Assembly (NCBI RefSeq): GCF_028736925.1 | Contig: NZ_JAQZAT010000006.1 | Span: forward strand, 1-64,000 | Reading direction: 5' to 3' | DNA: 64,000 nt | Origin: Flavivirga sp. 57AJ16 | GTDB lineage: Bacteria > Bacteroidota > Bacteroidia > Flavobacteriales > Flavobacteriaceae | Shown: piece after piece, positions 1 to 64,000 of the stretch | Position numbering within the stretch: the stretch's first letter is position 1 | Layout of the letters: the number at the start of each line of letters is the position of its first letter | The notes under the pieces: generated by a model | Told to the model about the DNA's origin: nothing | What the model saw: only the letters and a program-made list of their open reading frames with translations | The model's database searches: none | Translations under genes and position numbers: made by a program

Positions 1-2
1 TC

Positions 3-71
3 GTAATCTTCCTGAAGGGGAAAAAAGAGAAAGACGACCCTGTAAGTCAGAAATTCTTTGTACTTTCATAA
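3..71 (+). CDS. 3' end of an unidentified gene (partial)
   Basis: An open frame enters from the left edge and stops at TAA 69-71. The visible tail, VIFLKGKKEKDDPVSQKFFV and two further residues, is lysine-rich. A stem-loop at 85-124 follows the stop after 13 bases, which supports a real gene end. The tail is too short to assign a family. Its existence rests on the terminator-like context alone. Confidence 0.4.
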   Translation, partial: VIFLKGKKEKDDPVSQKFFVLS

Positions 72-84
72 TTATCGAAGATAA

Positions 85-124
85 AAACCCCGTTTTTGTG
101 CCTTTTTGGCCTTTTTCGGGGTTT
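85..124 (+). terminator. Stem-loop after the left-edge gene
   Basis: AAACCCCG at 85-92 pairs with CGGGGTTT at 117-124, with a small GCC/GGC hairpin inside the loop. It lies directly after the stop codon at 71. The T-rich run after the stem is weak on the plus strand, so this may be an imperfect terminator. Confidence 0.45.
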
Positions 125-140
125 ATTAGTACTTCAATAT

Positions 141-167
141 ACAATAAAACCCTCGTTTTCACAAGGG
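141..167 (-). terminator. Rho-independent terminator of the envC operon
   Basis: Read on the minus strand, CCCTTG (167-162) pairs with CGAGGG (155-150), including one G-U pair. TTTTATTGT follows. It lies about 80 bases beyond the stop of the EnvC-like gene and faces the hairpin at 85-124, so the two transcripts converge here. Confidence 0.6.
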
Positions 168-246
168 CTTTCGTGTTTTGCGAATGTGCCTACTTTGGTG
201 GTTCCTCCCTCACAATGACCATGTGTTTATTTGTAGATAAATACTA

Positions 247-1479
247 TCACATTTTATAAATCCAAGAAGCTGGGTTTTCTGTTTTCATCCCTTTGGATAA
301 TGTAAAACTCAAAACAGTCTCCCCATTTGAGGGGTTTGTAAAAACCTCACCTATAACTTGCTTAGTTGATACCTTGTCCCCTTTTTTAACATAAACGCTA
401 GATAAATTTTTGTAGATGGTCAAATAACTTCCGTGTCGAATCATTACAATAGGATTCACGTTTTTCATTTTAAGTATTTCGCTTACCTCACCATTAAAAA
501 CAGCTCTAACTTTAGCCCCTTTTTGCGTCGCAATCCTTACACCGTTACTCTTAATCGTTAATGATTTATCAATAGGGTGACGCTGTGTACCGTAGCCTAA
601 CCTCACCACGCCTCTTTCAACTGGCCAGGGCAACTTACCCTTATTGGCTATAAAGTTAGAGGCCAAAACTTTTTCTTCTGCCGTCAATGCAAAACTTTTT
701 GAGCTCGTTACTTCTTTTCCCGCTTTTTTATTCGATCTGGCAATAGCTGCTTTAATAATACGATCTATTTCCCTATCAATTCTATCGGCTTCTCGTTGTT
801 TTTGATTTATTTGAGCAGCATATCGAGATAGGTTCTGTTTAATCGCCCTCATTAGGGCTTCATGCTGCTTCCGTTCTGATTCTAATGATCTTTGAACCGC
901 TTTATTATCGGCAATCAACCGTTTTTTATCTTCTTTCTGGTCTTGCAGATCCCTGTTTGTAGCCTGTAGTTCCAATGTTTTAGCTTTTATGGTTTCTCCT
1001 TGCCGTTTTTGGTGATCGGAATACTGCTTTATGTACTGCAATCGCTTATAAGCTTGTTTAAAATCATCAGACGACAACAAAAACATGATTCTGCTTTGCT
1101 TATTTTTACTTTTATAGGACTTAACGATCATAGCAGCATAATCTTCCTTTAACTCCTTTAATTCGTTCCTTAAAACCGTTATTTTCTTCTGGTTCGAATT
1201 AATTTTACGTGTTAGTAAATTAGCCTGTTGATTGGTAACCTTAATCAGGTTGGACAGCACATTTATCTTATAATTAAAATCTTCTATTAATGATATTTGT
1301 GATTTTTGTTTCGACTTATTCTCGGCACGCAATTCATTAATTTTTTCAATTTCCCTGCGTAATTCCTGTCGCCTTGTCTCTAACTGTTTTTGCTTATTAT
1401 TTTGGGAAAAAGCAAAAGACCCACATAGCAAAAGTGCTAGAAAAAAAACGATTCTATATGAAGACTTTTTCTGTAACAT
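247..1479 (-). CDS. envC: EnvC-like murein hydrolase activator
   Basis: The 410-residue protein has a signal peptide (about 1-25, ending in FAFSQ), a long charged coiled coil (about 27-265) and a C-terminal LytM/M23-type domain (about 300-405). The zinc-binding signatures of active LytM peptidases are not preserved: the HxxxD region and the final HxH are absent, with LSFTL where LHFEL is usual. This matches EnvC/NlpD-type factors, which activate amidases at the division septum instead of cutting peptidoglycan themselves. It is the last gene of a three-gene run with DUF4292 and a TPR gene, joined by a one-base TAATG overlap. The fold is clear; the activator role is inferred from the missing ligands. 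Confidence 0.85.
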   Translation of the reverse strand: MLQKKSSYRIVFFLALLLCGSFAFSQNNKQKQLETRRQELRREIEKINELRAENKSKQKSQISLIEDFNYKINVLSNLIKVTNQQANLLTRKINSNQKKITVLRNELKELKEDYAAMIVKSYKSKNKQSRIMFLLSSDDFKQAYKRLQYIKQYSDHQKRQGETIKAKTLELQATNRDLQDQKEDKKRLIADNKAVQRSLESERKQHEALMRAIKQNLSRYAAQINQKQREADRIDREIDRIIKAAIARSNKKAGKEVTSSKSFALTAEEKVLASNFIANKGKLPWPVERGVVRLGYGTQRHPIDKSLTIKSNGVRIATQKGAKVRAVFNGEVSEILKMKNVNPIVMIRHGSYLTIYKNLSSVYVKKGDKVSTKQVIGEVFTNPSNGETVLSFTLSKGMKTENPASWIYKM

Positions 1480-2246
1480 TAAAGCTTTATTTCTTTAAAA
1501 CCTGATGGTATTTTAAATGGAAATCGTAACGCTTCATTTAAGGTAACATTTTTAAACTCTAAACCTATGATCGTTTCTTCATTAGTTTCTAAAGCTATAA
1601 CTTTTATCTTTTCTGGTAGGATCTGTTTTTCAACTTCTTGATATGATAAGTAATCAATCTGCAAATGCCTAAACTCCTTTGGCTGTGATATTTGCTGTGA
1701 CTTGACTTTAAAATGTGATGGGTCCAACAAAAAGAATATTTCAAAAAGTTCACGTTGTCTTTTGGGCTGAAGTATATAAGATCCATCATCAACAGACCCT
1801 TTATAGGTGCCATCTTTTAAATTAAATATAGCTTCTCCCAATAATAAATTTTGAACTTTTTGGAAATCTAGTTCAGTTCCCAATAAATCACTCAAGTATT
1901 TATAATCACCATCAAAATAAGTGTTATCCAGCTTATTATAAAAACTAACTCTTTCTGGTGTCACTAAAGCCTTTACTATCGAAAACGTCGCACTGATCCA
2001 TAAGGCTTCATCTTTTTTCGCTCTAAAGCTTACCGAATGTGTTTGTGAGTCTCCCTTTTGCGTATAGGTTATTTTAAGCGTTGACTTAAGCGTTTTAAAG
2101 TTAGGCGTTCGCTTAGCGTTTTCTTTTATTAATTGTTTTGTAGAAAGATTATAATTCGCGTCTCCTTCAACAATTGTTTTTGATGATTTACAATTAAAGA
2201 CTAATAAGATTAATAAGACTAAATTAAGTTGAGAACGTATTTTCAT
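1479..2246 (-). CDS. DUF4292 family lipoprotein
   Basis: This 255-residue protein starts with a lipoprotein signal whose lipobox ends LVFNC (Cys19). The rest looks like a beta-rich envelope protein resembling LolA/LolB-type carriers, and the whole matches the DUF4292 pattern as I know it from Bacteroidota. Its stop and start codons overlap both neighbours by one base (TAATG), so translation with the TPR gene upstream and EnvC downstream is probably coupled. A role in outer-membrane lipoprotein or murein maintenance is likely from context, but no biochemical function can be read from the sequence. Confidence 0.75.
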   Translation of the reverse strand: MKIRSQLNLVLLILLVFNCKSSKTIVEGDANYNLSTKQLIKENAKRTPNFKTLKSTLKITYTQKGDSQTHSVSFRAKKDEALWISATFSIVKALVTPERVSFYNKLDNTYFDGDYKYLSDLLGTELDFQKVQNLLLGEAIFNLKDGTYKGSVDDGSYILQPKRQRELFEIFFLLDPSHFKVKSQQISQPKEFRHLQIDYLSYQEVEKQILPEKIKVIALETNEETIIGLEFKNVTLNEALRFPFKIPSGFKEIKL

Positions 2247-3607
2247 TAATTCGAACTTTCTAATTGTTTTGCTTTATCACTAAACGTTTTTGCTTTAGCA
2301 GTATTGTTTAATAGGGTGTAGGCCTTACTTAATTGATTGTAAAAATCAATTTCCATTTTAGTATCATCAATAATATAATCTAATCCCGTTTCTAAAGCCT
2401 CAACTGCTTTTTGAGGTTGCTTTAATTGATTTAAAGCAACACCATTTATCAAATAAAATAGGGGCTGAGAGGGATATTTTTGAAGTACTTCACTACTTTT
2501 TTCTTCAGCTAAATGATACTTCTGTAAATCTATATACAGTAATAATACATTTCGTAAGACACCAAAGTTATTTGGCTCTAACTTTAACGCCGCCTCAAAA
2601 TACTCTAAAGCCCGTTTCTTATCCTTTTTAGTTAAATAGTACTGTCCTAACTCAATAAGTGTTTTACTGTTATTATTGTTACCAACCATGGCCGTCGCCT
2701 CCACCAAATCTGCTTCGTATTGTGGGTTATTCCCAACAAACGTTACAAAATCCGTTAATACTTTAAGTTTTGCTTCTGGTTTTATTTCATTGCTTTTAAC
2801 AACAATTTTCATAGATTCAATTGCTTTTTCAGCATCGTTATCATCTAAATAAAATTTATATAGTGCTAAATGAACCAATTGTGAGTTTGGATTTATTTTT
2901 AACAGTTCTTTAGCTGTTTTGAAGGCTTTTGCTTTTTCATTGTTTTCACTGTAACGGAAAATCAAAGCTAAGTAATTAGATTCTTTATCAGGGCGGCTCT
3001 CGATACGCTTTTCAAGGTTTTCTATTTGATCTTTTTTTCGTCCTGTTTCTTCATAAATTTGGTTACGCATCCAATCCCGGGACTTAGAAATCCCAAACTT
3101 TGAATCTAATTCATCTAAAAGCTTTAAAGCCTCGTCATATTTTTTGGATCTAAGATAAAGCGATGCCAAATCTTCTTTATAATCTGGATGGTATTTAACA
3201 AGTTGCTTAACCGTTTTTACGGCTTTATCATAATCGTTTTGCGATGCATAAAACCCATACAGCTCATCTAAAAACCATTCATTATCCGGTTCTTTACCAA
3301 CAGCTTTTTTTAATGCTTCTTCAGCTGCTTCAAAATTTTTAAGCTTATTATAATTTTTACCTAATTCATAATACAAAACTGGCACAGAGCTATCTAATTC
3401 TATACATTTTAAAAGTGATTCAATAGATCTATCGTAATTCTCAATACCTTTTTGTTTTAAAGCCTCATAGAAAAACTCTTGAAATTTGTCTTCTACATCA
3501 CCTAAATCATCATCTGGTTTTTTATTAAAATCTACTTGCGCATAGCTAATCTGAGGAAAGATTAACATGCCTAGAATTAAAAAAAATATGTAGATTTTAT
3601 GTTTCAT
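2246..3607 (-). CDS. Exported TPR-repeat protein
   Basis: The 453-residue protein has a signal peptide (about 1-23, ending ISYAQ). Nearly all the remainder is helical tetratricopeptide-type repeats, with recurrent pairs such as YYELGKNYNKL, LGQYYLTKKD and LINGVALNQL. TPR proteins of this kind act as scaffolds in the periplasm. It is first in the run TPR-DUF4292-EnvC, with a one-base overlap to the next gene. Upstream lie the remnant of a GIY-YIG cassette and an inverted repeat AGTCAC/GTGACT (3679-3684 / 3692-3697), which could be an operator. The partner proteins are unknown. Confidence 0.8.
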   Translation of the reverse strand: MKHKIYIFFLILGMLIFPQISYAQVDFNKKPDDDLGDVEDKFQEFFYEALKQKGIENYDRSIESLLKCIELDSSVPVLYYELGKNYNKLKNFEAAEEALKKAVGKEPDNEWFLDELYGFYASQNDYDKAVKTVKQLVKYHPDYKEDLASLYLRSKKYDEALKLLDELDSKFGISKSRDWMRNQIYEETGRKKDQIENLEKRIESRPDKESNYLALIFRYSENNEKAKAFKTAKELLKINPNSQLVHLALYKFYLDDNDAEKAIESMKIVVKSNEIKPEAKLKVLTDFVTFVGNNPQYEADLVEATAMVGNNNNSKTLIELGQYYLTKKDKKRALEYFEAALKLEPNNFGVLRNVLLLYIDLQKYHLAEEKSSEVLQKYPSQPLFYLINGVALNQLKQPQKAVEALETGLDYIIDDTKMEIDFYNQLSKAYTLLNNTAKAKTFSDKAKQLESSN

Positions 3608-3629
3608 ACAGTGTCTGTGTAGGCAGGTA

Positions 3630-3744
3630 TTATGATTTATTTAAGTTTAAACTTGGATTCATTTCTTCTATATTACTTAGTCACAAATATAGTGACTCGC
3701 TTATGCTTGTTTATCATAACATAGGCATATCAATGTTTATACAT
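3630..3744 (-). pseudogene. Decayed, internally deleted GIY-YIG nuclease gene
   Basis: Read on the minus strand, this stretch keeps the two ends of the intact GIY-YIG gene at 4865-5176 and lacks its middle. The 5' part (3744 downward) gives M-Y-K-H-stop-YAYVMINK, aligning with MKLWYVYIMTNK and carrying an in-frame stop. The 3' part contains IEEMNPS followed by NLNKS and a stop, matching IEEMNPSW...NLNFNK. On the plus strand the 3' parts share the 18-base run CTTGGATTCATTTCTTCT. Hairpin 3756-3775 lies upstream with the same flank (GAGATTCCTGC) as hairpin 5193-5212 of the intact copy, and a degenerate ATACCTGC hairpin (3611-3631) follows the stop. Confidence 0.75.
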
Positions 3745-3755
3745 TTCGCTATGAG

Positions 3756-3775
3756 ATTCCTGCCTTCGCAGGGAT
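3756..3775. repeat. ATTCCTGC hairpin (dispersed family)
   Basis: ATTCCTGC (3756-3763), loop CTTC, GCAGGGAT (3768-3775): eight pairs with one wobble. Its last base is shared with the stop codon of the nucleotidyltransferase gene. No U-run follows on the minus strand, so it is not a standard terminator. Confidence 0.8.
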
Positions 3776-4794
3776 TACTCTAATACCGAATAGTCGCCAA
3801 TGCTTACAGATGTATAATGACCATCATATTTAACATGGTTACCAATCATAGCATCATCTAAATTAGCATTTTTAATTATGGCATTTGTTTGAATTAAGCT
3901 ATTCTTAACACTTGAAGCCTCAATCACACTGTTATCCCCTATAGATACGTAAGGTCCAATCGTACTATCTTTAAGAATCACATTTTCACCAATAAAACAC
4001 GGCTCTATAATAGTCGAATTATTCAATTTTACCGATGCCGATACTAATTGCTCATCGTTATCTGCTTTTAAAAAACCTAGCATTCTTTGATTCGTCTCAA
4101 TGGTTATGGCTTTATTGCCACAGTCCATCCATTCGTCGACGGTTCCTGTTTTAAAAAGGTTCCCTTCGGCCATCATACGTTTAATACCATCATTAATTTG
4201 ATATTCCCCGCCATTCATAATATTTTCATCCAGGATCTCTTGCAACTTTCCTTTTAAAATAGCGACGTCTTTAAAATAATAAATTCCAATAACTGCCTGA
4301 TCGCTCACAAAGGTTTCTGGTTTTTCAACCAACTCAACAATCTCATTATTATCATTTAATTTAACGACCCCATAAGCTTCAGGGTTTTGTACTTGTTTGG
4401 TCCAAATAACACTATCTGCAGTTGCATCTAAATCAAATTCAGCTCTAATTAAGGTATCTGCATATGCAATAACAGCAGGTCCAGATAATGATGGTTTTGC
4501 ACACATAATAGCGTGCCCAGTTCCTAATGGCTGGTCTTGACGATAAATAGAGGCTTTAGCTCCTAAGCTTTTTGCCAAATCCTGTAAACTTGAAACCACA
4601 TCATCACCAAACCAAGCCGGATCTCCTAAAACAAAAGCGATTTCTTCTATAGGTTGCTTTAAAACTTTAGCGATATCTTTTACTAATCTATGAACAATGG
4701 GTTGTCCTGCCACTGGAATAAGTGGTTTCGGTACTGTTAAACTATGTGGGCGTAAACGAGAACCCCGTCCCGCCATTGGTACTATTATTTTCAT
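3775..4794 (-). CDS. Sugar nucleotidyltransferase with left-handed beta-helix tail
   Basis: The 339-residue protein opens with the sugar-1-phosphate nucleotidyltransferase signature MAGRGSRLRPHSLTVPKPL (about 7-25). It continues with a GT-A type core and ends in hexapeptide-like repeats (about 250-339; SVKLNNSTIIEPCFIG, GPYVSIGDNSVI). It should transfer a nucleotidyl group to a sugar 1-phosphate, in the style of GlmU or RfbA; the sugar is not known. I prefer the start at 4794. An in-frame ATG two codons upstream (4800) lies inside a repeat hairpin (4799-4818), and the family normally starts at MKIIVPMAG. The gene is bracketed by two GIY-YIG cassettes, one intact and one decayed. Confidence 0.85.
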   Translation of the reverse strand: MKIIVPMAGRGSRLRPHSLTVPKPLIPVAGQPIVHRLVKDIAKVLKQPIEEIAFVLGDPAWFGDDVVSSLQDLAKSLGAKASIYRQDQPLGTGHAIMCAKPSLSGPAVIAYADTLIRAEFDLDATADSVIWTKQVQNPEAYGVVKLNDNNEIVELVEKPETFVSDQAVIGIYYFKDVAILKGKLQEILDENIMNGGEYQINDGIKRMMAEGNLFKTGTVDEWMDCGNKAITIETNQRMLGFLKADNDEQLVSASVKLNNSTIIEPCFIGENVILKDSTIGPYVSIGDNSVIEASSVKNSLIQTNAIIKNANLDDAMIGNHVKYDGHYTSVSIGDYSVLE

Positions 4795-4798
4795 ATAC

Positions 4799-4818
4799 AT
4801 GCCTGCGTAAGCAGGTAT
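4799..4818. repeat. ATGCCTGC hairpin
   Basis: ATGCCTGC (4799-4806), loop GTAA, GCAGGTAT (4811-4818). It covers the alternative upstream start of the nucleotidyltransferase gene and is one of two hairpins on the 3' side of the GIY-YIG gene. Confidence 0.8.
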
Positions 4819-4836
4819 CTTTTTTGGTTACACTTT

Positions 4837-4856
4837 ATTCCTGTCTGCACAGGAAT
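4837..4856. repeat. ATTCCTGT hairpin
   Basis: A perfect eight-base stem, ATTCCTGT (4837-4844) / ACAGGAAT (4849-4856), with a CTGC loop. It begins eight bases beyond the GIY-YIG stop codon. The T-rich run is on the plus side (CTTATTTTTTAT), opposite to the gene's direction. Confidence 0.8.
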
Positions 4857-4864
4857 CTTATTTT

Positions 4865-5176
4865 TTATCTTAATTTATTAAAATTCAAGTTCCAGTTAGC
4901 ACTAAGATCCGACCAACTTGGATTCATTTCTTCTATTAGATTTATTTTCCATTGCCTTTTCCATTTTTTAAATTGTCTTTCCCTTATTTCAGCTTCAGTT
5001 CCATCTTTATACTCCTCAAAATACATCAATTTATTGCAATTATATCTTGCTGTAAATGATTTAGGATGGATTTTTAGTTTGTGTTCTTTTACTCTTTCTT
5101 CTATATTATCGGTTACTCCTATGTATATAACACCATTGGGTTTATTTGTCATGATGTAGACATACCAGAGTTTCAT
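4865..5176 (-). CDS. Small GIY-YIG nuclease-domain protein
   Basis: The 103-residue protein is a single GIY-YIG domain. The GIY-like strand WYVYIM is followed by VIYIG (16-20). The usual arginine is R28 in ERVKEHK, and the acidic residue lies in AEIRERQFKKW (E64 or E67). It resembles the small UPF0213/YhbQ-type families. Members of this type are common and often multicopy in Flavobacteriaceae, to my knowledge. The gene has hairpins on both sides (5193-5212 upstream, 4837-4856 and 4799-4818 downstream), and a decayed copy with matching hairpins lies 1.2 kb away at 3630-3744. This points to a cassette that moves or is copied as a unit. The nuclease fold is clear; mobility is inference. Confidence 0.85.
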   Translation of the reverse strand: MKLWYVYIMTNKPNGVIYIGVTDNIEERVKEHKLKIHPKSFTARYNCNKLMYFEEYKDGTEAEIRERQFKKWKRQWKINLIEEMNPSWSDLSANWNLNFNKLR

Positions 5177-5192
5177 GCTTTTTTGCTATGAG

Positions 5193-5212
5193 ATTCCTGC
5201 CTTCGCAGGAAT
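5193..5212. repeat. ATTCCTGC hairpin
   Basis: A perfect eight-base stem, ATTCCTGC (5193-5200) / GCAGGAAT (5205-5212), loop CTTC. The flank GCTATGAG is shared with the copy at 3756-3775. Its last base overlaps the dut stop codon, and it marks the 5' edge of the intact GIY-YIG cassette. Confidence 0.8.
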
Positions 5213-5646
5213 TATTTCACCCCAGTACTTCCAAATCCACCTGCTCCTCTCGACGTTTCAGATAGTTCTTCAACAGCAATCCATTCGGCACGTTCATGTT
5301 TTGAAATAACCATTTGTGCAATACGTTCACCATTTTCAATAATAAAATCTTCATTTGAAAGGTTTACCAAAATTACGCCTATTTCTCCTCTATAATCGGC
5401 ATCAATAGTTCCCGGAGCATTTAAAACGGTAATACCTTTTTTTGCTGCCAGCCCACTACGCGGACGCACCTGCGCTTCAAACCCTATGGGCAGCTCAATA
5501 AATAAGCCTGTTTTTACTATGGTGCGCTCTAAAGGCTTTAACGTCATTGCTTCTAAAATATTCGCTCTTAAATCCATACCTGCAGACGCTATAGTCTCAT
5601 AATGTGGTAAAGCATGACTCGATTTATTTATTATTTTTATATCCAT
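5212..5646 (-). CDS. dut: dUTP diphosphatase
   Basis: The enzyme hydrolyses dUTP to dUMP and diphosphate, keeping uracil out of DNA and supplying dUMP for thymidylate synthesis. All five trimeric dUTPase motifs are present in order: SAGMDLRA (21-28), [27 protein letters not shown] and the C-terminal [10 protein letters not shown]. With the start at 5646 (MDIKIINKS) the protein has 144 residues, the usual size. An in-frame ATG at 5688 would add 14 unconserved residues encoded by what looks like repeat-derived sequence. The stop codon touches hairpin 5193-5212. Confidence 0.93.
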
Positions 5647-5740
5647 TCTCATCTTCTGTCTTCCCTTTTCGACTGCCTCCCCGTCCAACAGATGTTCAAG
5701 ACAGGCTCAGGCTCGGAAAGAAACTTATTAGTGATTAATA

Positions 5741-7204
5741 TTATTTATTCTTTAATAGTTGTTTTAATTGATTTCTTTCTGAAACATAAACAATGCTCAA
5801 AAATACGATTAACATAGAAATTCCCATGAAATAATTGGCTCTAAATTGATAAAATGATAGCCCTGAAAAACTAATAGAAAGTACTAGGTAAAGTCCTATC
5901 TTTTTAAGATTATACGGAATCGGATAATATTTTCTTCCAAAATAATACGATAACAACATCATTATAGCATAAGCAACAAGAGTTGCTATGGCCGATGCTT
6001 TATAGCTATAGATCTCAATAAACAGGATATTAATAACCAATGTTACAACAGCTCCAATAATTGAAATATAAGCTCCAAACCTTGTCCTATCGGTTATCTT
6101 ATACCAAACGGATAAATTATGATAGATCCCTAAACAGAAGTTAGCCAACAGAATAATCGGGACAACCCACATAGCTTCCCAATAGTCTTCGCTTCTTACT
6201 ATTATTGGTTTCAAAACATCTACAAAAACAACCACACTAAGTAAAATAACAGCCCCAAATGCCACAAAAAACTCCAGTATTTTAGCATAATTTTTTTGAG
6301 GGTTTTCCGTTTTAGCATGGCTAAAAAAGAAAGGCTCAATGCCAAGCCTGTAAGCTGTTGCAAACAAGGTCATAAACAATGCTAATTTATAGCAAGCTGA
6401 ATACATCCCTATCTGGGTTTTAGCAATATCTTCGGGAAGCAGATAATCTAATAAAATACGGTCAAAAGTTTCGTTAATCGAAAAGGCAATACCTGCAATT
6501 AAAACAGGAAGTGCATAGCGCATCATTTTTTTCCATAACCCAGAATTAAATACATATTTGATCTTAGTATAGAAAGGAAACATTAAAACTAATGTTATGG
6601 CACTTGCTATTAAATTAGCAATAAAAATATAACTGATTTCGAAGTTTAATTTATAAATACTTTCGAATATTGAGCTATTTGCAGCTAGGTCTTTTAAAAT
6701 CAATAAAAAGAACAGATTTAAGCCTAAGTTAACAACTACATTTAAAATTTTAATTATGGCATAACGCATAGGTCTTTGCGTTGCTCTTAGCCATGCAAAA
6801 GGGATAATAACAAGGGCATCCAGCAATAAAATCCAAACAACCAAGTTGATATATTTTACATCAATCCCTATTAACGATGCTATTTGATTTTGACATATTA
6901 AGGCTATTACAAAAAAAACAATAGATGATATTATTAAAGAAATTGCTGAGGTCCCTATAACACTGCTCCTATCTTCTTCTTTATTAAAGAATCTAAAAAA
7001 AGCTGTTTCCATGCCATAGGACAAAACAACATTGAATAGTACAAAATATGAAAAGATAACCGACACTTCGCCATACTCTGCAACAGAAGATAATACCCCA
7101 TCGGACGTATAAAGTGGCACCAATAAAAAGCTCAACATTCTAGGAAGCACCGTCGCTAATCCGTAAATAACCGTTTGCTTAAATAATGATTTGAGTGCGC
7201 TCAA
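5741..7204 (-). CDS. Oligosaccharide flippase family membrane protein (Wzx/MATE-like)
   Basis: The 487-residue protein is hydrophobic throughout, with about 12-14 membrane segments. The N-terminus (ATVLPRMLSFLLVPLYTS) is typical of the polysaccharide biosynthesis/flippase superfamily. Such proteins move lipid-linked glycan units across the inner membrane. It lies outside the large glycan locus, between dut and a small lipoprotein, so its substrate cannot be guessed from neighbours. The sequence before dut (5690-5725) contains a decayed intergenic repeat (GACAGGCTCAGGCTCGG). It is a different gene from the second Wzx at 48061-49335. Confidence 0.8.
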   Translation of the reverse strand: MSALKSLFKQTVIYGLATVLPRMLSFLLVPLYTSDGVLSSVAEYGEVSVIFSYFVLFNVVLSYGMETAFFRFFNKEEDRSSVIGTSAISLIISSIVFFVIALICQNQIASLIGIDVKYINLVVWILLLDALVIIPFAWLRATQRPMRYAIIKILNVVVNLGLNLFFLLILKDLAANSSIFESIYKLNFEISYIFIANLIASAITLVLMFPFYTKIKYVFNSGLWKKMMRYALPVLIAGIAFSINETFDRILLDYLLPEDIAKTQIGMYSACYKLALFMTLFATAYRLGIEPFFFSHAKTENPQKNYAKILEFFVAFGAVILLSVVVFVDVLKPIIVRSEDYWEAMWVVPIILLANFCLGIYHNLSVWYKITDRTRFGAYISIIGAVVTLVINILFIEIYSYKASAIATLVAYAIMMLLSYYFGRKYYPIPYNLKKIGLYLVLSISFSGLSFYQFRANYFMGISMLIVFLSIVYVSERNQLKQLLKNK

Positions 7205-7290
7205 TGATTGGTTGTTTATTACGCTAAAAATACGTTTTTAACGAATGTAAACCAAAAGATATGCTATGATCTATTTAATGGTTCACTAGA

Positions 7291-7773
7291 CTATTTTGCA
7301 GGTGCCTTTTTTATAATATTGGATATTTTATGGTATAATGTCTTATTACCTTTCTGATAGCTAACAATACATTCCGTATCTTTTAATTCGAAAGGTGATT
7401 TTTTAGTGGTTTCCGGAACTGGATTACCGTATTCGGCCAATGGATCACTACTCATAATAATGTCATGTTTTTGATTGGTTTCAGGTTTAAAGTGTCCTAC
7501 AAAAACGGACGCATTCTTTAATTCTAACGCTACTTGCTTTCCTTTAAAATAAAGGCTGTCCAAAACGATGTTGTTAGGGTTTGATTTAATCGGAATGTAT
7601 ACATTATAACCTGCTGCTTCACCTTTCACACCTGAAATCCAATGTTGGTAATAAACATCCCCTATTTCTAAAGGTAATGTGTCTTCTAACTTTTGGGTAC
7701 TTGCACATTGTAAAAACCCCAGGGCAATTAACAAAAACAAAAATGAGTTTAGTCTATATTTTAATGATTTCAT
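7291..7773 (-). CDS. Uncharacterised lipoprotein
   Basis: The 160-residue protein has a lipoprotein signal with lipobox GFLQC (Cys23). The mature part looks beta-rich (YYQHWISGVKGEAAGYNVYIPI, ELKNASVFVGHF) with no catalytic motif that I recognise. Similar small lipoproteins occur in related genomes, as far as I recall, but I cannot name a family. It precedes the flippase gene on the same strand with a gap of 86 bases, so the two may be co-transcribed. Upstream is a MITE-like element (7794-7955). Confidence 0.65.
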   Translation of the reverse strand: MKSLKYRLNSFLFLLIALGFLQCASTQKLEDTLPLEIGDVYYQHWISGVKGEAAGYNVYIPIKSNPNNIVLDSLYFKGKQVALELKNASVFVGHFKPETNQKHDIIMSSDPLAEYGNPVPETTKKSPFELKDTECIVSYQKGNKTLYHKISNIIKKAPAK

Positions 7774-7793
7774 TTAAAGAAGTTCAATATATA

Positions 7794-7955
7794 ATACCAA
7801 TTATTATTTAAAATGAGCTATAAATAATTTGAATTATATTTTGTTCAGATAAGATAGAAAATTCAATCATAGCTTTTGTTATGGTTTTATTTTATATTGA
7901 AATATGAGCGAAATAGAAACAAATTATATGGGTTGTTTTGAGTAATAATTGGTAT
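7794..7955. repeat. MITE-like element, 162 bp, ATACCA/TGGTAT ends
   Basis: The ends form a perfect 13-base inverted repeat, ATACCAATTATTA (7794-7806) and TAATAATTGGTAT (7943-7955). Weaker complementarity continues inward for about 25 more bases, so the whole element can fold on itself. It carries no gene. Size and termini match the element at 28330-28490. With the terminator at 7984-8008 it fills most of the 353-bp gap between the lipoprotein gene and atpG. Confidence 0.7.
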
Positions 7956-7983
7956 AAATATATGATTTCAAAATTGATGCCAT

Positions 7984-8008
7984 AAAAAAAGCCTCACTTT
8001 CGTGAGGC
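7984..8008 (-). terminator. Rho-independent terminator of the ATP synthase operon
   Basis: On the minus strand GCCTCAC, a GAAA tetraloop and GTGAGGC form a perfect seven-base stem (8008-7991) followed by seven Ts (7990-7984). It lies about 120 bases beyond the atpG stop, with nothing else in between that it could serve. Confidence 0.92.
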
Positions 8009-8072
8009 TTTACATTTATGCCCATCAACTGCAGTCAGGGTAAAATGTTTTATTTTTTCAATGTTCAACTTT

Positions 8073-8096
8073 CTAATTGTTCAACGCTTCCGCACC
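8073..8096 (-). repeat. Duplicate of the atpG 3' end
   Basis: These 24 bases match 23 of the 24 bases at 8127-8150, which encode the last residues of AtpG (AEALNN and stop). The copy lies 54 bases downstream in the same orientation, inside the 3' untranslated region. It looks like a local duplication. Confidence 0.75.
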
Positions 8097-8126
8097 TTTT
8101 GAACATTTGGCCTCGCTGCTCTCTGC

Positions 8127-8987
8127 CTAATTGTTCAGCGCTTCCGCACCACCAACAATTTCTAAAATTTCGTTAGTAATGGCTGCTTGACGCGCTTTAT
8201 TATAAGTTAATTTAAGCTGATCTCTTAACTCGGTTGCATTATCTGTGGCTTTGTGCATGGCTGTCATACGTGCCCCATGCTCACTTGCAAAAGAATCTCT
8301 AATACCTTTATACAGTTGTGTTTTTAAGGATTTAGGTATCAATTGCTCTACGATCTCTACTTTAGATGGCTCAAAAATGTAATCTGCATTATTATTTGCA
8401 ACACCTTCAACAGGAACGATAGGTAAGAACTGCTCTGTCATTACAATTTGAGTCGCTGCATTTTTAAACTTATTATAAACGATTTCAATTTTATCAAACT
8501 TGCCCGAAACAAATTTATCCATTAATAATTCAGCAATTACGGCAACATTATCAAAAGTTAAATCGTCAAAAATGTCACTTTTATTCGCAATAACTCTGTT
8601 TTGTTTAGCGAAAGCATCGTTCGATTTCTTTCCTATTGCTACAACAGATACATTTTTACCTGCATAAACATTATTAATTAAATGTTGTGTTTGTTTAATA
8701 ATGTTTGAATTAAAAGCGCCACACAGACCTCTGTTAGAGGTGATAGGAACTAATAAAACATTATTGACCTCGCGCTGTGTTGAAAATTTACTTCCAGAAT
8801 CTGCATCTAAAGTTGCACTTAAACTTTGTAAAAGCTCCGTTAACTTATCTGCATAAGGACGCATAGCAGTTATGGCATCTTGTGCCTTCTTTAACTTTGC
8901 AGCAGATACCATTTTCATGGCACTGGTAATCTGCATTGTAGAAGATACCGATGATATTCTGTTACGTATTTCTTTTAAATTTGCCAT
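8127..8987 (-). CDS. atpG: ATP synthase F1 gamma subunit
   Basis: The gamma subunit is the central rotor shaft linking the c-ring to catalysis in F1. With the start at 8987 the protein is MANLKEIRNRIS..., 286 residues. The N-terminal helix has the family pattern (SAMKMVSAAKLKKAQ) and the C-terminus the pattern ARQAAITNEILEIVGGAEAL. An ATG three codons upstream (8996) is in frame but lies within the repeat that fills the atpA-atpG spacer, so I reject it. It is the last gene of the operon here, before the terminator at 7984-8008. Its final codons are duplicated just downstream. Confidence 0.95.
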   Translation of the reverse strand: MANLKEIRNRISSVSSTMQITSAMKMVSAAKLKKAQDAITAMRPYADKLTELLQSLSATLDADSGSKFSTQREVNNVLLVPITSNRGLCGAFNSNIIKQTQHLINNVYAGKNVSVVAIGKKSNDAFAKQNRVIANKSDIFDDLTFDNVAVIAELLMDKFVSGKFDKIEIVYNKFKNAATQIVMTEQFLPIVPVEGVANNNADYIFEPSKVEIVEQLIPKSLKTQLYKGIRDSFASEHGARMTAMHKATDNATELRDQLKLTYNKARQAAITNEILEIVGGAEALNN

Positions 8988-8989
8988 TG

Positions 8990-9090
8990 GCCCCACCTAA
9001 CCTCCCCAAAGGGGAGGGATTTTTATTAATTGTACTTAATATTCTAGATCCTCCTGATAACTCCTCCCCTTTGGGGAGGCTGGGAGGGGC
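8990..9090. repeat. Paired CCTCCCC/GGGGAGG inverted-repeat element
   Basis: Two arms of 28 bases face each other: 8990-9017 and 9063-9090, with three mismatches. Each arm is itself a hairpin (CCTCCCC AAA GGGGAGG). The element fills the spacer exactly, from three bases before the atpG start to the base before the atpA stop codon. Confidence 0.85.
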
Positions 9091-10668
9091 TTATTTATAC
9101 TTCCCTGATAAATCTTTTGCTACAGCTGTTAATGTATCTGTAACTTCATCAGTTAATTTACCTGCTTTTAGTGTACCAAGTACATCTGCATGTTTAGCTC
9201 TTAAGAATTCAATAAAATCTCTTTCGAATTCTTTAACTTTCTCAACAGGAACATCTTTTAACAAGTTTTTAGAACCTGCATAGATTATTGCTATTTGATC
9301 TTCAACTGTAAACGGATCGTTTTGAGCTTGTTTTAAGATCTCCACATTACGCTTCCCTTTTTCAATAACGTTTAAAGTAACAGCATCTAGATCGGATCCA
9401 AACTTAGCAAATGCTTCTAATTCACGAAATTGTGCTTGATCTAATTTTAAAGTACCAGATACCTTTTTCATTGATTTAATCTGTGCATTACCACCAACAC
9501 GCGATACAGAAATACCTACGTTGATTGCTGGACGTACACCAGAGTTAAATAAATCGCCATCTAAGAAAATCTGTCCATCTGTAATGGAAATTACGTTTGT
9601 TGGAATATATGCCGATACGTCACCTGCTTGTGTTTCAATAATTGGCAATGCTGTTAAAGAACCTCCTCCTTTTACCATTGACTTCAATGATTCTGGAAGG
9701 TCATTCATATCTTTAGCAATATTATCATCGTTGATCACTTTGGCTGAACGCTCTAATAATCTAGAGTGTAAGTAGAAAACGTCACCTGGATACGCCTCAC
9801 GTCCTGGTGGACGACGTAATAATAAAGACACTTCACGGTATGCTACCGCTTGCTTAGATAAATCATCATAGATTATTAAAGCTGGACGTCCTGTATCTCT
9901 AAAATACTCACCAATTGCAGCACCTGCCATAGGAGCATATACTTGCATAGGCGCAGGGTCTGATGCGTTTGCCGCCACTATAGTCGTATAAGCAAGAGCA
10001 CCTCTATCTTCTAATGTTTTAGCAATGTTTGCTACCGTAGATGCTTTTTGACCTACAGCAACATATATACAATATACAGGCTCACCTGCATCGTAAAATT
10101 CTTTTTGATTTAAGATGGTATCGATACAAACGGTTGTTTTACCAGTTTGACGGTCACCAATAACCAACTCACGTTGTCCACGTCCTACAGGAATCATGGC
10201 ATCGATGGATTTGATACCTGTTTGTAATGGTTCTGTTACCGGCTCACGAAAAATAACCCCTGGAGCTTTACGCTCTAAAGGCATTTCGTAAGTATCTCCA
10301 GCGATAGGCCCTTTACCATCAATAGGGTTTCCTAAAGTATCTACAACACGTCCAACAATACCTTCACCTACATTAATAGAAGCAATACGTCCTGTACGTT
10401 TTACAGTAGAACCTTCTCTAACTCCTACGGAAGCACCTAATAATACGATACCTACATTATCTTCTTCAAGGTTAAGTACAATACCTTCTAATCCACCATC
10501 GAATTCTACTAACTCACCGTATTGTGCGTTAGCCAATCCGTAAGCACGTACAATACCATCACCTACTGTTAATACTGTTCCAACTTCATCTAATGAAGCA
10601 CCTGCTTCAAAACCCGAGAGTTGTTGTTTTAAGATTGCTGATATTTCAGCTGGTTTTACTTCTGCCAT
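9091..10668 (-). CDS. atpA: ATP synthase F1 alpha subunit
   Basis: This is the non-catalytic nucleotide-binding subunit of F1, 525 residues. The Walker A motif GDRQTGKT is at 171-178. Also visible are the Walker B region [17 protein letters not shown], the [10 protein letters not shown] segment and the arginine-finger region [12 protein letters not shown]. Length and motifs are typical for Bacteroidota. It is preceded by atpH, with a 42-base gap that contains a short decayed repeat (ATCGACAAGCTCAGGGC). It is separated from atpG by an inverted-repeat element. The beta subunit gene atpD is not next to it. Confidence 0.97.
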
Positions 10669-10710
10669 CTTACTTATTTATTTTGACCCATCGACAAGCT
10701 CAGGGCAAGT

Positions 10711-11247
10711 TTAATTTAATGTAAATTCTCTTTTTAATTTGTTTAGTTGATTTGTAATACTTGAATTGTATTGTATATCTCCTATACGTAAAATGAAACC
10801 ACCTATAATGCTTTCATCTATTATATTTTCTACTTCAACATTTTTGTCTGTAAGCTCTTTTGCTTTTGCCAAAACTTTTTTCTCTAAATCTGCTGTTAAA
10901 GCAATGGCTGTTGTAACCGTTGCGACTTCAATGCCTTTTGACTGATCAAATAATTGATTGTATTTTAAAGCAACATGCCCTAAAATGTCAATTCTTTTAT
11001 TGTTAACTAAAGTATCTATTAAGTTTAAAGTTATTTTATCCGATTTTTTAAAAACCTCTAACAAAATAGCTTTTTTTACTGAAGAACTAACTACAGGACT
11101 TTGAAGTGTTTCATTTAGGTCTTTACTTTCTGCAATAGTATCAGCAATTAGCTTCATATCGTTATTTACAGCTTCTGCCGATTTTTGATCTGAGGCCAAA
11201 CTTAATACTGCTTTTGCGTAACGTATTGCTGCTCTTGCTCCTGCCAT
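10711..11247 (-). CDS. atpH: ATP synthase F1 delta subunit
   Basis: The delta subunit joins the F1 head to the peripheral stalk. The 178-residue protein has the OSCP/delta pattern: an N-terminal helical domain (ARAAIRYAKAVLSLA) and a conserved C-terminal region (IDESIIGGFILRIGDIQYNSSI). The start overlaps the atpF stop by one base (TAATG), indicating coupled translation. Order atpF-atpH-atpA is the usual one. Confidence 0.93.
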   Translation of the reverse strand: MAGARAAIRYAKAVLSLASDQKSAEAVNNDMKLIADTIAESKDLNETLQSPVVSSSVKKAILLEVFKKSDKITLNLIDTLVNNKRIDILGHVALKYNQLFDQSKGIEVATVTTAIALTADLEKKVLAKAKELTDKNVEVENIIDESIIGGFILRIGDIQYNSSITNQLNKLKREFTLN

Positions 11248-11753
11248 TATGCTTCGGTTAATAATTTTTCACCCAACATCGTTTCAACCAATTCCAATTG
11301 CTTGTCTTTGTTAGATAATTCGTTACGCACTACTTTCTCTGCAATCTCCAAAGACAAACCTGCTACATGGTTTTTAAGCTCGGCCATAGCGGCTTTCTTT
11401 TCACTTTCAATAGCGGCTTGTGCTTGTTGAATGAGTTTATTAGCTTGTTCTTGAGCTTCGCCTTTAGCATCTTCTATCATTTTATTTTTGATATCACGCG
11501 CTTCTTTCAACATGGTCTCACGTTCAACTCTGGCCTCTTTTAATAGTTTTTGATTATCAGCTTGAAGGTTTTGCATTTCCAATTTTGCTTTTTCAGCAGC
11601 ATCCAATGCATTTTTAATGCCTTCTTCTCTGTCATTTACTGAATCTAATATGGGTTTCCAAGCAAACTTTTTTAACAAAAGTATTAATGCTATGAAAAGT
11701 ACAGCTTGCCAAAAAAACAGTCCTAAAGAAAACCCTCCTAATAATTCTTCCAT
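11247..11753 (-). CDS. atpF: ATP synthase Fo b subunit
   Basis: The 168-residue protein has one N-terminal membrane segment (about 8-27, LGLFFWQAVLFIALILLL) followed by a long alanine/glutamate/lysine-rich helix that forms the peripheral stalk (about 35-160). It has the WKPILDSVNDREEGIKNAL segment typical of AtpF. It sits between atpE and atpH, and its stop codon overlaps the atpH start by one base. Confidence 0.95.
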   Translation of the reverse strand: MEELLGGFSLGLFFWQAVLFIALILLLKKFAWKPILDSVNDREEGIKNALDAAEKAKLEMQNLQADNQKLLKEARVERETMLKEARDIKNKMIEDAKGEAQEQANKLIQQAQAAIESEKKAAMAELKNHVAGLSLEIAEKVVRNELSNKDKQLELVETMLGEKLLTEA

Positions 11754-11844
11754 AATAATTTATATTTCTAAAATAACTTCTGTTTAATTTTTAAAGAACA
11801 GCTATAACCAACCGTTATAGCTGTTTCTTCATTTTGTTTGGTTA

Positions 11845-12054
<210 letters not shown>

Positions 12055-12079
12055 TTAAACATTCAATTTATTAATCTGA

Positions 12080-13165
12080 TTAATGATGGTCATGTTCTTC
12101 AACCGCCATACCAAAATACAGCGCCGATAGCACTGTAAAAATATAAGCTTGTAAAGCCGCAACCAGTAATTCTAAAATTCCCAGTACAAAGGCCAACAAG
12201 AATGATAAAGAACTGCCTAACCAATTATTGAATACAAACATCATCCCAATAATACTCATCAATACGATATGTCCTGCAGTAATGTTCGCATACAAACGAA
12301 TCATTAAAGCAAAAGGCTTGATAAAGGTTCCCAGCAATTCAATGGGCGCTAATATTATTTTCATTGGCACAGGTACTCCCGGCATCCAGAAGATATGCTT
12401 CCAATAATTCTTATTTCCTGAAAATGTAGTAATCAAATAAGTAATAATCGCCAAACAAAATGTTACAGCTATATTGTTTGTAACGTTCATTCCTATTGGA
12501 GTTAATCCAAAAAGGTTAACGATCCACACAAAAAAGAACACGGTTAGCAAATAACTCATATATCTTTTGTAATGTTTCTTACCAATATTGGGGATCGCTA
12601 TTTCATCTCTCACATATAACACTATAGGCTCCAAGAAACGTCCCATACCTTTTGGCATGCCACCATTCTTTTTGTAAGCACTGGCCATTCTCTTAAACAT
12701 AAAAAACATGATCAAGAACACCATCATAATCATGATTACGTTTTTAGTAATTGAAAAATCCAAAGGTTTCTCGTTGGTCGCATGGTGGTGATCGTCTTCG
12801 ATGATCTGTCCATCAGGGCCATCAACTTTATAAATTTTTGCATGATGCACTTTATAGAAGTTTCCATCAACCTCTGCAACAGTCTCTCCATGATGGAATT
12901 TTGACGAAGAAAATACTTTTAAACCATTATCCCATAAAATGACCGGTAAGGGAAACCCAAAAGACTTATGTTCTCCAGTTTCAGTTGTGTACGAAAACAA
13001 ACTAAAATCGTAAGAATCCTGTAAATGGTGTTGAATATATTCTTTTATTTCAGTCTTTTGATCGGTTTTTGGTTCACCGTGACCGTCTTGCTCTTTTCCA
13101 AAAGAAACAAAGGTTACTAAAAGCAGTAATAATGTAATTGGCTTTAAAGATATTTTTCTACGCAT
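12080..13165 (-). CDS. atpB: ATP synthase Fo a subunit with exported N-terminal region
   Basis: The a subunit forms the proton half-channels. The C-terminal membrane domain carries the essential arginine R290 in ALMIRLYANITAGH. The 361-residue length exceeds that of the E. coli subunit because of an N-terminal signal-like helix (about 10-22) and a polar, His-rich region of about 110 residues (EDDHHHATNEK) before the first channel helix. This layout is usual in Bacteroidota. The C-terminus EEHDHH is also His-rich. It is the first gene of atpB-E-F-H-A-G and has a good promoter directly upstream (13200-13227). Confidence 0.95.
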   Translation of the reverse strand: MRRKISLKPITLLLLLVTFVSFGKEQDGHGEPKTDQKTEIKEYIQHHLQDSYDFSLFSYTTETGEHKSFGFPLPVILWDNGLKVFSSSKFHHGETVAEVDGNFYKVHHAKIYKVDGPDGQIIEDDHHHATNEKPLDFSITKNVIMIMMVFLIMFFMFKRMASAYKKNGGMPKGMGRFLEPIVLYVRDEIAIPNIGKKHYKRYMSYLLTVFFFVWIVNLFGLTPIGMNVTNNIAVTFCLAIITYLITTFSGNKNYWKHIFWMPGVPVPMKIILAPIELLGTFIKPFALMIRLYANITAGHIVLMSIIGMMFVFNNWLGSSLSFLLAFVLGILELLVAALQAYIFTVLSALYFGMAVEEHDHH

Positions 13166-13199
13166 ATCACTCTAAATAATAGTGGCTTAAAAATCGCTG

Positions 13200-13227
13200 C
13201 AAAGGTATGTTTTTATATCAAAAACAA
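13200..13227 (-). promoter_or_regulatory. Bacteroidota-type promoter of atpB
   Basis: On the minus strand TTG (13227-13225), a 17-base spacer and TACCTTTG (13207-13200) match the Flavobacterium/Bacteroides consensus TTG-N17-23-TAnnTTTG exactly. The atpB start is 35 bases downstream. This would give the ATP synthase genes their own transcript, apart from the sprE-bactofilin group. Confidence 0.75.
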
Positions 13228-13281
13228 AAACAATTTTGCTTTTTATTTTAAAGGATTGCCTTAACGAAAAAATTATGGTGG

Positions 13282-13671
13282 TTATTCAAGTTTATTTAGC
13301 CATTTGCTTAAGCTTACCGATTCTAAAACCAGACCAAAAACATAGGGTACAAAAAAAGCTGCAAATTCTAGTTTTGTAATCATATTATCACGTTTATAAA
13401 AAGGATAGAACACCATGAAAAAGACAGCGAATTTCAAAAAACTACCCACTAAAAACAAAAAACCTAACTGGCTTTTATACTTTTTTTCAAGCAGATAAAG
13501 TACCCCAAAAATAACAATGATTAAAATAAGGTTTACTATATATGATAATATAATTCTATTTTCAAAAGGAGGAAGGCCTAAAACACTTAATATGCCTATA
13601 TGTACACAAAAGACCAACGCTAAAACAATACAGGCCTTTACCGTAAAATTAAAAAAAGGGTTATCCATCAA
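13282..13671 (-). CDS. Small four-helix membrane protein of the atp region (DUF6168-like)
   Basis: The 129-residue protein has about four membrane helices (roughly 10-30, 40-60, 68-88, 95-118) and a short charged loop KYKSQ. I place it in the uncharacterised family found next to atp genes in flavobacteria, which I recall as DUF6168. Its position next to AtpZ and before atpB is where AtpI, the helper for c-ring assembly, would be expected, so an assembly or ion-handling role is plausible. Its start overlaps the AtpZ stop by four bases. Function is inferred from position only. Confidence 0.65.
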   Translation of the reverse strand: MMDNPFFNFTVKACIVLALVFCVHIGILSVLGLPPFENRIILSYIVNLILIIVIFGVLYLLEKKYKSQLGFLFLVGSFLKFAVFFMVFYPFYKRDNMITKLEFAAFFVPYVFGLVLESVSLSKWLNKLE

Positions 13672-13901
13672 TATTCAATTCGATTGACCTGTTTGAGTAC
13701 CGCGTACAACGAAATAGCAACTCCTAAAAGGGTCATAATTATAATATATAGTTTTTCACCATCATTATAATTAGTATCAAGCCACTTACCTAGAATTACA
13801 AACAGGTAAATAGTAACGCCCATTTGTAAACCTATTCCTGTAAGAACAGCTGCATTTTTAAGCTGTTTTTTCGGTTTTCGGTCTTTGTTGTTCTTGTCCA
13901 C
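13668..13901 (-). CDS. atpZ: AtpZ/AtpI-family protein
   Basis: The 77-residue protein has a basic N-terminus and two membrane helices (about 19-39 and 49-68). The family signature is GIGLQMGVTIYLFVILGKWLD. AtpZ/AtpI proteins assist assembly or cation supply of the Fo sector. The first 44 bases overlap the end of the bactofilin gene in another frame. This follows from the ATG at 13901. An overlap of some kind is needed because the conserved helix begins only about 18 codons later. Confidence 0.8.
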   Translation of the reverse strand: MDKNNKDRKPKKQLKNAAVLTGIGLQMGVTIYLFVILGKWLDTNYNDGEKLYIIIMTLLGVAISLYAVLKQVNRIEY

Positions 13902-14280
13902 CTTTATTCATTTCTTTTACAGTGCCTTTCATGATGCAGGTTACATTAAACGTAGCTCCTGGCTCAACAGCTAATTTACCAGCAACGACTTCACCTTCAA
14001 TAAAGGCAGATGCTTTTAGCGTTAATGTACCTGACAACGCCAGTTTTCCAGAAAATTTACCTTCAAAATAAGCGTCTGTACCATTCAAGGTTCCTTTAAT
14101 GAGACCTGTTTTTCCAACAACTACTTTGCCTGAAGTTTTAATATTTCCTTCTATAATGCCATCAATTCTAAAATCGCCTTCGCTATTAAAATCACCAACT
14201 ATTTTGGTGCCTTGTGCTATAATGTTTTGACTTGGTTTTCCCTCTACCATTTGTTTTTCTTTTTTATTATCGGAGAACAT
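13858..14280 (-). CDS. Bactofilin
   Basis: Bactofilins polymerise into cytoskeletal filaments at the inner face of the cell membrane and organise shape or polar complexes. The 140-residue protein has the glycine/valine-rich right-handed beta-helix (about 18-118; GTKIVGDFNSEGDFRIDG, GNIKTSGKVVVGKTG) between short disordered ends. The tail (KEMNKGGQEQQRPKTEK) overlaps the AtpZ gene by 44 bases. It begins 17 bases after the sprE stop, so it is probably co-transcribed with sprE. Confidence 0.9.
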   Translation of the reverse strand: MFSDNKKEKQMVEGKPSQNIIAQGTKIVGDFNSEGDFRIDGIIEGNIKTSGKVVVGKTGLIKGTLNGTDAYFEGKFSGKLALSGTLTLKASAFIEGEVVAGKLAVEPGATFNVTCIMKGTVKEMNKGGQEQQRPKTEKTA

Positions 14281-14297
14281 AATGTGTGCTATTAATA

Positions 14298-16868
14298 TTA
14301 ATTGGTATTTATATTCAAATAAGCATCTAAGTTTTTATGAATTTGAACAATTTGATAATTTGCAGATGCTATTGCAAAATAAGGTTCCTTTATTTTATTT
14401 TTATCTTCCTCAACTATTATTTGGTCAAATGTTTTTGCTACTTGTGCACTTTTTAACCCATGAACAATCACAAAAACAGTATTTGGATTATAAACATCGA
14501 CCGAAGATTTTAAATCATAATATCTTATGTTTTTTAAAACGGCATCCAAGTTTTTTTGAAAGCTTAAAACTTGCTCCATTTCTGGGTTTTCAAATTTAAA
14601 AATAATTTTGTAATTATTAGTTACGCCTTCTTGATCTTCAACAAAATCCTTGCTTATGAGTTTAGGTAAGATATTAGCTTCAATATTTTGGGCTTGTTGC
14701 CCTTCTTCTGTATTTGCATACGTAACGGCTATGTGCTTGATTGCTTTCTTATAAGCATCATACCCATATAAGCGTCCTGTAGCTGTAGCCTTTAATAATT
14801 CGAATTTTGGTACAATGGCTTCTCCATCAAATACATTTATGTAGTTTTCACTTTTAGAAATCACATCGGCATATTCCTGATTTTCATACTGTTCGTAAAG
14901 CGCTTCATATAAACTTTCGGGGCTATTTTCATCGCGCTCTGTCGCCAGTTCCGGGTTACTTAAAATAGTGGCATATCTAGAATCCGGATATGTAGAGATA
15001 ATCTCTTGTTTAGCAATTTCAGCTTCGTTCTTTTCGCCTAGAGCCTCATAAATTTTATATAGATTGTATTTAGACGGTAATATTAATCGCTCTTCTGGGT
15101 TGCTTTTAAGTAAATTTTGGAATTTACTTTTTGCTAATTCATACTCCTTGAACTTTTCCTTATAAATGAGCCCTAATTGATAATAAGCATAATTACGCTC
15201 TTTAGAAATACTGTCTATCTCTTTTTCTTCGGAAGGGATTTTTGATATATAAAATTGGGGATCGAATAATTCTTCTTCTGTTGCCAAAGCTAATATATTA
15301 GCATCCTTTATTTGGCTGCTAACGCCTCCCGATTTTGCTTTGTTGGACCATCTCCAGTCATCTTCTAAACTTCTATCTCCCCAAATTTTCACAAATTCAT
15401 TTTTACCATATGCTACTGTTGTAGGATTGTAAAAGTAAAACACGGCCGCTTGGCCAGGGGCACCACCTCTAGAATTTTGACCTCCCATTGTATTATTAAC
15501 GGTCACCAAACCTGCATTGCGTTTTGCAGCTTCTTCTCTTTTCTTTTCTTCTTCTTCTTCCGCTGCTTGAATTTTTAGCTTCTCAACTAATAATTCAAAA
15601 TAAGTTAACCGCTCTGCTTCTGATAAATTTACAAGCCTTAAAACACTATCATTAACCTGTGCTATGGCTTCATAATAAATAACGTCTTCCAAATTGTCTC
15701 GCTTACGTTTAATAACACGATATGGCTTAGAATTTAAAACTAAATTCCCCAGGGTGCTATCATAATACTCACCAGCGGCTTTATAAATGGACTTGTCAAA
15801 ATTCATATCACCAAGAATTTCATAATTCCTAGCTTTTAATAATTTATCTTGGGAATTGGTTCGCAGCGATTTGTTATAATAAGCTGTTGCCAAACTATCT
15901 GATTGGTTATTTAAATGATATTCTCCTATTTGATGATAAATTTTATCTAAAAAAGGTCTGTTTTCCCTGTTCTCTTGAAGCTTTGTTAGTAACTCTGTTA
16001 ACTCTAATTTATTACCCTTCTCGTAATCGAAATTCTTAATCTTTTCAATATGAGCGCTTATCATATATATCCTAGGTGTTTTACGGTTAAGTGCAATCAC
16101 CTCATCGAATGCTATATTTGCACTGTCCTTTTTACCTAATTTATTATACAACTGCCCTTGTATAAAACGGTAGCGCCCCCGTTCATCATGGCTCTTAGTG
16201 GCATTTGATGCTATTTCCAATTGCGTGATAGCACTATCTATAGATTTTGTATTTAGGTATGCCTGCGCCAGCATGGAGGTAGCGTCTGCCAAATCCTGAC
16301 CTTTTAAATCCTCCTGAAATAAAAGGCGCTTCAAATTTTTAATAGCTAAATCATCATTGCCCAAACGAATATTGGTTTTTTCTCGCCAAACCTTTGCTTG
16401 ATTTATTTTATCACTCGCTGGGTATTTGTAAAGGATATAATTAAATGCTTCTAAGGCCGGTATAAAACGCTGATCAAAATATCTGGCTTTTCCTAATAGT
16501 AAATGCGCTTCATCCATTTGTGGGTTTTTCTCTTTCCCATCAATATTCATACTATGCTTCTGAATAGCTTTAACCGCCTTCTCTTCTGCTCTAGAAAAAC
16601 TTTCGTTTTTAGATTGTCCTGGAAGCACAACCTCGTCGAATATTTGCATCCGCTCAATAGGAAGCACGTCCCAATAATTATCGGTATAGCGCTCATTTAG
16701 ACTTTGCCTGCCTTCTTCTAAAGCATTATACCCATTATAAAGAGTGTTAAACTCTGTTGCAACAGCATGAAAGTTTCGGCTGATAAATTTGTTCTTTTTT
16801 CTGGAGCAACTTACCACTAATAATGTAGCGCATAGAATAATTAATATTGCTTTAGAAGGTCTTTTCAA
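14298..16868 (-). CDS. sprE: Gliding motility / type IX secretion lipoprotein SprE (PorW family)
   Basis: The 856-residue protein has a lipoprotein signal with lipobox VVSC (Cys21), then SRKKNKFISRNFHAVATEFNTLYNG, the start I associate with SprE/PorW. TPR-like helical repeats cover most of the rest, with a low-complexity charged region near 455-490 (EEEEEKKREEAAKR). In Flavobacterium johnsoniae SprE is required for protein secretion by the T9SS and for gliding. The gene is followed by bactofilin and the atp group. The region upstream (16869-17200) has no gene. The assignment is good on N-terminus, length and architecture; I could not align it. Confidence 0.85.
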   Translation of the reverse strand: MKRPSKAILIILCATLLVVSCSRKKNKFISRNFHAVATEFNTLYNGYNALEEGRQSLNERYTDNYWDVLPIERMQIFDEVVLPGQSKNESFSRAEEKAVKAIQKHSMNIDGKEKNPQMDEAHLLLGKARYFDQRFIPALEAFNYILYKYPASDKINQAKVWREKTNIRLGNDDLAIKNLKRLLFQEDLKGQDLADATSMLAQAYLNTKSIDSAITQLEIASNATKSHDERGRYRFIQGQLYNKLGKKDSANIAFDEVIALNRKTPRIYMISAHIEKIKNFDYEKGNKLELTELLTKLQENRENRPFLDKIYHQIGEYHLNNQSDSLATAYYNKSLRTNSQDKLLKARNYEILGDMNFDKSIYKAAGEYYDSTLGNLVLNSKPYRVIKRKRDNLEDVIYYEAIAQVNDSVLRLVNLSEAERLTYFELLVEKLKIQAAEEEEEKKREEAAKRNAGLVTVNNTMGGQNSRGGAPGQAAVFYFYNPTTVAYGKNEFVKIWGDRSLEDDWRWSNKAKSGGVSSQIKDANILALATEEELFDPQFYISKIPSEEKEIDSISKERNYAYYQLGLIYKEKFKEYELAKSKFQNLLKSNPEERLILPSKYNLYKIYEALGEKNEAEIAKQEIISTYPDSRYATILSNPELATERDENSPESLYEALYEQYENQEYADVISKSENYINVFDGEAIVPKFELLKATATGRLYGYDAYKKAIKHIAVTYANTEEGQQAQNIEANILPKLISKDFVEDQEGVTNNYKIIFKFENPEMEQVLSFQKNLDAVLKNIRYYDLKSSVDVYNPNTVFVIVHGLKSAQVAKTFDQIIVEEDKNKIKEPYFAIASANYQIVQIHKNLDAYLNINTN

Positions 16869-17200
16869 TGCTGGTATTTTTAAGTCTAAATAAATAACTA
16901 TAAACGCTCACATATATTATGTAAACAGGTAAAAATAAACATCTTTTTTGATTAACCTATAAAATGAAAGGACTTTTGAGCTAAAAGCGTCTTGTTGGGC
17001 TGTGTGATTTGGTTGTTGGTTATTGGTTGTTTGTTATTGGGTATTTGGTTGCTGGACACTGAGACTATTTCTCGCTAAGACGCAAAGGCGCGAAGAAAAA
17101 GCTCTAATAACCTATAAAATCTGTAAAATGAGACCGATTACTGCTCACTGAATACTGAACACTGCCAACTGCATACTGAACACTGAACACTGAATACTGC
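16869..17200. other. Gene-free stretch with three kinds of simple repeat
   Basis: The 332-bp gap contains a TTGGTTGTTGGTTATTGG-type tandem repeat (17009-17054), a CGCTAAGACGCAAAGGCGCG motif (17073-17092) and a degenerate ACTGAACACTG/ACTGAATACTG tandem array (17140-17209) that runs up to the stop codon of the ABC transporter gene. I see no ORF, tRNA or clear promoter. Confidence 0.7.
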
Positions 17201-17209
17201 TTACTGAAA
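17140..17209. repeat. Degenerate ACTGAA(C/T)ACTG tandem array
   Basis: About seven units of 8-11 bases (CACTGAATACTG, AACACTGC, CATACTGAACACTG and variants) follow each other without spacers. They reach the last codons of the ABC ATPase gene at 17201. A few bases of the same kind recur at 62347-62366. The irregular unit length speaks against CRISPR. Confidence 0.7.
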
Positions 17210-17911
17210 ACCTGTTTCTGCAAAATGCACTTCAAGTTCTTTTAATGTGGCCTCGCTTGTTTTTAGGTCTTTTATAACTTTGCCTTTTTCGAGTACCACA
17301 ATACGTTCACAAACATCGGTGACATGCATTAAATCATGACTGGAAATCAAAACGGTAACCCCTTGTTTTTCAGCTAAATCTTTAATAATCCCTTTAAGGC
17401 GAATTTGAGTGGTTGGGTCTAAATTTGCAAAAGGCTCATCTAGAACAATAACTTCTGGGTTTCCAATTAAAGCAGCTACAATGCCCGCTTTTTTCTGATT
17501 CCCTTTACTTAAATCACGTAAATATTTCTTTTGCCCTAGTATTTCTCCATGAAAAAAATCCTGAAACTGAGCCACTAGTTTATTAACATCTGCTTTATTT
17601 TGACCACGTAATTCACCAATGAAATAAAAGTACTCTTCAGCTGTTAAATAGCCTATTAAAAAACTCTCATCAATAAATGCCGATGTAAACGGTTTCCAAT
17701 CTTCGCTTTTGTTTACTTGAATACCTTTGTTCTTTATAAACCCTGTCGACGGTTGAATTAAGTCTAGAAGCAAACTAAAATAAGTGGTTTTTCCTGCACC
17801 ATTATTTCCTACTAAGCCAAAACTTTGTCCTTTTGGAATGTCTAATGATTCTATATTTAAAACGTCGTTTCCGCTATATATCTTTGATAAGTTTGAAGTT
17901 GTTATCATCAT
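17201..17911 (-). CDS. ABC transporter ATP-binding protein
   Basis: The 236-residue ATPase has Walker A GNNGAGKT (35-42), an ABC signature LRDLSKGNQKK, Walker B VIVLDEP and the switch His in LISSHD. It should drive the integral membrane partner encoded just upstream (DUF5687, 17920-19398), with an eight-base gap. Together they form an exporter of the ABC-2 type. A PadR-family regulator heads the same strand at 20274, so the transporter is probably under its control. The start could be either of two adjacent Met codons. The substrate is unknown. Confidence 0.9.
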   Translation of the reverse strand: MMITTSNLSKIYSGNDVLNIESLDIPKGQSFGLVGNNGAGKTTYFSLLLDLIQPSTGFIKNKGIQVNKSEDWKPFTSAFIDESFLIGYLTAEEYFYFIGELRGQNKADVNKLVAQFQDFFHGEILGQKKYLRDLSKGNQKKAGIVAALIGNPEVIVLDEPFANLDPTTQIRLKGIIKDLAEKQGVTVLISSHDLMHVTDVCERIVVLEKGKVIKDLKTSEATLKELEVHFAETGFQ

Positions 17912-17919
17912 GCTATGTG

Positions 17920-19398
17920 TTAATTATTTTGATCGAAGGCATCAATCATTTTATACTTTGACTCTAAATATTTCTTAGTTATTGTTTTCATTAATTTTTG
18001 GTGAAAAACGACACCAATGACACCAAGGGTCGCTAATGACAAACAAGCTATTTCAAAACCTATTAAAAAGTAAAATAACGCAAATATACCCATAGGTATT
18101 AGCAACAAAGGAATCCCTATAAGCCATTGCACAGCACCAGTCCCTTGATAATTGAAAGCAGCCTTTTGATTTAAATCAATTTTTTTGCGATTAAAAGAAC
18201 CACCATATAGGATAACATGTGTATTCACTCCTAAGTTGTAAATAGCCGCTGCCAAATGGGCCAATAAAATTTTCCATCCAAAATACACATATGGAATACT
18301 GAGTACAAAAAGTATAGCAACACTTAAAGCCATTAATGTGAATTTAGATTTTAAGTACTGTTCGTATTTAATATTTTGGCTCATCAGCAATTTATAATAA
18401 CCACTATCCCAAGCTGGAATAAACTGTCCGAAATTGATTAAAAAGATGCCTGTTACAAAAACGCCAATAAAAGCAAAAAACCACGGCATGTCTTGATACA
18501 TAGGTTGGGGATAAAAAAACAACCCATAAAACAGCCCAATGGCCAGCATCCAAACAGAAGATTTGGTACGCTTGTTACGCCAAAGCAGTTTTAAATCCAA
18601 TTGCATAAAGGGTGCAATATCCCCAAAGGTTTTTGTCCATTCAAGATTAGATGCATTGACTACTTTAACTTCTTTTTTTAAACCGCTATCTAAAAATAAT
18701 TTTTGCTTTAAAATCTTAAAGTTGAATAGGTAAAGCCCCATTAAAACAAGCAAAGGGATACCTATTAAAATAGGTGTTTTATAAATAGCATTAAATCCAT
18801 TTGCAACCATCTCGGTAAAAGAAACCATATTAAAATAGTTTAATACGAATAGCCCGCCCGTTAATATAATTATAGGTAAAAAAGACAGTTCTTTTTCTGC
18901 TGAAAAACTCTCAATTATAAAATTTAAGAAATTAATACAAAGCGTGACCAGAATGAGGGCTAGCATCCAAACCAATACGGCATTTGGTGGATACTCTTTT
19001 GCAATTAAAGTTATTCCAAATGGCACAATAGCAAAAAGTGATAGATAATTAAAAAACGATGTTACGGATTTGCCTAAAACGTAATTAACAATTTTGTTTC
19101 TTTTTACAGGCAATGTTAGTAACGGCTTTACACTCATTACAGGTAGTTTTTGAAAGAAAAACCTAAAAACCAAATCGCCCAGGATCCAATAAAAAAGATA
19201 GTTATTAACGATTACTAATGGATCCTGTTCTGGAAAGACCTTTTTAAGTAGAGGATACATCATCAATCCCATTCCCAAGAACATAGCTATAAAATACAGC
19301 ACAAAAAAGCCCATTAATATTTTTATAGCGAGCCCTTTACCAAAATTGGCAGATCGTAAAAAAGATTTCCACTCTAAACTTAAAAAGTTTTTAATCAT
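17920..19398 (-). CDS. ABC-2 type membrane protein, DUF5687 family
   Basis: The 492-residue protein has about ten membrane helices in two groups. Its N-terminus (FLSLEWKSFLRSANFGKGL) and the sequence LLTLPVKRNKIVNYVLGKS match the DUF5687 permeases of Bacteroidota as I know them. The partner ATPase follows after eight bases. Upstream is a DUF2059 gene, nine bases away, so all three genes are probably one transcript. No solute-binding protein is nearby, which suggests export. Confidence 0.85.
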   Translation of the reverse strand: MIKNFLSLEWKSFLRSANFGKGLAIKILMGFFVLYFIAMFLGMGLMMYPLLKKVFPEQDPLVIVNNYLFYWILGDLVFRFFFQKLPVMSVKPLLTLPVKRNKIVNYVLGKSVTSFFNYLSLFAIVPFGITLIAKEYPPNAVLVWMLALILVTLCINFLNFIIESFSAEKELSFLPIIILTGGLFVLNYFNMVSFTEMVANGFNAIYKTPILIGIPLLVLMGLYLFNFKILKQKLFLDSGLKKEVKVVNASNLEWTKTFGDIAPFMQLDLKLLWRNKRTKSSVWMLAIGLFYGLFFYPQPMYQDMPWFFAFIGVFVTGIFLINFGQFIPAWDSGYYKLLMSQNIKYEQYLKSKFTLMALSVAILFVLSIPYVYFGWKILLAHLAAAIYNLGVNTHVILYGGSFNRKKIDLNQKAAFNYQGTGAVQWLIGIPLLLIPMGIFALFYFLIGFEIACLSLATLGVIGVVFHQKLMKTITKKYLESKYKMIDAFDQNN

Positions 19399-19407
19399 CC
19401 TTGCTGG

Positions 19408-19815
19408 TTAGTTATATTTTTGAGCTATGCCTTGGACTTCCATGCCCCAAGACTGCCCGAACATCATGGCTTTTTGAGTTAAACTTAATTGCTTTTCAGA
19501 TAATTTTTTTCCCAAATCCGTGTTATAAAAAGCGACCAGTTCTTTAATTTCATCTTGAGTAAATTCGGCCATATAAAGCTCGGCCATTTTCGCATATAAG
19601 GCATCTAAGGTTCCTTTTGCTTCTTTGGTATAAGCTTCTTTATTCGTATCTGAAACCCCAGATCCAATTTGGGCTATCGCATTTTCAAACGCTGCCCCTG
19701 CACCTGTAAGTTTTATAAATTCAACGGTTATTTTTTTAAACTCGGTATTATCTTGCGCATTTGTTTGGAATATTATTGTAATTCCTAATAAGCATACCAG
19801 TAGTGTTTTTTTCAT
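19408..19815 (-). CDS. DUF2059 family exported protein
   Basis: The 135-residue protein has a signal peptide (about 1-20, ending TNAQ). A helical DUF2059 domain follows, with the typical segment MAELYMAEFTQDEIKELVAFYNTDLGKKL. DUF2059 has no established biochemical function. Here it lies between a PadR regulator and an ABC exporter on one strand, so it may serve the same stress or export response. Confidence 0.85.
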   Translation of the reverse strand: MKKTLLVCLLGITIIFQTNAQDNTEFKKITVEFIKLTGAGAAFENAIAQIGSGVSDTNKEAYTKEAKGTLDALYAKMAELYMAEFTQDEIKELVAFYNTDLGKKLSEKQLSLTQKAMMFGQSWGMEVQGIAQKYN

Positions 19816-19935
19816 TTTATTGTTCTTTATAATTGTATTTATATTCCTATGTAAGATAAGTAATCATTTATCTAAAAATGTTACATGTTTCATAAAAAAT
19901 TATTTACTGTATTTAATATTTTATCCCTTTTTTAT

Positions 19936-20274
19936 TTAATCTATACGAAATTTAGGGTTTACCAATGCACGCATGGTTTTAATATAACTTTCGAGCTCTG
20001 CCAATTTGTTAACTGTTTCTTTAGTGCCTTTTTCGGTAAGCTTATAATACTTTCTTAACCTATTACCTACTTTTAAAACCTCAACATTCAATAGGCCTTC
20101 TGCTTCCAGTTTATGTAACGAGGGGTAAAGAGCTCCTTCTGTTATTTTAAGCTCATCTTTTGTAATCTCCTTGACACGCTGTACAATTTCATAACCATAC
20201 ATTTTATCATGCTCATTCAAAAGCTTTAAAATAATGGTTATAAGACTGCCTTTATATAATTTTGAATTTCCCAT
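19936..20274 (-). CDS. PadR-family transcriptional regulator
   Basis: The 112-residue protein (start MGNSKLYKGS at 20274) has the PadR winged helix: GYEIVQRVKEITKDELKITEGALYPSLHKLEAEGLL (recognition helix and wing about 35-75), then a short dimerising helix. PadR proteins commonly repress ABC exporter operons and their own gene. Three extra codons upstream (ATG at 20283) are possible but unlikely. Inverted repeats lie just upstream (20289-20322), between this gene and the divergent reductase gene. The genes downstream (DUF2059, permease, ATPase) follow in the same direction after a 120-base gap. Confidence 0.88.
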   Translation of the reverse strand: MGNSKLYKGSLITIILKLLNEHDKMYGYEIVQRVKEITKDELKITEGALYPSLHKLEAEGLLNVEVLKVGNRLRKYYKLTEKGTKETVNKLAELESYIKTMRALVNPKFRID

Positions 20275-20288
20275 ACAGTTCAAATATA

Positions 20289-20322
20289 TACATAAAATTC
20301 TTATGCATAAATTATTTATGTA
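20289..20322. promoter_or_regulatory. Candidate PadR operator
   Basis: TACATAAA (20289-20296) and TTTATGTA (20315-20322) form an eight-base inverted repeat. A perfect palindrome TTATGCATAA (20301-20310) lies between them. It starts 15 bases upstream of the PadR start codon. PadR operators usually have ATGTA/TACAT-like arms, so autoregulation here is likely. Confidence 0.6.
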
Positions 20323-20338
20323 TTAATTTTCGCTTTAT

Positions 20339-20372
20339 TTGTCGACTAAGACTTAAAGCTTCACTATTTTTG
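20339..20372 (+). promoter_or_regulatory. Promoter of the PaaE-like reductase gene
   Basis: TTG (20339-20341), a 23-base spacer and TATTTTTG (20365-20372) fit TTG-N17-23-TAnnTTTG. The start codon at 20388 is 15 bases downstream, implying a very short leader. Confidence 0.6.
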
Positions 20373-20387
20373 TGAAAAAAATTTTAA

Positions 20388-21443
20388 ATGTCATCATTTC
20401 ATAAGTTAACGGTTAAGGATATAAAAAGAGAAACTGATAAATCAGTAAGCATTTCATTTAATGTCCCGGATAATCTAAAAGACGTTTTTACTTTCAAAGC
20501 TGGTCAATACATCACCCTAAAAACCTTCATCAAGGGAAGTGAAGCGAGAAGAGATTACTCTTTATGTGTTTCTCCAAAAAGTGGTGAATTAAAAGTGGCT
20601 GTTAAAGCAGTAAAGGACGGTATCTTTTCATCTTATGCAAACCATCAATTACAGGTTGGGGATATTTTAGAAGTAGCACCTCCAAAAGGACGTTTTGTTT
20701 TTGAACCTAATGATTCTAAAACAAAAAATATCGCAGCGTTTGCTGCTGGTAGTGGTATTACGCCTGTTTTAAGTATTATAAAATGCGCATTAGAAGAAGA
20801 GGTTTATAGTAAAGTTATTTTGGTTTATGGTAACAAAACAACTAAAGATACTATGTTTCTAAACGAGCTTTTAGAGCTTCAGCATGCGTATAAAGAACGT
20901 TTTTCCATACAGTTTGTATTTAGTCAACAAGATGAAGACGACTCTATTTTTGGTCGTATTGAAAAAAGTACCGTTAATTATGTTATGAAAAATAAACATA
21001 AGCATATAGAGGTTGATGCTTTTTATCTTTGTGGGCCAGAAGCCATGATTCATACTGTAAAAGATGTTTTAACGGATCATGATATTGACGAAAGCCGCAT
21101 TCACTTTGAGCTTTTTAAAGCTGCCAAACCTGACGAAATAAAAGAAGATATTGTACCTAGTGGTAAAACCAAAATAACAGTTATTGTTGATGATGAGGCC
21201 TCTACATTTGAAATGCCCCAGAAGCAAACGGTTCTTGAAGCTGCTTTAGATGAAGATATTGATGCGCCTTATTCTTGTCAAGGTGGGATTTGTAGTAGTT
21301 GTTTAGCTCGCATAAAAGAAGGTGAGGCAACTATGAGACAGAACAATATTTTAACCGAAAATGAAGTTGCCGAAGGTTTAATTTTAACATGTCAAGCACA
21401 TCCTACAACACCAACTCTTGTGGTGGATTATGATGATGTTTAA
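20388..21443 (+). CDS. PaaE-type FAD/2Fe-2S oxidoreductase
   Basis: The 351-residue protein has a ferredoxin-NADP reductase module with the FAD motif RRDYSLC (54-60) and the NAD(P) motif GSGITP (121-126). A plant-type 2Fe-2S ferredoxin domain follows, with cysteines 297, 302, 305 and 335. This is the layout of PaaE, the reductase of phenylacetyl-CoA epoxidase, and of related monooxygenase reductases. No paaA-D genes are present here, so the electron acceptor is unknown and the name describes the architecture only. The gene stands alone and is divergent from padR. Confidence 0.85.
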   Translation: MSSFHKLTVKDIKRETDKSVSISFNVPDNLKDVFTFKAGQYITLKTFIKGSEARRDYSLCVSPKSGELKVAVKAVKDGIFSSYANHQLQVGDILEVAPPKGRFVFEPNDSKTKNIAAFAAGSGITPVLSIIKCALEEEVYSKVILVYGNKTTKDTMFLNELLELQHAYKERFSIQFVFSQQDEDDSIFGRIEKSTVNYVMKNKHKHIEVDAFYLCGPEAMIHTVKDVLTDHDIDESRIHFELFKAAKPDEIKEDIVPSGKTKITVIVDDEASTFEMPQKQTVLEAALDEDIDAPYSCQGGICSSCLARIKEGEATMRQNNILTENEVAEGLILTCQAHPTTPTLVVDYDDV

Positions 21444-21842
21444 AAGCCCCTCTGCCCTTTGGGCATTTTCTCGAAGGGGAGAAGTAATACCATTTCTCAT
21501 CTGATATTACCGTAATGAAACGCCCTTTTTTCCTTTCTACTTCAGTACTTTGACTTTAGTTTATCTTGAGTACTTTGGTTTCGCTCAGCATAAACTAATG
21601 CCGAAGTGTGAGAATCTGTTTAATTGATATTGGTTGAATAAGAACACCCCTAAAGTCCCCTCAAGGGGACAACCTCAATCATAGCACCTTAGTACAAACA
21701 GACAAAACCCTGACCTATCAACCTATCCATAAAGTGTTCCAACCTAAAACAACATATTTAACACAAACAAATATCCCCTTGAGGGGATTATAGGGGTGTC
21801 AAGTTTTGAGGTTTTTGAATAATGAAGTTATACCAATTTGGT
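21444..21842. other. Convergent gap filled with intergenic repeats
   Basis: The 399-bp gap between two convergent genes holds no gene. It contains a GCCCCTCTGCCCTTTGGGC hairpin region next to the reductase stop, a TAATACCATTTC end resembling the MITE-like elements, a decayed TTTCGCTCAGCATAAAC motif, and a paired inverted repeat at 21644-21799. The run CGAAGTGTGAGAATCTGTTT (21602-21621) recurs in inverted orientation near 27434. Confidence 0.7.
21644..21799. repeat. Inverted-repeat element with CCCCT/AGGGG arms
   Basis: The left arm 21644-21669 (ACACCCCTAAAGTCCCC...) and the right arm 21774-21799 are inverted copies with only three mismatches. Each arm contains a small hairpin (GTCCCC TCAA GGGGAC; ATCCCC TTGA GGGGAT). 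This is the same design as the element between atpA and atpG. It lies between convergent genes, so it could also act as a two-way terminator. Confidence 0.7.
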
Positions 21843-22862
21843 TTACAGGATCGATTTAATTTTTTCAATGACTGTTTCTGGAGATATGCTACCTGATGCT
21901 TCTTTATAATTTTCTGGATATTTGTTTCCATAAATAGAAGTAGGGATTTCTGGAAACTGATTTCTATCCGATAATATAGCAAAATCTTCTGGTTGATTAA
22001 ATGGTGCAAACCCGGCATACGGATGGGTAACGCCCCAAATAGTGACGACTTTTACCCCTAACATGGCGGCTACATGCGCATTGCCAGAATCCATTGAAAG
22101 CATCACTTCAAGATTTGAAATCACGTCCAACTCTTCATCAAGTGATAATTTACCGGCAATATTTATTACATGATCCAAACTTTCTTCAAGATCATTTAAT
22201 ATGGTGATCTCTTTTGCACCGCCTCCAAATAAAATCACTTTATAATCTTTTGAAAGCGCAACAATAACCTTCTTCATCAAATCTAAAGGATATACTTTTC
22301 CTTCGTGGGCTGCAAAAGGGGCTATTCCTATCATTTTTCTTGAACCTAACCTTATAAGCGCCTGGGTCTTTTCATTTAAATTCGATTTATTTGGGAATAC
22401 TGGGTTTGATAGGTCTAGCTTAAAGCCCAATCCTTCTAACACATCAGCATACCTTTGATGCGTTGTTTTTAATTGCCGAAATATTTTGCCGGAAACCAAG
22501 GCTTTTTTTTCAGCTCTTCCTTTATCAATCTGATTGCATTGTTTTCCAAATAAAAAAAACTTTAAAATACGACTTCGTAGCACATAATGTAAATCGGCAA
22601 CAGCATCAATTTTTAAGCTTTTTAATTCTTTTGAAAGTTTGTATAATCCTAAAACACCTTTATGCTTTCCTTTAACATCGGCAGGGAAAACCCTAACATT
22701 TTTGAGGTCTCGAAAAAAAGGTGAAAAAAAAGCTCTGGTTAAAATCGTTATTTTAGTATCTGGATATTGCTCGGTTAATGCTCGTAAAACAGGTACAGAC
22801 ATAGCGACATCTCCCATGGCGGAGAGACGGATTACTAAAATATGGTTTGATGATTTTAGCAT
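21843..22862 (-). CDS. Glycosyltransferase family 9 (heptosyltransferase-like)
   Basis: The 339-residue protein has the GT9/GT-B start ILVIRLSAMGDVAMSVPVLRAL (about 8-29). In the C-terminal half it has the donor-binding pattern LDEELDVISNLEVMLSMDSGNAHVAAMLGVKVVTIWGVTHP. GT9 enzymes transfer heptose or related sugars during LPS core assembly at the inner face of the inner membrane. It follows a DUF4254 gene with a 39-base gap occupied by one ATTCCTGC hairpin. The two genes occur together in related genomes, as far as I recall. The sugar donor is not certain. Confidence 0.88.
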   Translation of the reverse strand: MLKSSNHILVIRLSAMGDVAMSVPVLRALTEQYPDTKITILTRAFFSPFFRDLKNVRVFPADVKGKHKGVLGLYKLSKELKSLKIDAVADLHYVLRSRILKFFLFGKQCNQIDKGRAEKKALVSGKIFRQLKTTHQRYADVLEGLGFKLDLSNPVFPNKSNLNEKTQALIRLGSRKMIGIAPFAAHEGKVYPLDLMKKVIVALSKDYKVILFGGGAKEITILNDLEESLDHVINIAGKLSLDEELDVISNLEVMLSMDSGNAHVAAMLGVKVVTIWGVTHPYAGFAPFNQPEDFAILSDRNQFPEIPTSIYGNKYPENYKEASGSISPETVIEKIKSIL

Positions 22863-22880
22863 CTCAACTATCTTGATGAG

Positions 22881-22900
22881 ATTCCTGCCTCCGCAGGAAT
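22881..22900. repeat. ATTCCTGC hairpin
   Basis: A perfect eight-base stem ATTCCTGC (22881-22888) / GCAGGAAT (22893-22900), loop CTCC, with the flank ATGAG seen in two other copies. It lies one base from the DUF4254 stop codon, in the spacer before the GT9 gene, with no GIY-YIG gene attached. Confidence 0.8.
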
Positions 22901-22901
22901 T

Positions 22902-23507
22902 TTATTTTTGTCCTCGTAAAACTGGGTTTAGCTCATCATCATTGTACATTTTCATTTGCTTATAAACTTTCATGTACTTATCCCCTTTTTCAATATCCCT
23001 AAGTAGCGTATCGATAGCTGTAGATAAGTCTACACGTTGCTCCAATAAAATATCCAGTTTTTTCTGGCATGCAGCCCTATGGGCATCAGAAGCATCTGTT
23101 CTTGTTGCCTCTTCATTCATATGGAAAATCTTCAACGCCAGAATAGATAATCTATCAACTCCCCAAGCGGGGCTTTCGGTATTAATGGTCGCTCCTGTTT
23201 TAGGTGTAACATCTTTATATTTTTCAAGAAAATAACTATCAATATATTCAACCATATCTGTTCTGTCTTGGTTTGAGGCATCAATTTGACGCTTCAAGGT
23301 TAAAGCAGCAACAGGATCTATTTGTGGATCCCTGATAATATCCTCATAATGCCATTGTACAGTATCGATCCAACATTTTCTATATAATAAATACTCCAAT
23401 AAATTACTTTTATCGTAAGCGTTTTCAAAAGGTTGATCTACCGTATTTATAACATGATATTTTTCAATGACATCCTGAAATATTTTATTGGCTTTTTCTG
23501 TAAACAT
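22902..23507 (-). CDS. DUF4254 family protein
   Basis: The 201-residue protein is soluble and helical, with the conserved segments LLYRKCWIDTVQWHYEDIIRDPQIDP and NTESPAWGVDRLSILALKIFHM that I associate with DUF4254. No catalytic motif or signal peptide is visible and no function is known to me. It is the first gene of a pair with the GT9 gene, suggesting a part in LPS core synthesis. A TATATTTG element (23535-23528 on the minus strand) lies 20 bases upstream of the start and could be the promoter, but no well-spaced TTG box is seen. Confidence 0.8.
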   Translation of the reverse strand: MFTEKANKIFQDVIEKYHVINTVDQPFENAYDKSNLLEYLLYRKCWIDTVQWHYEDIIRDPQIDPVAALTLKRQIDASNQDRTDMVEYIDSYFLEKYKDVTPKTGATINTESPAWGVDRLSILALKIFHMNEEATRTDASDAHRAACQKKLDILLEQRVDLSTAIDTLLRDIEKGDKYMKVYKQMKMYNDDELNPVLRGQK

Positions 23508-23581
23508 ATTGTCTTAATTTAAAAGTGCAAATATACTTTATATTTAATTAACTTTACTATTCAAAAAAGACATATAACGGC

Positions 23582-24241
23582 ATGCATATTCATAACATTT
23601 CTAAAGAAAACTCCGTTCTAAACACTTTTATTTCTGAAATTAGAAACATTAATATTCAAAAAGATAGCATGCGCTTTCGAAGAAATATTGAACGCATAGG
23701 CGAAATTTTGGGGTATGAAATGAGTAAATCTTTAAATTATGAGGCGTCGACCATTAAAACGCCTTTAGGCCATTGCCATATTGATTTATTGGATAATGAT
23801 ATTGTTCTATGCTCCATTTTAAGGGCCGGTGTTCCATTACATAATGGATTGCTTAATTATTTTGATACTGCTGAAAACGCTTTTATTTCGGCTTACAGAC
23901 ACCATAAACACGATCCCGAAAGCTTTGAAATTATTGTAGAATATTTGGCTTGCCCAAACTTAGAAGGCAAAACACTTGTTCTTGCAGACCCCATGCTAGC
24001 AACAGGACAATCCATGGTAGCCACTTTTGAAGCTCTAAAACCGTTTGGAACACCAAAGGAAGTACATTTAATTAGTGTGATAGGTGCTCAGGAAGGTGTC
24101 GGCTTTGTTGAAAGTCATTTTGATGACAAAACACATTTATGGATTGCAGTTATTGATGACAAGCTAAACGATAAAGGTTATATTATCCCTGGGCTGGGAG
24201 ATGCAGGTGACTTGGCTTTTGGCGAAAAACTACAGCAATAA
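23582..24241 (+). CDS. upp: Uracil phosphoribosyltransferase
   Basis: The enzyme salvages uracil by coupling it to PRPP to give UMP. The 219-residue protein carries the PRPP-binding loop ADPMLATGQS (135-144) and the uracil-binding end YIIPGLGDAGDLAFG. Length and motifs are typical. It is divergent from the DUF4254 gene, and its last 12 bases overlap the end of the convergent DUF6427-like gene. Confidence 0.95.
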   Translation: MHIHNISKENSVLNTFISEIRNINIQKDSMRFRRNIERIGEILGYEMSKSLNYEASTIKTPLGHCHIDLLDNDIVLCSILRAGVPLHNGLLNYFDTAENAFISAYRHHKHDPESFEIIVEYLACPNLEGKTLVLADPMLATGQSMVATFEALKPFGTPKEVHLISVIGAQEGVGFVESHFDDKTHLWIAVIDDKLNDKGYIIPGLGDAGDLAFGEKLQQ

Positions 24242-25153
24242 TGTTATAAATGGCACGATGATAAGTAGCGAAAGAAACACTTCTTTAAACCACCTTTCTT
24301 GAATAATCTCTATATAATTTGTTATAATGATGGCTAGTGGTGCAAACATAAATAAAAACTCGCTTCCGCTTTTTTCAGGTGCTTGTAGCACTATCAAAAA
24401 TGCGACCAAGGCCGAGACAATAATGATTTTAAAAGAGGCCCTAAAGTCTTTTTTCTTCTTTTTAATATTCCGTAAGTAAAATATGGACGACCAAATTCCG
24501 AAAGACAATAGTAACGTAATGGCAACCATGTATTTTACAGAATTATAGTTGCTAAAATCGTAACTGATTCCTAGCGGGATGTTAAATATTTCGAAAAAAC
24601 GGTCATACACAATTATGGAGATACTTATGGAAATCACAAAAACAGTAGCAACTGCTAGGAAAGGTATGATCCAATGCCTTAATTTATTATCTGTATATAA
24701 AATCAGGGCAATCAGTATTAAAGCAAAAAACAGAATGGCCCAAAAATAAAATACCGATGCGATAGCGATCCAAAAAGCAGCATCAAATAATTTCTTTTTT
24801 ATCTCTTTTTCAGACCGTAAGCTTACTATACGTCTTAAACCGAGTAAAATAAAAAAATTGGAAAGCACTATAGCTGTATGACTGGTAGCATGAACAATTA
24901 GCAACAAAAACAGACTAAACAATAAAATCTCATAGTTGTTCCTCTTTGTTAAATTATTCTTACTAGTAATAAAATTTAAAAGCAAAATTGAGGAATAGCA
25001 AACAAAAAGTAAAACAATTTGCTTTAATACAAATAGCCATGTTATTGGTTCGTTTATTGACTCAATCCTAGCTATTATGAAAGCTAAAAGCGTAATAAAA
25101 AAAACAATGATGAAATTTATTGACTTAGATTTGCTAAAAATGCTTGTTATCAT
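24230..25153 (-). CDS. Multi-pass membrane protein (DUF6427-like)
   Basis: The 307-residue protein has about eight or nine membrane helices with a basic loop (RNIKKKKKDFRASF, about 228-241). I believe this is the flavobacterial family DUF6427, found next to upp and purD, but that rests on recall. There is no recognisable transport or enzyme motif. The 3' end overlaps upp by 12 bases tail to tail. Upstream (25187-25207) there is an inverted repeat AACTAA AA TTAGTT, which could be a regulatory site. Confidence 0.65.
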   Translation of the reverse strand: MITSIFSKSKSINFIIVFFITLLAFIIARIESINEPITWLFVLKQIVLLFVCYSSILLLNFITSKNNLTKRNNYEILLFSLFLLLIVHATSHTAIVLSNFFILLGLRRIVSLRSEKEIKKKLFDAAFWIAIASVFYFWAILFFALILIALILYTDNKLRHWIIPFLAVATVFVISISISIIVYDRFFEIFNIPLGISYDFSNYNSVKYMVAITLLLSFGIWSSIFYLRNIKKKKKDFRASFKIIIVSALVAFLIVLQAPEKSGSEFLFMFAPLAIIITNYIEIIQERWFKEVFLSLLIIVPFITLLL

Positions 25154-25314
25154 TAACTCTTTTTGTATTTTTGCTGCGTAAATATAACTAACTAAAATTA
25201 GTTAAAAAACAATAAATACAACCCATGAAACATTCATAGCTAAGTTTCCTATAGACAAAGATATGATTAAATGAATGTTACATGTGACCAATAAAAAACA
25301 ATAATTAAAAACAC

Positions 25315-25542
25315 ATGAAAGATTTCTTTTACGCTATACAGGATTTATTTGTTAACGTCCTTTTCGCTCCATATGACGCTTTACGAGCTCTTGAGTTAGA
25401 AAGCTGGTTTGCAGCAAATACCGTTTCTTGGATTTTCCTTATTGTAGGTTTTGTTGCTATGGTTTATTGGATGAAGCAACTTAAAATGTTTAACGATAAT
25501 AACGAGGAGGACAAAAGTGTTTCTTCACACTCTTTTTTGTAA
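25315..25542 (+). CDS. Small membrane protein (DUF6341-like)
   Basis: The 75-residue protein has an amphipathic N-terminus (MKDFFYAIQDLFVNVLFAPYDALR), one membrane helix (about 36-53) and a charged tail. It resembles a short conserved flavobacterial family that I recall as DUF6341. Its function is unknown. It is divergent from the DUF6427-like gene and upstream of the purD region. Confidence 0.65.
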   Translation: MKDFFYAIQDLFVNVLFAPYDALRALELESWFAANTVSWIFLIVGFVAMVYWMKQLKMFNDNNEEDKSVSSHSFL

Positions 25543-26052
25543 AATGCCTTTTGGTTAATAATTTAACGAATAAGGAATTGTACTTGCTTGCCTATCTAAT
25601 TTCGTAATTTGATATACCAAAGCAAATAGATCTATATTATAATTAACCTTCCTAAATTTCGATGATATCGAAATTATCCTTCCTTTTTAAAAGGAAGGAG
25701 CAAGTCTAATTTATATTTTCGAGTACTATTTTAAATTTTAGTGTCATTTTAATTTAACACGGTCTCCTCTTTAAATTTAACTACTGTGAGTACACATCTA
25801 TAAAAAAGACACGAATGGCACAAATTCACACGAATCCAATGCTTTATGGTATTGATTGGACTCTGCATGAATATGAATCCCTAGTCTATATAGAGAACAA
25901 ATTTTAGCGGGTAACTTTAAAGTGAAAATGGTATTATTATTATCTCCATAGACCATGGCCTCTCTCAAAACATGTATGATACTAATCCCATAAGAATTTA
26001 TCTTGAAGTGAGACTATTTAATTTTGAACTTATTTAAACATTATTCGTCAAA
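25543..26052. other. Gene-free 510-bp gap with palindromes
   Basis: No coding signal is seen. Two strong hairpins follow each other: AATTTCGAT/ATCGAAATT (25655-25663 / 25667-25675) and the palindrome CCTTCCTTTTTAAAAGGAAGG without its last base (25678-25697), extended by one pair at 25698. They could end the plus-strand transcript of the small membrane protein. A decayed motif GACACGAATGGCACAAATTC lies near 25808. The rest is featureless AT-rich sequence. Confidence 0.6.
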
Positions 26053-27327
26053 TTAGTTTAAATCAAATCCTATATCCTTACGATAGTTCATCTTATCAAA
26101 GTGTAACTTTTCTATATTTTGATAAGATTTCTTTATGGCCTCTTGATAAGTATTGCCATATGATGTTATAGCCATTACACGTCCCCCAGAAGTCACTATT
26201 TTATCTCCATTTAATGCAGCTCCTGCATGAAAAGGTATAGAACCTTGAATATTTTCTATGCCTGTAATTATTTTTCCTTTTTCATAGGCTTCAGGATATC
26301 CGCCAGATACTAACATAATAGTTGTTGCTGCTCGTTCATCTATCTCAATATTAATTGTATCTAGTGACCCATGGGACATCGCCTGGAGTATGTCTACAAA
26401 GTCATTTTTTAGCCTTGGTAATACGACTTCGGTTTCAGGGTCGCCCATACGTACATTGTATTCTATCACTTTAGGATCCTCCCCAACTTTAATAAGCCCA
26501 ATGAACACAAAGCCTACATAAGGTAAATGGTCCTTTTTAAAACCACTAATAGTAGGTTTTACAATACGTTCTTCAATTTTATTGAGGAATTCATCGGTTG
26601 CAAAAGGCACAGGGGACACAGCTCCCATACCGCCTGTGTTTAATCCCGTATCGCCTTCACCTATTCGCTTATAATCCTTTGCTGTTGGTAAAATTTTATA
26701 GTTCGTCCCATCGGTTAGTACAAAACAGCTTAATTCTATGCCGTCTAAAAATTCTTCTATAACTACTTTAGTGCTTGCCTGTCCAAATTTAGCATCCACC
26801 AACATACTTTTTAATTCGGCTTTAGCTTCCTCTAGATCATTCAGAATAACAACTCCTTTTCCGGCCGCTAATCCATCTGCTTTTAAAACATAGGGTGCGC
26901 TTAAAGTTTCTAAAAAGGCATAGCCCTTTTCTACGGTTTCTTTTGTAAAACTCTCGTAAGCAGCTGTTGGAATATGGTGTCTATACATAAATTCCTTGGC
27001 GAACTCTTTGCTTCCTTCTAATGCTGCTGCTACTTTTTGAGGACCTATAACAGACACATGCTTAATGGCCTCATCATTTAAAAAATAGTCGTGTACGCCA
27101 TTGACCAATGGATCTTCAGGGCCAACCACTACCATATCGATACTTTCCTTTAAAACGAGTTCTTTAATCGCATCAAAATCATTCACTCCAATATTGACAT
27201 TCGTTGCTATTTGAGCTGTTCCAGAATTTCCCGGGGCTACGAAAAGTTGTTCGCATTTAGCACTTTGGGCAATTTTCCAAGCAAATGTGTGTTCTCTTCC
27301 TCCAGAACCAAGAATTAAGATATTCAT
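26053..27327 (-). CDS. purD: Phosphoribosylamine-glycine ligase
   Basis: PurD makes glycinamide ribonucleotide in the second step of purine synthesis, using ATP. The 424-residue protein has the N-terminal signature MNILILGSGGREHTFAWKIA, the ATP-grasp domain with KADGLAAGKGVV, and the conserved GDTGLNTGGMGAVSPVPF and NVRMGDPETEVVLPRL segments. It stands alone. The upstream gap contains an exact palindrome and a decayed repeat but no convincing promoter. Confidence 0.96.
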   Translation of the reverse strand: MNILILGSGGREHTFAWKIAQSAKCEQLFVAPGNSGTAQIATNVNIGVNDFDAIKELVLKESIDMVVVGPEDPLVNGVHDYFLNDEAIKHVSVIGPQKVAAALEGSKEFAKEFMYRHHIPTAAYESFTKETVEKGYAFLETLSAPYVLKADGLAAGKGVVILNDLEEAKAELKSMLVDAKFGQASTKVVIEEFLDGIELSCFVLTDGTNYKILPTAKDYKRIGEGDTGLNTGGMGAVSPVPFATDEFLNKIEERIVKPTISGFKKDHLPYVGFVFIGLIKVGEDPKVIEYNVRMGDPETEVVLPRLKNDFVDILQAMSHGSLDTINIEIDERAATTIMLVSGGYPEAYEKGKIITGIENIQGSIPFHAGAALNGDKIVTSGGRVMAITSYGNTYQEAIKKSYQNIEKLHFDKMNYRKDIGFDLN

Positions 27328-27684
27328 TGTGTTTAGTTTTTAGATTCCCATTAAATGAGAATGACCATTTTTGTTGAGGATTTCCAAAAGCATTATTTAG
27401 AGGAAAATAGGGCTACGACAATCTGTTTAAATTAAACAGATTCTCACACTTCGACTTCGCTCAGTGCAAGCAACCGCACTTTGGTGCTCCTCAGAATGAC
27501 ATCTTATAATCTTTATTAGAAACCTTTGTTATTGAACTCATTTTATCGAATGCAAAAATAATTGCTTTTAATCTTAAAAAAGAATTATTCCAAAAAGAAT
27601 TTTTCTTAGAAGTGGTTTAAACTAAATACAATCTTAGATATAAGATACATTAATAAATCCTGATATACTTTAATGTAACTATTT
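27328..27684. other. Gene-free gap with palindrome and shared repeat
   Basis: The 357-bp gap holds a perfect 11-base inverted repeat with a one-base centre, AATCTGTTTAA (27420-27430) / TTAAACAGATT (27432-27442). It is followed directly by CTCACACTTCGACTTCGCTC, a dispersed motif. AAACAGATTCTCACACTTCG (from 27434) is the exact reverse complement of 21602-21621. No gene or tRNA is seen. Confidence 0.65.
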
Positions 27685-27996
27685 CTAGTTTTTTTTTAAA
27701 GACTTTATAAATTTTTCAGGGTCTTGTCGATTATCCCAAAATGCAGTTATTATAATTTTGGGTCGCATTATTTTGTAAAGTATACTGTAATGACCTAGCG
27801 AAATAGCTTTTGTGTTTTTAAAATCGACTTCCTTTCCTATCTCTGGATGATCTTTAAGTAAGTTAATTCGATCACGAATTGATATATTAAGCTTTTTTGA
27901 ATAGTTAGCACTTTTATTTCTTTTATTCCAATATTCAAAAATATAATCTCTTTGCTTTTTTGCCGTTTGAGTCCAAAAAACTTTTAACTCAGCCAT
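27685..27996 (-). CDS. RelE/ParE-type toxin
   Basis: The 103-residue protein has the ParE/RelE fold pattern: FWTQTAKKQRDYIFEYW at the start, a central helix with INLLKDHPEIGKEV, then YSILYKIMRPKIIITAFWDNRQDPEKF. Such toxins inhibit gyrase or cut mRNA; ParE-like action is only a guess. The upstream partner gene overlaps by 13 bases, the classical toxin-antitoxin order. It may keep this segment in the chromosome. Confidence 0.85.
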   Translation of the reverse strand: MAELKVFWTQTAKKQRDYIFEYWNKRNKSANYSKKLNISIRDRINLLKDHPEIGKEVDFKNTKAISLGHYSILYKIMRPKIIITAFWDNRQDPEKFIKSLKKN

Positions 27997-28217
27997 TCAG
28001 AATCCAATTTTTTTAAATCAGTTTCTGAAATTAGATTCCCTTTTTCAATGTCCATATCACTCATCATTAGCATTTCAATTTGCTGAGAATTCAAAGTTAA
28101 TTTTTCATCAAACTGAGTAGAATCTAAAATGCTATTAATAGCCGTAAGCAATTGCTCATTTCTAGTCACCAAAATTCTATCAATTAATTTGTTTTTTATA
28201 TTATCTAAGGTAGACAT
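27984..28217 (-). CDS. Antitoxin of the ParE-type pair
   Basis: With the start at 28217 (MSTLDNIKNKLIDRI) this is a 77-residue protein; an in-frame ATG at 28262 would add 15 residues. A helical N-terminus is followed by an acidic middle and the tail LKKLDSEWLS, which would wrap the toxin. No known antitoxin DNA-binding motif is obvious, so the call relies on its 13-base overlap with the toxin gene, its size and its charge. A MITE-like element lies 110 bases upstream. Confidence 0.7.
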   Translation of the reverse strand: MSTLDNIKNKLIDRILVTRNEQLLTAINSILDSTQFDEKLTLNSQQIEMLMMSDMDIEKGNLISETDLKKLDSEWLS

Positions 28218-28329
28218 GCTTGTTTTTTTAATAAAAATCGTGAAACTTTCCTTATTTTCCAAATATTCTAAAAAAAGAAAATATTCACAGGGTGCTTATT
28301 TTTAAGAGATATCGCAATAAAATATTGTA

Positions 28330-28490
28330 ATACCATTTACACCTTGAATTTACCCAATAAAATACGTCTTTTTGTGCTTTATTTCGTTATAAAAATTAAC
28401 CAGAACGATAGCTATGCTTGATTTTTACGCCTCATCTATCACAAAAATTATTCATTTTATTTTTGGGTAAATTCAAAGTATAACTGGTAT
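28330..28490. repeat. MITE-like element, 161 bp, ATACCA/TGGTAT ends
   Basis: Left end ATACCATTTACACCTTGAAT... (28330-28356) and right end (28464-28490) are inverted copies, 24 of 27 bases matching. No gene is inside. It occupies most of the 350-bp gap between the antitoxin gene and the capK-like gene. Length and terminal ATACCA...TGGTAT agree with the element at 7794-7955. Confidence 0.75.
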
Positions 28491-28567
28491 AAATGATATG
28501 AAAAAGTAAAAGCATCAATTATAAAATATTTCTTTACTTTACAGAAACATATTTTACCCTATATCTG

Positions 28568-29887
28568 TTGAATTTATTTAATCTTTCATTAAAACTCAAA
28601 GGCTTTCCCATAAATAAAGCCAAACACACTTTGGAAGCCATTCAAAAGAAAAGCGCTACTGAATTTAATGCCTATATTGAAACTAAAAAGCAAGATATTG
28701 TTGGGTATCATTTAAAGTATAATCCGTTTTATAAATCGTTTACAAAAAATACAAATCCATTAGATTGGAACACGGTTCCAGTGATGTCTAAAAAAGATTT
28801 ACAGCAACCCTTGGAAACTCTTTTATCTGATGGGTTTTCAACAAAAAACATCTATATAGATAAGACTTCTGGAGCCTCTGGACAGCCTTTTATTTTCTCT
28901 AAAGATAAATTTGCACATGCATTGACCTGGAGTATTATCATGGATCGGTTTTCTTGGTTCGATCTTAACTTTAACACCACAAAACAAGCTCGATTTTATG
29001 GTATTCCCTTGGATAAAAAAGGGTATTATACCGAAAAGCTAAAAGACTTTATTAGTAATAGATATCGTTTTAATGTCTTTGATTTAAGTGATACGGCTCT
29101 TGAAAACTGGTTAGTCGATTTTAAAAAAAAGCCTTTTGTCTATATGAATGGCTATACAAGCCCTATTGTTCAATTCGCAAAATACCTTGATCGTAAAAAT
29201 ATCATCCTTAAAGCTATTTGCCCTACCTTAAAAGCCTGTGTGGTGACCTCTGAAATGCTTTTTGAAGACGACAAGCAACTTATGGAAACACAATTTGGAA
29301 TACCAGTAATCAATGAATATGGTGCCTCGGAATTAGATCTGATTGCTTTTGAGAATATGAATGGTGAATGGGTTGTTAATAGTGAAACCCTTTTTGTTGA
29401 AGTTTTAGACGAAAACAACAACGCCTTACCTTATGGTAGTGAAGGTCGTTTGGTGATTACATCCTTATACAATAAAGCACAACCCTTTATAAGGTATGAT
29501 ATTGGTGATATGGGTATGCTTTCAAAAAAAAGCACCTTGAAAAAACCTATCTTAGAAAAACTAGTAGGTAGAACAAACGATATGGCTGTATTGCCTAGTG
29601 GAAAAAAAGCGGCCGGATTAACATTCTATTATATTACGAAAAGTATTATCGAAGATGGTGGCCATGTTAAGGCGTTTATTATCGAACAGTTAAAACCGGA
29701 TACTTTTAAAGTTTACTATGTTAGCGACATAGATATTTCCCAAAACAAAATGGCTATGATAAAAAATGAAATGGAAAATTATCTTGAGCATGGGCTTACC
29801 ATCCTATTTGAAAGACAAACAGCATTAAAGCGTTCGAAAAGTGGTAAATTGAAACAGTTTTCATCATTAATACACCCAAATAAATGA
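28568..29887 (+). CDS. CapK / phenylacetate-CoA ligase-like adenylate-forming protein
   Basis: The 439-residue protein has the adenylate-forming P-loop variant DKTSGASGQPF, the motif INEYGASE, a substrate and hinge region (RYDIGDMGML) and a C-terminal domain. Proteins of this PaaK/CapK group are often found in capsule and LPS loci, where they are thought to activate acyl groups for transfer to sugars. The start is TTG at 28568: no in-frame ATG occurs before the conserved region, and MNLFNLSLKLKGFP looks like a genuine N-terminus. The next gene overlaps by four bases (ATGA). Confidence 0.8.
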   Translation: MNLFNLSLKLKGFPINKAKHTLEAIQKKSATEFNAYIETKKQDIVGYHLKYNPFYKSFTKNTNPLDWNTVPVMSKKDLQQPLETLLSDGFSTKNIYIDKTSGASGQPFIFSKDKFAHALTWSIIMDRFSWFDLNFNTTKQARFYGIPLDKKGYYTEKLKDFISNRYRFNVFDLSDTALENWLVDFKKKPFVYMNGYTSPIVQFAKYLDRKNIILKAICPTLKACVVTSEMLFEDDKQLMETQFGIPVINEYGASELDLIAFENMNGEWVVNSETLFVEVLDENNNALPYGSEGRLVITSLYNKAQPFIRYDIGDMGMLSKKSTLKKPILEKLVGRTNDMAVLPSGKKAAGLTFYYITKSIIEDGGHVKAFIIEQLKPDTFKVYYVSDIDISQNKMAMIKNEMENYLEHGLTILFERQTALKRSKSGKLKQFSSLIHPNK

Positions 29888-30981
29888 ATATAACGATAGT
29901 TGCCGGAGCCCGCCCTAATTTTATGAAAATTGCTCCTATTATTGAAGCTATTCAGAATAAAAACAAAGAGGGGGTCAATATTAATTACAGACTTGTACAT
30001 ACAGGGCAACATTATGACAAAAACTTAAGTGACACCTTTTTTGAAGAATTAAACATTCCTTTTCCAGATAAGAATCTTGAAGTTAAAAGCGGCACACAAG
30101 CAGAGCAAACGGCTGCCATTATGATTGGTTTTGAAAAAGAACTAGAGCAAAATCCGTGTGATTTGGTCATGGTTGTTGGTGATGTTACCTCCACTATGGC
30201 CTGTACTATTGTTGCTAAAAAAGCTCATATAAAAGTAGCTCATGTTGAAGCAGGCATTCGTTCTGGTGACATGAAAATGCCCGAAGAAATTAACAGAATT
30301 GTTACGGATAGCTTAACTGATTATTTTTTCACAACTTCCATGTATGCCAATGAGAATTTGATGAAACTCGGTGTGCCAAAATCGAATGTCTTTTTTGTTG
30401 GAAATGTCATGATCGATACCCTTCGAAAAAATGAAACCCGCTTAAAAAAGCCTGCGCTTTGGAAGGATTTGAATTTATCGGATAAAAAATATCTGGTTAT
30501 GACGCTTCACCGACCCAGTAATGTAGATGAAGAAGTTCTTCTAAAAAAATTAGTCACTCAAATTGTAACATTAGCTAAGAATTACCCAATTATTTTCCCT
30601 GTACATCCCAGAACTAAAAAACTTTTAAGCGGTTTAAATTTGAATTTTAAAAACCTCCATTATGTAAACCCATTAGGCTACTTGGAGTTTAATTATTTAG
30701 TAAAACATGCTTTGGCCGTATTAACCGATTCTGGTGGTGTTACCGAAGAAACGACTGTTATGAATGTGCCTTGTATCACGCTTAGAGACTCTACAGAACG
30801 TCCTGAGACTTGCGATATTGGCACCAATATCTTAGTTGGAACGGATGCTGAAAAAATTGAAAATGCTTTTAAAGTATTGATTTCTGGATCCTGGAAGCAA
30901 GGAACTGTTCCAGAATTATGGGACGGAGCTGCTGCAAAAAGAATTGTTGATCATTTATTGGATATTTACAAGTTATCATGA
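29884..30981 (+). CDS. wecB: UDP-N-acetylglucosamine 2-epimerase (non-hydrolysing)
   Basis: The enzyme interconverts UDP-GlcNAc and UDP-ManNAc for surface glycans. The 365-residue protein starts VAGARPNFMKIAPII, and has HTGQHYDKNLSDTFFEEL, HVEAGIRSGDMKMPEEINR and the C-terminal LTDSGGVTEE, all typical of WecB. It lies between the CapK-like and GT4 genes with four-base ATGA overlaps on both sides, forming a tight three-gene unit. A second, divergent member of the family (49338-50396) belongs to the large minus-strand locus. Confidence 0.92.
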   Translation: MNITIVAGARPNFMKIAPIIEAIQNKNKEGVNINYRLVHTGQHYDKNLSDTFFEELNIPFPDKNLEVKSGTQAEQTAAIMIGFEKELEQNPCDLVMVVGDVTSTMACTIVAKKAHIKVAHVEAGIRSGDMKMPEEINRIVTDSLTDYFFTTSMYANENLMKLGVPKSNVFFVGNVMIDTLRKNETRLKKPALWKDLNLSDKKYLVMTLHRPSNVDEEVLLKKLVTQIVTLAKNYPIIFPVHPRTKKLLSGLNLNFKNLHYVNPLGYLEFNYLVKHALAVLTDSGGVTEETTVMNVPCITLRDSTERPETCDIGTNILVGTDAEKIENAFKVLISGSWKQGTVPELWDGAAAKRIVDHLLDIYKLS

Positions 30982-32159
30982 CCGATATCCTCATTATAAC
31001 CAATTATTTTCCACCAGAAACTGGCGCAGCTTCAAACCGGATTTTTCATTTAGCAGAAGGCTTAGAAAAACGTGGTTTTAAGGTCTCTGTTTTAACACCT
31101 TTACCTAACTATCCAACGGGCAGTGTTTTTGATGCTTATAAAGGCCAATTTAAGGACACTTCAACAAAAAATAATATCACGATTCACCGTTTATGGATTT
31201 ATGCCAGTAATTCTAAAAATAAACTGCTACGCTTAATAGCTATGCTTTCTTATAGCTTTAGCTTATGCTGGTTTTTTCTGTGGAATACTATCCCTAAAAC
31301 AGTTATCATACAATCCCCACCATTACTGGTTGCATTTACATCTGTTTTGTTTCTACGTTCTAAAAAACGAAAACTTATTTTAAACGTTAGTGATCTGTGG
31401 CCCATTGCTGGATTGGAATTAGGGGCCTTTAAAAAGAACTTTAGTTATAAAATGCTGGAAAAAATTGAATCTTTTAATTATAAACATGCCGATTTAATTT
31501 TAGGGCAAAGCCATGAAATTTTAGATCATGTAACATCTTTGTTTCCTAAAAAAGATACTTTTTTGTACCGTAATTATCCGGATTTTGTTACACCTAAAAT
31601 TTCTAAAAGAATCGTTTCTAAAGGAAAACTAAAAATGGTGTATGCTGGTTTGCTAGGTATCGCACAAGGTGTCTACAAATTGTGCCAGGAGTTAGATTAT
31701 ACGCATATTCAATTTCATATTTATGGTGGCGGTGCAGAACAAGATAAGATTCGAACACTTATATCTAATAATCCAGAATTAGATATTATATATCACGGTG
31801 AAGTTTCAAGAGACACCTTACATAAAGAACTTGTGAAATATGACCTGACCATTATTCCGCTGTTAAATAGAATTTATGGGTCTGTACCTTCAAAAATATT
31901 TGAATATGCGAGACTGGGCTTGCCTATGCTTTATTTTGGTGGCGGTGAGGGGGAATTAATAATTAAAGAATATGATCTTGGTTGGGTAGCTGAATCTGGA
32001 GATTACAATCATTTAAATGGTGTTATTTCTGAAATAAATCCATCAGATATTTGTATAAAAAGAAGAGAGGCTATTAATAAAACTGCTTTAAAGAATTTCA
32101 ACTTCCATACTCAATTAGATCTCTTATGTAAAAAATTTAATGATGTTGGTTTGATGTAA
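30978..32159 (+). CDS. Glycosyltransferase family 4
   Basis: The 393-residue GT-B enzyme has the N-terminal acceptor domain (TNYFPPETGAASNRIFHLAE), a C-terminal donor domain with MVYAGLLGIAQG and the EX7E-like region GSVPSKIFEYARLGLPMLYFGGGEGE. It resembles WbuB-type transferases that add a sugar such as FucNAc or ManNAc to a lipid-linked glycan. The partner WecB would supply UDP-ManNAc. Several hydrophobic stretches (LLRLIAMLSYSFSLCWFFLW) suggest membrane contact. It ends the plus-strand unit, facing the WbaP-like gene. Confidence 0.88.
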   Translation: MTDILIITNYFPPETGAASNRIFHLAEGLEKRGFKVSVLTPLPNYPTGSVFDAYKGQFKDTSTKNNITIHRLWIYASNSKNKLLRLIAMLSYSFSLCWFFLWNTIPKTVIIQSPPLLVAFTSVLFLRSKKRKLILNVSDLWPIAGLELGAFKKNFSYKMLEKIESFNYKHADLILGQSHEILDHVTSLFPKKDTFLYRNYPDFVTPKISKRIVSKGKLKMVYAGLLGIAQGVYKLCQELDYTHIQFHIYGGGAEQDKIRTLISNNPELDIIYHGEVSRDTLHKELVKYDLTIIPLLNRIYGSVPSKIFEYARLGLPMLYFGGGEGELIIKEYDLGWVAESGDYNHLNGVISEINPSDICIKRREAINKTALKNFNFHTQLDLLCKKFNDVGLM

Positions 32160-32209
32160 TCAAGATTGTGTAATATCACTGTATCAAAACATAGCTTACT
32201 ATCTTTCAC

Positions 32210-32299
32210 AAACACCCTCCTTAATCCTCCCTCAAGGGAGGAATCCTAACATTGTAGAAGCTATTCCTATAAATCGTCCCCTTGAGCTGAGGGGTGTTT
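32210..32299. repeat. Inverted-repeat element between convergent glycan genes
   Basis: AAACACCC (32210-32217) and GGGTGTTT (32292-32299) mark the ends. Inside are a hairpin CCTCCC TCAA GGGAGG (32226-32241) and GTCCCCTTGAGCTGAGGGG. It belongs to the same class as 8990-9090 and 21644-21799 and sits between converging genes, where it may stop transcription. Confidence 0.65.
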
Positions 32300-32333
32300 T
32301 TAAATCCAATTCACTTAAATAAACAGTTCAAAT

Positions 32334-33743
32334 TTAATAGGCAGTCTCTTGCCCCTTTAACATATTTAGTACTGTTTGAAAAATTATTTTAATATCTAAA
32401 AGTAATGACCAATTTTCTATATAGAAATTATCATATTTAATACGATTTATAATATCTTCATCTGACTTTACTTCCCCTCTACACCCTTTAATTTGAGCTA
32501 AACCCGTTATTCCAGGTTTAACACGGTGTCTGAAAATAAAATTATATTTATCTATCTTTTTCGAATAATCATCTGTATATGTTAACATATGGGGGCGAGG
32601 CCCTACAACACTCATATCTCCTTTTAAAACATTTACAAATTGGGGTAATTCATCCAAATTTGTTCTTCGTAAAAACTTTCCAATCTTTGTTAAACGGGCA
32701 TCATTTTGTTTTACATAAGTGCCTTTATCCTCCTTTGTGGTTGTTAACGATCTAAACTTATAACAATTAAATTCTGTATAATTAATCCCATGTCTTTTAT
32801 GCTTATAAAACAAAGGCCCTTTTGATTCGATTTTAATCAAAATAAATAAAATTATTGATAGCCAAGAATAGATAAAAATAATAATGAACAAAGAAAGTAC
32901 AATATCAAAACTACGTTTTAAGAACTTATTAAGTTCGCTATTCAGAGCGACTTCTTGAATTGATAAAACAGGAAGGTAATTGTAATAATCTGTGTCTAAT
33001 CGCTTGCTAAAAAGCTTGAGTGTATTGGGAATAAACTTAATATTACATTGGTTTATATTAGCATATTTTACATAGGTATTAACTTCTTTTTCAGTTAACT
33101 CATCAATAGCACAATAAATTTCATCAATATGATGATTTTCCTCTAAAAATTTAAAACTTTCTTTAATTGTACCTGTTATATTATTATCTCTTGAATCATT
33201 AAAAATAGCCTTTACATTATACCCCAGCTCTTTCTTCTTTTTAAATATATTTTCAAGTTCATTGGCACTCTCTCCACTACCAACTATGATGATATTTCTT
33301 AGGTTTCCTTTTAAATATATGCGAACCTTTCTTAAAACATAAAAACTTAATATTTTAATAATTCCAATAGCTATAAATGAACAAAGTAAATATTTAAAAA
33401 CGACAACAACTCCAATATTGATACTTCTAAATATACCAGCAAAAGCAAACGTAATGATTGCATATACTAAAAATTGTTTTACCAAAAGAAAAATTATGCT
33501 TAACAAGGAAGTATACCGATATACTTTATAAAACTCTAATAAGAATGTCGTTAAAAGCCAAAAAGCAATAGAATAAACAATGTAAAGTAAGTGCTTGTCA
33601 TTTAGTAGTTTTATTGAAAAAAAAAGCAACTTTTCATTATTAAAATTCAATAAGTAATATGCAAAGAGATTTATTATAAAAATATCATATACTATTAAAA
33701 GCGGTCTTAACAGCCACGAATACCTACCTCGTTTAAATCCCAT
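32334..33743 (-). CDS. Polyprenyl glycosylphosphotransferase (WbaP/WcaJ-like initiating enzyme)
   Basis: The enzyme moves a sugar 1-phosphate to undecaprenyl phosphate to start a glycan unit. The 469-residue protein has an N-terminal block of four or five membrane helices (about 15-140), a Rossmann-like middle (IIIVGSGESANELENIF) and a C-terminal sugar transferase domain (about 270-469). The latter has KRSFDIVLSL, LRRTNLDELPQFVNVLKGDMSVVGPRP and GLAQIKGCRGE. It is the last gene of the minus-strand locus. A second initiating enzyme of a different family lies at 37411-38559. Confidence 0.9.
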   Translation of the reverse strand: MGFKRGRYSWLLRPLLIVYDIFIINLFAYYLLNFNNEKLLFFSIKLLNDKHLLYIVYSIAFWLLTTFLLEFYKVYRYTSLLSIIFLLVKQFLVYAIITFAFAGIFRSINIGVVVVFKYLLCSFIAIGIIKILSFYVLRKVRIYLKGNLRNIIIVGSGESANELENIFKKKKELGYNVKAIFNDSRDNNITGTIKESFKFLEENHHIDEIYCAIDELTEKEVNTYVKYANINQCNIKFIPNTLKLFSKRLDTDYYNYLPVLSIQEVALNSELNKFLKRSFDIVLSLFIIIFIYSWLSIILFILIKIESKGPLFYKHKRHGINYTEFNCYKFRSLTTTKEDKGTYVKQNDARLTKIGKFLRRTNLDELPQFVNVLKGDMSVVGPRPHMLTYTDDYSKKIDKYNFIFRHRVKPGITGLAQIKGCRGEVKSDEDIINRIKYDNFYIENWSLLLDIKIIFQTVLNMLKGQETAY

Positions 33744-33750
33744 TTACTAA

Positions 33751-34737
33751 TTACTTATTAATATATCCTGAGAAATCTTTGTGTTCACTTTTATAGAGTT
33801 CTTCTTCGGTTAAACTTTTAAAAAAATCAAACGTTATTTTCATACCTTCAGATCTACCTACTTTCGGTTCCCAATCTAATAATTTTTTAGCTAAAGTTAT
33901 GTCTGGTTGCCTCTGCATCGGGTCATTAACCGGTAAATCTTTATAAATCACTTTTTGAGTAGTTCCTGTTAATTTTATAATCTCTTCTGCAAAGTCTTTA
34001 ATAGTAATTTCATTGGGGTTACCAATATTAACTGGCAAACTATAATCACTTAGCAATAATCTATATATTCCCTCTATCTGGTCGTCTACATAACAAAATG
34101 ATCGGGTTTGAGAACCATCACCAAATATAGTTAAATCTTCTCCACGTAGTGCTTGCCCCATAAATGCAGGAATAACTCTTCCATCATTCAACCTCATTCT
34201 AGGACCATAGGTGTTAAATATACGAACAATACGTGTCTCCAATCCGTGAAATCTATGATATGCCATGGTTATAGATTCTTGAAAACGTTTTGCTTCATCA
34301 TAAACACCTCTTGGACCAATGGTATTTACATTACCATAATAATCTTCGGTTTGGGGATGTACTAATGGATCTCCATAGACTTCAGATGTTGACGCTATGA
34401 GTATTCTTGCTTTCTTTGCTTTTGCTAAACCTAAGAGGTTATGGGTCCCTAAAGAACCTACTTTTAAGGTCTGAATGGGTATTTTTAAATAGTCAATAGG
34501 GCTTGCTGGTGAAGCAAAATGAAGTATATAATCTAAATTTCCTTCTATATCTACAAATTCAGTAACATCATGCTCTATAAACTCAAAATTCGGATTCCCT
34601 TCTAAATGGGAAAGGTTTTTTTTGTCTCCAGTAATGAAATTGTCCATTCCAGTAACATAATAACCTTCTTTAATAAAGCGATCACATAAGTGTGACCCTA
34701 AAAAACCTGCTGCTCCTGTTATTAATACTCTTTTCAA
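33751..34737 (-). CDS. UDP-glucuronate decarboxylase (UDP-xylose synthase)
   Basis: The enzyme converts UDP-glucuronate to UDP-xylose. The 328-residue extended SDR protein has the NAD motif GAAGFLG (8-14), the STSEVYGDP segment and the catalytic pair in YDEAKR (Tyr146, Lys150), which distinguishes this group from other SDR epimerases. The substrate should come from the UDP-glucose dehydrogenase at 36001-37398. The two genes are separated only by the AAA/DUF4143 ATPase gene, which looks inserted. Seven bases separate it from the WbaP-like gene. Confidence 0.92.
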
Positions 34738-34749
34738 CTTTACTCGTTT

Positions 34750-35907
34750 TTATTCCCTAATTTTTTCATCCATCAAATCTAAAGGAATTACTTCAAAATT
34801 ATCGCTCCTTTTTTGATAATCTTGGCCTCCATAAATAATTTTTCCTCCTTCATATCCTGTTAGATTATTCCAATACTTTAATCCTTTAAAATAATCATTT
34901 GTAACGGTCTTTCCAGATTTTATTTCAACAGGTATTAATTCATTAAAGTTATCTATTATAATGTCAATTTCGTTTCCTTTACTATTCCTCCAAAAATATA
35001 AGTTATTTGCTTTTCCTTTATTTAATCGTTGTTTTAAAAGTTCAACGATAACCATATTCTCAAACAAATTCCCTTTAAATGGATGTAAATTTAATTGGTT
35101 AGCATCCTGAACCCCTAATAAAGCACTTGCTAATCCTACATCATAAAAATAGAGCTTAGGCATCTTTACAACACGCTTATTAAAATTATTATGATGTGGC
35201 TGCAACCTAAATAAAATAAAACTGGCTTCTAGTACTCCTATCCAAGATTCAATGGTTTTACTATCTACACCTACCTCAACACCTAAAGCATTTTTATTCA
35301 GCAATTGACCTACTCTGCCAGCACATAGTTTTAAAAACCTTTCAAACACCACTAAGTTTTCAATCCCTTTTAATTGTCTTACATCCCTTTCTATATATGT
35401 TTTAATGTAATTTAGAAACCATTTTTGAGTTTCAAAAGGTTTATCATACAATGGTGGGTAAAACCCTTTAAAAAGCTTTTCATGAATGGTTCTAGGCGCT
35501 ATATCTTTTATTTCAGATAAAGAAAAAGGTAATAAGTTTAAGTAACCCACTCTACCCGCAAGGCTTTGTGTAATGTTCTGCTGTAATAAAAAATTGTTAG
35601 AGCCTGTTAATATAAACTGTGCTGTTTCATTACTTTCATCTAATATTTGCTGTAAATATGAAAATAACTTTGGCGTTCTTTGAACCTCATCTAGTATAGC
35701 TCCCTTTGAATATTGTTCCAAAAACGCCTTTGGATCCTCTAAAGCAAAACTTCTTGTGTCTAGATTTTCTAAACTTACATAAGGTTTATCTGGAAACACT
35801 AATTTTACCAATGTTGTTTTCCCTGACTGTCGAGGGCCTACAACGGCTATTGCCTTGTATTGCTTAGATAAATTTAAAAGTTCCTTATGAGCTTCTCTCA
35901 AAATCAT
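34750..35907 (-). CDS. AAA ATPase with DUF4143 domain
   Basis: The 385-residue protein (start MILREAHKELL at 35907) has Walker A GPRQSGKTT, Walker B GAILDEVQR and the sensor segment FILTGSNN. A C-terminal DUF4143 domain carries a nuclease-like motif (NSKGNEIDIIID...PVEIKSG). Such proteins are widespread, often carried as single genes, and of unclear function. It separates ugd from the UDP-xylose synthase gene. A perfect 47-base palindrome ends ten bases before an in-frame ATG at 35913, and CAAAGGTA (TACCTTTG on the minus strand, 35918-35911) next to the start could be a promoter box. Confidence 0.88.
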   Translation of the reverse strand: MILREAHKELLNLSKQYKAIAVVGPRQSGKTTLVKLVFPDKPYVSLENLDTRSFALEDPKAFLEQYSKGAILDEVQRTPKLFSYLQQILDESNETAQFILTGSNNFLLQQNITQSLAGRVGYLNLLPFSLSEIKDIAPRTIHEKLFKGFYPPLYDKPFETQKWFLNYIKTYIERDVRQLKGIENLVVFERFLKLCAGRVGQLLNKNALGVEVGVDSKTIESWIGVLEASFILFRLQPHHNNFNKRVVKMPKLYFYDVGLASALLGVQDANQLNLHPFKGNLFENMVIVELLKQRLNKGKANNLYFWRNSKGNEIDIIIDNFNELIPVEIKSGKTVTNDYFKGLKYWNNLTGYEGGKIIYGGQDYQKRSDNFEVIPLDLMDEKIRE

Positions 35908-35922
35908 ATGCAAAGGTATAAT

Positions 35923-35969
35923 AAAAACTGCACAATTTCGGAATTAAATTCCGAAATTGTGCAGTTTTT
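35923..35969. promoter_or_regulatory. Perfect 23-bp inverted repeat upstream of the AAA ATPase
   Basis: Two 23-base arms (35923-35945 and 35947-35969) are exact inverted copies around a single base at 35946. The core is TTTCGGAATTAAATTCCGAA and the ends are AAAAACTGC / GCAGTTTTT. It may be an operator for the ATPase gene, a recognition site of the ATPase itself, or a two-way terminator, since T-runs end both arms and the ugd stop is 31 bases away. Confidence 0.75.
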
Positions 35970-36000
35970 TACAAAAACACGATCAATCCTTGCTTAAACT

Positions 36001-37398
36001 TTACTTACCACTACCAATTTTGTAAAAAGTAAAACCAATTTCCTCTAATTCTTTCTTGTTTAAAATACCTCTGCCGTCAAAAACAAAAGCAGGTTTTTGC
36101 ATGTTTTTATAAATACATTTCCAGTCATAATTTTTAAACGCATCCCATTCGGTTAAAATAGCTATGGCATGAGAATCTTTACAAGCTTCATAAGGATCTT
36201 TATTTATGGTTAACAAATTTTTGTTTTCGTCTGGTGAACGTGTATTTAAGTCATCTAAATCAGCATATATTCTTTCTTCTGGAACTTTTGGGTCGTAAAC
36301 AGCTATATGCGCCTGTTCATTTAATAAATTATCTGCTACTTTTATAGCTGCAGACTCACGGGTATCGTTGGTGTCTTTTTTAAATGCCCAACCTAAAAAC
36401 GTTATTTTTTTACCAGAAACCGTATTGTATAGAGTACTCACTATATTATCTGAAAAACGATTCTTTTGATGCTCGTTCATAAGAATGACCTGCTCCCAAT
36501 AGTCAGCCACTTCATTTAATCCATAGCTTTTAGCAATATAAACAAGGTTTAAAATATCTTTTTGAAAACAAGATCCTCCAAAACCAACAGAAGCATTTAA
36601 AAATTTAGAACCTATTCTAGAGTCCATCCCTATGGCTTTTGAAACTTCGCTTACATCTGCTCCTGTTTTTTCACATATTTCAGACATGGCGTTTATAGAG
36701 GATACCCGTTGCGCTAAAAACGCATTTGCGGTAAGCTTAGAGAGTTCTGAAGACCAAACATTGGTTGTTAATATTCTTTCTTTGGGTACCCAATTGGCAT
36801 AAATCTCTACTAAAGCTTGTATAGCTTTTTCTCCTTCTTCATTAGTATCTCCTCCAATCAATACTCTGTCAGGTCTCAAAAGATCTTCTACAGCTGTTCC
36901 TTCTGCTAAAAATTCTGGATTTGATAATATCTGAAATTGAACACCATTCCCTGTGTTATCTAAAATACTTTTTATAGCTGAAGCTGTTCGGACTGGAAGC
37001 GTAGATTTTTCAACAACTATTTTATTTTGTTTAGCAACTCTAGCGATTTGTCTTGAGCACAATTCTATATATTTTAAATCTGCAGCCATCCCTTTCCCTT
37101 TTCCATAAGTTTTAGTAGGAGTATTAACAGAAATAAAAATCATATCCGCTTCATCAATAGCTTTCTCTACTTCTGTTGAGAAAAATAGATTTCTTCCTCT
37201 TGTTTCTTTTACTATTTCTACTAATCCTGGCTCAAAAACAGGTAATTTATTTAAATCACTATCATTCCAAGCAGCAATTCTTGATTCATTAATATCTACC
37301 ACAGTAACATTTATATGTTTACACTTATGGGCAATGACTGCCATTGTGGGACCTCCAACATATCCAGCGCCTATACAGCAAATATTCTTTATTGTCAT
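36001..37398 (-). CDS. ugd: UDP-glucose 6-dehydrogenase
   Basis: The enzyme oxidises UDP-glucose to UDP-glucuronate with two NAD+. The 465-residue protein has the NAD motif GAGYVGGPT (10-18) and the catalytic cysteine Cys277 in [10 protein letters not shown]. Its length and the [19 protein letters not shown] segment resemble the longer, eukaryote-like Ugd type. UDP-glucuronate feeds the UDP-xylose synthase and could supply glucuronate for the C5-epimerase-like protein at 44313-45302. It follows the WecA-like gene after 12 bases. Confidence 0.95.
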
Positions 37399-37410
37399 TA
37401 AAACTATTTT

Positions 37411-38559
37411 TTAATTATCCTTGGGTGAATTTATTATATTTTTACCTTTTTCCTTAACGTTATCTACCTTTCTTCTAAAACGTATTTTTCTCTTAATATT
37501 AGAAAAACTATAATCAAACCGATAGAAAAAATATCCTAAAATAATAACGGTTACTACTAAAACTGTTGCCAGCCAAAAATTATAAGAAGCACTTCCCAAG
37601 ATTATAAAGAGGTATACAAATGCTAAATTAAAACCACCAATAATAAAACTAGCTTTTCTATGAGACAACTTAAAATAATCTATTAATATATGGTGTGTAT
37701 GGTTTCTGTCAGGTGAAAATGGACTTCTTTTATTAGCCAATCTAATTGTAAAAACTCTTGCAGTATCAAATAATGGTACAATCAGAATACTTATTGCTAT
37801 TAGTGGAATATTTTCCATTAAAAAAGGAAGATCATCATACTTCTCTGGAGATAATGCCAAAAACTTAAGGGTTAATATACTAATAATGAATCCTACGATA
37901 AGAGAGCCCGTATCTCCCATGAAAATCTTTTGCCTAGAGGGAGACAGATTAAACTTCAAAAAGGCTATTAAACATCCATTTAAAGTTAAACTGATTAAAA
38001 GAAAAAAATATTCTTTTGTCATATAAAATATTGTAGCATAAATTATTAGTATAACTATACCAACAATTGCTGCTAATCCATCAATACCATCAATCAAATT
38101 GTAGGCATTAATTATTGTTAACATTATAAACCCTGCAATACAATAATAAATATAAATAGGTATGTCATCAATTCCTAAAAACCCATTTAACGAATATATA
38201 GTAAAACTTTCATTACTTATTACGAATATTATAGCTATTACTTGTGCAATTAATTTTGCATACGGCGAAAGTACAACTAGGTCATCCTTTAAACCGATTA
38301 TAAAAAGGATTGTTAAACCAGGTATTAAATACATTGCTTCTCCATGGTCACACCAAACTCTTAGAAAAAAAAGTGCAAAAATTAGTGTGTAGAAAAAAGA
38401 TACACCACCTAACGTTGGTGTTCTTTTCATATGAGAGCTTCTTTTATTAGGTTCGTCCATAAGTTTTTTATACTCAACTAATCCAATAATTTTTGGGATT
38501 GTTAAATATGTAAGAATGTAGGCTCCTACAAAAAAAAGTATTGGAATATAAAACGGCAC
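37411..38559 (-). CDS. WecA/MraY-family polyprenyl-phosphate sugar-phosphate transferase
   Basis: The 382-residue membrane protein has about eleven helices and the family motifs: the substrate-binding DEPNKRSSHMKRTPTLGG near the start, NAYNLIDGIDGLA (metal site aspartates), IFMGDTGSL and the His motif SPDRNHTHH. It should transfer GlcNAc-1-phosphate or a similar group from UDP-sugar to undecaprenyl phosphate. Because a WbaP-like enzyme ends the same locus, two different primers could be made. The C-terminal tail (KRKIRFRRKVDNVKEKGKN) is basic and cytoplasmic. Confidence 0.88.
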   Translation of the reverse strand: MPFYIPILFFVGAYILTYLTIPKIIGLVEYKKLMDEPNKRSSHMKRTPTLGGVSFFYTLIFALFFLRVWCDHGEAMYLIPGLTILFIIGLKDDLVVLSPYAKLIAQVIAIIFVISNESFTIYSLNGFLGIDDIPIYIYYCIAGFIMLTIINAYNLIDGIDGLAAIVGIVILIIYATIFYMTKEYFFLLISLTLNGCLIAFLKFNLSPSRQKIFMGDTGSLIVGFIISILTLKFLALSPEKYDDLPFLMENIPLIAISILIVPLFDTARVFTIRLANKRSPFSPDRNHTHHILIDYFKLSHRKASFIIGGFNLAFVYLFIILGSASYNFWLATVLVVTVIILGYFFYRFDYSFSNIKRKIRFRRKVDNVKEKGKNIINSPKDN

Positions 38560-38632
38560 TTAAAGTATTTTAATAATTTAACCCAAAACTACTAAATAAA
38601 TAGAAATAAAGTCATTCATATCCGATTTAAGT

Positions 38633-39397
38633 TTATAACTTAACCTTAGCCTTTCGTTTAAATAAAAAATGATAAACTAAAAATATGGTCATCCTATAAA
38701 ACGATTCTACGAAAGACATTTTTAATTCTCTTCTATATACCATAAAATTATGCCTAACTAGCTTTATTTTACTCTTACTCAACGATGAATTTCCAGTTCT
38801 ATAATATGCTAATGGTTCCCGTATTCCATATGAGCAGTCAATCCCTTTAAGCATTTTTATCCATAATGCCCAATCTTGTCTTTTTCTGATTTCTGGCATA
38901 TATCTTTTTCCAAAAAAATTTGTATCATACACTACTGTTAAACAACCTATATGACCTCCATTCCTTAAGATCATTTGGTAGGTTACTTTTTCTGGGCATT
39001 TCACCAAAGTTTTTATCTGCCCCGTTTTATCATCAAATTCATAGTATTGGGTATGTGTAAATGGGAAATTATTTTCCCTCATAAAGGAAATTTGTTTTTC
39101 TAATTTATCTAAAGCCCAAAAGTCATCAGAGTCTAAAAATGCTATATATCTTCCTTTTGCTTCTTTAATTCCCCTATTCCGAGCAAATCCAGCACCTGAA
39201 TTATTTTGTAATTGTATTAACCTTATTTTATTATTCTTTTTTATGAAATCTTTTATTATTGAAACAGTATTATCAGATGAACAATCATCAATTATAATAT
39301 GTTCGTAATCACGAAAAATTTGTTTTTGAACAGATTCGATATTTTTGGAAATATGGTTTGCTGAATTATGTACAGGTGTTATTATACTAACCATCAT
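38633..39397 (-). CDS. Glycosyltransferase family 2
   Basis: The 254-residue GT-A enzyme has the N-terminal ITPVHNSANHISKNIESVQKQ, DDCSSDNT, the NSGAGFARNRGI segment and the metal-binding FLDSDDFW. A single GT2 domain is followed by a short hydrophobic tail near the C-terminus. It adds a sugar to the lipid-linked unit at the cytoplasmic face. The first of two Met codons overlaps the stop of the upstream gene by four bases (ATGA), supporting coupled translation and the start at 39397. Confidence 0.9.
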   Translation of the reverse strand: MMVSIITPVHNSANHISKNIESVQKQIFRDYEHIIIDDCSSDNTVSIIKDFIKKNNKIRLIQLQNNSGAGFARNRGIKEAKGRYIAFLDSDDFWALDKLEKQISFMRENNFPFTHTQYYEFDDKTGQIKTLVKCPEKVTYQMILRNGGHIGCLTVVYDTNFFGKRYMPEIRKRQDWALWIKMLKGIDCSYGIREPLAYYRTGNSSLSKSKIKLVRHNFMVYRRELKMSFVESFYRMTIFLVYHFLFKRKAKVKL

Positions 39398-40581
39398 TTA
39401 TCATAAAATTTTGAGTTTAAATCTACAGTAGAGTGAAATAAGAGTGAAAAAAAAACAATATAAAGCATTCCATATTGAAGGCTCAAAACGTGTTCTATTA
39501 ATCCAAAAAATATAACAGCTACAATTAATATAATTCCTAAAATAGATTTAGCTTTAAAAAACGTTTTAGTAAAAATATATAATATAATTGTTAATATGGC
39601 ACCCCCAAAAAAACCATTTGATAAAAATTCCTGTAAAAACAAATTATGGGTGTCTAAAAGTCCTAAATTGGAATCGCATTGTTCAATAAAGCCTTTAATA
39701 TTTTTATTACCTATACCTAATAAAAAATTAGAATATATGCCCTCTAAAGAACAATAAATCAAACTAATTCTATCACTAATACTATTTTGTAATGTTCTAA
39801 ATATATCTGTTTTTAGCAACAAAAAATAAAAAATAAATATAAGTACAGCTGTAAAAGCAGTTATAGATATTGTAAGTTTCAAAAATGAGACTTTAAATGT
39901 TTTAAATAAATAAATAAATAAGATTAAAATAAAAAAGACGATACTTAATTTACTTGCTATTATGAAAGTTGATAAAAATAAAAAAATACATAAAAATGCT
40001 TTTAAATTGTGCTTTAGTTTTTTATTAAACATTATAATAGAAGCGGCAAAACATATATACATACCTAAATAAGTATGATGAATAGCAAAGGGTAGGTGAT
40101 GATAGGTTACATACTTTAAGTAATAGTCAATAGCAAATTCATGATTCTTTGATGTAGTATAAAAATAAATTACATATACAACTGTAAACAAAATATATCC
40201 AAAAACCCCTAATACAAATACATTTAATATTTTATTTTTAAAACGTTTTAGTAAATCTTTGCTTATTAAAAATAATAATGGAGCTAATAAAAAAGAAATT
40301 CTTAAATCTCTCAAATAAAAGCCATTACCTCTAATAATTGAAAAAACAGGGTCTAACAGATAAAATATTACAAACAATACAACAATTTTATTTGTGATAA
40401 TTTCCTTTATTTTAAAATTTTGTTTTGAAATATTAAAAGATAAAGTAATTAAAAAAAGAATAAAAGCGATACTCTTTACATTTAAAGGTAAAGGAAGCGG
40501 TAACACAAATGGAAAGGTTAACAATCCAATATTAACCCATACATTCATAGTTTTTGAATGTTTATTGAGAACAGTCTCCAT
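39394..40581 (-). CDS. O-antigen polymerase/ligase-like membrane protein (first)
   Basis: The 395-residue protein has about ten to twelve membrane helices and a large loop ending in the Wzy_C-like signature DTHNLFLQEFLSNGFFGG (about 310-327). Such proteins polymerise or ligate glycan units at the periplasmic face. The first ATG (40581) lies within the end of the LRR lipoprotein gene; an in-frame ATG at 40548 would remove the 20-base overlap and may be the true start. A second protein of this kind is at 43071-44276; one may act as polymerase and the other as ligase. Confidence 0.85.
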   Translation of the reverse strand: METVLNKHSKTMNVWVNIGLLTFPFVLPLPLPLNVKSIAFILFLITLSFNISKQNFKIKEIITNKIVVLFVIFYLLDPVFSIIRGNGFYLRDLRISFLLAPLLFLISKDLLKRFKNKILNVFVLGVFGYILFTVVYVIYFYTTSKNHEFAIDYYLKYVTYHHLPFAIHHTYLGMYICFAASIIMFNKKLKHNLKAFLCIFLFLSTFIIASKLSIVFFILILFIYLFKTFKVSFLKLTISITAFTAVLIFIFYFLLLKTDIFRTLQNSISDRISLIYCSLEGIYSNFLLGIGNKNIKGFIEQCDSNLGLLDTHNLFLQEFLSNGFFGGAILTIILYIFTKTFFKAKSILGIILIVAVIFFGLIEHVLSLQYGMLYIVFFSLLFHSTVDLNSKFYDK

Positions 40582-41929
40582 TTGTTAAGTCTTCTAAGGT
40601 TGGGTTGAAAGAATTGTTAGCGATATCCAAGTTTAATAAGTTTGTATTTGACAAAACTAAATTGTTTAACCCACAGAAATTACTTAGGGAAGCATTTGAG
40701 TGAATCTGCAATTGAAGATGTTTACTATTAACTACTTCTAAATTTGATAAATCATCTAGATTACTCAAATTAGGATTATTCTTGATTTCGAAGTTGCTAT
40801 ATCCAGAATTATTATCAGATAAAGGGTGAATACTTTTAATTTCTTTCAGACTGCTTAACCCTAAGGTAGTTATTAATTCGTTATTTTCAATTGTTATCTT
40901 AGTAAAACCTCCAGAAATTTTTTCTATACCTCTTAGTCCTTTTAAATTAATTAAATTATTATTGTTTTCAATTAACAACCTAGTATCTCCTTCTTCACCA
41001 CTCACAACCTTCTGAATATTGTGCAATCCCTCTAAACTTTTTAAAGATACATTGTCTTTAATTATTAAAACACCCCAAGAGTATATTTCTTGTCCACCAG
41101 AAATTCCCTTAACATTGGATAAAGATTCTATTTTTAATAAATTAGAGTTATAAGCTATTGTAAGAGCTCCAATACCTTCCAAATTATCTAAAATAAGCTT
41201 ATCATTTGAAGATATCGTTAAATAGCCCCTCACTCTCTTAAGACCTTCCAAACCTTTAAGGTTTATTAAATTTTTATTATTAGAAATAGTTAAATCATGT
41301 GATTCTTCTAGGGCTTGAAGCCCTTCCATATTTATAAGTGAATTATTATTAGAGACATGAACGCCTCCTCCAGAAAAATTATGTCCAACAGCCGTTAGGT
41401 TATGTAGCCCTCTCAATGTCTTTAATTTTGAATTTCCTTTTATTAATACACCTTCATATTTTGTAATATTATTGCTAGGCCAATTATTAAAACGCGCCCC
41501 TGCAGGCCAATCAGTATCTACTAACGAAACCATACTATTTGGAAACCCTTCTATACTCTCTAATTCATCATTGTTTTCAATAACTACAGATTCATCTATC
41601 CTTTTGATAGAGACAAACGGATCAATATTTTTTAATAGTCTCAAATTACCAATTAGTAAACTCCTTGTAATTGTATCAATTTTACCATCTAATGGTGATA
41701 AATCAACAATATGGTCTGATGTTATTCCAAAGCCATCAATTACCAAAAAACCGTTAAGCTTTGATATACATTTATTAAAATTATTTACATCAGTTTGTGT
41801 TTTTAAAATTATATCTCCTGTATATTCTTGTTTACTACCTATACACTCTGTAATTTCATTAGAATTTGAACTAGGACTACAAGAAAAGTATAGTGTTGCG
41901 ATAATTATAAGTGGTATTACTTTTTTCAT
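40562..41929 (-). CDS. Leucine-rich-repeat lipoprotein
   Basis: The 455-residue protein has a lipoprotein signal with lipobox YFSC (Cys17). About ten irregular repeats of 22-30 residues follow, in which LxxLxGLxxL alternates with hydrophobic/NN segments (LTISNNKNLINLKGLEGL, LLIENNNNLINLKGLRGI). This is the pattern of L-domain-like LRR solenoids used for binding. The C-terminus has no sorting domain. It is unusual inside a glycan synthesis locus, between a GT4 and a Wzy-like gene. It may bind the glycan or another surface partner. No enzyme motif is present. Fold: good; role: unknown. Confidence 0.8.
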   Translation of the reverse strand: MKKVIPLIIIATLYFSCSPSSNSNEITECIGSKQEYTGDIILKTQTDVNNFNKCISKLNGFLVIDGFGITSDHIVDLSPLDGKIDTITRSLLIGNLRLLKNIDPFVSIKRIDESVVIENNDELESIEGFPNSMVSLVDTDWPAGARFNNWPSNNITKYEGVLIKGNSKLKTLRGLHNLTAVGHNFSGGGVHVSNNNSLINMEGLQALEESHDLTISNNKNLINLKGLEGLKRVRGYLTISSNDKLILDNLEGIGALTIAYNSNLLKIESLSNVKGISGGQEIYSWGVLIIKDNVSLKSLEGLHNIQKVVSGEEGDTRLLIENNNNLINLKGLRGIEKISGGFTKITIENNELITTLGLSSLKEIKSIHPLSDNNSGYSNFEIKNNPNLSNLDDLSNLEVVNSKHLQLQIHSNASLSNFCGLNNLVLSNTNLLNLDIANNSFNPTLEDLTNGDCSQ

Positions 41930-41939
41930 TACTAAATAT

Positions 41940-43064
41940 TTATTTTAACACCTTACTATAAAAGTGTTTTAATTTTGATAGCTCTGATGATTCCCAACTA
42001 TATTTTTCTATTGCTCTTTTATACCCTCTTTCTCCCATTAGCATACGCTCTGTATTATTAGTTTTAATTTTCAATATAGCATCACTGATATCCTCTACTG
42101 AAGAAGGGCTTACAACTATACCGCACTTTGCATCATTAATTATATCAGTATATAAAGGGAAATTAGATGTTATTATTGGCAACTTTAATAACATGTACTC
42201 AAACAACTTGGTTGGATAAGATTCAATAAAATTAGGAGAATCTTTAAGTACCGCCATACCAATATGGCATTGAGCCATAAATTGCCATCCTTCTTTTGGT
42301 TTTAATCTGCCTTTAAAAATTGCCCAACCATCGTTTATTGCTTCTAAACAAATAGCGTGTTCTTTGATATTATTATCTAAAGGACCTACAAAAAATATAT
42401 TAACCTCCTCTCCTTGTTTTCTTAATTTAGCAACAGTCTCTAGCATTATTAAAGCGCCCCTCTCAACGGTTACACTTCCCATGTATCCTATTGTGAATTT
42501 GTTGAATTTTTCAGCTTGAATACCTGTAACCTCAGTTTTTAATGGGTAGTTTAATATGGTTTCCTTTTCTTTTATGGTAGGGAAATGTTTTTCGTAGGAA
42601 AACTCTGCAAAAATAACTGGAATAAAACGAAAAAATAAATTTTGAAAAAGTTGAACCCCTTTACTTAAAATAATTCTTATAAATTTAGATATGTAAGTTT
42701 TTGTAAGAATTTGAAGAGGAAAGTTTTCATGCATATCAAACACAATTTTTTTTTCTATTAGCCTTAAAAAGGCTATAGAAGGAAGGAGCTCGGGATCGTG
42801 AAAGTGCATCAAATCCATTTTGTTACTCAATCCAAATTTTAAAACTTTGAAATTCCCTATAATAAACCTTCCTAACCTTCCAAACTTTATTTTCCCCAAA
42901 TCTAATATAGTTAAACCTTCAATCTGTTCTGGGCCATCACCATCAGCAACTACAAGAGTAACATTCAAATCGTTCTCTTTGGACAAAGTTTTACAGTATT
43001 TATAATGAATTCTAACATCATACCTATAATGCACGGTAGTAATATGAACTATTTTGGTTCTCAT
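41940..43064 (-). CDS. Glycosyltransferase family 4
   Basis: The 374-residue GT-B enzyme starts KIVHITTVHYRYDVRIHYKYCKTL, with FHDPELLP in the acceptor domain. The donor domain has TIGYMGSVTVERGALIMLE and the EX7E segment FIESYPTKLFEYMLLKLPIITSNF. It is a cytoplasmic or membrane-associated sugar transferase of the locus, flanked by the LRR lipoprotein gene (ten-base gap) and a Wzy-like gene (six-base gap). Donor and acceptor cannot be predicted. Confidence 0.88.
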   Translation of the reverse strand: MRTKIVHITTVHYRYDVRIHYKYCKTLSKENDLNVTLVVADGDGPEQIEGLTILDLGKIKFGRLGRFIIGNFKVLKFGLSNKMDLMHFHDPELLPSIAFLRLIEKKIVFDMHENFPLQILTKTYISKFIRIILSKGVQLFQNLFFRFIPVIFAEFSYEKHFPTIKEKETILNYPLKTEVTGIQAEKFNKFTIGYMGSVTVERGALIMLETVAKLRKQGEEVNIFFVGPLDNNIKEHAICLEAINDGWAIFKGRLKPKEGWQFMAQCHIGMAVLKDSPNFIESYPTKLFEYMLLKLPIITSNFPLYTDIINDAKCGIVVSPSSVEDISDAILKIKTNNTERMLMGERGYKRAIEKYSWESSELSKLKHFYSKVLK

Positions 43065-43070
43065 TTATAT

Positions 43071-44276
43071 TTAATATGATTTATATATTTTTTGACAAAT
43101 TTCTTTATGGAAAATTAATATTCCGAACAGAATAAACAAATTTCTGTCTGTTGAAAAGCTTAGGGTTTTCATCGCATTAAAAAAAGCAAATAGTGCTAAT
43201 GTCTTTAATACTTGCTCTCTCTTTAAGTGAAAAAATGGAAAAACAAAAAGCACTATTAAGAGACACATGGCGAAAAACCCTAATTCATACCAAGCTTCTA
43301 AAAAAATATTGTGAGGATAGGCTAGCTTCTCTTCATGTGTATAGTTTAAACCAAAGCTTCCAAGACCATAACCAATAGTAAGACCTTGGGGTTTGAACCC
43401 TTCTTTAATTACATAATAATACTGATCTATTCTTCCTAACAGAGATTTATCACTAGAGGCATTAAGTAAAGAAGTAAACCTTATAAGGCCGTATTCAATG
43501 GCTCCTTTTAATTTGTCATAATAAATAAGAAGTAAACATACAAACGGCACAAATGAAAACAAAATGAAGCGAAGAATCCTTTTTTTTATTTTTAAGTTTT
43601 TAAAAAATAAAACTAACTCCTTAAAATACACAATAAATAAGCTTATCATAAGAAATAACAACGCTCCTCTAGAGCCAAGCGCTAAAATTAATATTGAGCA
43701 AACTAAAATTATTAAAAAAGGGTTTTTAGAATACTTTATAGACAATATAGATAATACACCTAAGATGTATCCAAAATTTAAATAAGAATTTCTTAGAGGC
43801 ATAAATAGAGTTCTATCTGTACGAAAGTCAAAAAAAGGCGCATTATTATATAAGAAATATTTAAACGCAACAAACCAAATTGAAAGTGGAATAATAATAT
43901 AAAGTAAAGCCTTATAAAGTATTTTTAAATCAATTTCATCTATAAACTTTACATATACAAACCCTATTACAGGAATAAGCATTAAGAAAAGCTTTTTACT
44001 CCCTAAATAATGAGATGGTGTATAAACAAGACTTATTGTAGCAATAAGACAGAAAATTAGTAGTGTAAAAACATAAAACACTTCTATTTTATTAAATCTT
44101 ATTTTTTTATTAAAAACATTGGAATAAAAAATATCTATTGTAATTAAAAAAAGTATTTGTATAGTAATATCAAAAGGATAACTATAGTACGACAAAAAGA
44201 CTTTTAAAGTTCCCGATACTATCAAAAGGGACAATAGGCTATTCTGATAAACTTTATGTGAAATGTTTAGCTTCAT
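43071..44276 (-). CDS. O-antigen polymerase/ligase-like membrane protein (second)
   Basis: The 401-residue protein has about eleven or twelve membrane helices. A periplasmic loop contains LLGRIDQYYYVIKEGFKPQG and ends with YPHNIFLEAWYELGFFAM (about 318-335), the Wzy_C signature. It is the stronger candidate for the polymerase because it lies next to the C5-epimerase and GT genes. Base composition here is very AT-rich compared with the ATP synthase region, which suggests transfer from another source. Confidence 0.87.
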   Translation of the reverse strand: MKLNISHKVYQNSLLSLLIVSGTLKVFLSYYSYPFDITIQILFLITIDIFYSNVFNKKIRFNKIEVFYVFTLLIFCLIATISLVYTPSHYLGSKKLFLMLIPVIGFVYVKFIDEIDLKILYKALLYIIIPLSIWFVAFKYFLYNNAPFFDFRTDRTLFMPLRNSYLNFGYILGVLSILSIKYSKNPFLIILVCSILILALGSRGALLFLMISLFIVYFKELVLFFKNLKIKKRILRFILFSFVPFVCLLLIYYDKLKGAIEYGLIRFTSLLNASSDKSLLGRIDQYYYVIKEGFKPQGLTIGYGLGSFGLNYTHEEKLAYPHNIFLEAWYELGFFAMCLLIVLFVFPFFHLKREQVLKTLALFAFFNAMKTLSFSTDRNLFILFGILIFHKEICQKIYKSY

Positions 44277-44312
44277 TTAAGGCTATAGTTCAATAATTTT
44301 ATGTGTTATTTA

Positions 44313-45302
44313 TTAGGTTTTATATATCCACTTATGCTTTATTAAATTTGAAATAAATACTTTTACAAATAAAGCCAATAGTCTATAAAAAACGTTATTG
44401 TATTGTTTTTGAAAAATATCACTATAATCTATAAAACGCTGGTTGTTTGTAATATTACCTAAGGCCTTTAGTAGAACAATATGCTGTTCTTGATAATGCA
44501 TACTACAAATATTTTGTAGTCCTTTCGGAAGGTTGTATAGAGACCAAAACCCAATATCATATTCATTTATATATCTTTCTAATGTTTTTAGCGATTTATC
44601 TAATGTTCTTTTCTTCTCCAAAATTAAATTATCTTGAATCCCCTTTTGAGAAGCGTATTCAATATAATCATGTAATCCTATTAAAGAATAAATCCATCCA
44701 TTTAAAACATGGGGTCTATCAGGGTTCTTTGGGTATTCTTCAAGAATAATATTAGTTTCTTCTTGCTTATTTACAAATCCATGAACGTGATTTAATTGTA
44801 CTAAATAAGAATTTGAAACCTCAACTATTTTTTCTTCCAATGACTCACTTGAATTTTTTATAGTATATCTAGTAAGTAACGAAAGTATCTGACCCTGTCC
44901 CATGCCATGTACATAGTATTCATCAGAATCATTACTGACGTATGTTTTCCAAAATAAGAATTTTAACAAGCTATTATGGCCTATATAAATGCTATCTGAG
45001 TCTAAGTTTTTAAGAAGAAAATTAATCACTTTATCTTGTTCAGGTTCTCTCCCTATTTCTTTTAAGGCAAAGCAATACTCACATAGTCCTGAAATGTGAA
45101 CTCTTCTTTTCATTGGAGCTTTCATAACTCCATTATATAGACCTAAAGGAATTCCTTTCTCAACTTTCCATTTTTGTGATTCTATATTTACCTTGTAACC
45201 CTTTATCCAATAATTTTCATTCAATTTATCATTGACTGAATAATGATACTTAGTTTTAAAATATAAAAATAAATAATGCTTTAATTTAAAGTAAAAATTC
45301 AT
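44313..45302 (-). CDS. D-glucuronyl C5-epimerase family protein
   Basis: The 329-residue protein has the C-terminal signatures of glucuronyl C5-epimerases (alpha/alpha toroid): GMGQGQ (133-138), EEYPKNPDRPHVLNGWIYSLIG (188-209) and GFWSLYNLPKG. Enzymes of this family change glucuronate into iduronate within a polymer, as in heparan sulfate. UDP-glucuronate could be supplied by ugd in this locus. There is no clear signal peptide, although the N-terminus (YFKLKHYLFLYFKTKY) is aromatic and basic. The ATG overlaps the stop of the upstream exported-protein gene by four bases, so the two products are probably made together. Activity on this glycan is inferred. Confidence 0.78.
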   Translation of the reverse strand: MNFYFKLKHYLFLYFKTKYHYSVNDKLNENYWIKGYKVNIESQKWKVEKGIPLGLYNGVMKAPMKRRVHISGLCEYCFALKEIGREPEQDKVINFLLKNLDSDSIYIGHNSLLKFLFWKTYVSNDSDEYYVHGMGQGQILSLLTRYTIKNSSESLEEKIVEVSNSYLVQLNHVHGFVNKQEETNIILEEYPKNPDRPHVLNGWIYSLIGLHDYIEYASQKGIQDNLILEKKRTLDKSLKTLERYINEYDIGFWSLYNLPKGLQNICSMHYQEQHIVLLKALGNITNNQRFIDYSDIFQKQYNNVFYRLLALFVKVFISNLIKHKWIYKT

Positions 45303-46792
45303 TCACTAATCTTTTTAAAATAATAAATAATTGCCACCCTATCTGCCCAATATAAACTATTAATATCTACATGCCATTTATAACATTCAAATAGATCATT
45401 CCACCCCCCCCCTAAAGCTAAATAATTTATATTTGGTAACTGGTCAGAGCTCCATTTAAAATCGAAAGCCGTTTTGGTTCTTACTTTGTTTGGATTACAA
45501 GTAATCAAATTCTCTTTTATTGCTTTTGTTAGCTTAATGATATCCCCCTTTGAAAAAATATCACAATTTTCATAAATTGTCATCAAGTATTTTATATCAT
45601 GGCTCCCATAATTTTGAGTTTCATATCTTGTAATAGTACTAGTTGGGTCGTCCCAATATCTCCAAACCAAACCATGATTTGATTTTTCTACTTTACTTAG
45701 AAAATAATTCTTCCACTTATTAATTATCTTATATATAAAATCATCTCCTGTAATTTTATACCATCTAGATAACATAGCTACATATGAAAATTGCTTATTA
45801 AATGGATATACTATACCTCCTCCCATAAAGGTTTTAGCATCTTTAGGATATGAAAAATAGCATTCCCTTTCATTCTCTTTAAGATAAAGTTTAGTATTAG
45901 CTTCTATTGATTCCTCAATATATTTGTGATATTTTTTTAATTTGCGTAGTTCCTTCCTTTCTTTTAATATCAAATATGAATTTATCAAACTATTAATATG
46001 AATCGCATTAACATCAATACTAGGAACATAATAACTATTGATTCGTTCCATTTGAATTTCTTCAAGCTCAATTTTACTATTTATATTGTAATTTTTAGAA
46101 ACATAATTAACAACCCTATTTTTTATATTATTAGAAACATATGAATTCCACTCTATCTTTTTTACATCTTCTTCTAAATTAAAAAGATTTGTATTTTCCA
46201 ACTTAAAGATTTTTCCATTTCTTAAGTTATTAATAACAATATCAAAATTATTAGGATAGGTTTTTGATTTCATTAAGGATATATAACATTGGTCTATTTT
46301 CGCATCTTTGAATTCAAAAATACCTATTATTTTCCCTCTCTTATCTTTCAAGTTATAATATCCATAATTATACCTATTACCTGAAGACCAACATTTGTAA
46401 ATTCTACCATTCCACGCAATAATTCCTCTTTTATCATCTCTGGTTTTTATCAAATCATCTGTAAGCATTATATGGAAATCTGCAGATTTGTTATTTGATG
46501 ATAACTTATAAAGGAGAAAAAAAGCTTCCAATGTACTCCTCGTTTTCCAAGCTAAATCAGGCAAACCAGGATAATCAAACTTATAATCTTGTATTAATGT
46601 TTTCCAACTACCAATGTTATATTCATAAAAATTTTCATCAGGTTTTTGCCTAAAAATTTTATCCATAAAATCTAATGAAAAATCATTTGAGTCAGTTTTT
46701 AGCTCTTGGGCATTAAAAAAATTAATATATAAGAGGCTAAAAAACAGAACCATCATTCTTAAAGAGGCTTGCTTGATTAAGTATCCAAACAT
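45299..46792 (-). CDS. Unknown exported protein paired with the C5-epimerase-like gene
   Basis: With the start at 46792 the 497-residue protein has a signal-like N-terminus (basic KQASLR, then MMVLFFSLLYINFFNAQ). An ATG at 46828 would enlarge an overlap with the upstream GT gene; one at 46756 would avoid it. The C-terminal half looks like an alpha/alpha toroid: AIHINSLINSYLI, TFMGGGIVYPFNKQFSYVAM, WRYWDDPTSTITRYETQNYGSHD, LALGGGWNDLFECY. This recalls glycan lyases or epimerases, but I recognise no family. The four-base overlap with the epimerase-like gene suggests joint action on the polymer. Confidence 0.7.
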   Translation of the reverse strand: MFGYLIKQASLRMMVLFFSLLYINFFNAQELKTDSNDFSLDFMDKIFRQKPDENFYEYNIGSWKTLIQDYKFDYPGLPDLAWKTRSTLEAFFLLYKLSSNNKSADFHIMLTDDLIKTRDDKRGIIAWNGRIYKCWSSGNRYNYGYYNLKDKRGKIIGIFEFKDAKIDQCYISLMKSKTYPNNFDIVINNLRNGKIFKLENTNLFNLEEDVKKIEWNSYVSNNIKNRVVNYVSKNYNINSKIELEEIQMERINSYYVPSIDVNAIHINSLINSYLILKERKELRKLKKYHKYIEESIEANTKLYLKENERECYFSYPKDAKTFMGGGIVYPFNKQFSYVAMLSRWYKITGDDFIYKIINKWKNYFLSKVEKSNHGLVWRYWDDPTSTITRYETQNYGSHDIKYLMTIYENCDIFSKGDIIKLTKAIKENLITCNPNKVRTKTAFDFKWSSDQLPNINYLALGGGWNDLFECYKWHVDINSLYWADRVAIIYYFKKISE

Positions 46793-47973
46793 AACAACTT
46801 TAATTCTTTTTCTGCCCTTTCTGACCAAGTTAAGAGTTTTTGATGTGAAAAATTTATAGCTTGTTTAGATCTTAACAACAATTCTTCTTTATTATCAAAA
46901 ATCTTATCTATTACATTGCCTGTCTCCTCATAATTTAAAGGATTCGTATCATAGAATACATTTTCATCAATTAACTCTAGAGAATTATTTATGTTTTCTG
47001 TTAACATAACAGTTCCTAAGCTCAATGATTCTAAAAACACATTTCCAAGATTAGAAAAATCATAAAAAGAAACACTAATATCAGATTTTTTTATAACGCT
47101 AATACTTTCTTCCTTTGTTAAACCTGGTATTACTTTAACAGTTTTAGATAACCCATTATTTTCAATGTTATTTTTAAGTTCTTTATAATATTTTTTATTA
47201 ATAACTGGCCCCGCTATTATTGTGTTATAAAATTCATTTTTCTTCGACAAAACTTTTAATGCCTCTACTAATAAATGTTGCCGCTTCCAAATATCTATTC
47301 TTGCCAAATAACATATCTGTGGAGTAAAACCAATTTTATATTTTTCATTAACTTCTTCAAAAGAAAGAATATCTTTATTAACCTTGTCTATCCCGTTTAA
47401 CCAAAAATAAAAAGGGCTTTTTTTATGCCCGATCTTATTATAAACCAAGTCTCCTTTTGTACCATCATTAGTACAAATTATCGCTTTAGCTGGCAGAGAA
47501 AAAGCAAAATATTCTAATGGGTGTTTAAAAAAAATGCTTATTTTAGACTTATCTAATTTATTGCATAAGAATGTTCCGTATATCCTTCGAACATTCGGAA
47601 TTCCAGTCAAATTTCCAATGATTCCCGCAAACCCACTTGTAGAACCATGACCATAGATAACATCAATCTTGTTATTAATAATTATCCCAACTGTTTTAAA
47701 AACAAGACCAGTAATCGCACGAATGGCAGACAACCCATTTGAATGACTAAACCCATAAACCCTTATTTTGTCTTTATATTCTTTATTGATTTGAAAATTT
47801 GTTTCAATTTTACTTCCAAAAAATATAACATAAACGATATTGACATTATCGTCGTTTAATAATTTAAAGAATGTATTAGTAAAAGCTGGCATACCTTTAA
47901 ATTCAGTCTCACCTTTCAAAAAAAAACTCCTTATTCCTGTCCAAAAAAAAGATAATAAAATTACGTTTTTCAT
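46777..47973 (-). CDS. Glycosyltransferase family 4
   Basis: With the start at 47973 (MKNVILLSFFWTG) the enzyme has 398 residues. An upstream in-frame ATG at 48027 would add 18 hydrophilic residues that look unlike a GT N-terminus. GT-B features are GHGSTSGFAGIIGNLTGIPNVRRIYG, CYLARIDIWKRQHLLVEAL and the C-terminal NLGNVFLESLSLGTVMLTEN (EX7E region). It lies 87 bases after the Wzx gene and just before the exported protein and C5-epimerase-like genes, and could add the uronic acid or its neighbour. Confidence 0.85.
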   Translation of the reverse strand: MKNVILLSFFWTGIRSFFLKGETEFKGMPAFTNTFFKLLNDDNVNIVYVIFFGSKIETNFQINKEYKDKIRVYGFSHSNGLSAIRAITGLVFKTVGIIINNKIDVIYGHGSTSGFAGIIGNLTGIPNVRRIYGTFLCNKLDKSKISIFFKHPLEYFAFSLPAKAIICTNDGTKGDLVYNKIGHKKSPFYFWLNGIDKVNKDILSFEEVNEKYKIGFTPQICYLARIDIWKRQHLLVEALKVLSKKNEFYNTIIAGPVINKKYYKELKNNIENNGLSKTVKVIPGLTKEESISVIKKSDISVSFYDFSNLGNVFLESLSLGTVMLTENINNSLELIDENVFYDTNPLNYEETGNVIDKIFDNKEELLLRSKQAINFSHQKLLTWSERAEKELKLLCLDT

Positions 47974-48060
47974 ATTTCCTCTGTAGTTAGTTTCATTTAC
48001 TTTATGTTTACTTTTATTATTTGACAACTATTATTTTTTATTATACTAACTTTCAATAGA

Positions 48061-49335
48061 TTATTTGTGGTTTTTAGAAAAATGAAAAGAAAAAAGAAAC
48101 ATTACTACATAGAAAAACACCAAATTTACTGCATAAATCCATAACAAATTAAATTCGGTTATTTCAATATATCTTGGCAAATTAAAAACTAAAATTGTAG
48201 TGAGAAATAAATAAAATTGTAAAAGAAAATTAATACTTTGCTTTTCTGCAATATAAAACATATAACTTAAAGGACTTGAGATAAATTTAAAGTAATAGTA
48301 TATACATAATATTCTAGCATACTGACCTGCTATTAACCAATTTTCTCCAAAAACGAAAGCAAATAACTTGGGAGCAAATAGAAACAATATTATAAATGGA
48401 ATTATTGATAAGATTGCTAAACTTTTTGCTGTTTTTACAAATAAATTTTTACAATTACCTTTCTCTAAATATTGTTCAGACGCCTTTTGGCGAAAAACCT
48501 CTAATATTGACGAGGAAAACAGACCTACCGGGGCATCTAAAACTCTTTTCATTAAAGAATAGAAACCTGTTACTCCTACTCCAAAATATGTTGTTAAAAA
48601 GAAGGCAGGCATCTGAAAAGATGCCATATTCATAAAATCAGATGGAATTGAATATATTGGAAAGTTCTTATATCTTTTTGCAATGATTTTGGATTCGCCA
48701 ATAATTTTTTTATCAAACCTAAAAAAATTCGAATTCAAATAAAGAAGATATGAAAACGCAATTAAGTAGCCCAAAAATTCTCCTAATATCAAACCTCTGG
48801 CATCTTTAATAAAAAAAATACAAGATATACTTATTATAACACTAGAAATTGTTTTAACAACTTTCACCATAGATAATTTTTTAAACCTTTTCTGGTAATT
48901 TAAAATAGTATTAAAAACACTATACTCTGAATAGATAATTAACAAAAAAGGCAACGTATACCACCAGTCATATAAAGATTCATTAAAAGAAAAATTCTCT
49001 AATATTAAAGACTTTCCAAAAAACAATATTAGAGATAAAACAAACGAAATGAAAAAACTTATAAAAAGAGATAAGAAAACAACTTTTTTGATATCTCTTT
49101 CTGATTTCATTAATAAAATGGCCTTTTCAAACTTCCCTGTCGAAAAAGTACCAACAATTGTTAAAGTACTCAAATATATTAATAAAAAACCAAAATCTTC
49201 TGGAGTGTAATTCCTTGTCAAAATAGGTGTAACAGAAATTGCTATAACTTGGGAAATTGCAGTACCAGTCATAACCAAAATTACATTCCTAACGAATTCT
49301 GATTTAAATGATTTTATCTTTTCTAGTATTTTCAA
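48061..49335 (-). CDS. wzx: Polysaccharide flippase (Wzx)
   Basis: The 424-residue protein has about twelve membrane helices. Its N-terminus (NVILVMTGTAISQVIAISVTPILTRNYTPEDFG) is typical of Wzx exporters, and later GVTGFYSLMKRVLDAPVGLF is also characteristic. It should move the finished lipid-linked unit to the periplasmic side. It lies two bases from the 2-epimerase gene in the middle of the locus. Wzx plus Wzz- and Wzy-like proteins mean a Wzy-dependent pathway. Confidence 0.9.
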   Translation of the reverse strand: MKILEKIKSFKSEFVRNVILVMTGTAISQVIAISVTPILTRNYTPEDFGFLLIYLSTLTIVGTFSTGKFEKAILLMKSERDIKKVVFLSLFISFFISFVLSLILFFGKSLILENFSFNESLYDWWYTLPFLLIIYSEYSVFNTILNYQKRFKKLSMVKVVKTISSVIISISCIFFIKDARGLILGEFLGYLIAFSYLLYLNSNFFRFDKKIIGESKIIAKRYKNFPIYSIPSDFMNMASFQMPAFFLTTYFGVGVTGFYSLMKRVLDAPVGLFSSSILEVFRQKASEQYLEKGNCKNLFVKTAKSLAILSIIPFIILFLFAPKLFAFVFGENWLIAGQYARILCIYYYFKFISSPLSYMFYIAEKQSINFLLQFYLFLTTILVFNLPRYIEITEFNLLWIYAVNLVFFYVVMFLFSFHFSKNHK

Positions 49336-49337
49336 AT

Positions 49338-50396
49338 CTAGTGTTTAAGATATCTATTAATAGAATTAACTATTCTATCTGCACTATTTCCATTACCATA
49401 AAGCGTATCATCCCATTTTAATGGGGCAATATTCAATTCTTCCTGAATTTGGGATAGGTTTTCAAAAACTAATTTATTTGCATTGAACTCTAAAGTTTCT
49501 ACCCACTCTGTTTCCTTTCGAATAGTAACACATTTTTTCTTTAGCCAATAGGCCTCCTTTTGCATCCCTCCACTATCTGTAATTAAACCTTGAGAATTAA
49601 ACAGGTAATTCAAATTATCAAAGTAAGATTGAGGTTCAATGAATTCTATATTTTGAAAAGATTTTAAATCAATATCATATTTTTTACATAAATTTTTTGT
49701 TCTTGGGTGTAATGTCATTACCGCCCTTTTATTCAATTTATTGAGTTCTTCTAATATGCCCTCCAATCTTTCCTTTTGATCGGTATTATATGGTCTATGA
49801 ATAGTAATATAATAATAGTCGTCTGTTATTTCATTGCTGGTCTTCAAAATTCCATTATTAACGACTAATTTTACTAAATCTTTCATTATATCTCCAACGT
49901 CATGAATACCATCATTAATACCTTCTCTTAATAAGTTTTTAAATGCTATTTGACTAGGGATAAACAAAAGGTTTGATATATGGTCTGTTAAAACCCTATT
50001 AATCTCTTCTGGCATTTCTTTATTGAAACTTCTCAATCCTGACTCAATATGAAATAATGGTAAATGAAGTTTTGCAGCCACTAGTGCTCCTGCTAAAGTC
50101 GAATTTGTATCTCCAAAAACAACCATGCCATTTGGTTTTTCCTTTTCGACAATTTCTTCTATTTCAATTATCATTTTTCCAGTCTGAGCCCCATGACTAC
50201 TACTTCCTATATTTAAAGTGTAGTCTGGTTTTGACATTTTTAATTGTTCAAAAAATATGTCACTCATGTTTCTATCATAATGTTGACCAGTATGAATTGT
50301 TTTTAATTCTAATATGCCCAAAGACGCTTTTTCGAATGGGAAATGCTTAATAAATTGAGGTCTCGCACCAATTACAACTATAATTTTAGGTTTCAT
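49338..50396 (-). CDS. wbpI: UDP-GlcNAc 2-epimerase family, WbpI-like
   Basis: With the start at 50396 (MKPKIIVVIGARPQFIKH) the protein has 352 residues; the longer start at 50438 overlaps the next gene and is unlikely. It has HTGQHYDRNMSDIFF, HIESGLRSFNKEMPEEINR and LITDSGGMQKEAYWL. Since it directly follows wbpB-, wbpE- and wbpD-like genes, it probably epimerises UDP-GlcNAc3NAcA to UDP-ManNAc3NAcA, as WbpI/WlbD does, not UDP-GlcNAc. The substrate is inferred from context. Confidence 0.82.
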   Translation of the reverse strand: MKPKIIVVIGARPQFIKHFPFEKASLGILELKTIHTGQHYDRNMSDIFFEQLKMSKPDYTLNIGSSSHGAQTGKMIIEIEEIVEKEKPNGMVVFGDTNSTLAGALVAAKLHLPLFHIESGLRSFNKEMPEEINRVLTDHISNLLFIPSQIAFKNLLREGINDGIHDVGDIMKDLVKLVVNNGILKTSNEITDDYYYITIHRPYNTDQKERLEGILEELNKLNKRAVMTLHPRTKNLCKKYDIDLKSFQNIEFIEPQSYFDNLNYLFNSQGLITDSGGMQKEAYWLKKKCVTIRKETEWVETLEFNANKLVFENLSQIQEELNIAPLKWDDTLYGNGNSADRIVNSINRYLKH

Positions 50397-50424
50397 ACAA
50401 AGTACTTCAAATGTTTTTAATTCA

Positions 50425-51366
<942 letters not shown>

Positions 51367-51452
51367 TTATCTAATTTTAATGTATAAGATTAACATAGTA
51401 TTTACTAATAAAACGTATCGGTTGTAGTAATTATAAAGAACCTTAACTTATT

Positions 51453-52547
51453 TTATAGTAAACTCTTTATTTGTTTTGTTATATAATTTATTTCCTGATC
51501 AGTTACATATGGGTTCATTGGTAAACTCATAATTTCATCTGATACTTTCTCCGATATAGGAAAATCTCCTTTTTTATATTTTAAATACTCGAAACATTCT
51601 TGTAAGTGAAGCGGCTTAGGGTAATGTACAGCTGTTGGTATCCCTTTTTCCTTTAGAATAGCTTGGATATTATCCCGATTCTTTACACGAATTGAATATT
51701 GAGCCCAAACAGAAGTGTTGTCTTCCTTTATAAATGGTGTTATAACAATATCTTTAAGGTTTTGGTCATATTGTTTTGCAACATCTTGCCTTCTCTTTAC
51801 ATCATTTTCATAATGCTTTAATTTCTCCAATAAAACAGCCGCTTGGATCGTATCTAGACGTCCTCCCATTCCAATATATTTATGAAAATACCGTTGCGTC
51901 TGTCCATGAACTCTCATACTTTTTATTTTATCCGATAATTGTTCATCATTGGTAAACAAAGCGCCTCCATCTCCAAAACAACCTAAAGGTTTAGCGGGAA
52001 AAAAAGAAGTACATCCTATAGAAGAAAGATTGCAGCTTTTTTTTCCTTTATATGTTGCTCCAAAACTTTGGGCAGCATCTTCTATAACAGTTATTTTATA
52101 TTTTCTTCCTAATTCATTAATTTCATCCATATCTGCAACTTGTCCATAAAGAGATACAGGCATAATTACTTTGGTCCTTTTAGTTATTTTTTCTTCAATA
52201 CGATTAACATCAATATTATAAGTCGATTCATCAATATCAACAAACACTGGAATTGCTCCTAAAAAGGCAATGGTCTCGGCTGTAGCTATAAATGTAAAAG
52301 GACTCGTTATAATTTCATCCCCTGGTTCAACATCAAGCGCCATCATACCCAACAATAAGGCATCAGTTCCCGAAGAACAACTAATAGCATACTTAGCTCC
52401 TGTATACTCCTCTAATAAAGTTTCTAATTGTTTTACTTCTTCTCCCATTATAAAACGAGAAGTAGACACTACATCATTTATGGCCCGGTCTATATTTTCT
52501 TTATGCTCTTGATAAGCTTTTGTTAAATTAGCGAAATCTATTATCAT
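51453..52547 (-). CDS. wbpE: DegT/DnrJ-type aminotransferase, WbpE-like
   Basis: The 364-residue PLP enzyme has SSGTDALLLGMMAL (cofactor phosphate site), EDAAQSFGA with Asp157, and the Schiff-base lysine Lys186 in SFFPAKPLGCFGDGGA. The C-terminus has the GMGGRLDTIQAAVL motif. It should transfer an amino group to the 3-keto UDP sugar made by the WbpB-like enzyme. One base separates it from wbpD. Confidence 0.9.
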   Translation of the reverse strand: MIIDFANLTKAYQEHKENIDRAINDVVSTSRFIMGEEVKQLETLLEEYTGAKYAISCSSGTDALLLGMMALDVEPGDEIITSPFTFIATAETIAFLGAIPVFVDIDESTYNIDVNRIEEKITKRTKVIMPVSLYGQVADMDEINELGRKYKITVIEDAAQSFGATYKGKKSCNLSSIGCTSFFPAKPLGCFGDGGALFTNDEQLSDKIKSMRVHGQTQRYFHKYIGMGGRLDTIQAAVLLEKLKHYENDVKRRQDVAKQYDQNLKDIVITPFIKEDNTSVWAQYSIRVKNRDNIQAILKEKGIPTAVHYPKPLHLQECFEYLKYKKGDFPISEKVSDEIMSLPMNPYVTDQEINYITKQIKSLL

Positions 52548-52548
52548 A

Positions 52549-53130
52549 TTATTTAATTCTTTCTACAGTATCTCCTTTTAAAATATATTCTTGTTCGCTT
52601 TCAGGGCAGACAGCAATATTATTTTCATTAAAGCTCAAACGATGCCCATATTCTCCAACCCATCCAATCTGTTTTGCTGGATTACCTACAATCAATGCAT
52701 AAGGTTTAACAGATTTAGTAACCACTGCTCCAGCTCCTACTAAGGCATATTCGCCTATATTATTTCCGCAAATAATAGTTGCGTTTGCTCCTATTGAGGC
52801 TCCTTTTTTTACAATAGTTTCTGCATACTGTCCTCTTCTATTAACACCACTTCTAGGATTAATAACATTTGTAAATACCATGGAGGGCCCTAAAAAGACA
52901 TCATCCTCGCAGATCACACCTGTATATATTGATACATTATTTTGGACTTTAACATTTTTCCCCATCTTTACTTCCGGAGAAATAACAACATTCTGACCAA
53001 TATTACATGATTCTCCTATATTACAATTAGACATAATATGAGAAAAATGCCAGATTTTAGTATCTTTTCCAATTTCACAATTATCATCAATTATAGCCGT
53101 CTCATGTGCAAAGTATCTACTATCCTTCAT
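52549..53130 (-). CDS. wbpD: N-acetyltransferase, WbpD/WlbB-like (left-handed beta-helix)
   Basis: The 193-residue protein begins YFAHETAIIDDNCEIGKDTKIWHFSHIM and consists of hexapeptide repeats to about residue 160 (GESCNIGQNVVISPEVKMG; GAGAVVTKSVKPYALIVGNPAKQIGWV). It would acetylate the 3-amino group from acetyl-CoA, giving UDP-GlcNAc3NAcA. It lies between wbpA- and wbpE-like genes, as in known diNAcManA loci. Confidence 0.9.
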   Translation of the reverse strand: MKDSRYFAHETAIIDDNCEIGKDTKIWHFSHIMSNCNIGESCNIGQNVVISPEVKMGKNVKVQNNVSIYTGVICEDDVFLGPSMVFTNVINPRSGVNRRGQYAETIVKKGASIGANATIICGNNIGEYALVGAGAVVTKSVKPYALIVGNPAKQIGWVGEYGHRLSFNENNIAVCPESEQEYILKGDTVERIK

Positions 53131-53198
53131 CCGTTTAGATTTCTCTTTTTTTATTTTTAATCTTTATATAGAAGATCAATTAAGTCTTTTTAATAATC

Positions 53199-54467
53199 TT
53201 AAAGCCTATCTGTAATTAGTTCTTTTGGCAAAAAACTTTTTATATCATAGACAACCGCGTTATGATCTCCTAAACTACTAATATCCATGTCTCTAAATTC
53301 GTCATGTCCAACAGCTAATACTATTGCATTGTATACCCCTTGAGGCTTTTCGATGAGGTCTATTCCATATTCATTTTTAACTTCAACATTATTAGCATGA
53401 GAGTCAAATATCTCTACTTCTACTCCAAATTCTTTAAGTTCATCTATTACATCTATTACTTTAGAATTTCTTATATCTGGACAATTTTCTTTAAAAGTAA
53501 TTCCTAATATTAATGCTTTAGCATCTTTTACTCTATGGCCTTTTTTAACCATAAGTTTAATTATTTTATTTGCTATATGTACTCCCATATCATCATTAAT
53601 CTTTCTGCCAGATAATATAACTTGAGGGTGGTATCCTAAGCTTTCTGCTTTATGAGTTAAATAGAATGGATCAACCCCAATACAATGCCCACCAACTAAA
53701 CCTGGGCGAAAGGGTAAAAAGTTCCATTTTGTTCCTGCTGCTTCTAAAACTTCTAAAGTATCAATATTCATTCTATCAAAAATCAATGCTAGCTCATTTA
53801 CAAATGAAATATTCAAATCTCTTTGCGTATTCTCAATTATTTTAGAAGCTTCAGCTATTTTTATAGAAGACACTTTATGAGTTCCAACTGATACAATTGA
53901 TGAATAGAGTTTATCAACTATTTCTGCTATTTCTTCATTACTTCCTGATGTCACTTTTACAATATTATGAACTCTTCTTATTTTATCCCCTGGATTAATT
54001 CTTTCTGGGGAATATCCGCAAAAAAAATCTTTGTTAAATATTAAACCACTTGCTTCTTCCAAAATAGGAACACAAACATCCTCAGTACAACCAGGAAAAA
54101 CTGTAGACTCATAAATAACAATATCCTTAATTGATAAGTACGTTCCTACCAAATTACTAGCCTTTTCAAGGGGTTTTAAATCTGGTTGCTTGAAAGAGTC
54201 TATAGGTGTAGGAACTGTAATGATATATATATTTGCAGAACTCAGTACCTTTTCATCAGCAGTATAATTAATAAGAGGAGCTACTTTTTTTAAATCTTCT
54301 TTTGATACTTCATTGGTGTAATCAAATTCATTTCTTAGAGCTTCAACTCGATCGAAATTAATATCAAAACCTATAACACTAAAATTGTTTTTTGAAAACT
54401 CAACAGCTAAAGGTAAACCGACATATCCTAATCCTATAATAGCGATTTTATATTGATCTTTATTCAT
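53199..54467 (-). CDS. wbpA: UDP-N-acetylhexosamine 6-dehydrogenase (WbpA/TviB-like)
   Basis: The 422-residue protein has the NAD motif IIGLGYVGLPLA (10-21) and the catalytic cysteine Cys262 in PFRPGLVGGHCIGVDPFYLTH. The FDYTNEVS segment is typical of the WbpA/WbpO/TviB branch acting on UDP-GlcNAc or UDP-GalNAc. With wbpD, E, B and I downstream, UDP-GlcNAc is the likely substrate. This differs from the longer Ugd at 36001-37398. It follows rfbD after four bases. Confidence 0.92.
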   Translation of the reverse strand: MNKDQYKIAIIGLGYVGLPLAVEFSKNNFSVIGFDINFDRVEALRNEFDYTNEVSKEDLKKVAPLINYTADEKVLSSANIYIITVPTPIDSFKQPDLKPLEKASNLVGTYLSIKDIVIYESTVFPGCTEDVCVPILEEASGLIFNKDFFCGYSPERINPGDKIRRVHNIVKVTSGSNEEIAEIVDKLYSSIVSVGTHKVSSIKIAEASKIIENTQRDLNISFVNELALIFDRMNIDTLEVLEAAGTKWNFLPFRPGLVGGHCIGVDPFYLTHKAESLGYHPQVILSGRKINDDMGVHIANKIIKLMVKKGHRVKDAKALILGITFKENCPDIRNSKVIDVIDELKEFGVEVEIFDSHANNVEVKNEYGIDLIEKPQGVYNAIVLAVGHDEFRDMDISSLGDHNAVVYDIKSFLPKELITDRL

Positions 54468-54471
54468 AAAA

Positions 54472-55308
54472 TTATATTTTTTTCTTTATTAAAATGGTTG
54501 ATTTAGGTCTGGCTGCAAAAGTAAAATATTTCTTTGCCTTTATAAGATTCATTTGAAATAATAAATTGTTTTCTTTTAAAATTTGTTTTGCAAACTGATA
54601 CCAAGTCATTGCCTCTTCATCACAAAAATGACAAATTCCAAAACTAGTGCTTTCTACCTCTATAAAACTGATTATATACAATGCTAAACTAGCAGTATCA
54701 GTAGGACAACCTATTTGTTCATCGGTTACAAAAAATGTTTTTCCTTTTTTTACTTTTTTAAGAATTGTTTTATAAAAATTATTCCCATACTTTTTACTAT
54801 AAAGCCATGATGTTCTTATAATAAAATATTTTTGTAAAATTTCTTGAACATATTGTTCCCCTAACAGCTTTGACCTTCCATATTCGTTAATTGGATTGGG
54901 TATATCATCAACTGTATATGGTTCATTCTTTTCCCCATCAAACACATAATCCGTTGAAATATGAATTAAAACGACATTCTTTTCTTTACATACTTCAGCT
55001 AAGTTTTTAACCCCTTCTGCATTCACTTTAAAAGCAGTTTCAGGTGTTTTTTCTGCCTGCTCCACATTCGTATAGGCTGCACAATTTATACAATAATCAA
55101 AATTGTTATTATTAAAAAACTGTCTTAAATCTTTCGCTTTAGTAATATCCAATTCTTCTTTCGACACAAAAACAAAACCAAGATTATTCTGATTGTCAGC
55201 ATATAACTCCTCAATCGTTTTTCCTAATTGCCCATTGGCTCCCGTTACCAATACAGTTGTTGGTCGTTGGTTGCTAGTTATTGGTTGCTTGATAACTTTA
55301 TTTTTCAT
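54472..55308 (-). CDS. rfbD: dTDP-4-dehydrorhamnose reductase with repeat-derived N-terminus
   Basis: The enzyme makes dTDP-L-rhamnose with NAD(P)H. The 278-residue SDR protein has VTGANGQLGKTI (21-32), the HISTDYVFDG segment and catalytic NEYGRSKLLGE, ending FAARPKSTILIKKK. RmlD normally starts within a few residues of TVLVTGANG. Here about 17 extra residues (KQPITSNQRPT and before) are encoded by a CAACCAATAAC-type tandem repeat (plus strand 55257-55290), like the intergenic repeat near 17009. The ATG at 55308 is the only clear start. Confidence 0.9.
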   Translation of the reverse strand: MKNKVIKQPITSNQRPTTVLVTGANGQLGKTIEELYADNQNNLGFVFVSKEELDITKAKDLRQFFNNNNFDYCINCAAYTNVEQAEKTPETAFKVNAEGVKNLAEVCKEKNVVLIHISTDYVFDGEKNEPYTVDDIPNPINEYGRSKLLGEQYVQEILQKYFIIRTSWLYSKKYGNNFYKTILKKVKKGKTFFVTDEQIGCPTDTASLALYIISFIEVESTSFGICHFCDEEAMTWYQFAKQILKENNLLFQMNLIKAKKYFTFAARPKSTILIKKKI

Positions 55309-55315
55309 TAGGAAA

Positions 55316-55861
55316 TTATATAACTAACTTTTTAAATGCAGGGAGTTTTAAGTCCTTTTCTGAAAGCACTAAATCTTCTCCCAAAAACTTCCAATCAATA
55401 TTTAAATCTTTATCATTAAATAAAATTCCAGATTCTGCTTCCTTATTATAAAAATTATCACATTTATAAGAAAAAATGGTATCATCTTCCAATACTAAAA
55501 AACCATGAGCAAAACCTCTAGGCATATAAACTTGTTTATGCTCAATAGCATCCAACACAATAGAAAAATGTTCTCCAAAAGTTGGGGATTCTTTCCTAAT
55601 ATCCATACAAACATCAAGTACCTTCCCTTTTACAACTTGTATTAACTTCGCCTGGGCGTATTCTCCAGCTTGGAAATGCATCCCTCTTAAAACACCTTTT
55701 GAAGACTTGGACTGATTATCCTGTACAAAATTAGTAGCAACTCCCGTCTTTTCTTCAAAAATCTTTTTATTAAAACTTTCAAAAAAGTACCCTCTTTCAT
55801 CTTCAAATACCTGAGGTGTTAAAACAAAACAGCCCTTTAAATATGTTTCTTCAACGATCAT
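55316..55861 (-). CDS. rfbC: dTDP-4-dehydrorhamnose 3,5-epimerase
   Basis: The 181-residue cupin enzyme has DERGYFFESFNKK, the catalytic histidine His62 in LRGMHFQ, and YMPRGFAHGFLVLEDDTIFSYKC. It epimerises C3 and C5 of the 4-keto sugar in dTDP-rhamnose synthesis. It lies one base after rfbA's stop and seven bases before rfbD, in the order rfbB-A-C-D. Confidence 0.95.
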   Translation of the reverse strand: MIVEETYLKGCFVLTPQVFEDERGYFFESFNKKIFEEKTGVATNFVQDNQSKSSKGVLRGMHFQAGEYAQAKLIQVVKGKVLDVCMDIRKESPTFGEHFSIVLDAIEHKQVYMPRGFAHGFLVLEDDTIFSYKCDNFYNKEAESGILFNDKDLNIDWKFLGEDLVLSEKDLKLPAFKKLVI

Positions 55862-55862
55862 A

Positions 55863-56720
55863 TTATACTAATTGTTGTAAGTATTCACCATAACCACTTT
55901 TTAGTAATGGCTCGGCAAGTTTATTAAGTTGGGATTTATCTATATATCCCATTTTATAGGCTATTTCTTCAATACAGCCAATCTTTAATCCTTGTCTTTC
56001 TTCAATGACCTGTACAAATTGTGATGCTTGCATAAGTGAATTAAAAGTGCCTGTATCTAACCATGCCGTGCCCTTATCTAATATTTCTACATTAAGTGCA
56101 TTCTCTTCCAAATAGGCTTTGTTGATATCCGTTATTTCTAATTCACCTCTGTTACTCGGTTTAATATTTTTGGCAAAACCAATCACTCTATTATCATAAA
56201 AATAAATTCCTGGAACGGCAAAATTAGATTTAGGCCTTTGTGGTTTTTCCTCAATGGAAATGGCTTTGTTATTTTTATCAAACTCCACCACACCATAACG
56301 TTGAGGATCCAAAACATGATATGCAAAAATAACCCCCCCATCAGGATTCGTATTCGCTTTTAAAATTTGTTCCAATCCTGATCCATAAAAAATATTATCG
56401 CCTAAGATTAATGCCACACTATCGTTTCCAATAAAATCTTCGCCAATTAAAAAAGCTTCTGCTAACCCGTTAGGAGCTTCTTGAACAGCGTAATGAAAAC
56501 GGCATCCATAGCCGCTGCCATCTCCTAATAAATCTTTAAACTTAGGTGTGTCTTTGGATGTAGAAATAATTAAAATCTCGTTGATTCCAGCAGACATGAG
56601 CGTGGTTAAAGGATAATAAATCATGGGCTTGTCGTAAACAGGCATCAATTGTTTACTCACCACTTTAGTAAGTGGGTGCAAACGTGTGCCCGATCCTCCT
56701 GCTAGTATGATTCCTTTCAT
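55863..56720 (-). CDS. rfbA: Glucose-1-phosphate thymidylyltransferase
   Basis: The enzyme makes dTDP-glucose. With the start at 56720 the protein begins [18 protein letters not shown], the family signature, and has 285 residues. An upstream ATG (56744) would add MEMKIEFS, which is not conserved. Other motifs are [29 protein letters not shown] and [10 protein letters not shown]. It is the second gene of the rhamnose set; rfbB precedes it by 45 bases. Confidence 0.95.
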
Positions 56721-56765
56721 TGAAAATTCTATTTTCATTTCCACGTAGGTGGAAATCTCTTTAAA

Positions 56766-57773
56766 TTAAACCCTATACTTTTTTACATACCAACCAACCG
56801 TCTTCCGTATCCCCGTTTCAAAACTCTCCTCAGCCTTCCAACCTAATTCCTCTTCAATTTTAGCAGCATCAATAGCATATCTAAAATCATGCCCTGGCCT
56901 GTCTTTAACAAAGGTAATTTGGTCTTTATATGATGTGTCTTTTGGTAATTTTTTATCTAGAATATCACAAATCGTATTTGCAATGTATAAATTATCCCGT
57001 TCGTTTTGACCTCCTATATTATAGGTCTCTCCTGAAACACCTTTATGAAAAGCCAAATCTATGCCTTTACAATGATCCTCGACATATAACCAATCGCGAA
57101 TATTATCCCCTTTACCATAAATAGGAATGCTTTCTCCTTGTAATGCTTTTCTAATAATGGTAGGGATTAATTTTTCGTCGTGTTGCTTGGGTCCATAATT
57201 ATTTGAACAATTTGTTGTTACGACATTCATCCCATACGTATGAAAATAACTCCTCACAATAAAATCAGAAGATGCTTTTGATGCACTATAAGGACTATTA
57301 GGGCCATAAGGTGTTTGTTCAGTAAACAGCCCTGTATCTCCTAAAGAACCATAAACCTCATCTGTAGAAATATGATGAAACCTAGAGGTTTCATGATTCT
57401 TTTTTATTTTGTTTGGTCCTTCCATCCAATGGTTCTTGGCAACATCAATCAAATTAAAGGTTCCTAAAACATTCGTATTTATAAACTCATTTGGTCTTTT
57501 TATAGAATTATCTACATGTGATTCAGCAGCAAAATGAATAACACCATTAAAGTTATATTGTTTAAATAAGTCCTCTATCAAACCCCTATCACAAATATCC
57601 CCTTTAATAAACTTATAATTATTACTGTTTTCAACTTCCTTTAAATTAGACAAGTCTCCTGCATAAGTCAATTTATCTATATTTATTATTTTAACAAGCG
57701 GGTGGTGTTTAAGAAAATAAACAATAAAGTTAGATCCTATAAAACCTGCACCCCCAGTTATTAAAATATTCAT
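56766..57773 (-). CDS. rfbB: dTDP-glucose 4,6-dehydratase
   Basis: The 335-residue SDR enzyme has the NAD motif GGAGFIGSN (7-15), the catalytic STDEVYG (136-142) and YSASKAS (Tyr162, Lys166). It dehydrates dTDP-glucose to the 4-keto-6-deoxy sugar. It is the first rhamnose gene and starts three bases after the stop of the Wzz-like gene, so the whole set is one transcript. Confidence 0.95.
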   Translation of the reverse strand: MNILITGGAGFIGSNFIVYFLKHHPLVKIINIDKLTYAGDLSNLKEVENSNNYKFIKGDICDRGLIEDLFKQYNFNGVIHFAAESHVDNSIKRPNEFINTNVLGTFNLIDVAKNHWMEGPNKIKKNHETSRFHHISTDEVYGSLGDTGLFTEQTPYGPNSPYSASKASSDFIVRSYFHTYGMNVVTTNCSNNYGPKQHDEKLIPTIIRKALQGESIPIYGKGDNIRDWLYVEDHCKGIDLAFHKGVSGETYNIGGQNERDNLYIANTICDILDKKLPKDTSYKDQITFVKDRPGHDFRYAIDAAKIEEELGWKAEESFETGIRKTVGWYVKKYRV

Positions 57774-57776
57774 TTA

Positions 57777-58850
57777 TTATAATTTATCGTTAAAACGTTC
57801 TAAAAACTTAACAAAATTCAACCCTAACAAAACTATAAATGTTAGCATAGTTAATATAAGCGCATAAAATATCTTAGGGCTAACCAATGTACCAAAAAAC
57901 TCCTTTTTATCATCTATCGTACCACTATCTTGTTTACTGGACGTAATCTCTATAATATGTTCTTTGTCTGCTATTTCTCTTTCAATTTCAACTAATTCTT
58001 GTCTTAATTCTATATCTTTAGTATAAAGCTCAAACTCTTTGGTCGAACTTTCATTTCCTTTATTATCTATCGTAATTTTAGCTTGAAAATCGTTATTGTT
58101 TTCTGCTGATTTTACGATCGCTTTTTGATAGACAGCTAATAAAGTATCCGATTTAACCAATGACTTTGAAATTGCAACGGCTTGCTCTTTTAACTCACCT
58201 AAGTCCTTTGTCTGCTCTCTCTTAAAATAAGTGTTTGAATTAATATTATCAATGATGCGATTAAAAACTGTTTTAAAATTATTTCGCTCCTTGGCTTTAA
58301 TCGTTATCTGTTGATATTGATGGCTATAGTCTTTTAAGTTTCTTAAATAGGTTTTATATTCTACTGTTTTTGCTAATGTGGTATCAAGGGTTTGAAGATA
58401 GTTATCAAACTCTTTAAGTTTTTGGTTTTCACTAATAACAGATTCTATTTCAAAATCTAAAATAGACGCTGCTTCATTTGATTTGACACCTAAAACATTT
58501 CCTAAAGTACTTGTATCTTTTTGTTTAACTAGATCATTATAATAACTTATCGCATTATATAGATTCTCTCCTGTATCGTAATTCTGTTTTACTGTTATAT
58601 AAGACTTATAAACAGGTTCTGATGTTTTCTCTAATACGATTCCTAAAACAACACCTACAACACCTGCAATGACTAGTTTTAAAACATGTTTCTTTACAAA
58701 AAATATTAACCACACAAATGCTAAAAAAAGTTTGTTAAAGATACTTCCTATAAAACGAAATAGTTTGTCGAAAGCATTCCCTATTAGCTTAAATAATTGC
58801 CCTAAGTCTACTTCTTCTGATTGCTGTGGTTGCGGCAAATCTTTACTCAT
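57777..58850 (-). CDS. Wzz-type chain-length / co-polymerase protein
   Basis: The 357-residue protein has a polar N-terminus, two adjacent hydrophobic stretches (about 40-52 and 57-74), a periplasmic coiled-coil-rich region (about 90-320) and a final membrane helix (about 328-349). No kinase domain is attached. This is the layout of Wzz-like co-polymerases, which set polymer length with Wzy, although the sequence is diverged. It heads the minus-strand glycan locus, 12 bases after the DUF6909-like gene. Confidence 0.7.
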   Translation of the reverse strand: MSKDLPQPQQSEEVDLGQLFKLIGNAFDKLFRFIGSIFNKLFLAFVWLIFFVKKHVLKLVIAGVVGVVLGIVLEKTSEPVYKSYITVKQNYDTGENLYNAISYYNDLVKQKDTSTLGNVLGVKSNEAASILDFEIESVISENQKLKEFDNYLQTLDTTLAKTVEYKTYLRNLKDYSHQYQQITIKAKERNNFKTVFNRIIDNINSNTYFKREQTKDLGELKEQAVAISKSLVKSDTLLAVYQKAIVKSAENNNDFQAKITIDNKGNESSTKEFELYTKDIELRQELVEIEREIADKEHIIEITSSKQDSGTIDDKKEFFGTLVSPKIFYALILTMLTFIVLLGLNFVKFLERFNDKL

Positions 58851-58862
58851 AATTATAATGTG

Positions 58863-60554
58863 TTAATTAAGTATTTGTTTTAATATGGTTCTTGTTATTA
58901 AATAGGTTGGTCTTACTCCCGAAGTCCCCAAGCCTCCTGAAGCCAATGTAGCTCCTGTTTCTAAAGGGTTATCACTGGCATAATAAGCATACCTTACTTT
59001 TACATTAGGGCTAATACTCCCCCTAACTTTAGAAGCTGCTTGAATCGCTTTTTGATAATGGGCGCCTTCCATTTCCAGCCCTATCACTCGCCAGGTTGAG
59101 TTATAAAAGAATTTCAAAATATCCTTATTTTGTAATGAGGTCCCTAAAACAGTAATCATAGCCCCTTCATAAATATCCACACCTTGCCCTTCTAAATCTT
59201 CCTTTTTTAATTCATTTGCAAAAGGATAATTATCGGCAGTCCCTTCAAAAATATGTGCCGAAGGGATCATAATATCACCTTTACCACCTTCTAAAATGCC
59301 TGCTTTTCCCATAATCGATACCGATTCTACATTTAAATGTGTTTTCTTTCCTTTTGTTTTATATGGCTTTAGCAGCTCATCAATGGTCTCATATGCTTGT
59401 TCTCCAAAAGCATAATCCATGACCAATATAACAGGCTTGTCTTCCTTTAATACTTTTTCACCGATTTCAATGCCTGTTTTAGAAACGTCTATTTTACTCG
59501 TATCAAAAATTTGAACATCGATATTAGCTCCAGACGCATCCTTTATATAAATCATCCCTCGATGTAACGCCTCCTTATTTATTTTATTTCGAAGCCCTTC
59601 GTTTTCTTTTTTACTTAAAGACTCATACACTTCAAAAATATCCTTTTTAGGGGCTGTTGGTTTTAATATGCTCGATACAAAAAGCGTATTCATAACACTA
59701 TGCATATTAGCACTTATGATGTGGATGGGTCTTTCTAATAAATCATTTTTAAACAAGACCTCTTTTATGGTGTCTGCCCAAATTTCTCCGTGTATATGAT
59801 GCCCAATACGTTCTCTTAAAACGGGACTAAATGTAACGGTTCTTTTATTATTGTGTATATGTTCTTCTATAGCTAATTTACCTAACCAATAGACTATATG
59901 AAGTAATCTTTCGGGTTGTGAAGACGTCGCAAACTTGTTATAAACAGTTCTTAACTCATTAAACGTTCTGCCTAAAATATTAGCTATATGCGTTATGGCA
60001 ACTTCACGCTCATCTTGCGTTAGTTTCTTTTTTGATAAAACGGCTTTCTCGAGCTTTATCCAATCTCTTGTGGTCGCGCCATCTTCATCAATTAAAACGC
60101 GATTGCTTATTTTATGTGATTCAATAAAAAGAAATGTAAGATGTGTTAAAATATCATAGATTTCCGATCGTCCCCGAGTAATCTCGATATTCATTTGTTC
60201 AGCATCAATTCTATAGCAATTACGTCGTCTTTTTTCTGGGATGATGGGCTTGAAATGGGAATTTGCATAACCTTCATCACTTGTTAAATTAATAAAAGTG
60301 CATTCTTCAATGCCAGCAGGAAGTCTATCTATCACATAAAGCAATCCTTCCAATTCGGCTTTTTCTTCTCCTACAGAACCGTATATTTCCGGACGTAAAA
60401 GCAATAATGCCTGTCGTAAGGTCTCACCAGAAATACCCATGGGTTTATAAAACCCTCTATTGAATAAATGACGCATGGTAATGTACATCCTCTCAATGGC
60501 ATTCGAACTTTCTTGAGCCCTTGTTCTGGAATGATGTTTTTTACTATTGGTCAT
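58863..60554 (-). CDS. Uncharacterised DUF6909-like protein
   Basis: The 563-residue soluble protein has a conserved start (AIERMYITMRHLFNRGFYKPMGISGETLRQALLLLRPE). The C-terminal half (about 350-560) resembles purine-nucleoside-phosphorylase or nucleosidase folds: FGEQAYETIDELL, AHIFEGTADNYPFANEL, RVIGLEMEGAHYQKAI. The LEMEGAHY motif recalls the MEGA signature of nucleosidases. I believe it is the family DUF6909, but no function is known to me. It lies between a GH3-like gene and the glycan locus, on the same strand as both. Confidence 0.65.
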   Translation of the reverse strand: MTNSKKHHSRTRAQESSNAIERMYITMRHLFNRGFYKPMGISGETLRQALLLLRPEIYGSVGEEKAELEGLLYVIDRLPAGIEECTFINLTSDEGYANSHFKPIIPEKRRRNCYRIDAEQMNIEITRGRSEIYDILTHLTFLFIESHKISNRVLIDEDGATTRDWIKLEKAVLSKKKLTQDEREVAITHIANILGRTFNELRTVYNKFATSSQPERLLHIVYWLGKLAIEEHIHNNKRTVTFSPVLRERIGHHIHGEIWADTIKEVLFKNDLLERPIHIISANMHSVMNTLFVSSILKPTAPKKDIFEVYESLSKKENEGLRNKINKEALHRGMIYIKDASGANIDVQIFDTSKIDVSKTGIEIGEKVLKEDKPVILVMDYAFGEQAYETIDELLKPYKTKGKKTHLNVESVSIMGKAGILEGGKGDIMIPSAHIFEGTADNYPFANELKKEDLEGQGVDIYEGAMITVLGTSLQNKDILKFFYNSTWRVIGLEMEGAHYQKAIQAASKVRGSISPNVKVRYAYYASDNPLETGATLASGGLGTSGVRPTYLITRTILKQILN

Positions 60555-60597
60555 CGTGTTTTTAATCTAAAAATGCTCCGATCCTTGGGTCGGGGTT

Positions 60598-60760
60598 TCC
60601 TATTCATCTCTCCTTTGGAGAGACCAGAACTGCCTTTTTTGGAGTTCTGGGTGAGGTAAAATAAAAAATTTCGTAAACCTAACTAAACACCTCTTATGGC
60701 TTACCTCAGGAATACCTGCCTGCCGGCAAGGCAGGGTCGATTTTCAAGAAATTTTTTATT
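60598..60760. repeat. Hairpins and IR-bounded element upstream of the DUF6909-like gene
   Basis: CTCTCC TTT GGAGAG and CCAGAACT / AGTTCTGG form two hairpins between 60616 and 60650. A 101-bp segment follows, bounded by a perfect 13-base inverted repeat AATAAAAAATTTC (60660-60672) / GAAATTTTTTATT (60748-60760). It contains a CCTGCCT/AGGCAGG hairpin (60715-60735), a longer variant of the CCTGC family. No gene is present. Confidence 0.7.
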
Positions 60761-60776
60761 CTCGCCAAAGATAGTA

Positions 60777-62279
60777 CTATTTGATTAAATTTTTATGAGA
60801 AAACCTTTCAACTATTTTTCTATCATTCGATAATCTTGGCAACTTATTTTGTCCGCCCAACTTCCCAATAGACTTCATATAATCCTGAAAACCACCTTTT
60901 TTAACCTTAGTTATTTTAAGGGGCTGCAATACTTTTCCATCTATTAAATCGAAATAATATGAATTTTGTTTTTGAAGTGATGTATCGATTTTTTTTGCTA
61001 AACCTAAAACATCCTCAGGGTCGTTCTCAAATTCTATAAACCATTCATGATATGGCAATCCTTGTTTGGGGTTTATTTGAGGTGCCACCGTAAACTCCGA
61101 CACACTGATACTTGAGTTTAAAAGCGCTTCTTGCATCGCTTGTTCCACTTCTTTACCTATAACATGCTCCCCGAAAGCAGAAATAAAATGTTTTATGCGC
61201 CCAGAAACTATAACCCGATAAGGTTTTGTTGAAGTGAACTCAACCGTATCTCCTATATTATATGCCCAAAGACCTGCATTGGTAGAAATAATCATTACGT
61301 AATTGATGCCAATTTCAACATCTTTTATGGTGATCCTTTCGGGGTTTTCATCAAAGAATTCGTCTGCCTTAACAAACTCATAAAAGATCCCCGAGTTCAA
61401 CTGTAGCAACATTCCTTTTTCTTTTTGGGTATCTTGAAATGCAAAAAAACCTTCACTGGCAGGATATAGTTCTATACTATCGACACTTCTCCCTATTAAG
61501 TTTTCAAATTTAGTTCTATAAGGCTCATAATTAACACCTCCAAAAATGAAGAGGTTGAAATTCTTAAAAATATCACCTACTTTTTTGCCTGTTTTTTGCT
61601 GAAGTTTTTCAAAATACATTTGCACCCAAGAAGGGATACCGGAAATAACGGTCATATTTTCAGGTAACGTTTCTTCAACGATGGCATCCACTTTTGTTTC
61701 CCAATCTTCAATACAATTGGTTTCCCAGGAAGGGAGCCTGTTTTTTTGAAGATATTTAGGCACATAATGTGCTACAATACCCGAAAGTCGACCTAACTGA
61801 ATGCCATTTTGTTCATTTAGAATAGGGCTTCCCTGAAGAAAAATCATCTTTCCATCTACAAACTTACTGTTTCCAGTTTCATGAATATACATTAAAATGG
61901 CATTTCTAGCGGCCTCAACATGGGCAGGCATACTTTCTTTGGTAATAGGAATGTATTTTGACCCCGAAGTCGTCCCGGATGTTTTAGCAAAATAAGTGGG
62001 TTTTCCGGGCCAAAGGATGTTCTCTTCTCCTGCCACTACTTTTTCTACATACGGTTTAAGCGCTTCATAATCCCTAATGGGAACGCTTTTAACAAAATCG
62101 GCATAGGTATTTATACTTATAAAATCGTGATCTTTACCAAAGGCCGTGTTAGCTGCTTTTGATATTAAATTATGAAACACTTCTTCCTGGGTTTCAACAG
62201 GGGCAGAAGCCCACTTTTGAATGCTTTTATAAACACGCTTCGCAAACGGTTTTGCTAATACAGATTTTAATGATAACAT
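60777..62279 (-). CDS. GH3-like acyl-adenylate family protein
   Basis: The 500-residue protein matches bacterial GH3 (auxin-responsive promoter-like) proteins. It has the ATP motif YFAKTSGTTSGSKYIPIT (about 92-109), ELYPASEGFFAFQ, and YNIGDTVEFTS with the C-terminal RIKHFISAFGEHV segment. Plant GH3 enzymes join amino acids to acyl groups via adenylates; the role of bacterial forms is unknown. It is followed 222 bases later by the DUF6909-like gene and preceded by an M23 gene, a neighbourhood I recall from other flavobacteria. Confidence 0.88.
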   Translation of the reverse strand: MLSLKSVLAKPFAKRVYKSIQKWASAPVETQEEVFHNLISKAANTAFGKDHDFISINTYADFVKSVPIRDYEALKPYVEKVVAGEENILWPGKPTYFAKTSGTTSGSKYIPITKESMPAHVEAARNAILMYIHETGNSKFVDGKMIFLQGSPILNEQNGIQLGRLSGIVAHYVPKYLQKNRLPSWETNCIEDWETKVDAIVEETLPENMTVISGIPSWVQMYFEKLQQKTGKKVGDIFKNFNLFIFGGVNYEPYRTKFENLIGRSVDSIELYPASEGFFAFQDTQKEKGMLLQLNSGIFYEFVKADEFFDENPERITIKDVEIGINYVMIISTNAGLWAYNIGDTVEFTSTKPYRVIVSGRIKHFISAFGEHVIGKEVEQAMQEALLNSSISVSEFTVAPQINPKQGLPYHEWFIEFENDPEDVLGLAKKIDTSLQKQNSYYFDLIDGKVLQPLKITKVKKGGFQDYMKSIGKLGGQNKLPRLSNDRKIVERFSHKNLIK

Positions 62280-62380
62280 GCTCTTGTTTATATTTTAGAC
62301 GGAAGGTAAAGTATATTCCACTAGGTTTGTAAAGTCTCTTTTGTGGACTGAATACTGCAACTGACTGCTAAGGACCTTTT

Positions 62381-63247
62381 TCATTTAAAATCTATAAAAT
62401 TTGTTGGGTTAATTGGGTAACCATCGTTCCAAAGCTCGAAATGTAAATGAGGGCCTGTGGATAGCTCTCCCGTATTTCCTGCCGTCGCAATAACTTCTCC
62501 TGCTTTAACCAAATCACCTTGTATTTTTGTGAGAGCTGCATTGTGCTTATAAACAGAAATTAACCCATAACTATGTTCTATAATAATAACATATCCTGTA
62601 CTAGCTGTCCATTCTGCAAAAATCACAATCCCATCTGCTGTCGCTTTAATAGGGGTGTCTTTCGCTAATACTATATCGACGGCATAATGTTTTTCTTTTA
62701 AATTATATGGTTCGCTTATCGTTCCATTTGCTGGTGGAAATAACACAAAGTTAGTTGAAGAGGTCGCAGACTCAAACAAATTATACTTATCTTCTTTATC
62801 CACTTTCTCCCTTAAAATAGAATCTTCCAATATAGGAGCAAAATCGACTTCACTTGCTTCTGTCCTAACAGCTTCAATAATAGAATCTTTATTAAAATCA
62901 CTGGCACTTACATCGCCCTTTAACACTTTCTTTATAGAGGTATAATACAGTTCGTTCATAGCAATAACCTGTTGCAAAGAATCTGTTTTGTAATTTAAAT
63001 CTGTAGCCTGCTTTTTTAAAGCGGTCGACGAATACCCAGGAATATATTCCCTAAGTGGCGTAAACGCTATTATTATATATGTTAAAGTTATTAAAAACAC
63101 CGCTATCAAGGAGCTTAAAACAAAAACATTGAGTCGTGTTAGCTTAAAGGATATACGCTCTTCGAACGTATCCTCATTAAGTACTACCAAGCGGTACTTA
63201 TCTAATAATTTTCGTTTTATCTTTTTAGGTTTCTTATTTTCTTCCAT
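62381..63247 (-). CDS. M23 family peptidoglycan endopeptidase
   Basis: The 288-residue protein has a basic cytoplasmic N-terminus, one membrane helix (about 40-62), a linker, and a LytM domain (about 165-285). The zinc ligands are present: His187 and Asp191 in HYAVD and His269 in HLHFE, with His267 as the catalytic partner. It should therefore be an active cell-wall endopeptidase anchored in the inner membrane, unlike the EnvC-like protein at 247-1479. It is divergent from tatA. Confidence 0.92.
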   Translation of the reverse strand: MEENKKPKKIKRKLLDKYRLVVLNEDTFEERISFKLTRLNVFVLSSLIAVFLITLTYIIIAFTPLREYIPGYSSTALKKQATDLNYKTDSLQQVIAMNELYYTSIKKVLKGDVSASDFNKDSIIEAVRTEASEVDFAPILEDSILREKVDKEDKYNLFESATSSTNFVLFPPANGTISEPYNLKEKHYAVDIVLAKDTPIKATADGIVIFAEWTASTGYVIIIEHSYGLISVYKHNAALTKIQGDLVKAGEVIATAGNTGELSTGPHLHFELWNDGYPINPTNFIDFK

Positions 63248-63252
63248 TGAAG

Positions 63253-63918
63253 TGATTTAAGCTACTCAGCCAAGCTGGGCATATGTTTTTTGACTGAAGT
63301 GAAAAATAGTGATTTTACTCATCCACGCTTGTTGCGTGGCAGGAAAACTCGGTTTTGAAGAGTTACAAAGCCATGTTTTCAAACTTGGTAGTTTAACCGT
63401 GCCTTTGTCATGACAGGCTAATCCCGTTTTCCCAGTAGGACCTTTTAGTTTAATACTCCCGCTCGCACGAAGTAGTCTACTCCCAAGTAAAGGTTTTTTT
63501 GAACTGCATAGCACTTGTACTGAGCGAAGCCGAAATATCGCTAGAGAGTCATAAAAAGACAAAATGTGAAAAGGGATACCTGCCCGACGGTAGACAGGAA
63601 AGGACATTTTGCAGCCAATTATAAAAAGTTTAAACCACTTCATTAAAAACAAAATTAAATAAAATTATTACAAGACCTATTTTGTCTTAGAACTTATTTA
63701 GACTTTTTGGATTTAAGCGAAAATTAGAAGTTTTCAAATTTGTTGAAGATTTTTTTGAGTTGCATAGCAGAGCTACGGAAGGAAAAAAAGACAAAACAAA
63801 TTTGAAAACAGCAATTTTTTAGCAAATTGAAAAAGTCTAAATGAGTTCATACTAAAGTTACACTTAAAACGATATTATTAAACATTAATTATTAACTTTA
63901 CACCATAAAATTATTATT
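63253..63918. other. Repeat-rich divergent region between M23 and tatA genes
   Basis: The 666-bp gap has a more GC-rich part (63300-63600) with an open frame on the minus strand (63266-63652), which I reject as coding. It also holds a degenerate CCTG...CAGG hairpin (63579-63598) and a folded element at 63690-63848. The motif TTTTTTTGAACTGCATAGCA (63494-63513) recurs as TTTTTTTGAGTTGCATAGCA (63751-63770). A TAACTTTA box near 63893 might serve tatA. Confidence 0.6.
63690..63848. repeat. Large imperfect inverted repeat (MITE-like), 159 bp
   Basis: The ends GAACTTATTTAGACTTTTT (63690-63708) and AAAAAGTCTAAATGAGTTC (63830-63848) match at 18 of 19 positions. A second, perfect 15-base pair GTTTTCAAATTTGTT / AACAAATTTGAAAAC (63731-63745 / 63795-63809) lies inside. 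The whole can fold into one long hairpin. It differs from the ATACCA family. Confidence 0.75.
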
Positions 63919-64000
63919 ATGAGTTTATATATGTTACCATTAGCAATTGGACCTTGGCAAATAGCATTGATCGTACTTGCTGTTTTGCTATTGTTTGGCG
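63919..64000 (+). CDS. tatA: Sec-independent translocase TatA/TatE (5' part)
   Basis: The visible 27 residues, with LAIGPWQIALIVLAVLLLFG, are the N-terminal membrane helix and FG hinge of TatA/TatE proteins, which form the pore for folded proteins with twin-arginine signals. The start at 63919 gives MSLYMLPL; an ATG at 63931 is an equally good alternative. The gene runs off the right edge. It is divergent from the M23 gene. Confidence 0.85.
   Translation, partial: MSLYMLPLAIGPWQIALIVLAVLLLFG

Follow-up and report, generated by a model that had tools for sequence, protein, structure and literature searches.

A small GIY-YIG nuclease gene between inverted REP-type hairpins: a candidate mobile cassette

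The locus described here raises the question of whether a small nuclease gene and the hairpins around it form one unit that moves. The window, a stretch of 64,000 nucleotides from Flavivirga sp. 57AJ16 (contig NZ_JAQZAT010000006.1, positions 1 to 64,000), contains on its minus strand an intact ORF for a GIY-YIG nuclease of 103 residues (4865-5176). In a Pfam search the product matches PF01541 (GIY-YIG) with an E-value of 2.8e-18, and GIY-YIG and T5orf172 are its only matches at E 0.001. Residues Y7, Y18, G20, R28, H32, E66 and N85, which are among those invariant in a 13-member family alignment, are present in the window nuclease; its PDB relatives are 1zg2, 1ywl and 1yd6. On the 5' side, the hairpin ATTCCTGC GAAG GCAGGAAT (5193-5212, minus strand) adjoins the stop codon of dut (dUTP diphosphatase; 5212-5688, minus strand), which lies outside the element and serves as a neighbour for empty-site comparison. 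On the 3' side, an inner hairpin, ATTCCTGT GCAG ACAGGAAT (4837-4856), is followed by an outer one, ATACCTGC TTAC GCAGGCAT (4799-4818), both on the minus strand. The gene and its three hairpins stand where a sequence-only reading of the window had placed them. Hairpins similar to the inner one occur in L031 and in L109, a locus of another genus; neither the second copy of G005 nor the copy in G003 has the inner hairpin. A hairpin like the outer one terminates L031-L034, L109 and the second copy of G005, and is not found at the end of copies L107 and L108. Judged from these alignments, the 3' end common to most copies is the outer hairpin rather than the inner one. The ORF list shows no second gene in the unit, which is roughly 430 bp long, and the encoded protein is a GIY-YIG nuclease, not a DDE transposase.

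One gene away, at about 3602-3777, lies a gutted second cassette, also on the minus strand. Its 5' hairpin (3756-3775), with one mismatch, adjoins the stop codon of an ORF for a sugar-1-phosphate nucleotidyltransferase (3775-4800, minus strand); this gene lies outside the element and is bracketed by the two copies, as had been pointed out. The gene remnant (3631-3755) retains the first 13 or so codons, which an in-frame TGA reduces to MYKH-stop, together with the EEMNPS end, while the middle is gone; a degenerate 3' hairpin, ATACCTGCCTACACAGACAC (3611-3630), closes the copy. The earlier description of a decayed copy with both ends and edging hairpins is borne out: aligned locally to the intact cassette, 3600-3800 reaches a score of 123, while the best of 300 shuffles gives 60. 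A sister species, G005, has a fuller second copy at the same place (G005:C100:38921-39088).

With up to three mismatches, ATTCCTGCNNNNGCAGGAAT is found five times in the window, where 0.23 occurrences would be expected, a count of five being reached in none of 100 shuffles; the fifth copy is a solo hairpin of the same kind in a gene gap (22881-22900, minus strand). Across the whole genome, CCTGCNNNNGCAGG has 92 sites (reversed control, 0) and the nuclease protein 15 matches. An asymmetric consensus emerges from the 157 distinct CCTG hairpins of the loci compared: T (82%), G (76%), T (85%) and C (78%) in the outer flank, and C (99%), C/T (98%) and A (66%) in the inner flank. The window hairpins have outer flanks other than TGTC and share the inner flank CTCAT at 5193, 3756 and 22881. 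The hairpins sit in gaps between same-strand genes. Among 25 non-array pairs less than 500 bp apart, 19 are head-to-head (F-R; p = 1.3e-7), and 16 of 22 remain so (p = 3.5e-6) when three pairs flanking a nuclease gene are removed. These statistics exclude direct tandem arrays at C5, C9 and C12 and take in 73 of the 92 hairpins of the window's genome, all 32 of G001, and 13 and 9 positions of G007 and G011, respectively; listed positions that were omitted form no pair under 500 bp. The C10 doublets L087 and L088, considered as moved mini-elements, were rejected, as their similarity spans 358 bp and runs past the hairpins; they count in the pair statistics and not as evidence of movement.

The association of hairpins with the nuclease extends across the family. 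Whether the hairpins always stand at the edges had been put forward as a check: about two thirds of 153 family loci, not all, have a hairpin close outside each gene end, against 6-8% of control windows, which are mostly coding DNA. A strict hairpin within 150 bp was found upstream of 64 of 87 named loci and downstream of 60 of 88, compared with 5 of 83 control windows on either side, so that the opposite finding, hairpins indifferent to GIY-YIG genes, is mostly not what is observed. Relatives outside clade B give 30/50 upstream and 35/50 downstream, against 3/50 and 4/50 in controls about 1 kb away. The 15 loci of clade B, in which the strict test finds 1/15 upstream and 0/15 downstream, might appear to offer a hairpin-free control; many of these genes, however, are flanked by longer imperfect repeats (GTCATT...AATCT) and, not being repeat-free, were therefore not used as one. 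Tabulated here are 65 loci from 66 places, the partial second copy in G005 being omitted.

Each nuclease also appears to have its own stem. Upstream and downstream stems of the same locus match at 0.869, compared with a permuted mean of 0.62 and maximum of 0.698 (2000 permutations; 42 non-redundant loci of the 74, among 153, with hairpins on both sides), and similarity of proteins correlates with that of stems (Mantel r = 0.425; permutation maximum 0.318, n = 2000); the permutations in both tests leave shared ancestry in. Stem type tracks the clades of the nuclease tree, from which one of the 153 proteins was omitted as too short, with some mixed loci. Within 200 bp upstream, TGTCAT occurs in 77 of 152 loci and ATGACA in 38; downstream, the counts are 32 and 83 of 153, and in control windows 6-14 of 147-148. 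A plain count of GTCAT/ATGAC gives the inverted arrangement in 79/152 and the reverse arrangement in 32/152, which, the categories overlapping, is moderate support for inverted flanks.

Another line of evidence comes from comparison of occupied with empty sites, made with one genome per species and showing no movement inside any species. Cassettes that are 82-86% alike occur in different neighbourhoods, and their similarity ends just outside the hairpins, in agreement with the proposal that the copied unit runs from hairpin through nuclease gene to hairpin. For L040 compared with L004, L037 and L038, the similar block overshoots the hairpins by about 7 nt at the 5' end and about 5 nt at the 3' end; against a third neighbourhood (L039, L041, L043), the blocks end at -2, +82 and +1 relative to the gene end. 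Neighbour names (trpB/trpA, cobS-like, lipoamide acyltransferase, thiolase and others) are readings of translated ORFs unless family-searched. In 5 of 23 genomes, the gap between dut and the nucleotidyltransferase gene is occupied by a nuclease gene or its remnant; 13 have both neighbours without a nuclease (smallest gap, 7 bp), and the other five are not syntenic. The trpB/trpA gap holds a cassette in 7 of 20 genomes (five open, one degraded at full length, one gutted with both hairpins) and none in 12 (smallest gap, 3 bp), the remaining one being unplaced. Places examined were 23 of 36 for dut and 20 of 23 for trpA. Empty sites, which were to be sought in sister strains, are found among relatives; at the strain level, the candidate L102 of Sinorhizobium is not an empty site, as both records have the gene and differ just in how many repeat units flank it. 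Sister-species copies at the same place as the window copy have hairpins, degenerate in G008, so that fixed orthologues without hairpins, which would have spoken against a unit, are mostly not what is seen.

Direct repeats of target DNA lie outside the hairpins of six insertions and vary in length from 25 to 52 bp, unlike the fixed-length duplications of DDE insertion sequences. At L108, a 43/43 bp direct repeat derives from the 5' end of a lipoamide acyltransferase gene, a target that is single-copy and without a cassette in G000, G003 and G016. The others measure 42 bp (L107), 52 bp (L132), 37 bp (L144) and 25-26 bp (L142, L160); L144 and L160 lie in apparent tandem paralogue clusters, for which a truncated neighbour is the alternative. 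The direct-repeat score was passed by 15 of 130 loci, in nine of which the repeat reflects a tandem array or a flanking repeat element. In two clades lacking strict hairpins, 19 of 23 loci exceed the 99% threshold; because dispersed repeats flank the genes of these clades, a high score can be taken as target duplication only if the repeat is not a dispersed one. Among 25 further loci, the 16 with hairpins on both sides were compared on score only, and four of them score at least 17: L274 (repeat as in L142), L282 (repeat as in L111), and L286 and L292, whose repeats resemble flanking repeat elements.

At least ten CCTGC hairpins occur in 14 of 26 family genomes with an L144-type nuclease, as opposed to 12 of 223 without one (p = 1.8e-9); this nuclease is found, at E 1e-30, in 24 of 235 genera. 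No cognate nuclease was found in 10 of those 12 hairpin-rich genomes, for which 24 of 25 places were examined. Of the 12, G054 alone combines a family member with a CCTGC hairpin no more than 150 bp away; G017 has a decayed member in the dut gap, nine have members with other hairpins or none, and G121 has no family member at E 1e-15. Phage records gave no match, and 33 of 72,556 plasmid records matched, several of them chromosome-sized.

The explanation that we consider probable is a small mobile cassette whose hairpins are both CGTC-type REPs and recognition sites of the enclosed nuclease, and which spreads by nicking and host repair. Sequence comparison supports the existence of a unit, the pairing of nucleases with cognate hairpins, the gain and loss of cassettes at defined sites, their presence in different neighbourhoods and a series of decay; cleavage by the nuclease, the choice of strand and the copying of the unit we infer. 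The nuclease would nick one strand at its own hairpin while that DNA is single-stranded, reportedly, for Ssn nucleases, as lagging-strand template or as repair or transformation DNA, and may cut new targets at lower stringency. GIY-YIG enzymes cut DNA by hydrolysis without resealing it; copying would therefore have to use host replication and repair. Offset nicks on both strands could be repaired with the cassette as template or donor, leaving the unit between duplicated target bases. Internal deletion would then yield a REPIN-like doublet, its two hairpins facing each other, and in time solitary hairpins.

A role in the host offers a different, in our opinion unlikely, account: the nuclease and its sites would tune DNA uptake or recombination, and the repeats would have spread by recombination and imported DNA rather than been mobilised by the nuclease. 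A relative in Neisseria gonorrhoeae (L103), 43% identical across 83% of the query and with ATTCCCGC hairpins of the dRS3 type on its flanks, fits such a role, as does the large excess of hairpin sites over nuclease matches in the window's genome. Patchy presence, decayed and tandem copies, similarity bounded by the unit in different places, and target duplications are, however, marks of a selfish element; the two can be compatible.

Less probable still is that the hairpins came first, as REPs moved by other means, and that the nuclease gene homes into or between them, its flanks being targets and not ends. Hairpins do occur in nuclease-free dut/nucleotidyltransferase gaps (at least G001, G003, G007, G011 and G024) and in cassette-free trpB/trpA gaps (at least G001, G004-G006 and G011), and the same site is filled in different genera (dut gap, G000 and L109; trp gap, G000 and G024). 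The cleanest empty sites, however, are hairpin-free, namely the 7-bp dut gap of G016, the 3-bp trp gap of G017 and the acyltransferase start of G000, G003 and G016; moreover, the repeats at L108 are target sequence outside the hairpins, and the hairpins of unoccupied gaps frequently belong to a different class from the cassette's. We regard as very improbable that the hairpins are ordinary terminators or mRNA-stabilising REPs, paired with GIY-YIG genes through abundance and vertical inheritance only. Their position between same-strand genes, the same as that given for REPs in PMC3733652, would suit that function; the roughly tenfold enrichment over control windows, the stems matching on both sides, the asymmetric consensus and the head-to-head pairing argue against it.

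The candidate cassette can be compared with known systems. The likeness to REP elements and their RAYT (TnpA-REP) transposases that had been proposed, with a GIY-YIG nuclease in place of the Y1 enzyme, is supported: both have one gene between inverted REPs, pairing of enzyme with repeat, and high-copy solo and doublet derivatives. RAYTs differ in their Y1/HUH transposase and GTAG tag, neither of which is found here, where a GIY-YIG fold and a TGTC consensus tag accompany inverted pairs; to our knowledge, RAYT/IS200 movement leaves no target duplications, whereas some of the cassettes have them. GIY-YIG homing endonucleases and UPF0213/UvrC N-terminal domains share the fold family (PF01541); unlike homing endonucleases, the cassette nuclease is flanked by its own inverted hairpins, with no intron or intein seen, and is too small for an additional DNA-binding domain.

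The Ssn family, described in 2025, probably includes this nuclease. Ssn proteins are said to be site-specific single-stranded DNA nucleases acting with NTS repeats, small GIY-YIG proteins with many homologues, each tied to its own repeat; they reportedly cleave ssDNA, affect natural transformation and, in Neisseria, tune DNA uptake or recombination. In common with them, the window protein is compact, has the catalytic GIY-YIG residues and is homologous to the Neisseria member L103, presumably an ssn gene, which is linked to its own repeat. We know of no mobile cassette with target duplications in the Ssn report. In the literature searched, which did not include that report, nothing was found that describes movement of the cassette as a unit, duplication of its targets, or a GIY-YIG nuclease as partner of CGTC REPs.

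The hairpins match the CGTC REP superfamily, as far as their sequences can tell. This superfamily was described in 2013 from five phyla including Bacteroidetes, with the neisserial dRS3 (equated with CGTC-1) and the rickettsial RPE-4 and RPE-6 among its members (Di Nocera, De Gregorio, Rocco; PMC3733652). The suggestion of an undescribed mobile cassette may hold for the moving unit but does not hold for its hairpins, nor probably for its nuclease; the original observation is confirmed and its interpretation partly supported. Shared with the published repeats are a stem of 8-9 bp starting with AT and a loop of 4-5 nt (8 bp and 4 nt in the window hairpin ATTCCTGC-N4-GCAGGAAT), and chiefly head-to-head dimers near gene ends (PMC3733652). 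The published CGTC/TGTC tag on one side and CCA-like tail on the other are seen in the hairpin consensus and not in the window hairpins. No transposase gene flanked by the repeats was found in that study, which left the mobiliser open. In our reading, the cassette is the autonomous partner of CGTC REPs; it would offer them a mobiliser and predicts nuclease-repeat partners. A larger claim is possible, though we hold it somewhat doubtful: a separate class of mobile element, a cassette of about 430 bp that encodes a single-strand GIY-YIG nuclease of 100 residues and no other protein, neither transposase nor recombinase nor polymerase, making long, variable target duplications of 25-52 bp through offset nicking and host repair, and serving as autonomous parent to CGTC REPs, dRS3 included, in several phyla. 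If true, mobility would come from a lone nuclease and host repair. Compared with CGTC REPs as published, the cassette has a GIY-YIG nuclease gene between head-to-head copies, and its stem type follows the clade of that nuclease.

Read along the minus strand, the locus begins with dut (5212-5688), followed by a hairpin (5193-5212), the intact GIY-YIG gene (4865-5176; PF01541) and two hairpins past the gene end (4837-4856 and 4799-4818). The nucleotidyltransferase gene (3775-4800) separates this copy from a gutted one, which lies between a hairpin at 3756-3775 and a degenerate hairpin at 3611-3630; the TPR gene (2246-3607) is the last in this order. The encoded protein consists of a GIY-YIG domain and nothing more (PF01541, E 2.8e-18), and the alignment places in it all of the residues that are invariant across 13 family members. 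The gutted copy aligns to the intact cassette with a score of 123, compared with a best of 60 for 300 shuffles, and a sister species has a fuller version of it at the same location.

The window's genome (4.9 Mb, 52 contigs) contains 15 matches to the nuclease protein (E 1e-3 or better) and 92 CCTGCNNNNGCAGG sites, the reversed control giving 0. A single contig carries a tandem triplet of a unit of ~503 bp (hairpin, spacer, hairpin, nuclease), with a stop codon in two of the three units. Paralogues are associated with other hairpin types: TTTCCG and CCCTC at the copy between trpB and trpA (L007), CCTGAA on either side of L005, and CCCAC and CCCG at L002. Near-identical direct tandem arrays, composed of 153-bp and 246-bp units that each include a hairpin, are found on contigs C5 (~102.1-102.9 kb; L089:1558-2390) and C9 (L090:3823-4517); these hairpins may favor tandem duplication. 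Contig C10 has two 358-bp elements (L087:1816-2172 and L088:1571-1928; 87% identity, opposite orientation) with TACCGTGAGTACAC-like ends and an internal hairpin doublet, each of which looks like another mobile element that acquired a doublet.

The pairing of hairpins with nuclease genes extends across bacteria. We tabulated 153 loci: 65 from 40 relatives (of 66 places found), the top 80 from a set of 565 or more named loci in GTDB genomes, and 8 from plasmid-collection records. Among them are loci of Flavobacteriia, Rhizobiales, Treponema, Omnitrophota, Neisseria gonorrhoeae, a Nitrotoga MAG, and MAGs of the Candidate Phyla Radiation. Perfect stems of 7 bp or longer within 150 bp of the gene were present upstream in 30/50 relatives' loci (counted with the 15 loci of nuclease clade B left out) and 64/87 named loci, and downstream in 35/50 and 60/88, while control windows ~1 kb away, mostly coding sequence, gave 3/50 and 5/83 upstream and 4/50 and 5/83 downstream. 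Among 42 non-redundant loci of the 74 with hairpins on both sides, upstream and downstream stems agreed at 0.869 (permuted pairs 0.62, maximum 0.698). The more alike two proteins are, the more alike their stems tend to be (Mantel r 0.425, compared with at most 0.318 in permutations), and in a tree of 152 proteins (94 columns), many forks of which are weak, stem type goes with clade, some loci being mixed.

GIY-YIG genes of other clades (L076, L075, L082-L084, L044, L056, L042, L099, and others) have longer imperfect flanking repeats, many of the GTCATT...AATCT form (e.g., GTCATTCAGAGCGAAGCGAAGAATCT), which suggests that additional common bacterial repeats belong with the enzyme family. L099, on a Planktothrix agardhii plasmid (NZ_LR882964.1), has a type IIL restriction-modification gene on one side and drmA, the DISARM helicase gene, on the other. 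In Azospirillum lipoferum AZO_p3 (L104), a member with hairpins separates sufB from sufC within the suf operon, and in Sinorhizobium (L102 and L243), strains Ak57 and C101 have unequal numbers of hairpin repeat units next to the gene.

The CCTG hairpins, 157 of them distinct in the loci compiled at that stage, have the consensus TTGTC-ATTCCTGC-GNAG-GCAGGAAT-C(C/T)A, which is asymmetric outside the stem; the TGTC tag is absent from the window's own hairpins. TGTCAT occurs upstream of 77/152 genes and ATGACA of 38/152, compared with 32/153 and 83/153 downstream (control windows, 6-14 of 147-148); the TGTC side tends to point outward at either flank. Close hairpin pairs outside arrays, often spaced 46-53 bp, share a common head-to-head arrangement in 19 of 25 cases (p 1.3e-7), or in 16 of 22 once the three that flank nuclease genes are removed. 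These pairs are REPIN-like doublets.

Several comparisons bear on movement. The dut/nucleotidyltransferase gap contains the gene or a remnant in 5 of 23 genomes examined, 13 being without it and 5 not syntenic; the trpB/trpA gap has the cassette in 7 of 20 examined, 12 being without it and 1 not resolved. The window's subfamily occupies the dut gap in G000 (the window's own genome), G005, G008, G009, and locus L109, and as a remnant in G017. It also occurs past the nucleotidyltransferase gene (decayed in G000; G005 and G001), between thiolase and aldehyde dehydrogenase genes (G003), and in the lipoamide acyltransferase gene start (L107, L108). Family K cassettes, with hairpins at about -43 and +39 to +59 relative to the gene, occupy three neighborhoods inside one genus. 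By BLAST, L040 matches L004, L037, and L038, from another neighborhood, at 82-86% identity from between -47 and -52 through +64 or +65; its match to L053 begins at -32, the point of a break in the L053 hairpin. Comparison with the third neighborhood (L039, L041, L043) is less clean, since the blocks end at -2, +82, and +1. In G010, we read the cassette as flipped relative to the same adjacent genes.

At L108, the cassette interrupts the gene start (MSHYEFKMPKLGESITEAA), and 43 bp are exactly repeated past it; the target is single-copy, with the cassette absent, in G000, G003, and G016. L107 has a similar 42-bp repeat, which reads less cleanly as a duplication because it takes in a hairpin. Similar repeats are found at L132 (52 bp), L144 (37 bp), and L142 and L160 (25-26 bp). 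Direct-repeat scores of at least 17 were reached by 15/130 loci, 9 of them tandem arrays or flanking repeat elements, and by 0.13% of permuted pairs. In L107 (Winogradskyella vidalii, ~2386-2450 and 2820-2860), a CCCAC hairpin lies in frame (RFPLSWELK) at the lipoamide acyltransferase start; part of the protein thus seems to be encoded by repeat DNA there.

Among 249 genomes of the family, at least 10 hairpins were present in 14/26 genomes with the L144-type nuclease, the clade matched to CCTGC hairpins, vs 12/223 without it; removal of the window's genus, the sole phylogenetic control, left 11/23 vs 12/223 (p 2.5e-7). The 12 hairpin-rich genomes without this clade count against strict coupling of nuclease and hairpin. 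Eleven carry some family member (E 1e-15), only G054 having one within 150 bp of a CCTGC hairpin; G017 has a decayed member in the dut gap, and G251 and G193 each have one ATTCCTGC within 600 bp of family members. Repeats seem to outlast their enzyme, or to be served by other enzymes.

We propose that the nuclease would recognize the hairpin class framing its own gene. Nicking at hairpins in single-stranded DNA, together with offset nicks at new targets, would lead host repair to copy the unit; both the cleavage and the copying are inferred. Target duplications of variable length fit offset nicks with fill-in, and their variation argues against a fixed-stagger transposase. Internal deletion would yield a gutted cassette keeping both hairpins, then a doublet, and then a solo hairpin; the window's second copy and the trp gap of G008 exemplify the gutted stage.

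In PMC3733652, CGTC REPs (with a CGTC or TGTC tag) are defined, neisserial dRS3 is equated with them, and a dedicated transposase is said to be apparently lacking. Text search of PMC12306157 and PMC5896051 did not find the word "nuclease." The repeat class is already known, and the enzyme family probably is as well. The Ssn study in Nat Commun (2025) reportedly describes GIY-YIG single-strand nucleases. What is new is therefore the link between repeat and nuclease, together with the evidence of a moving cassette.
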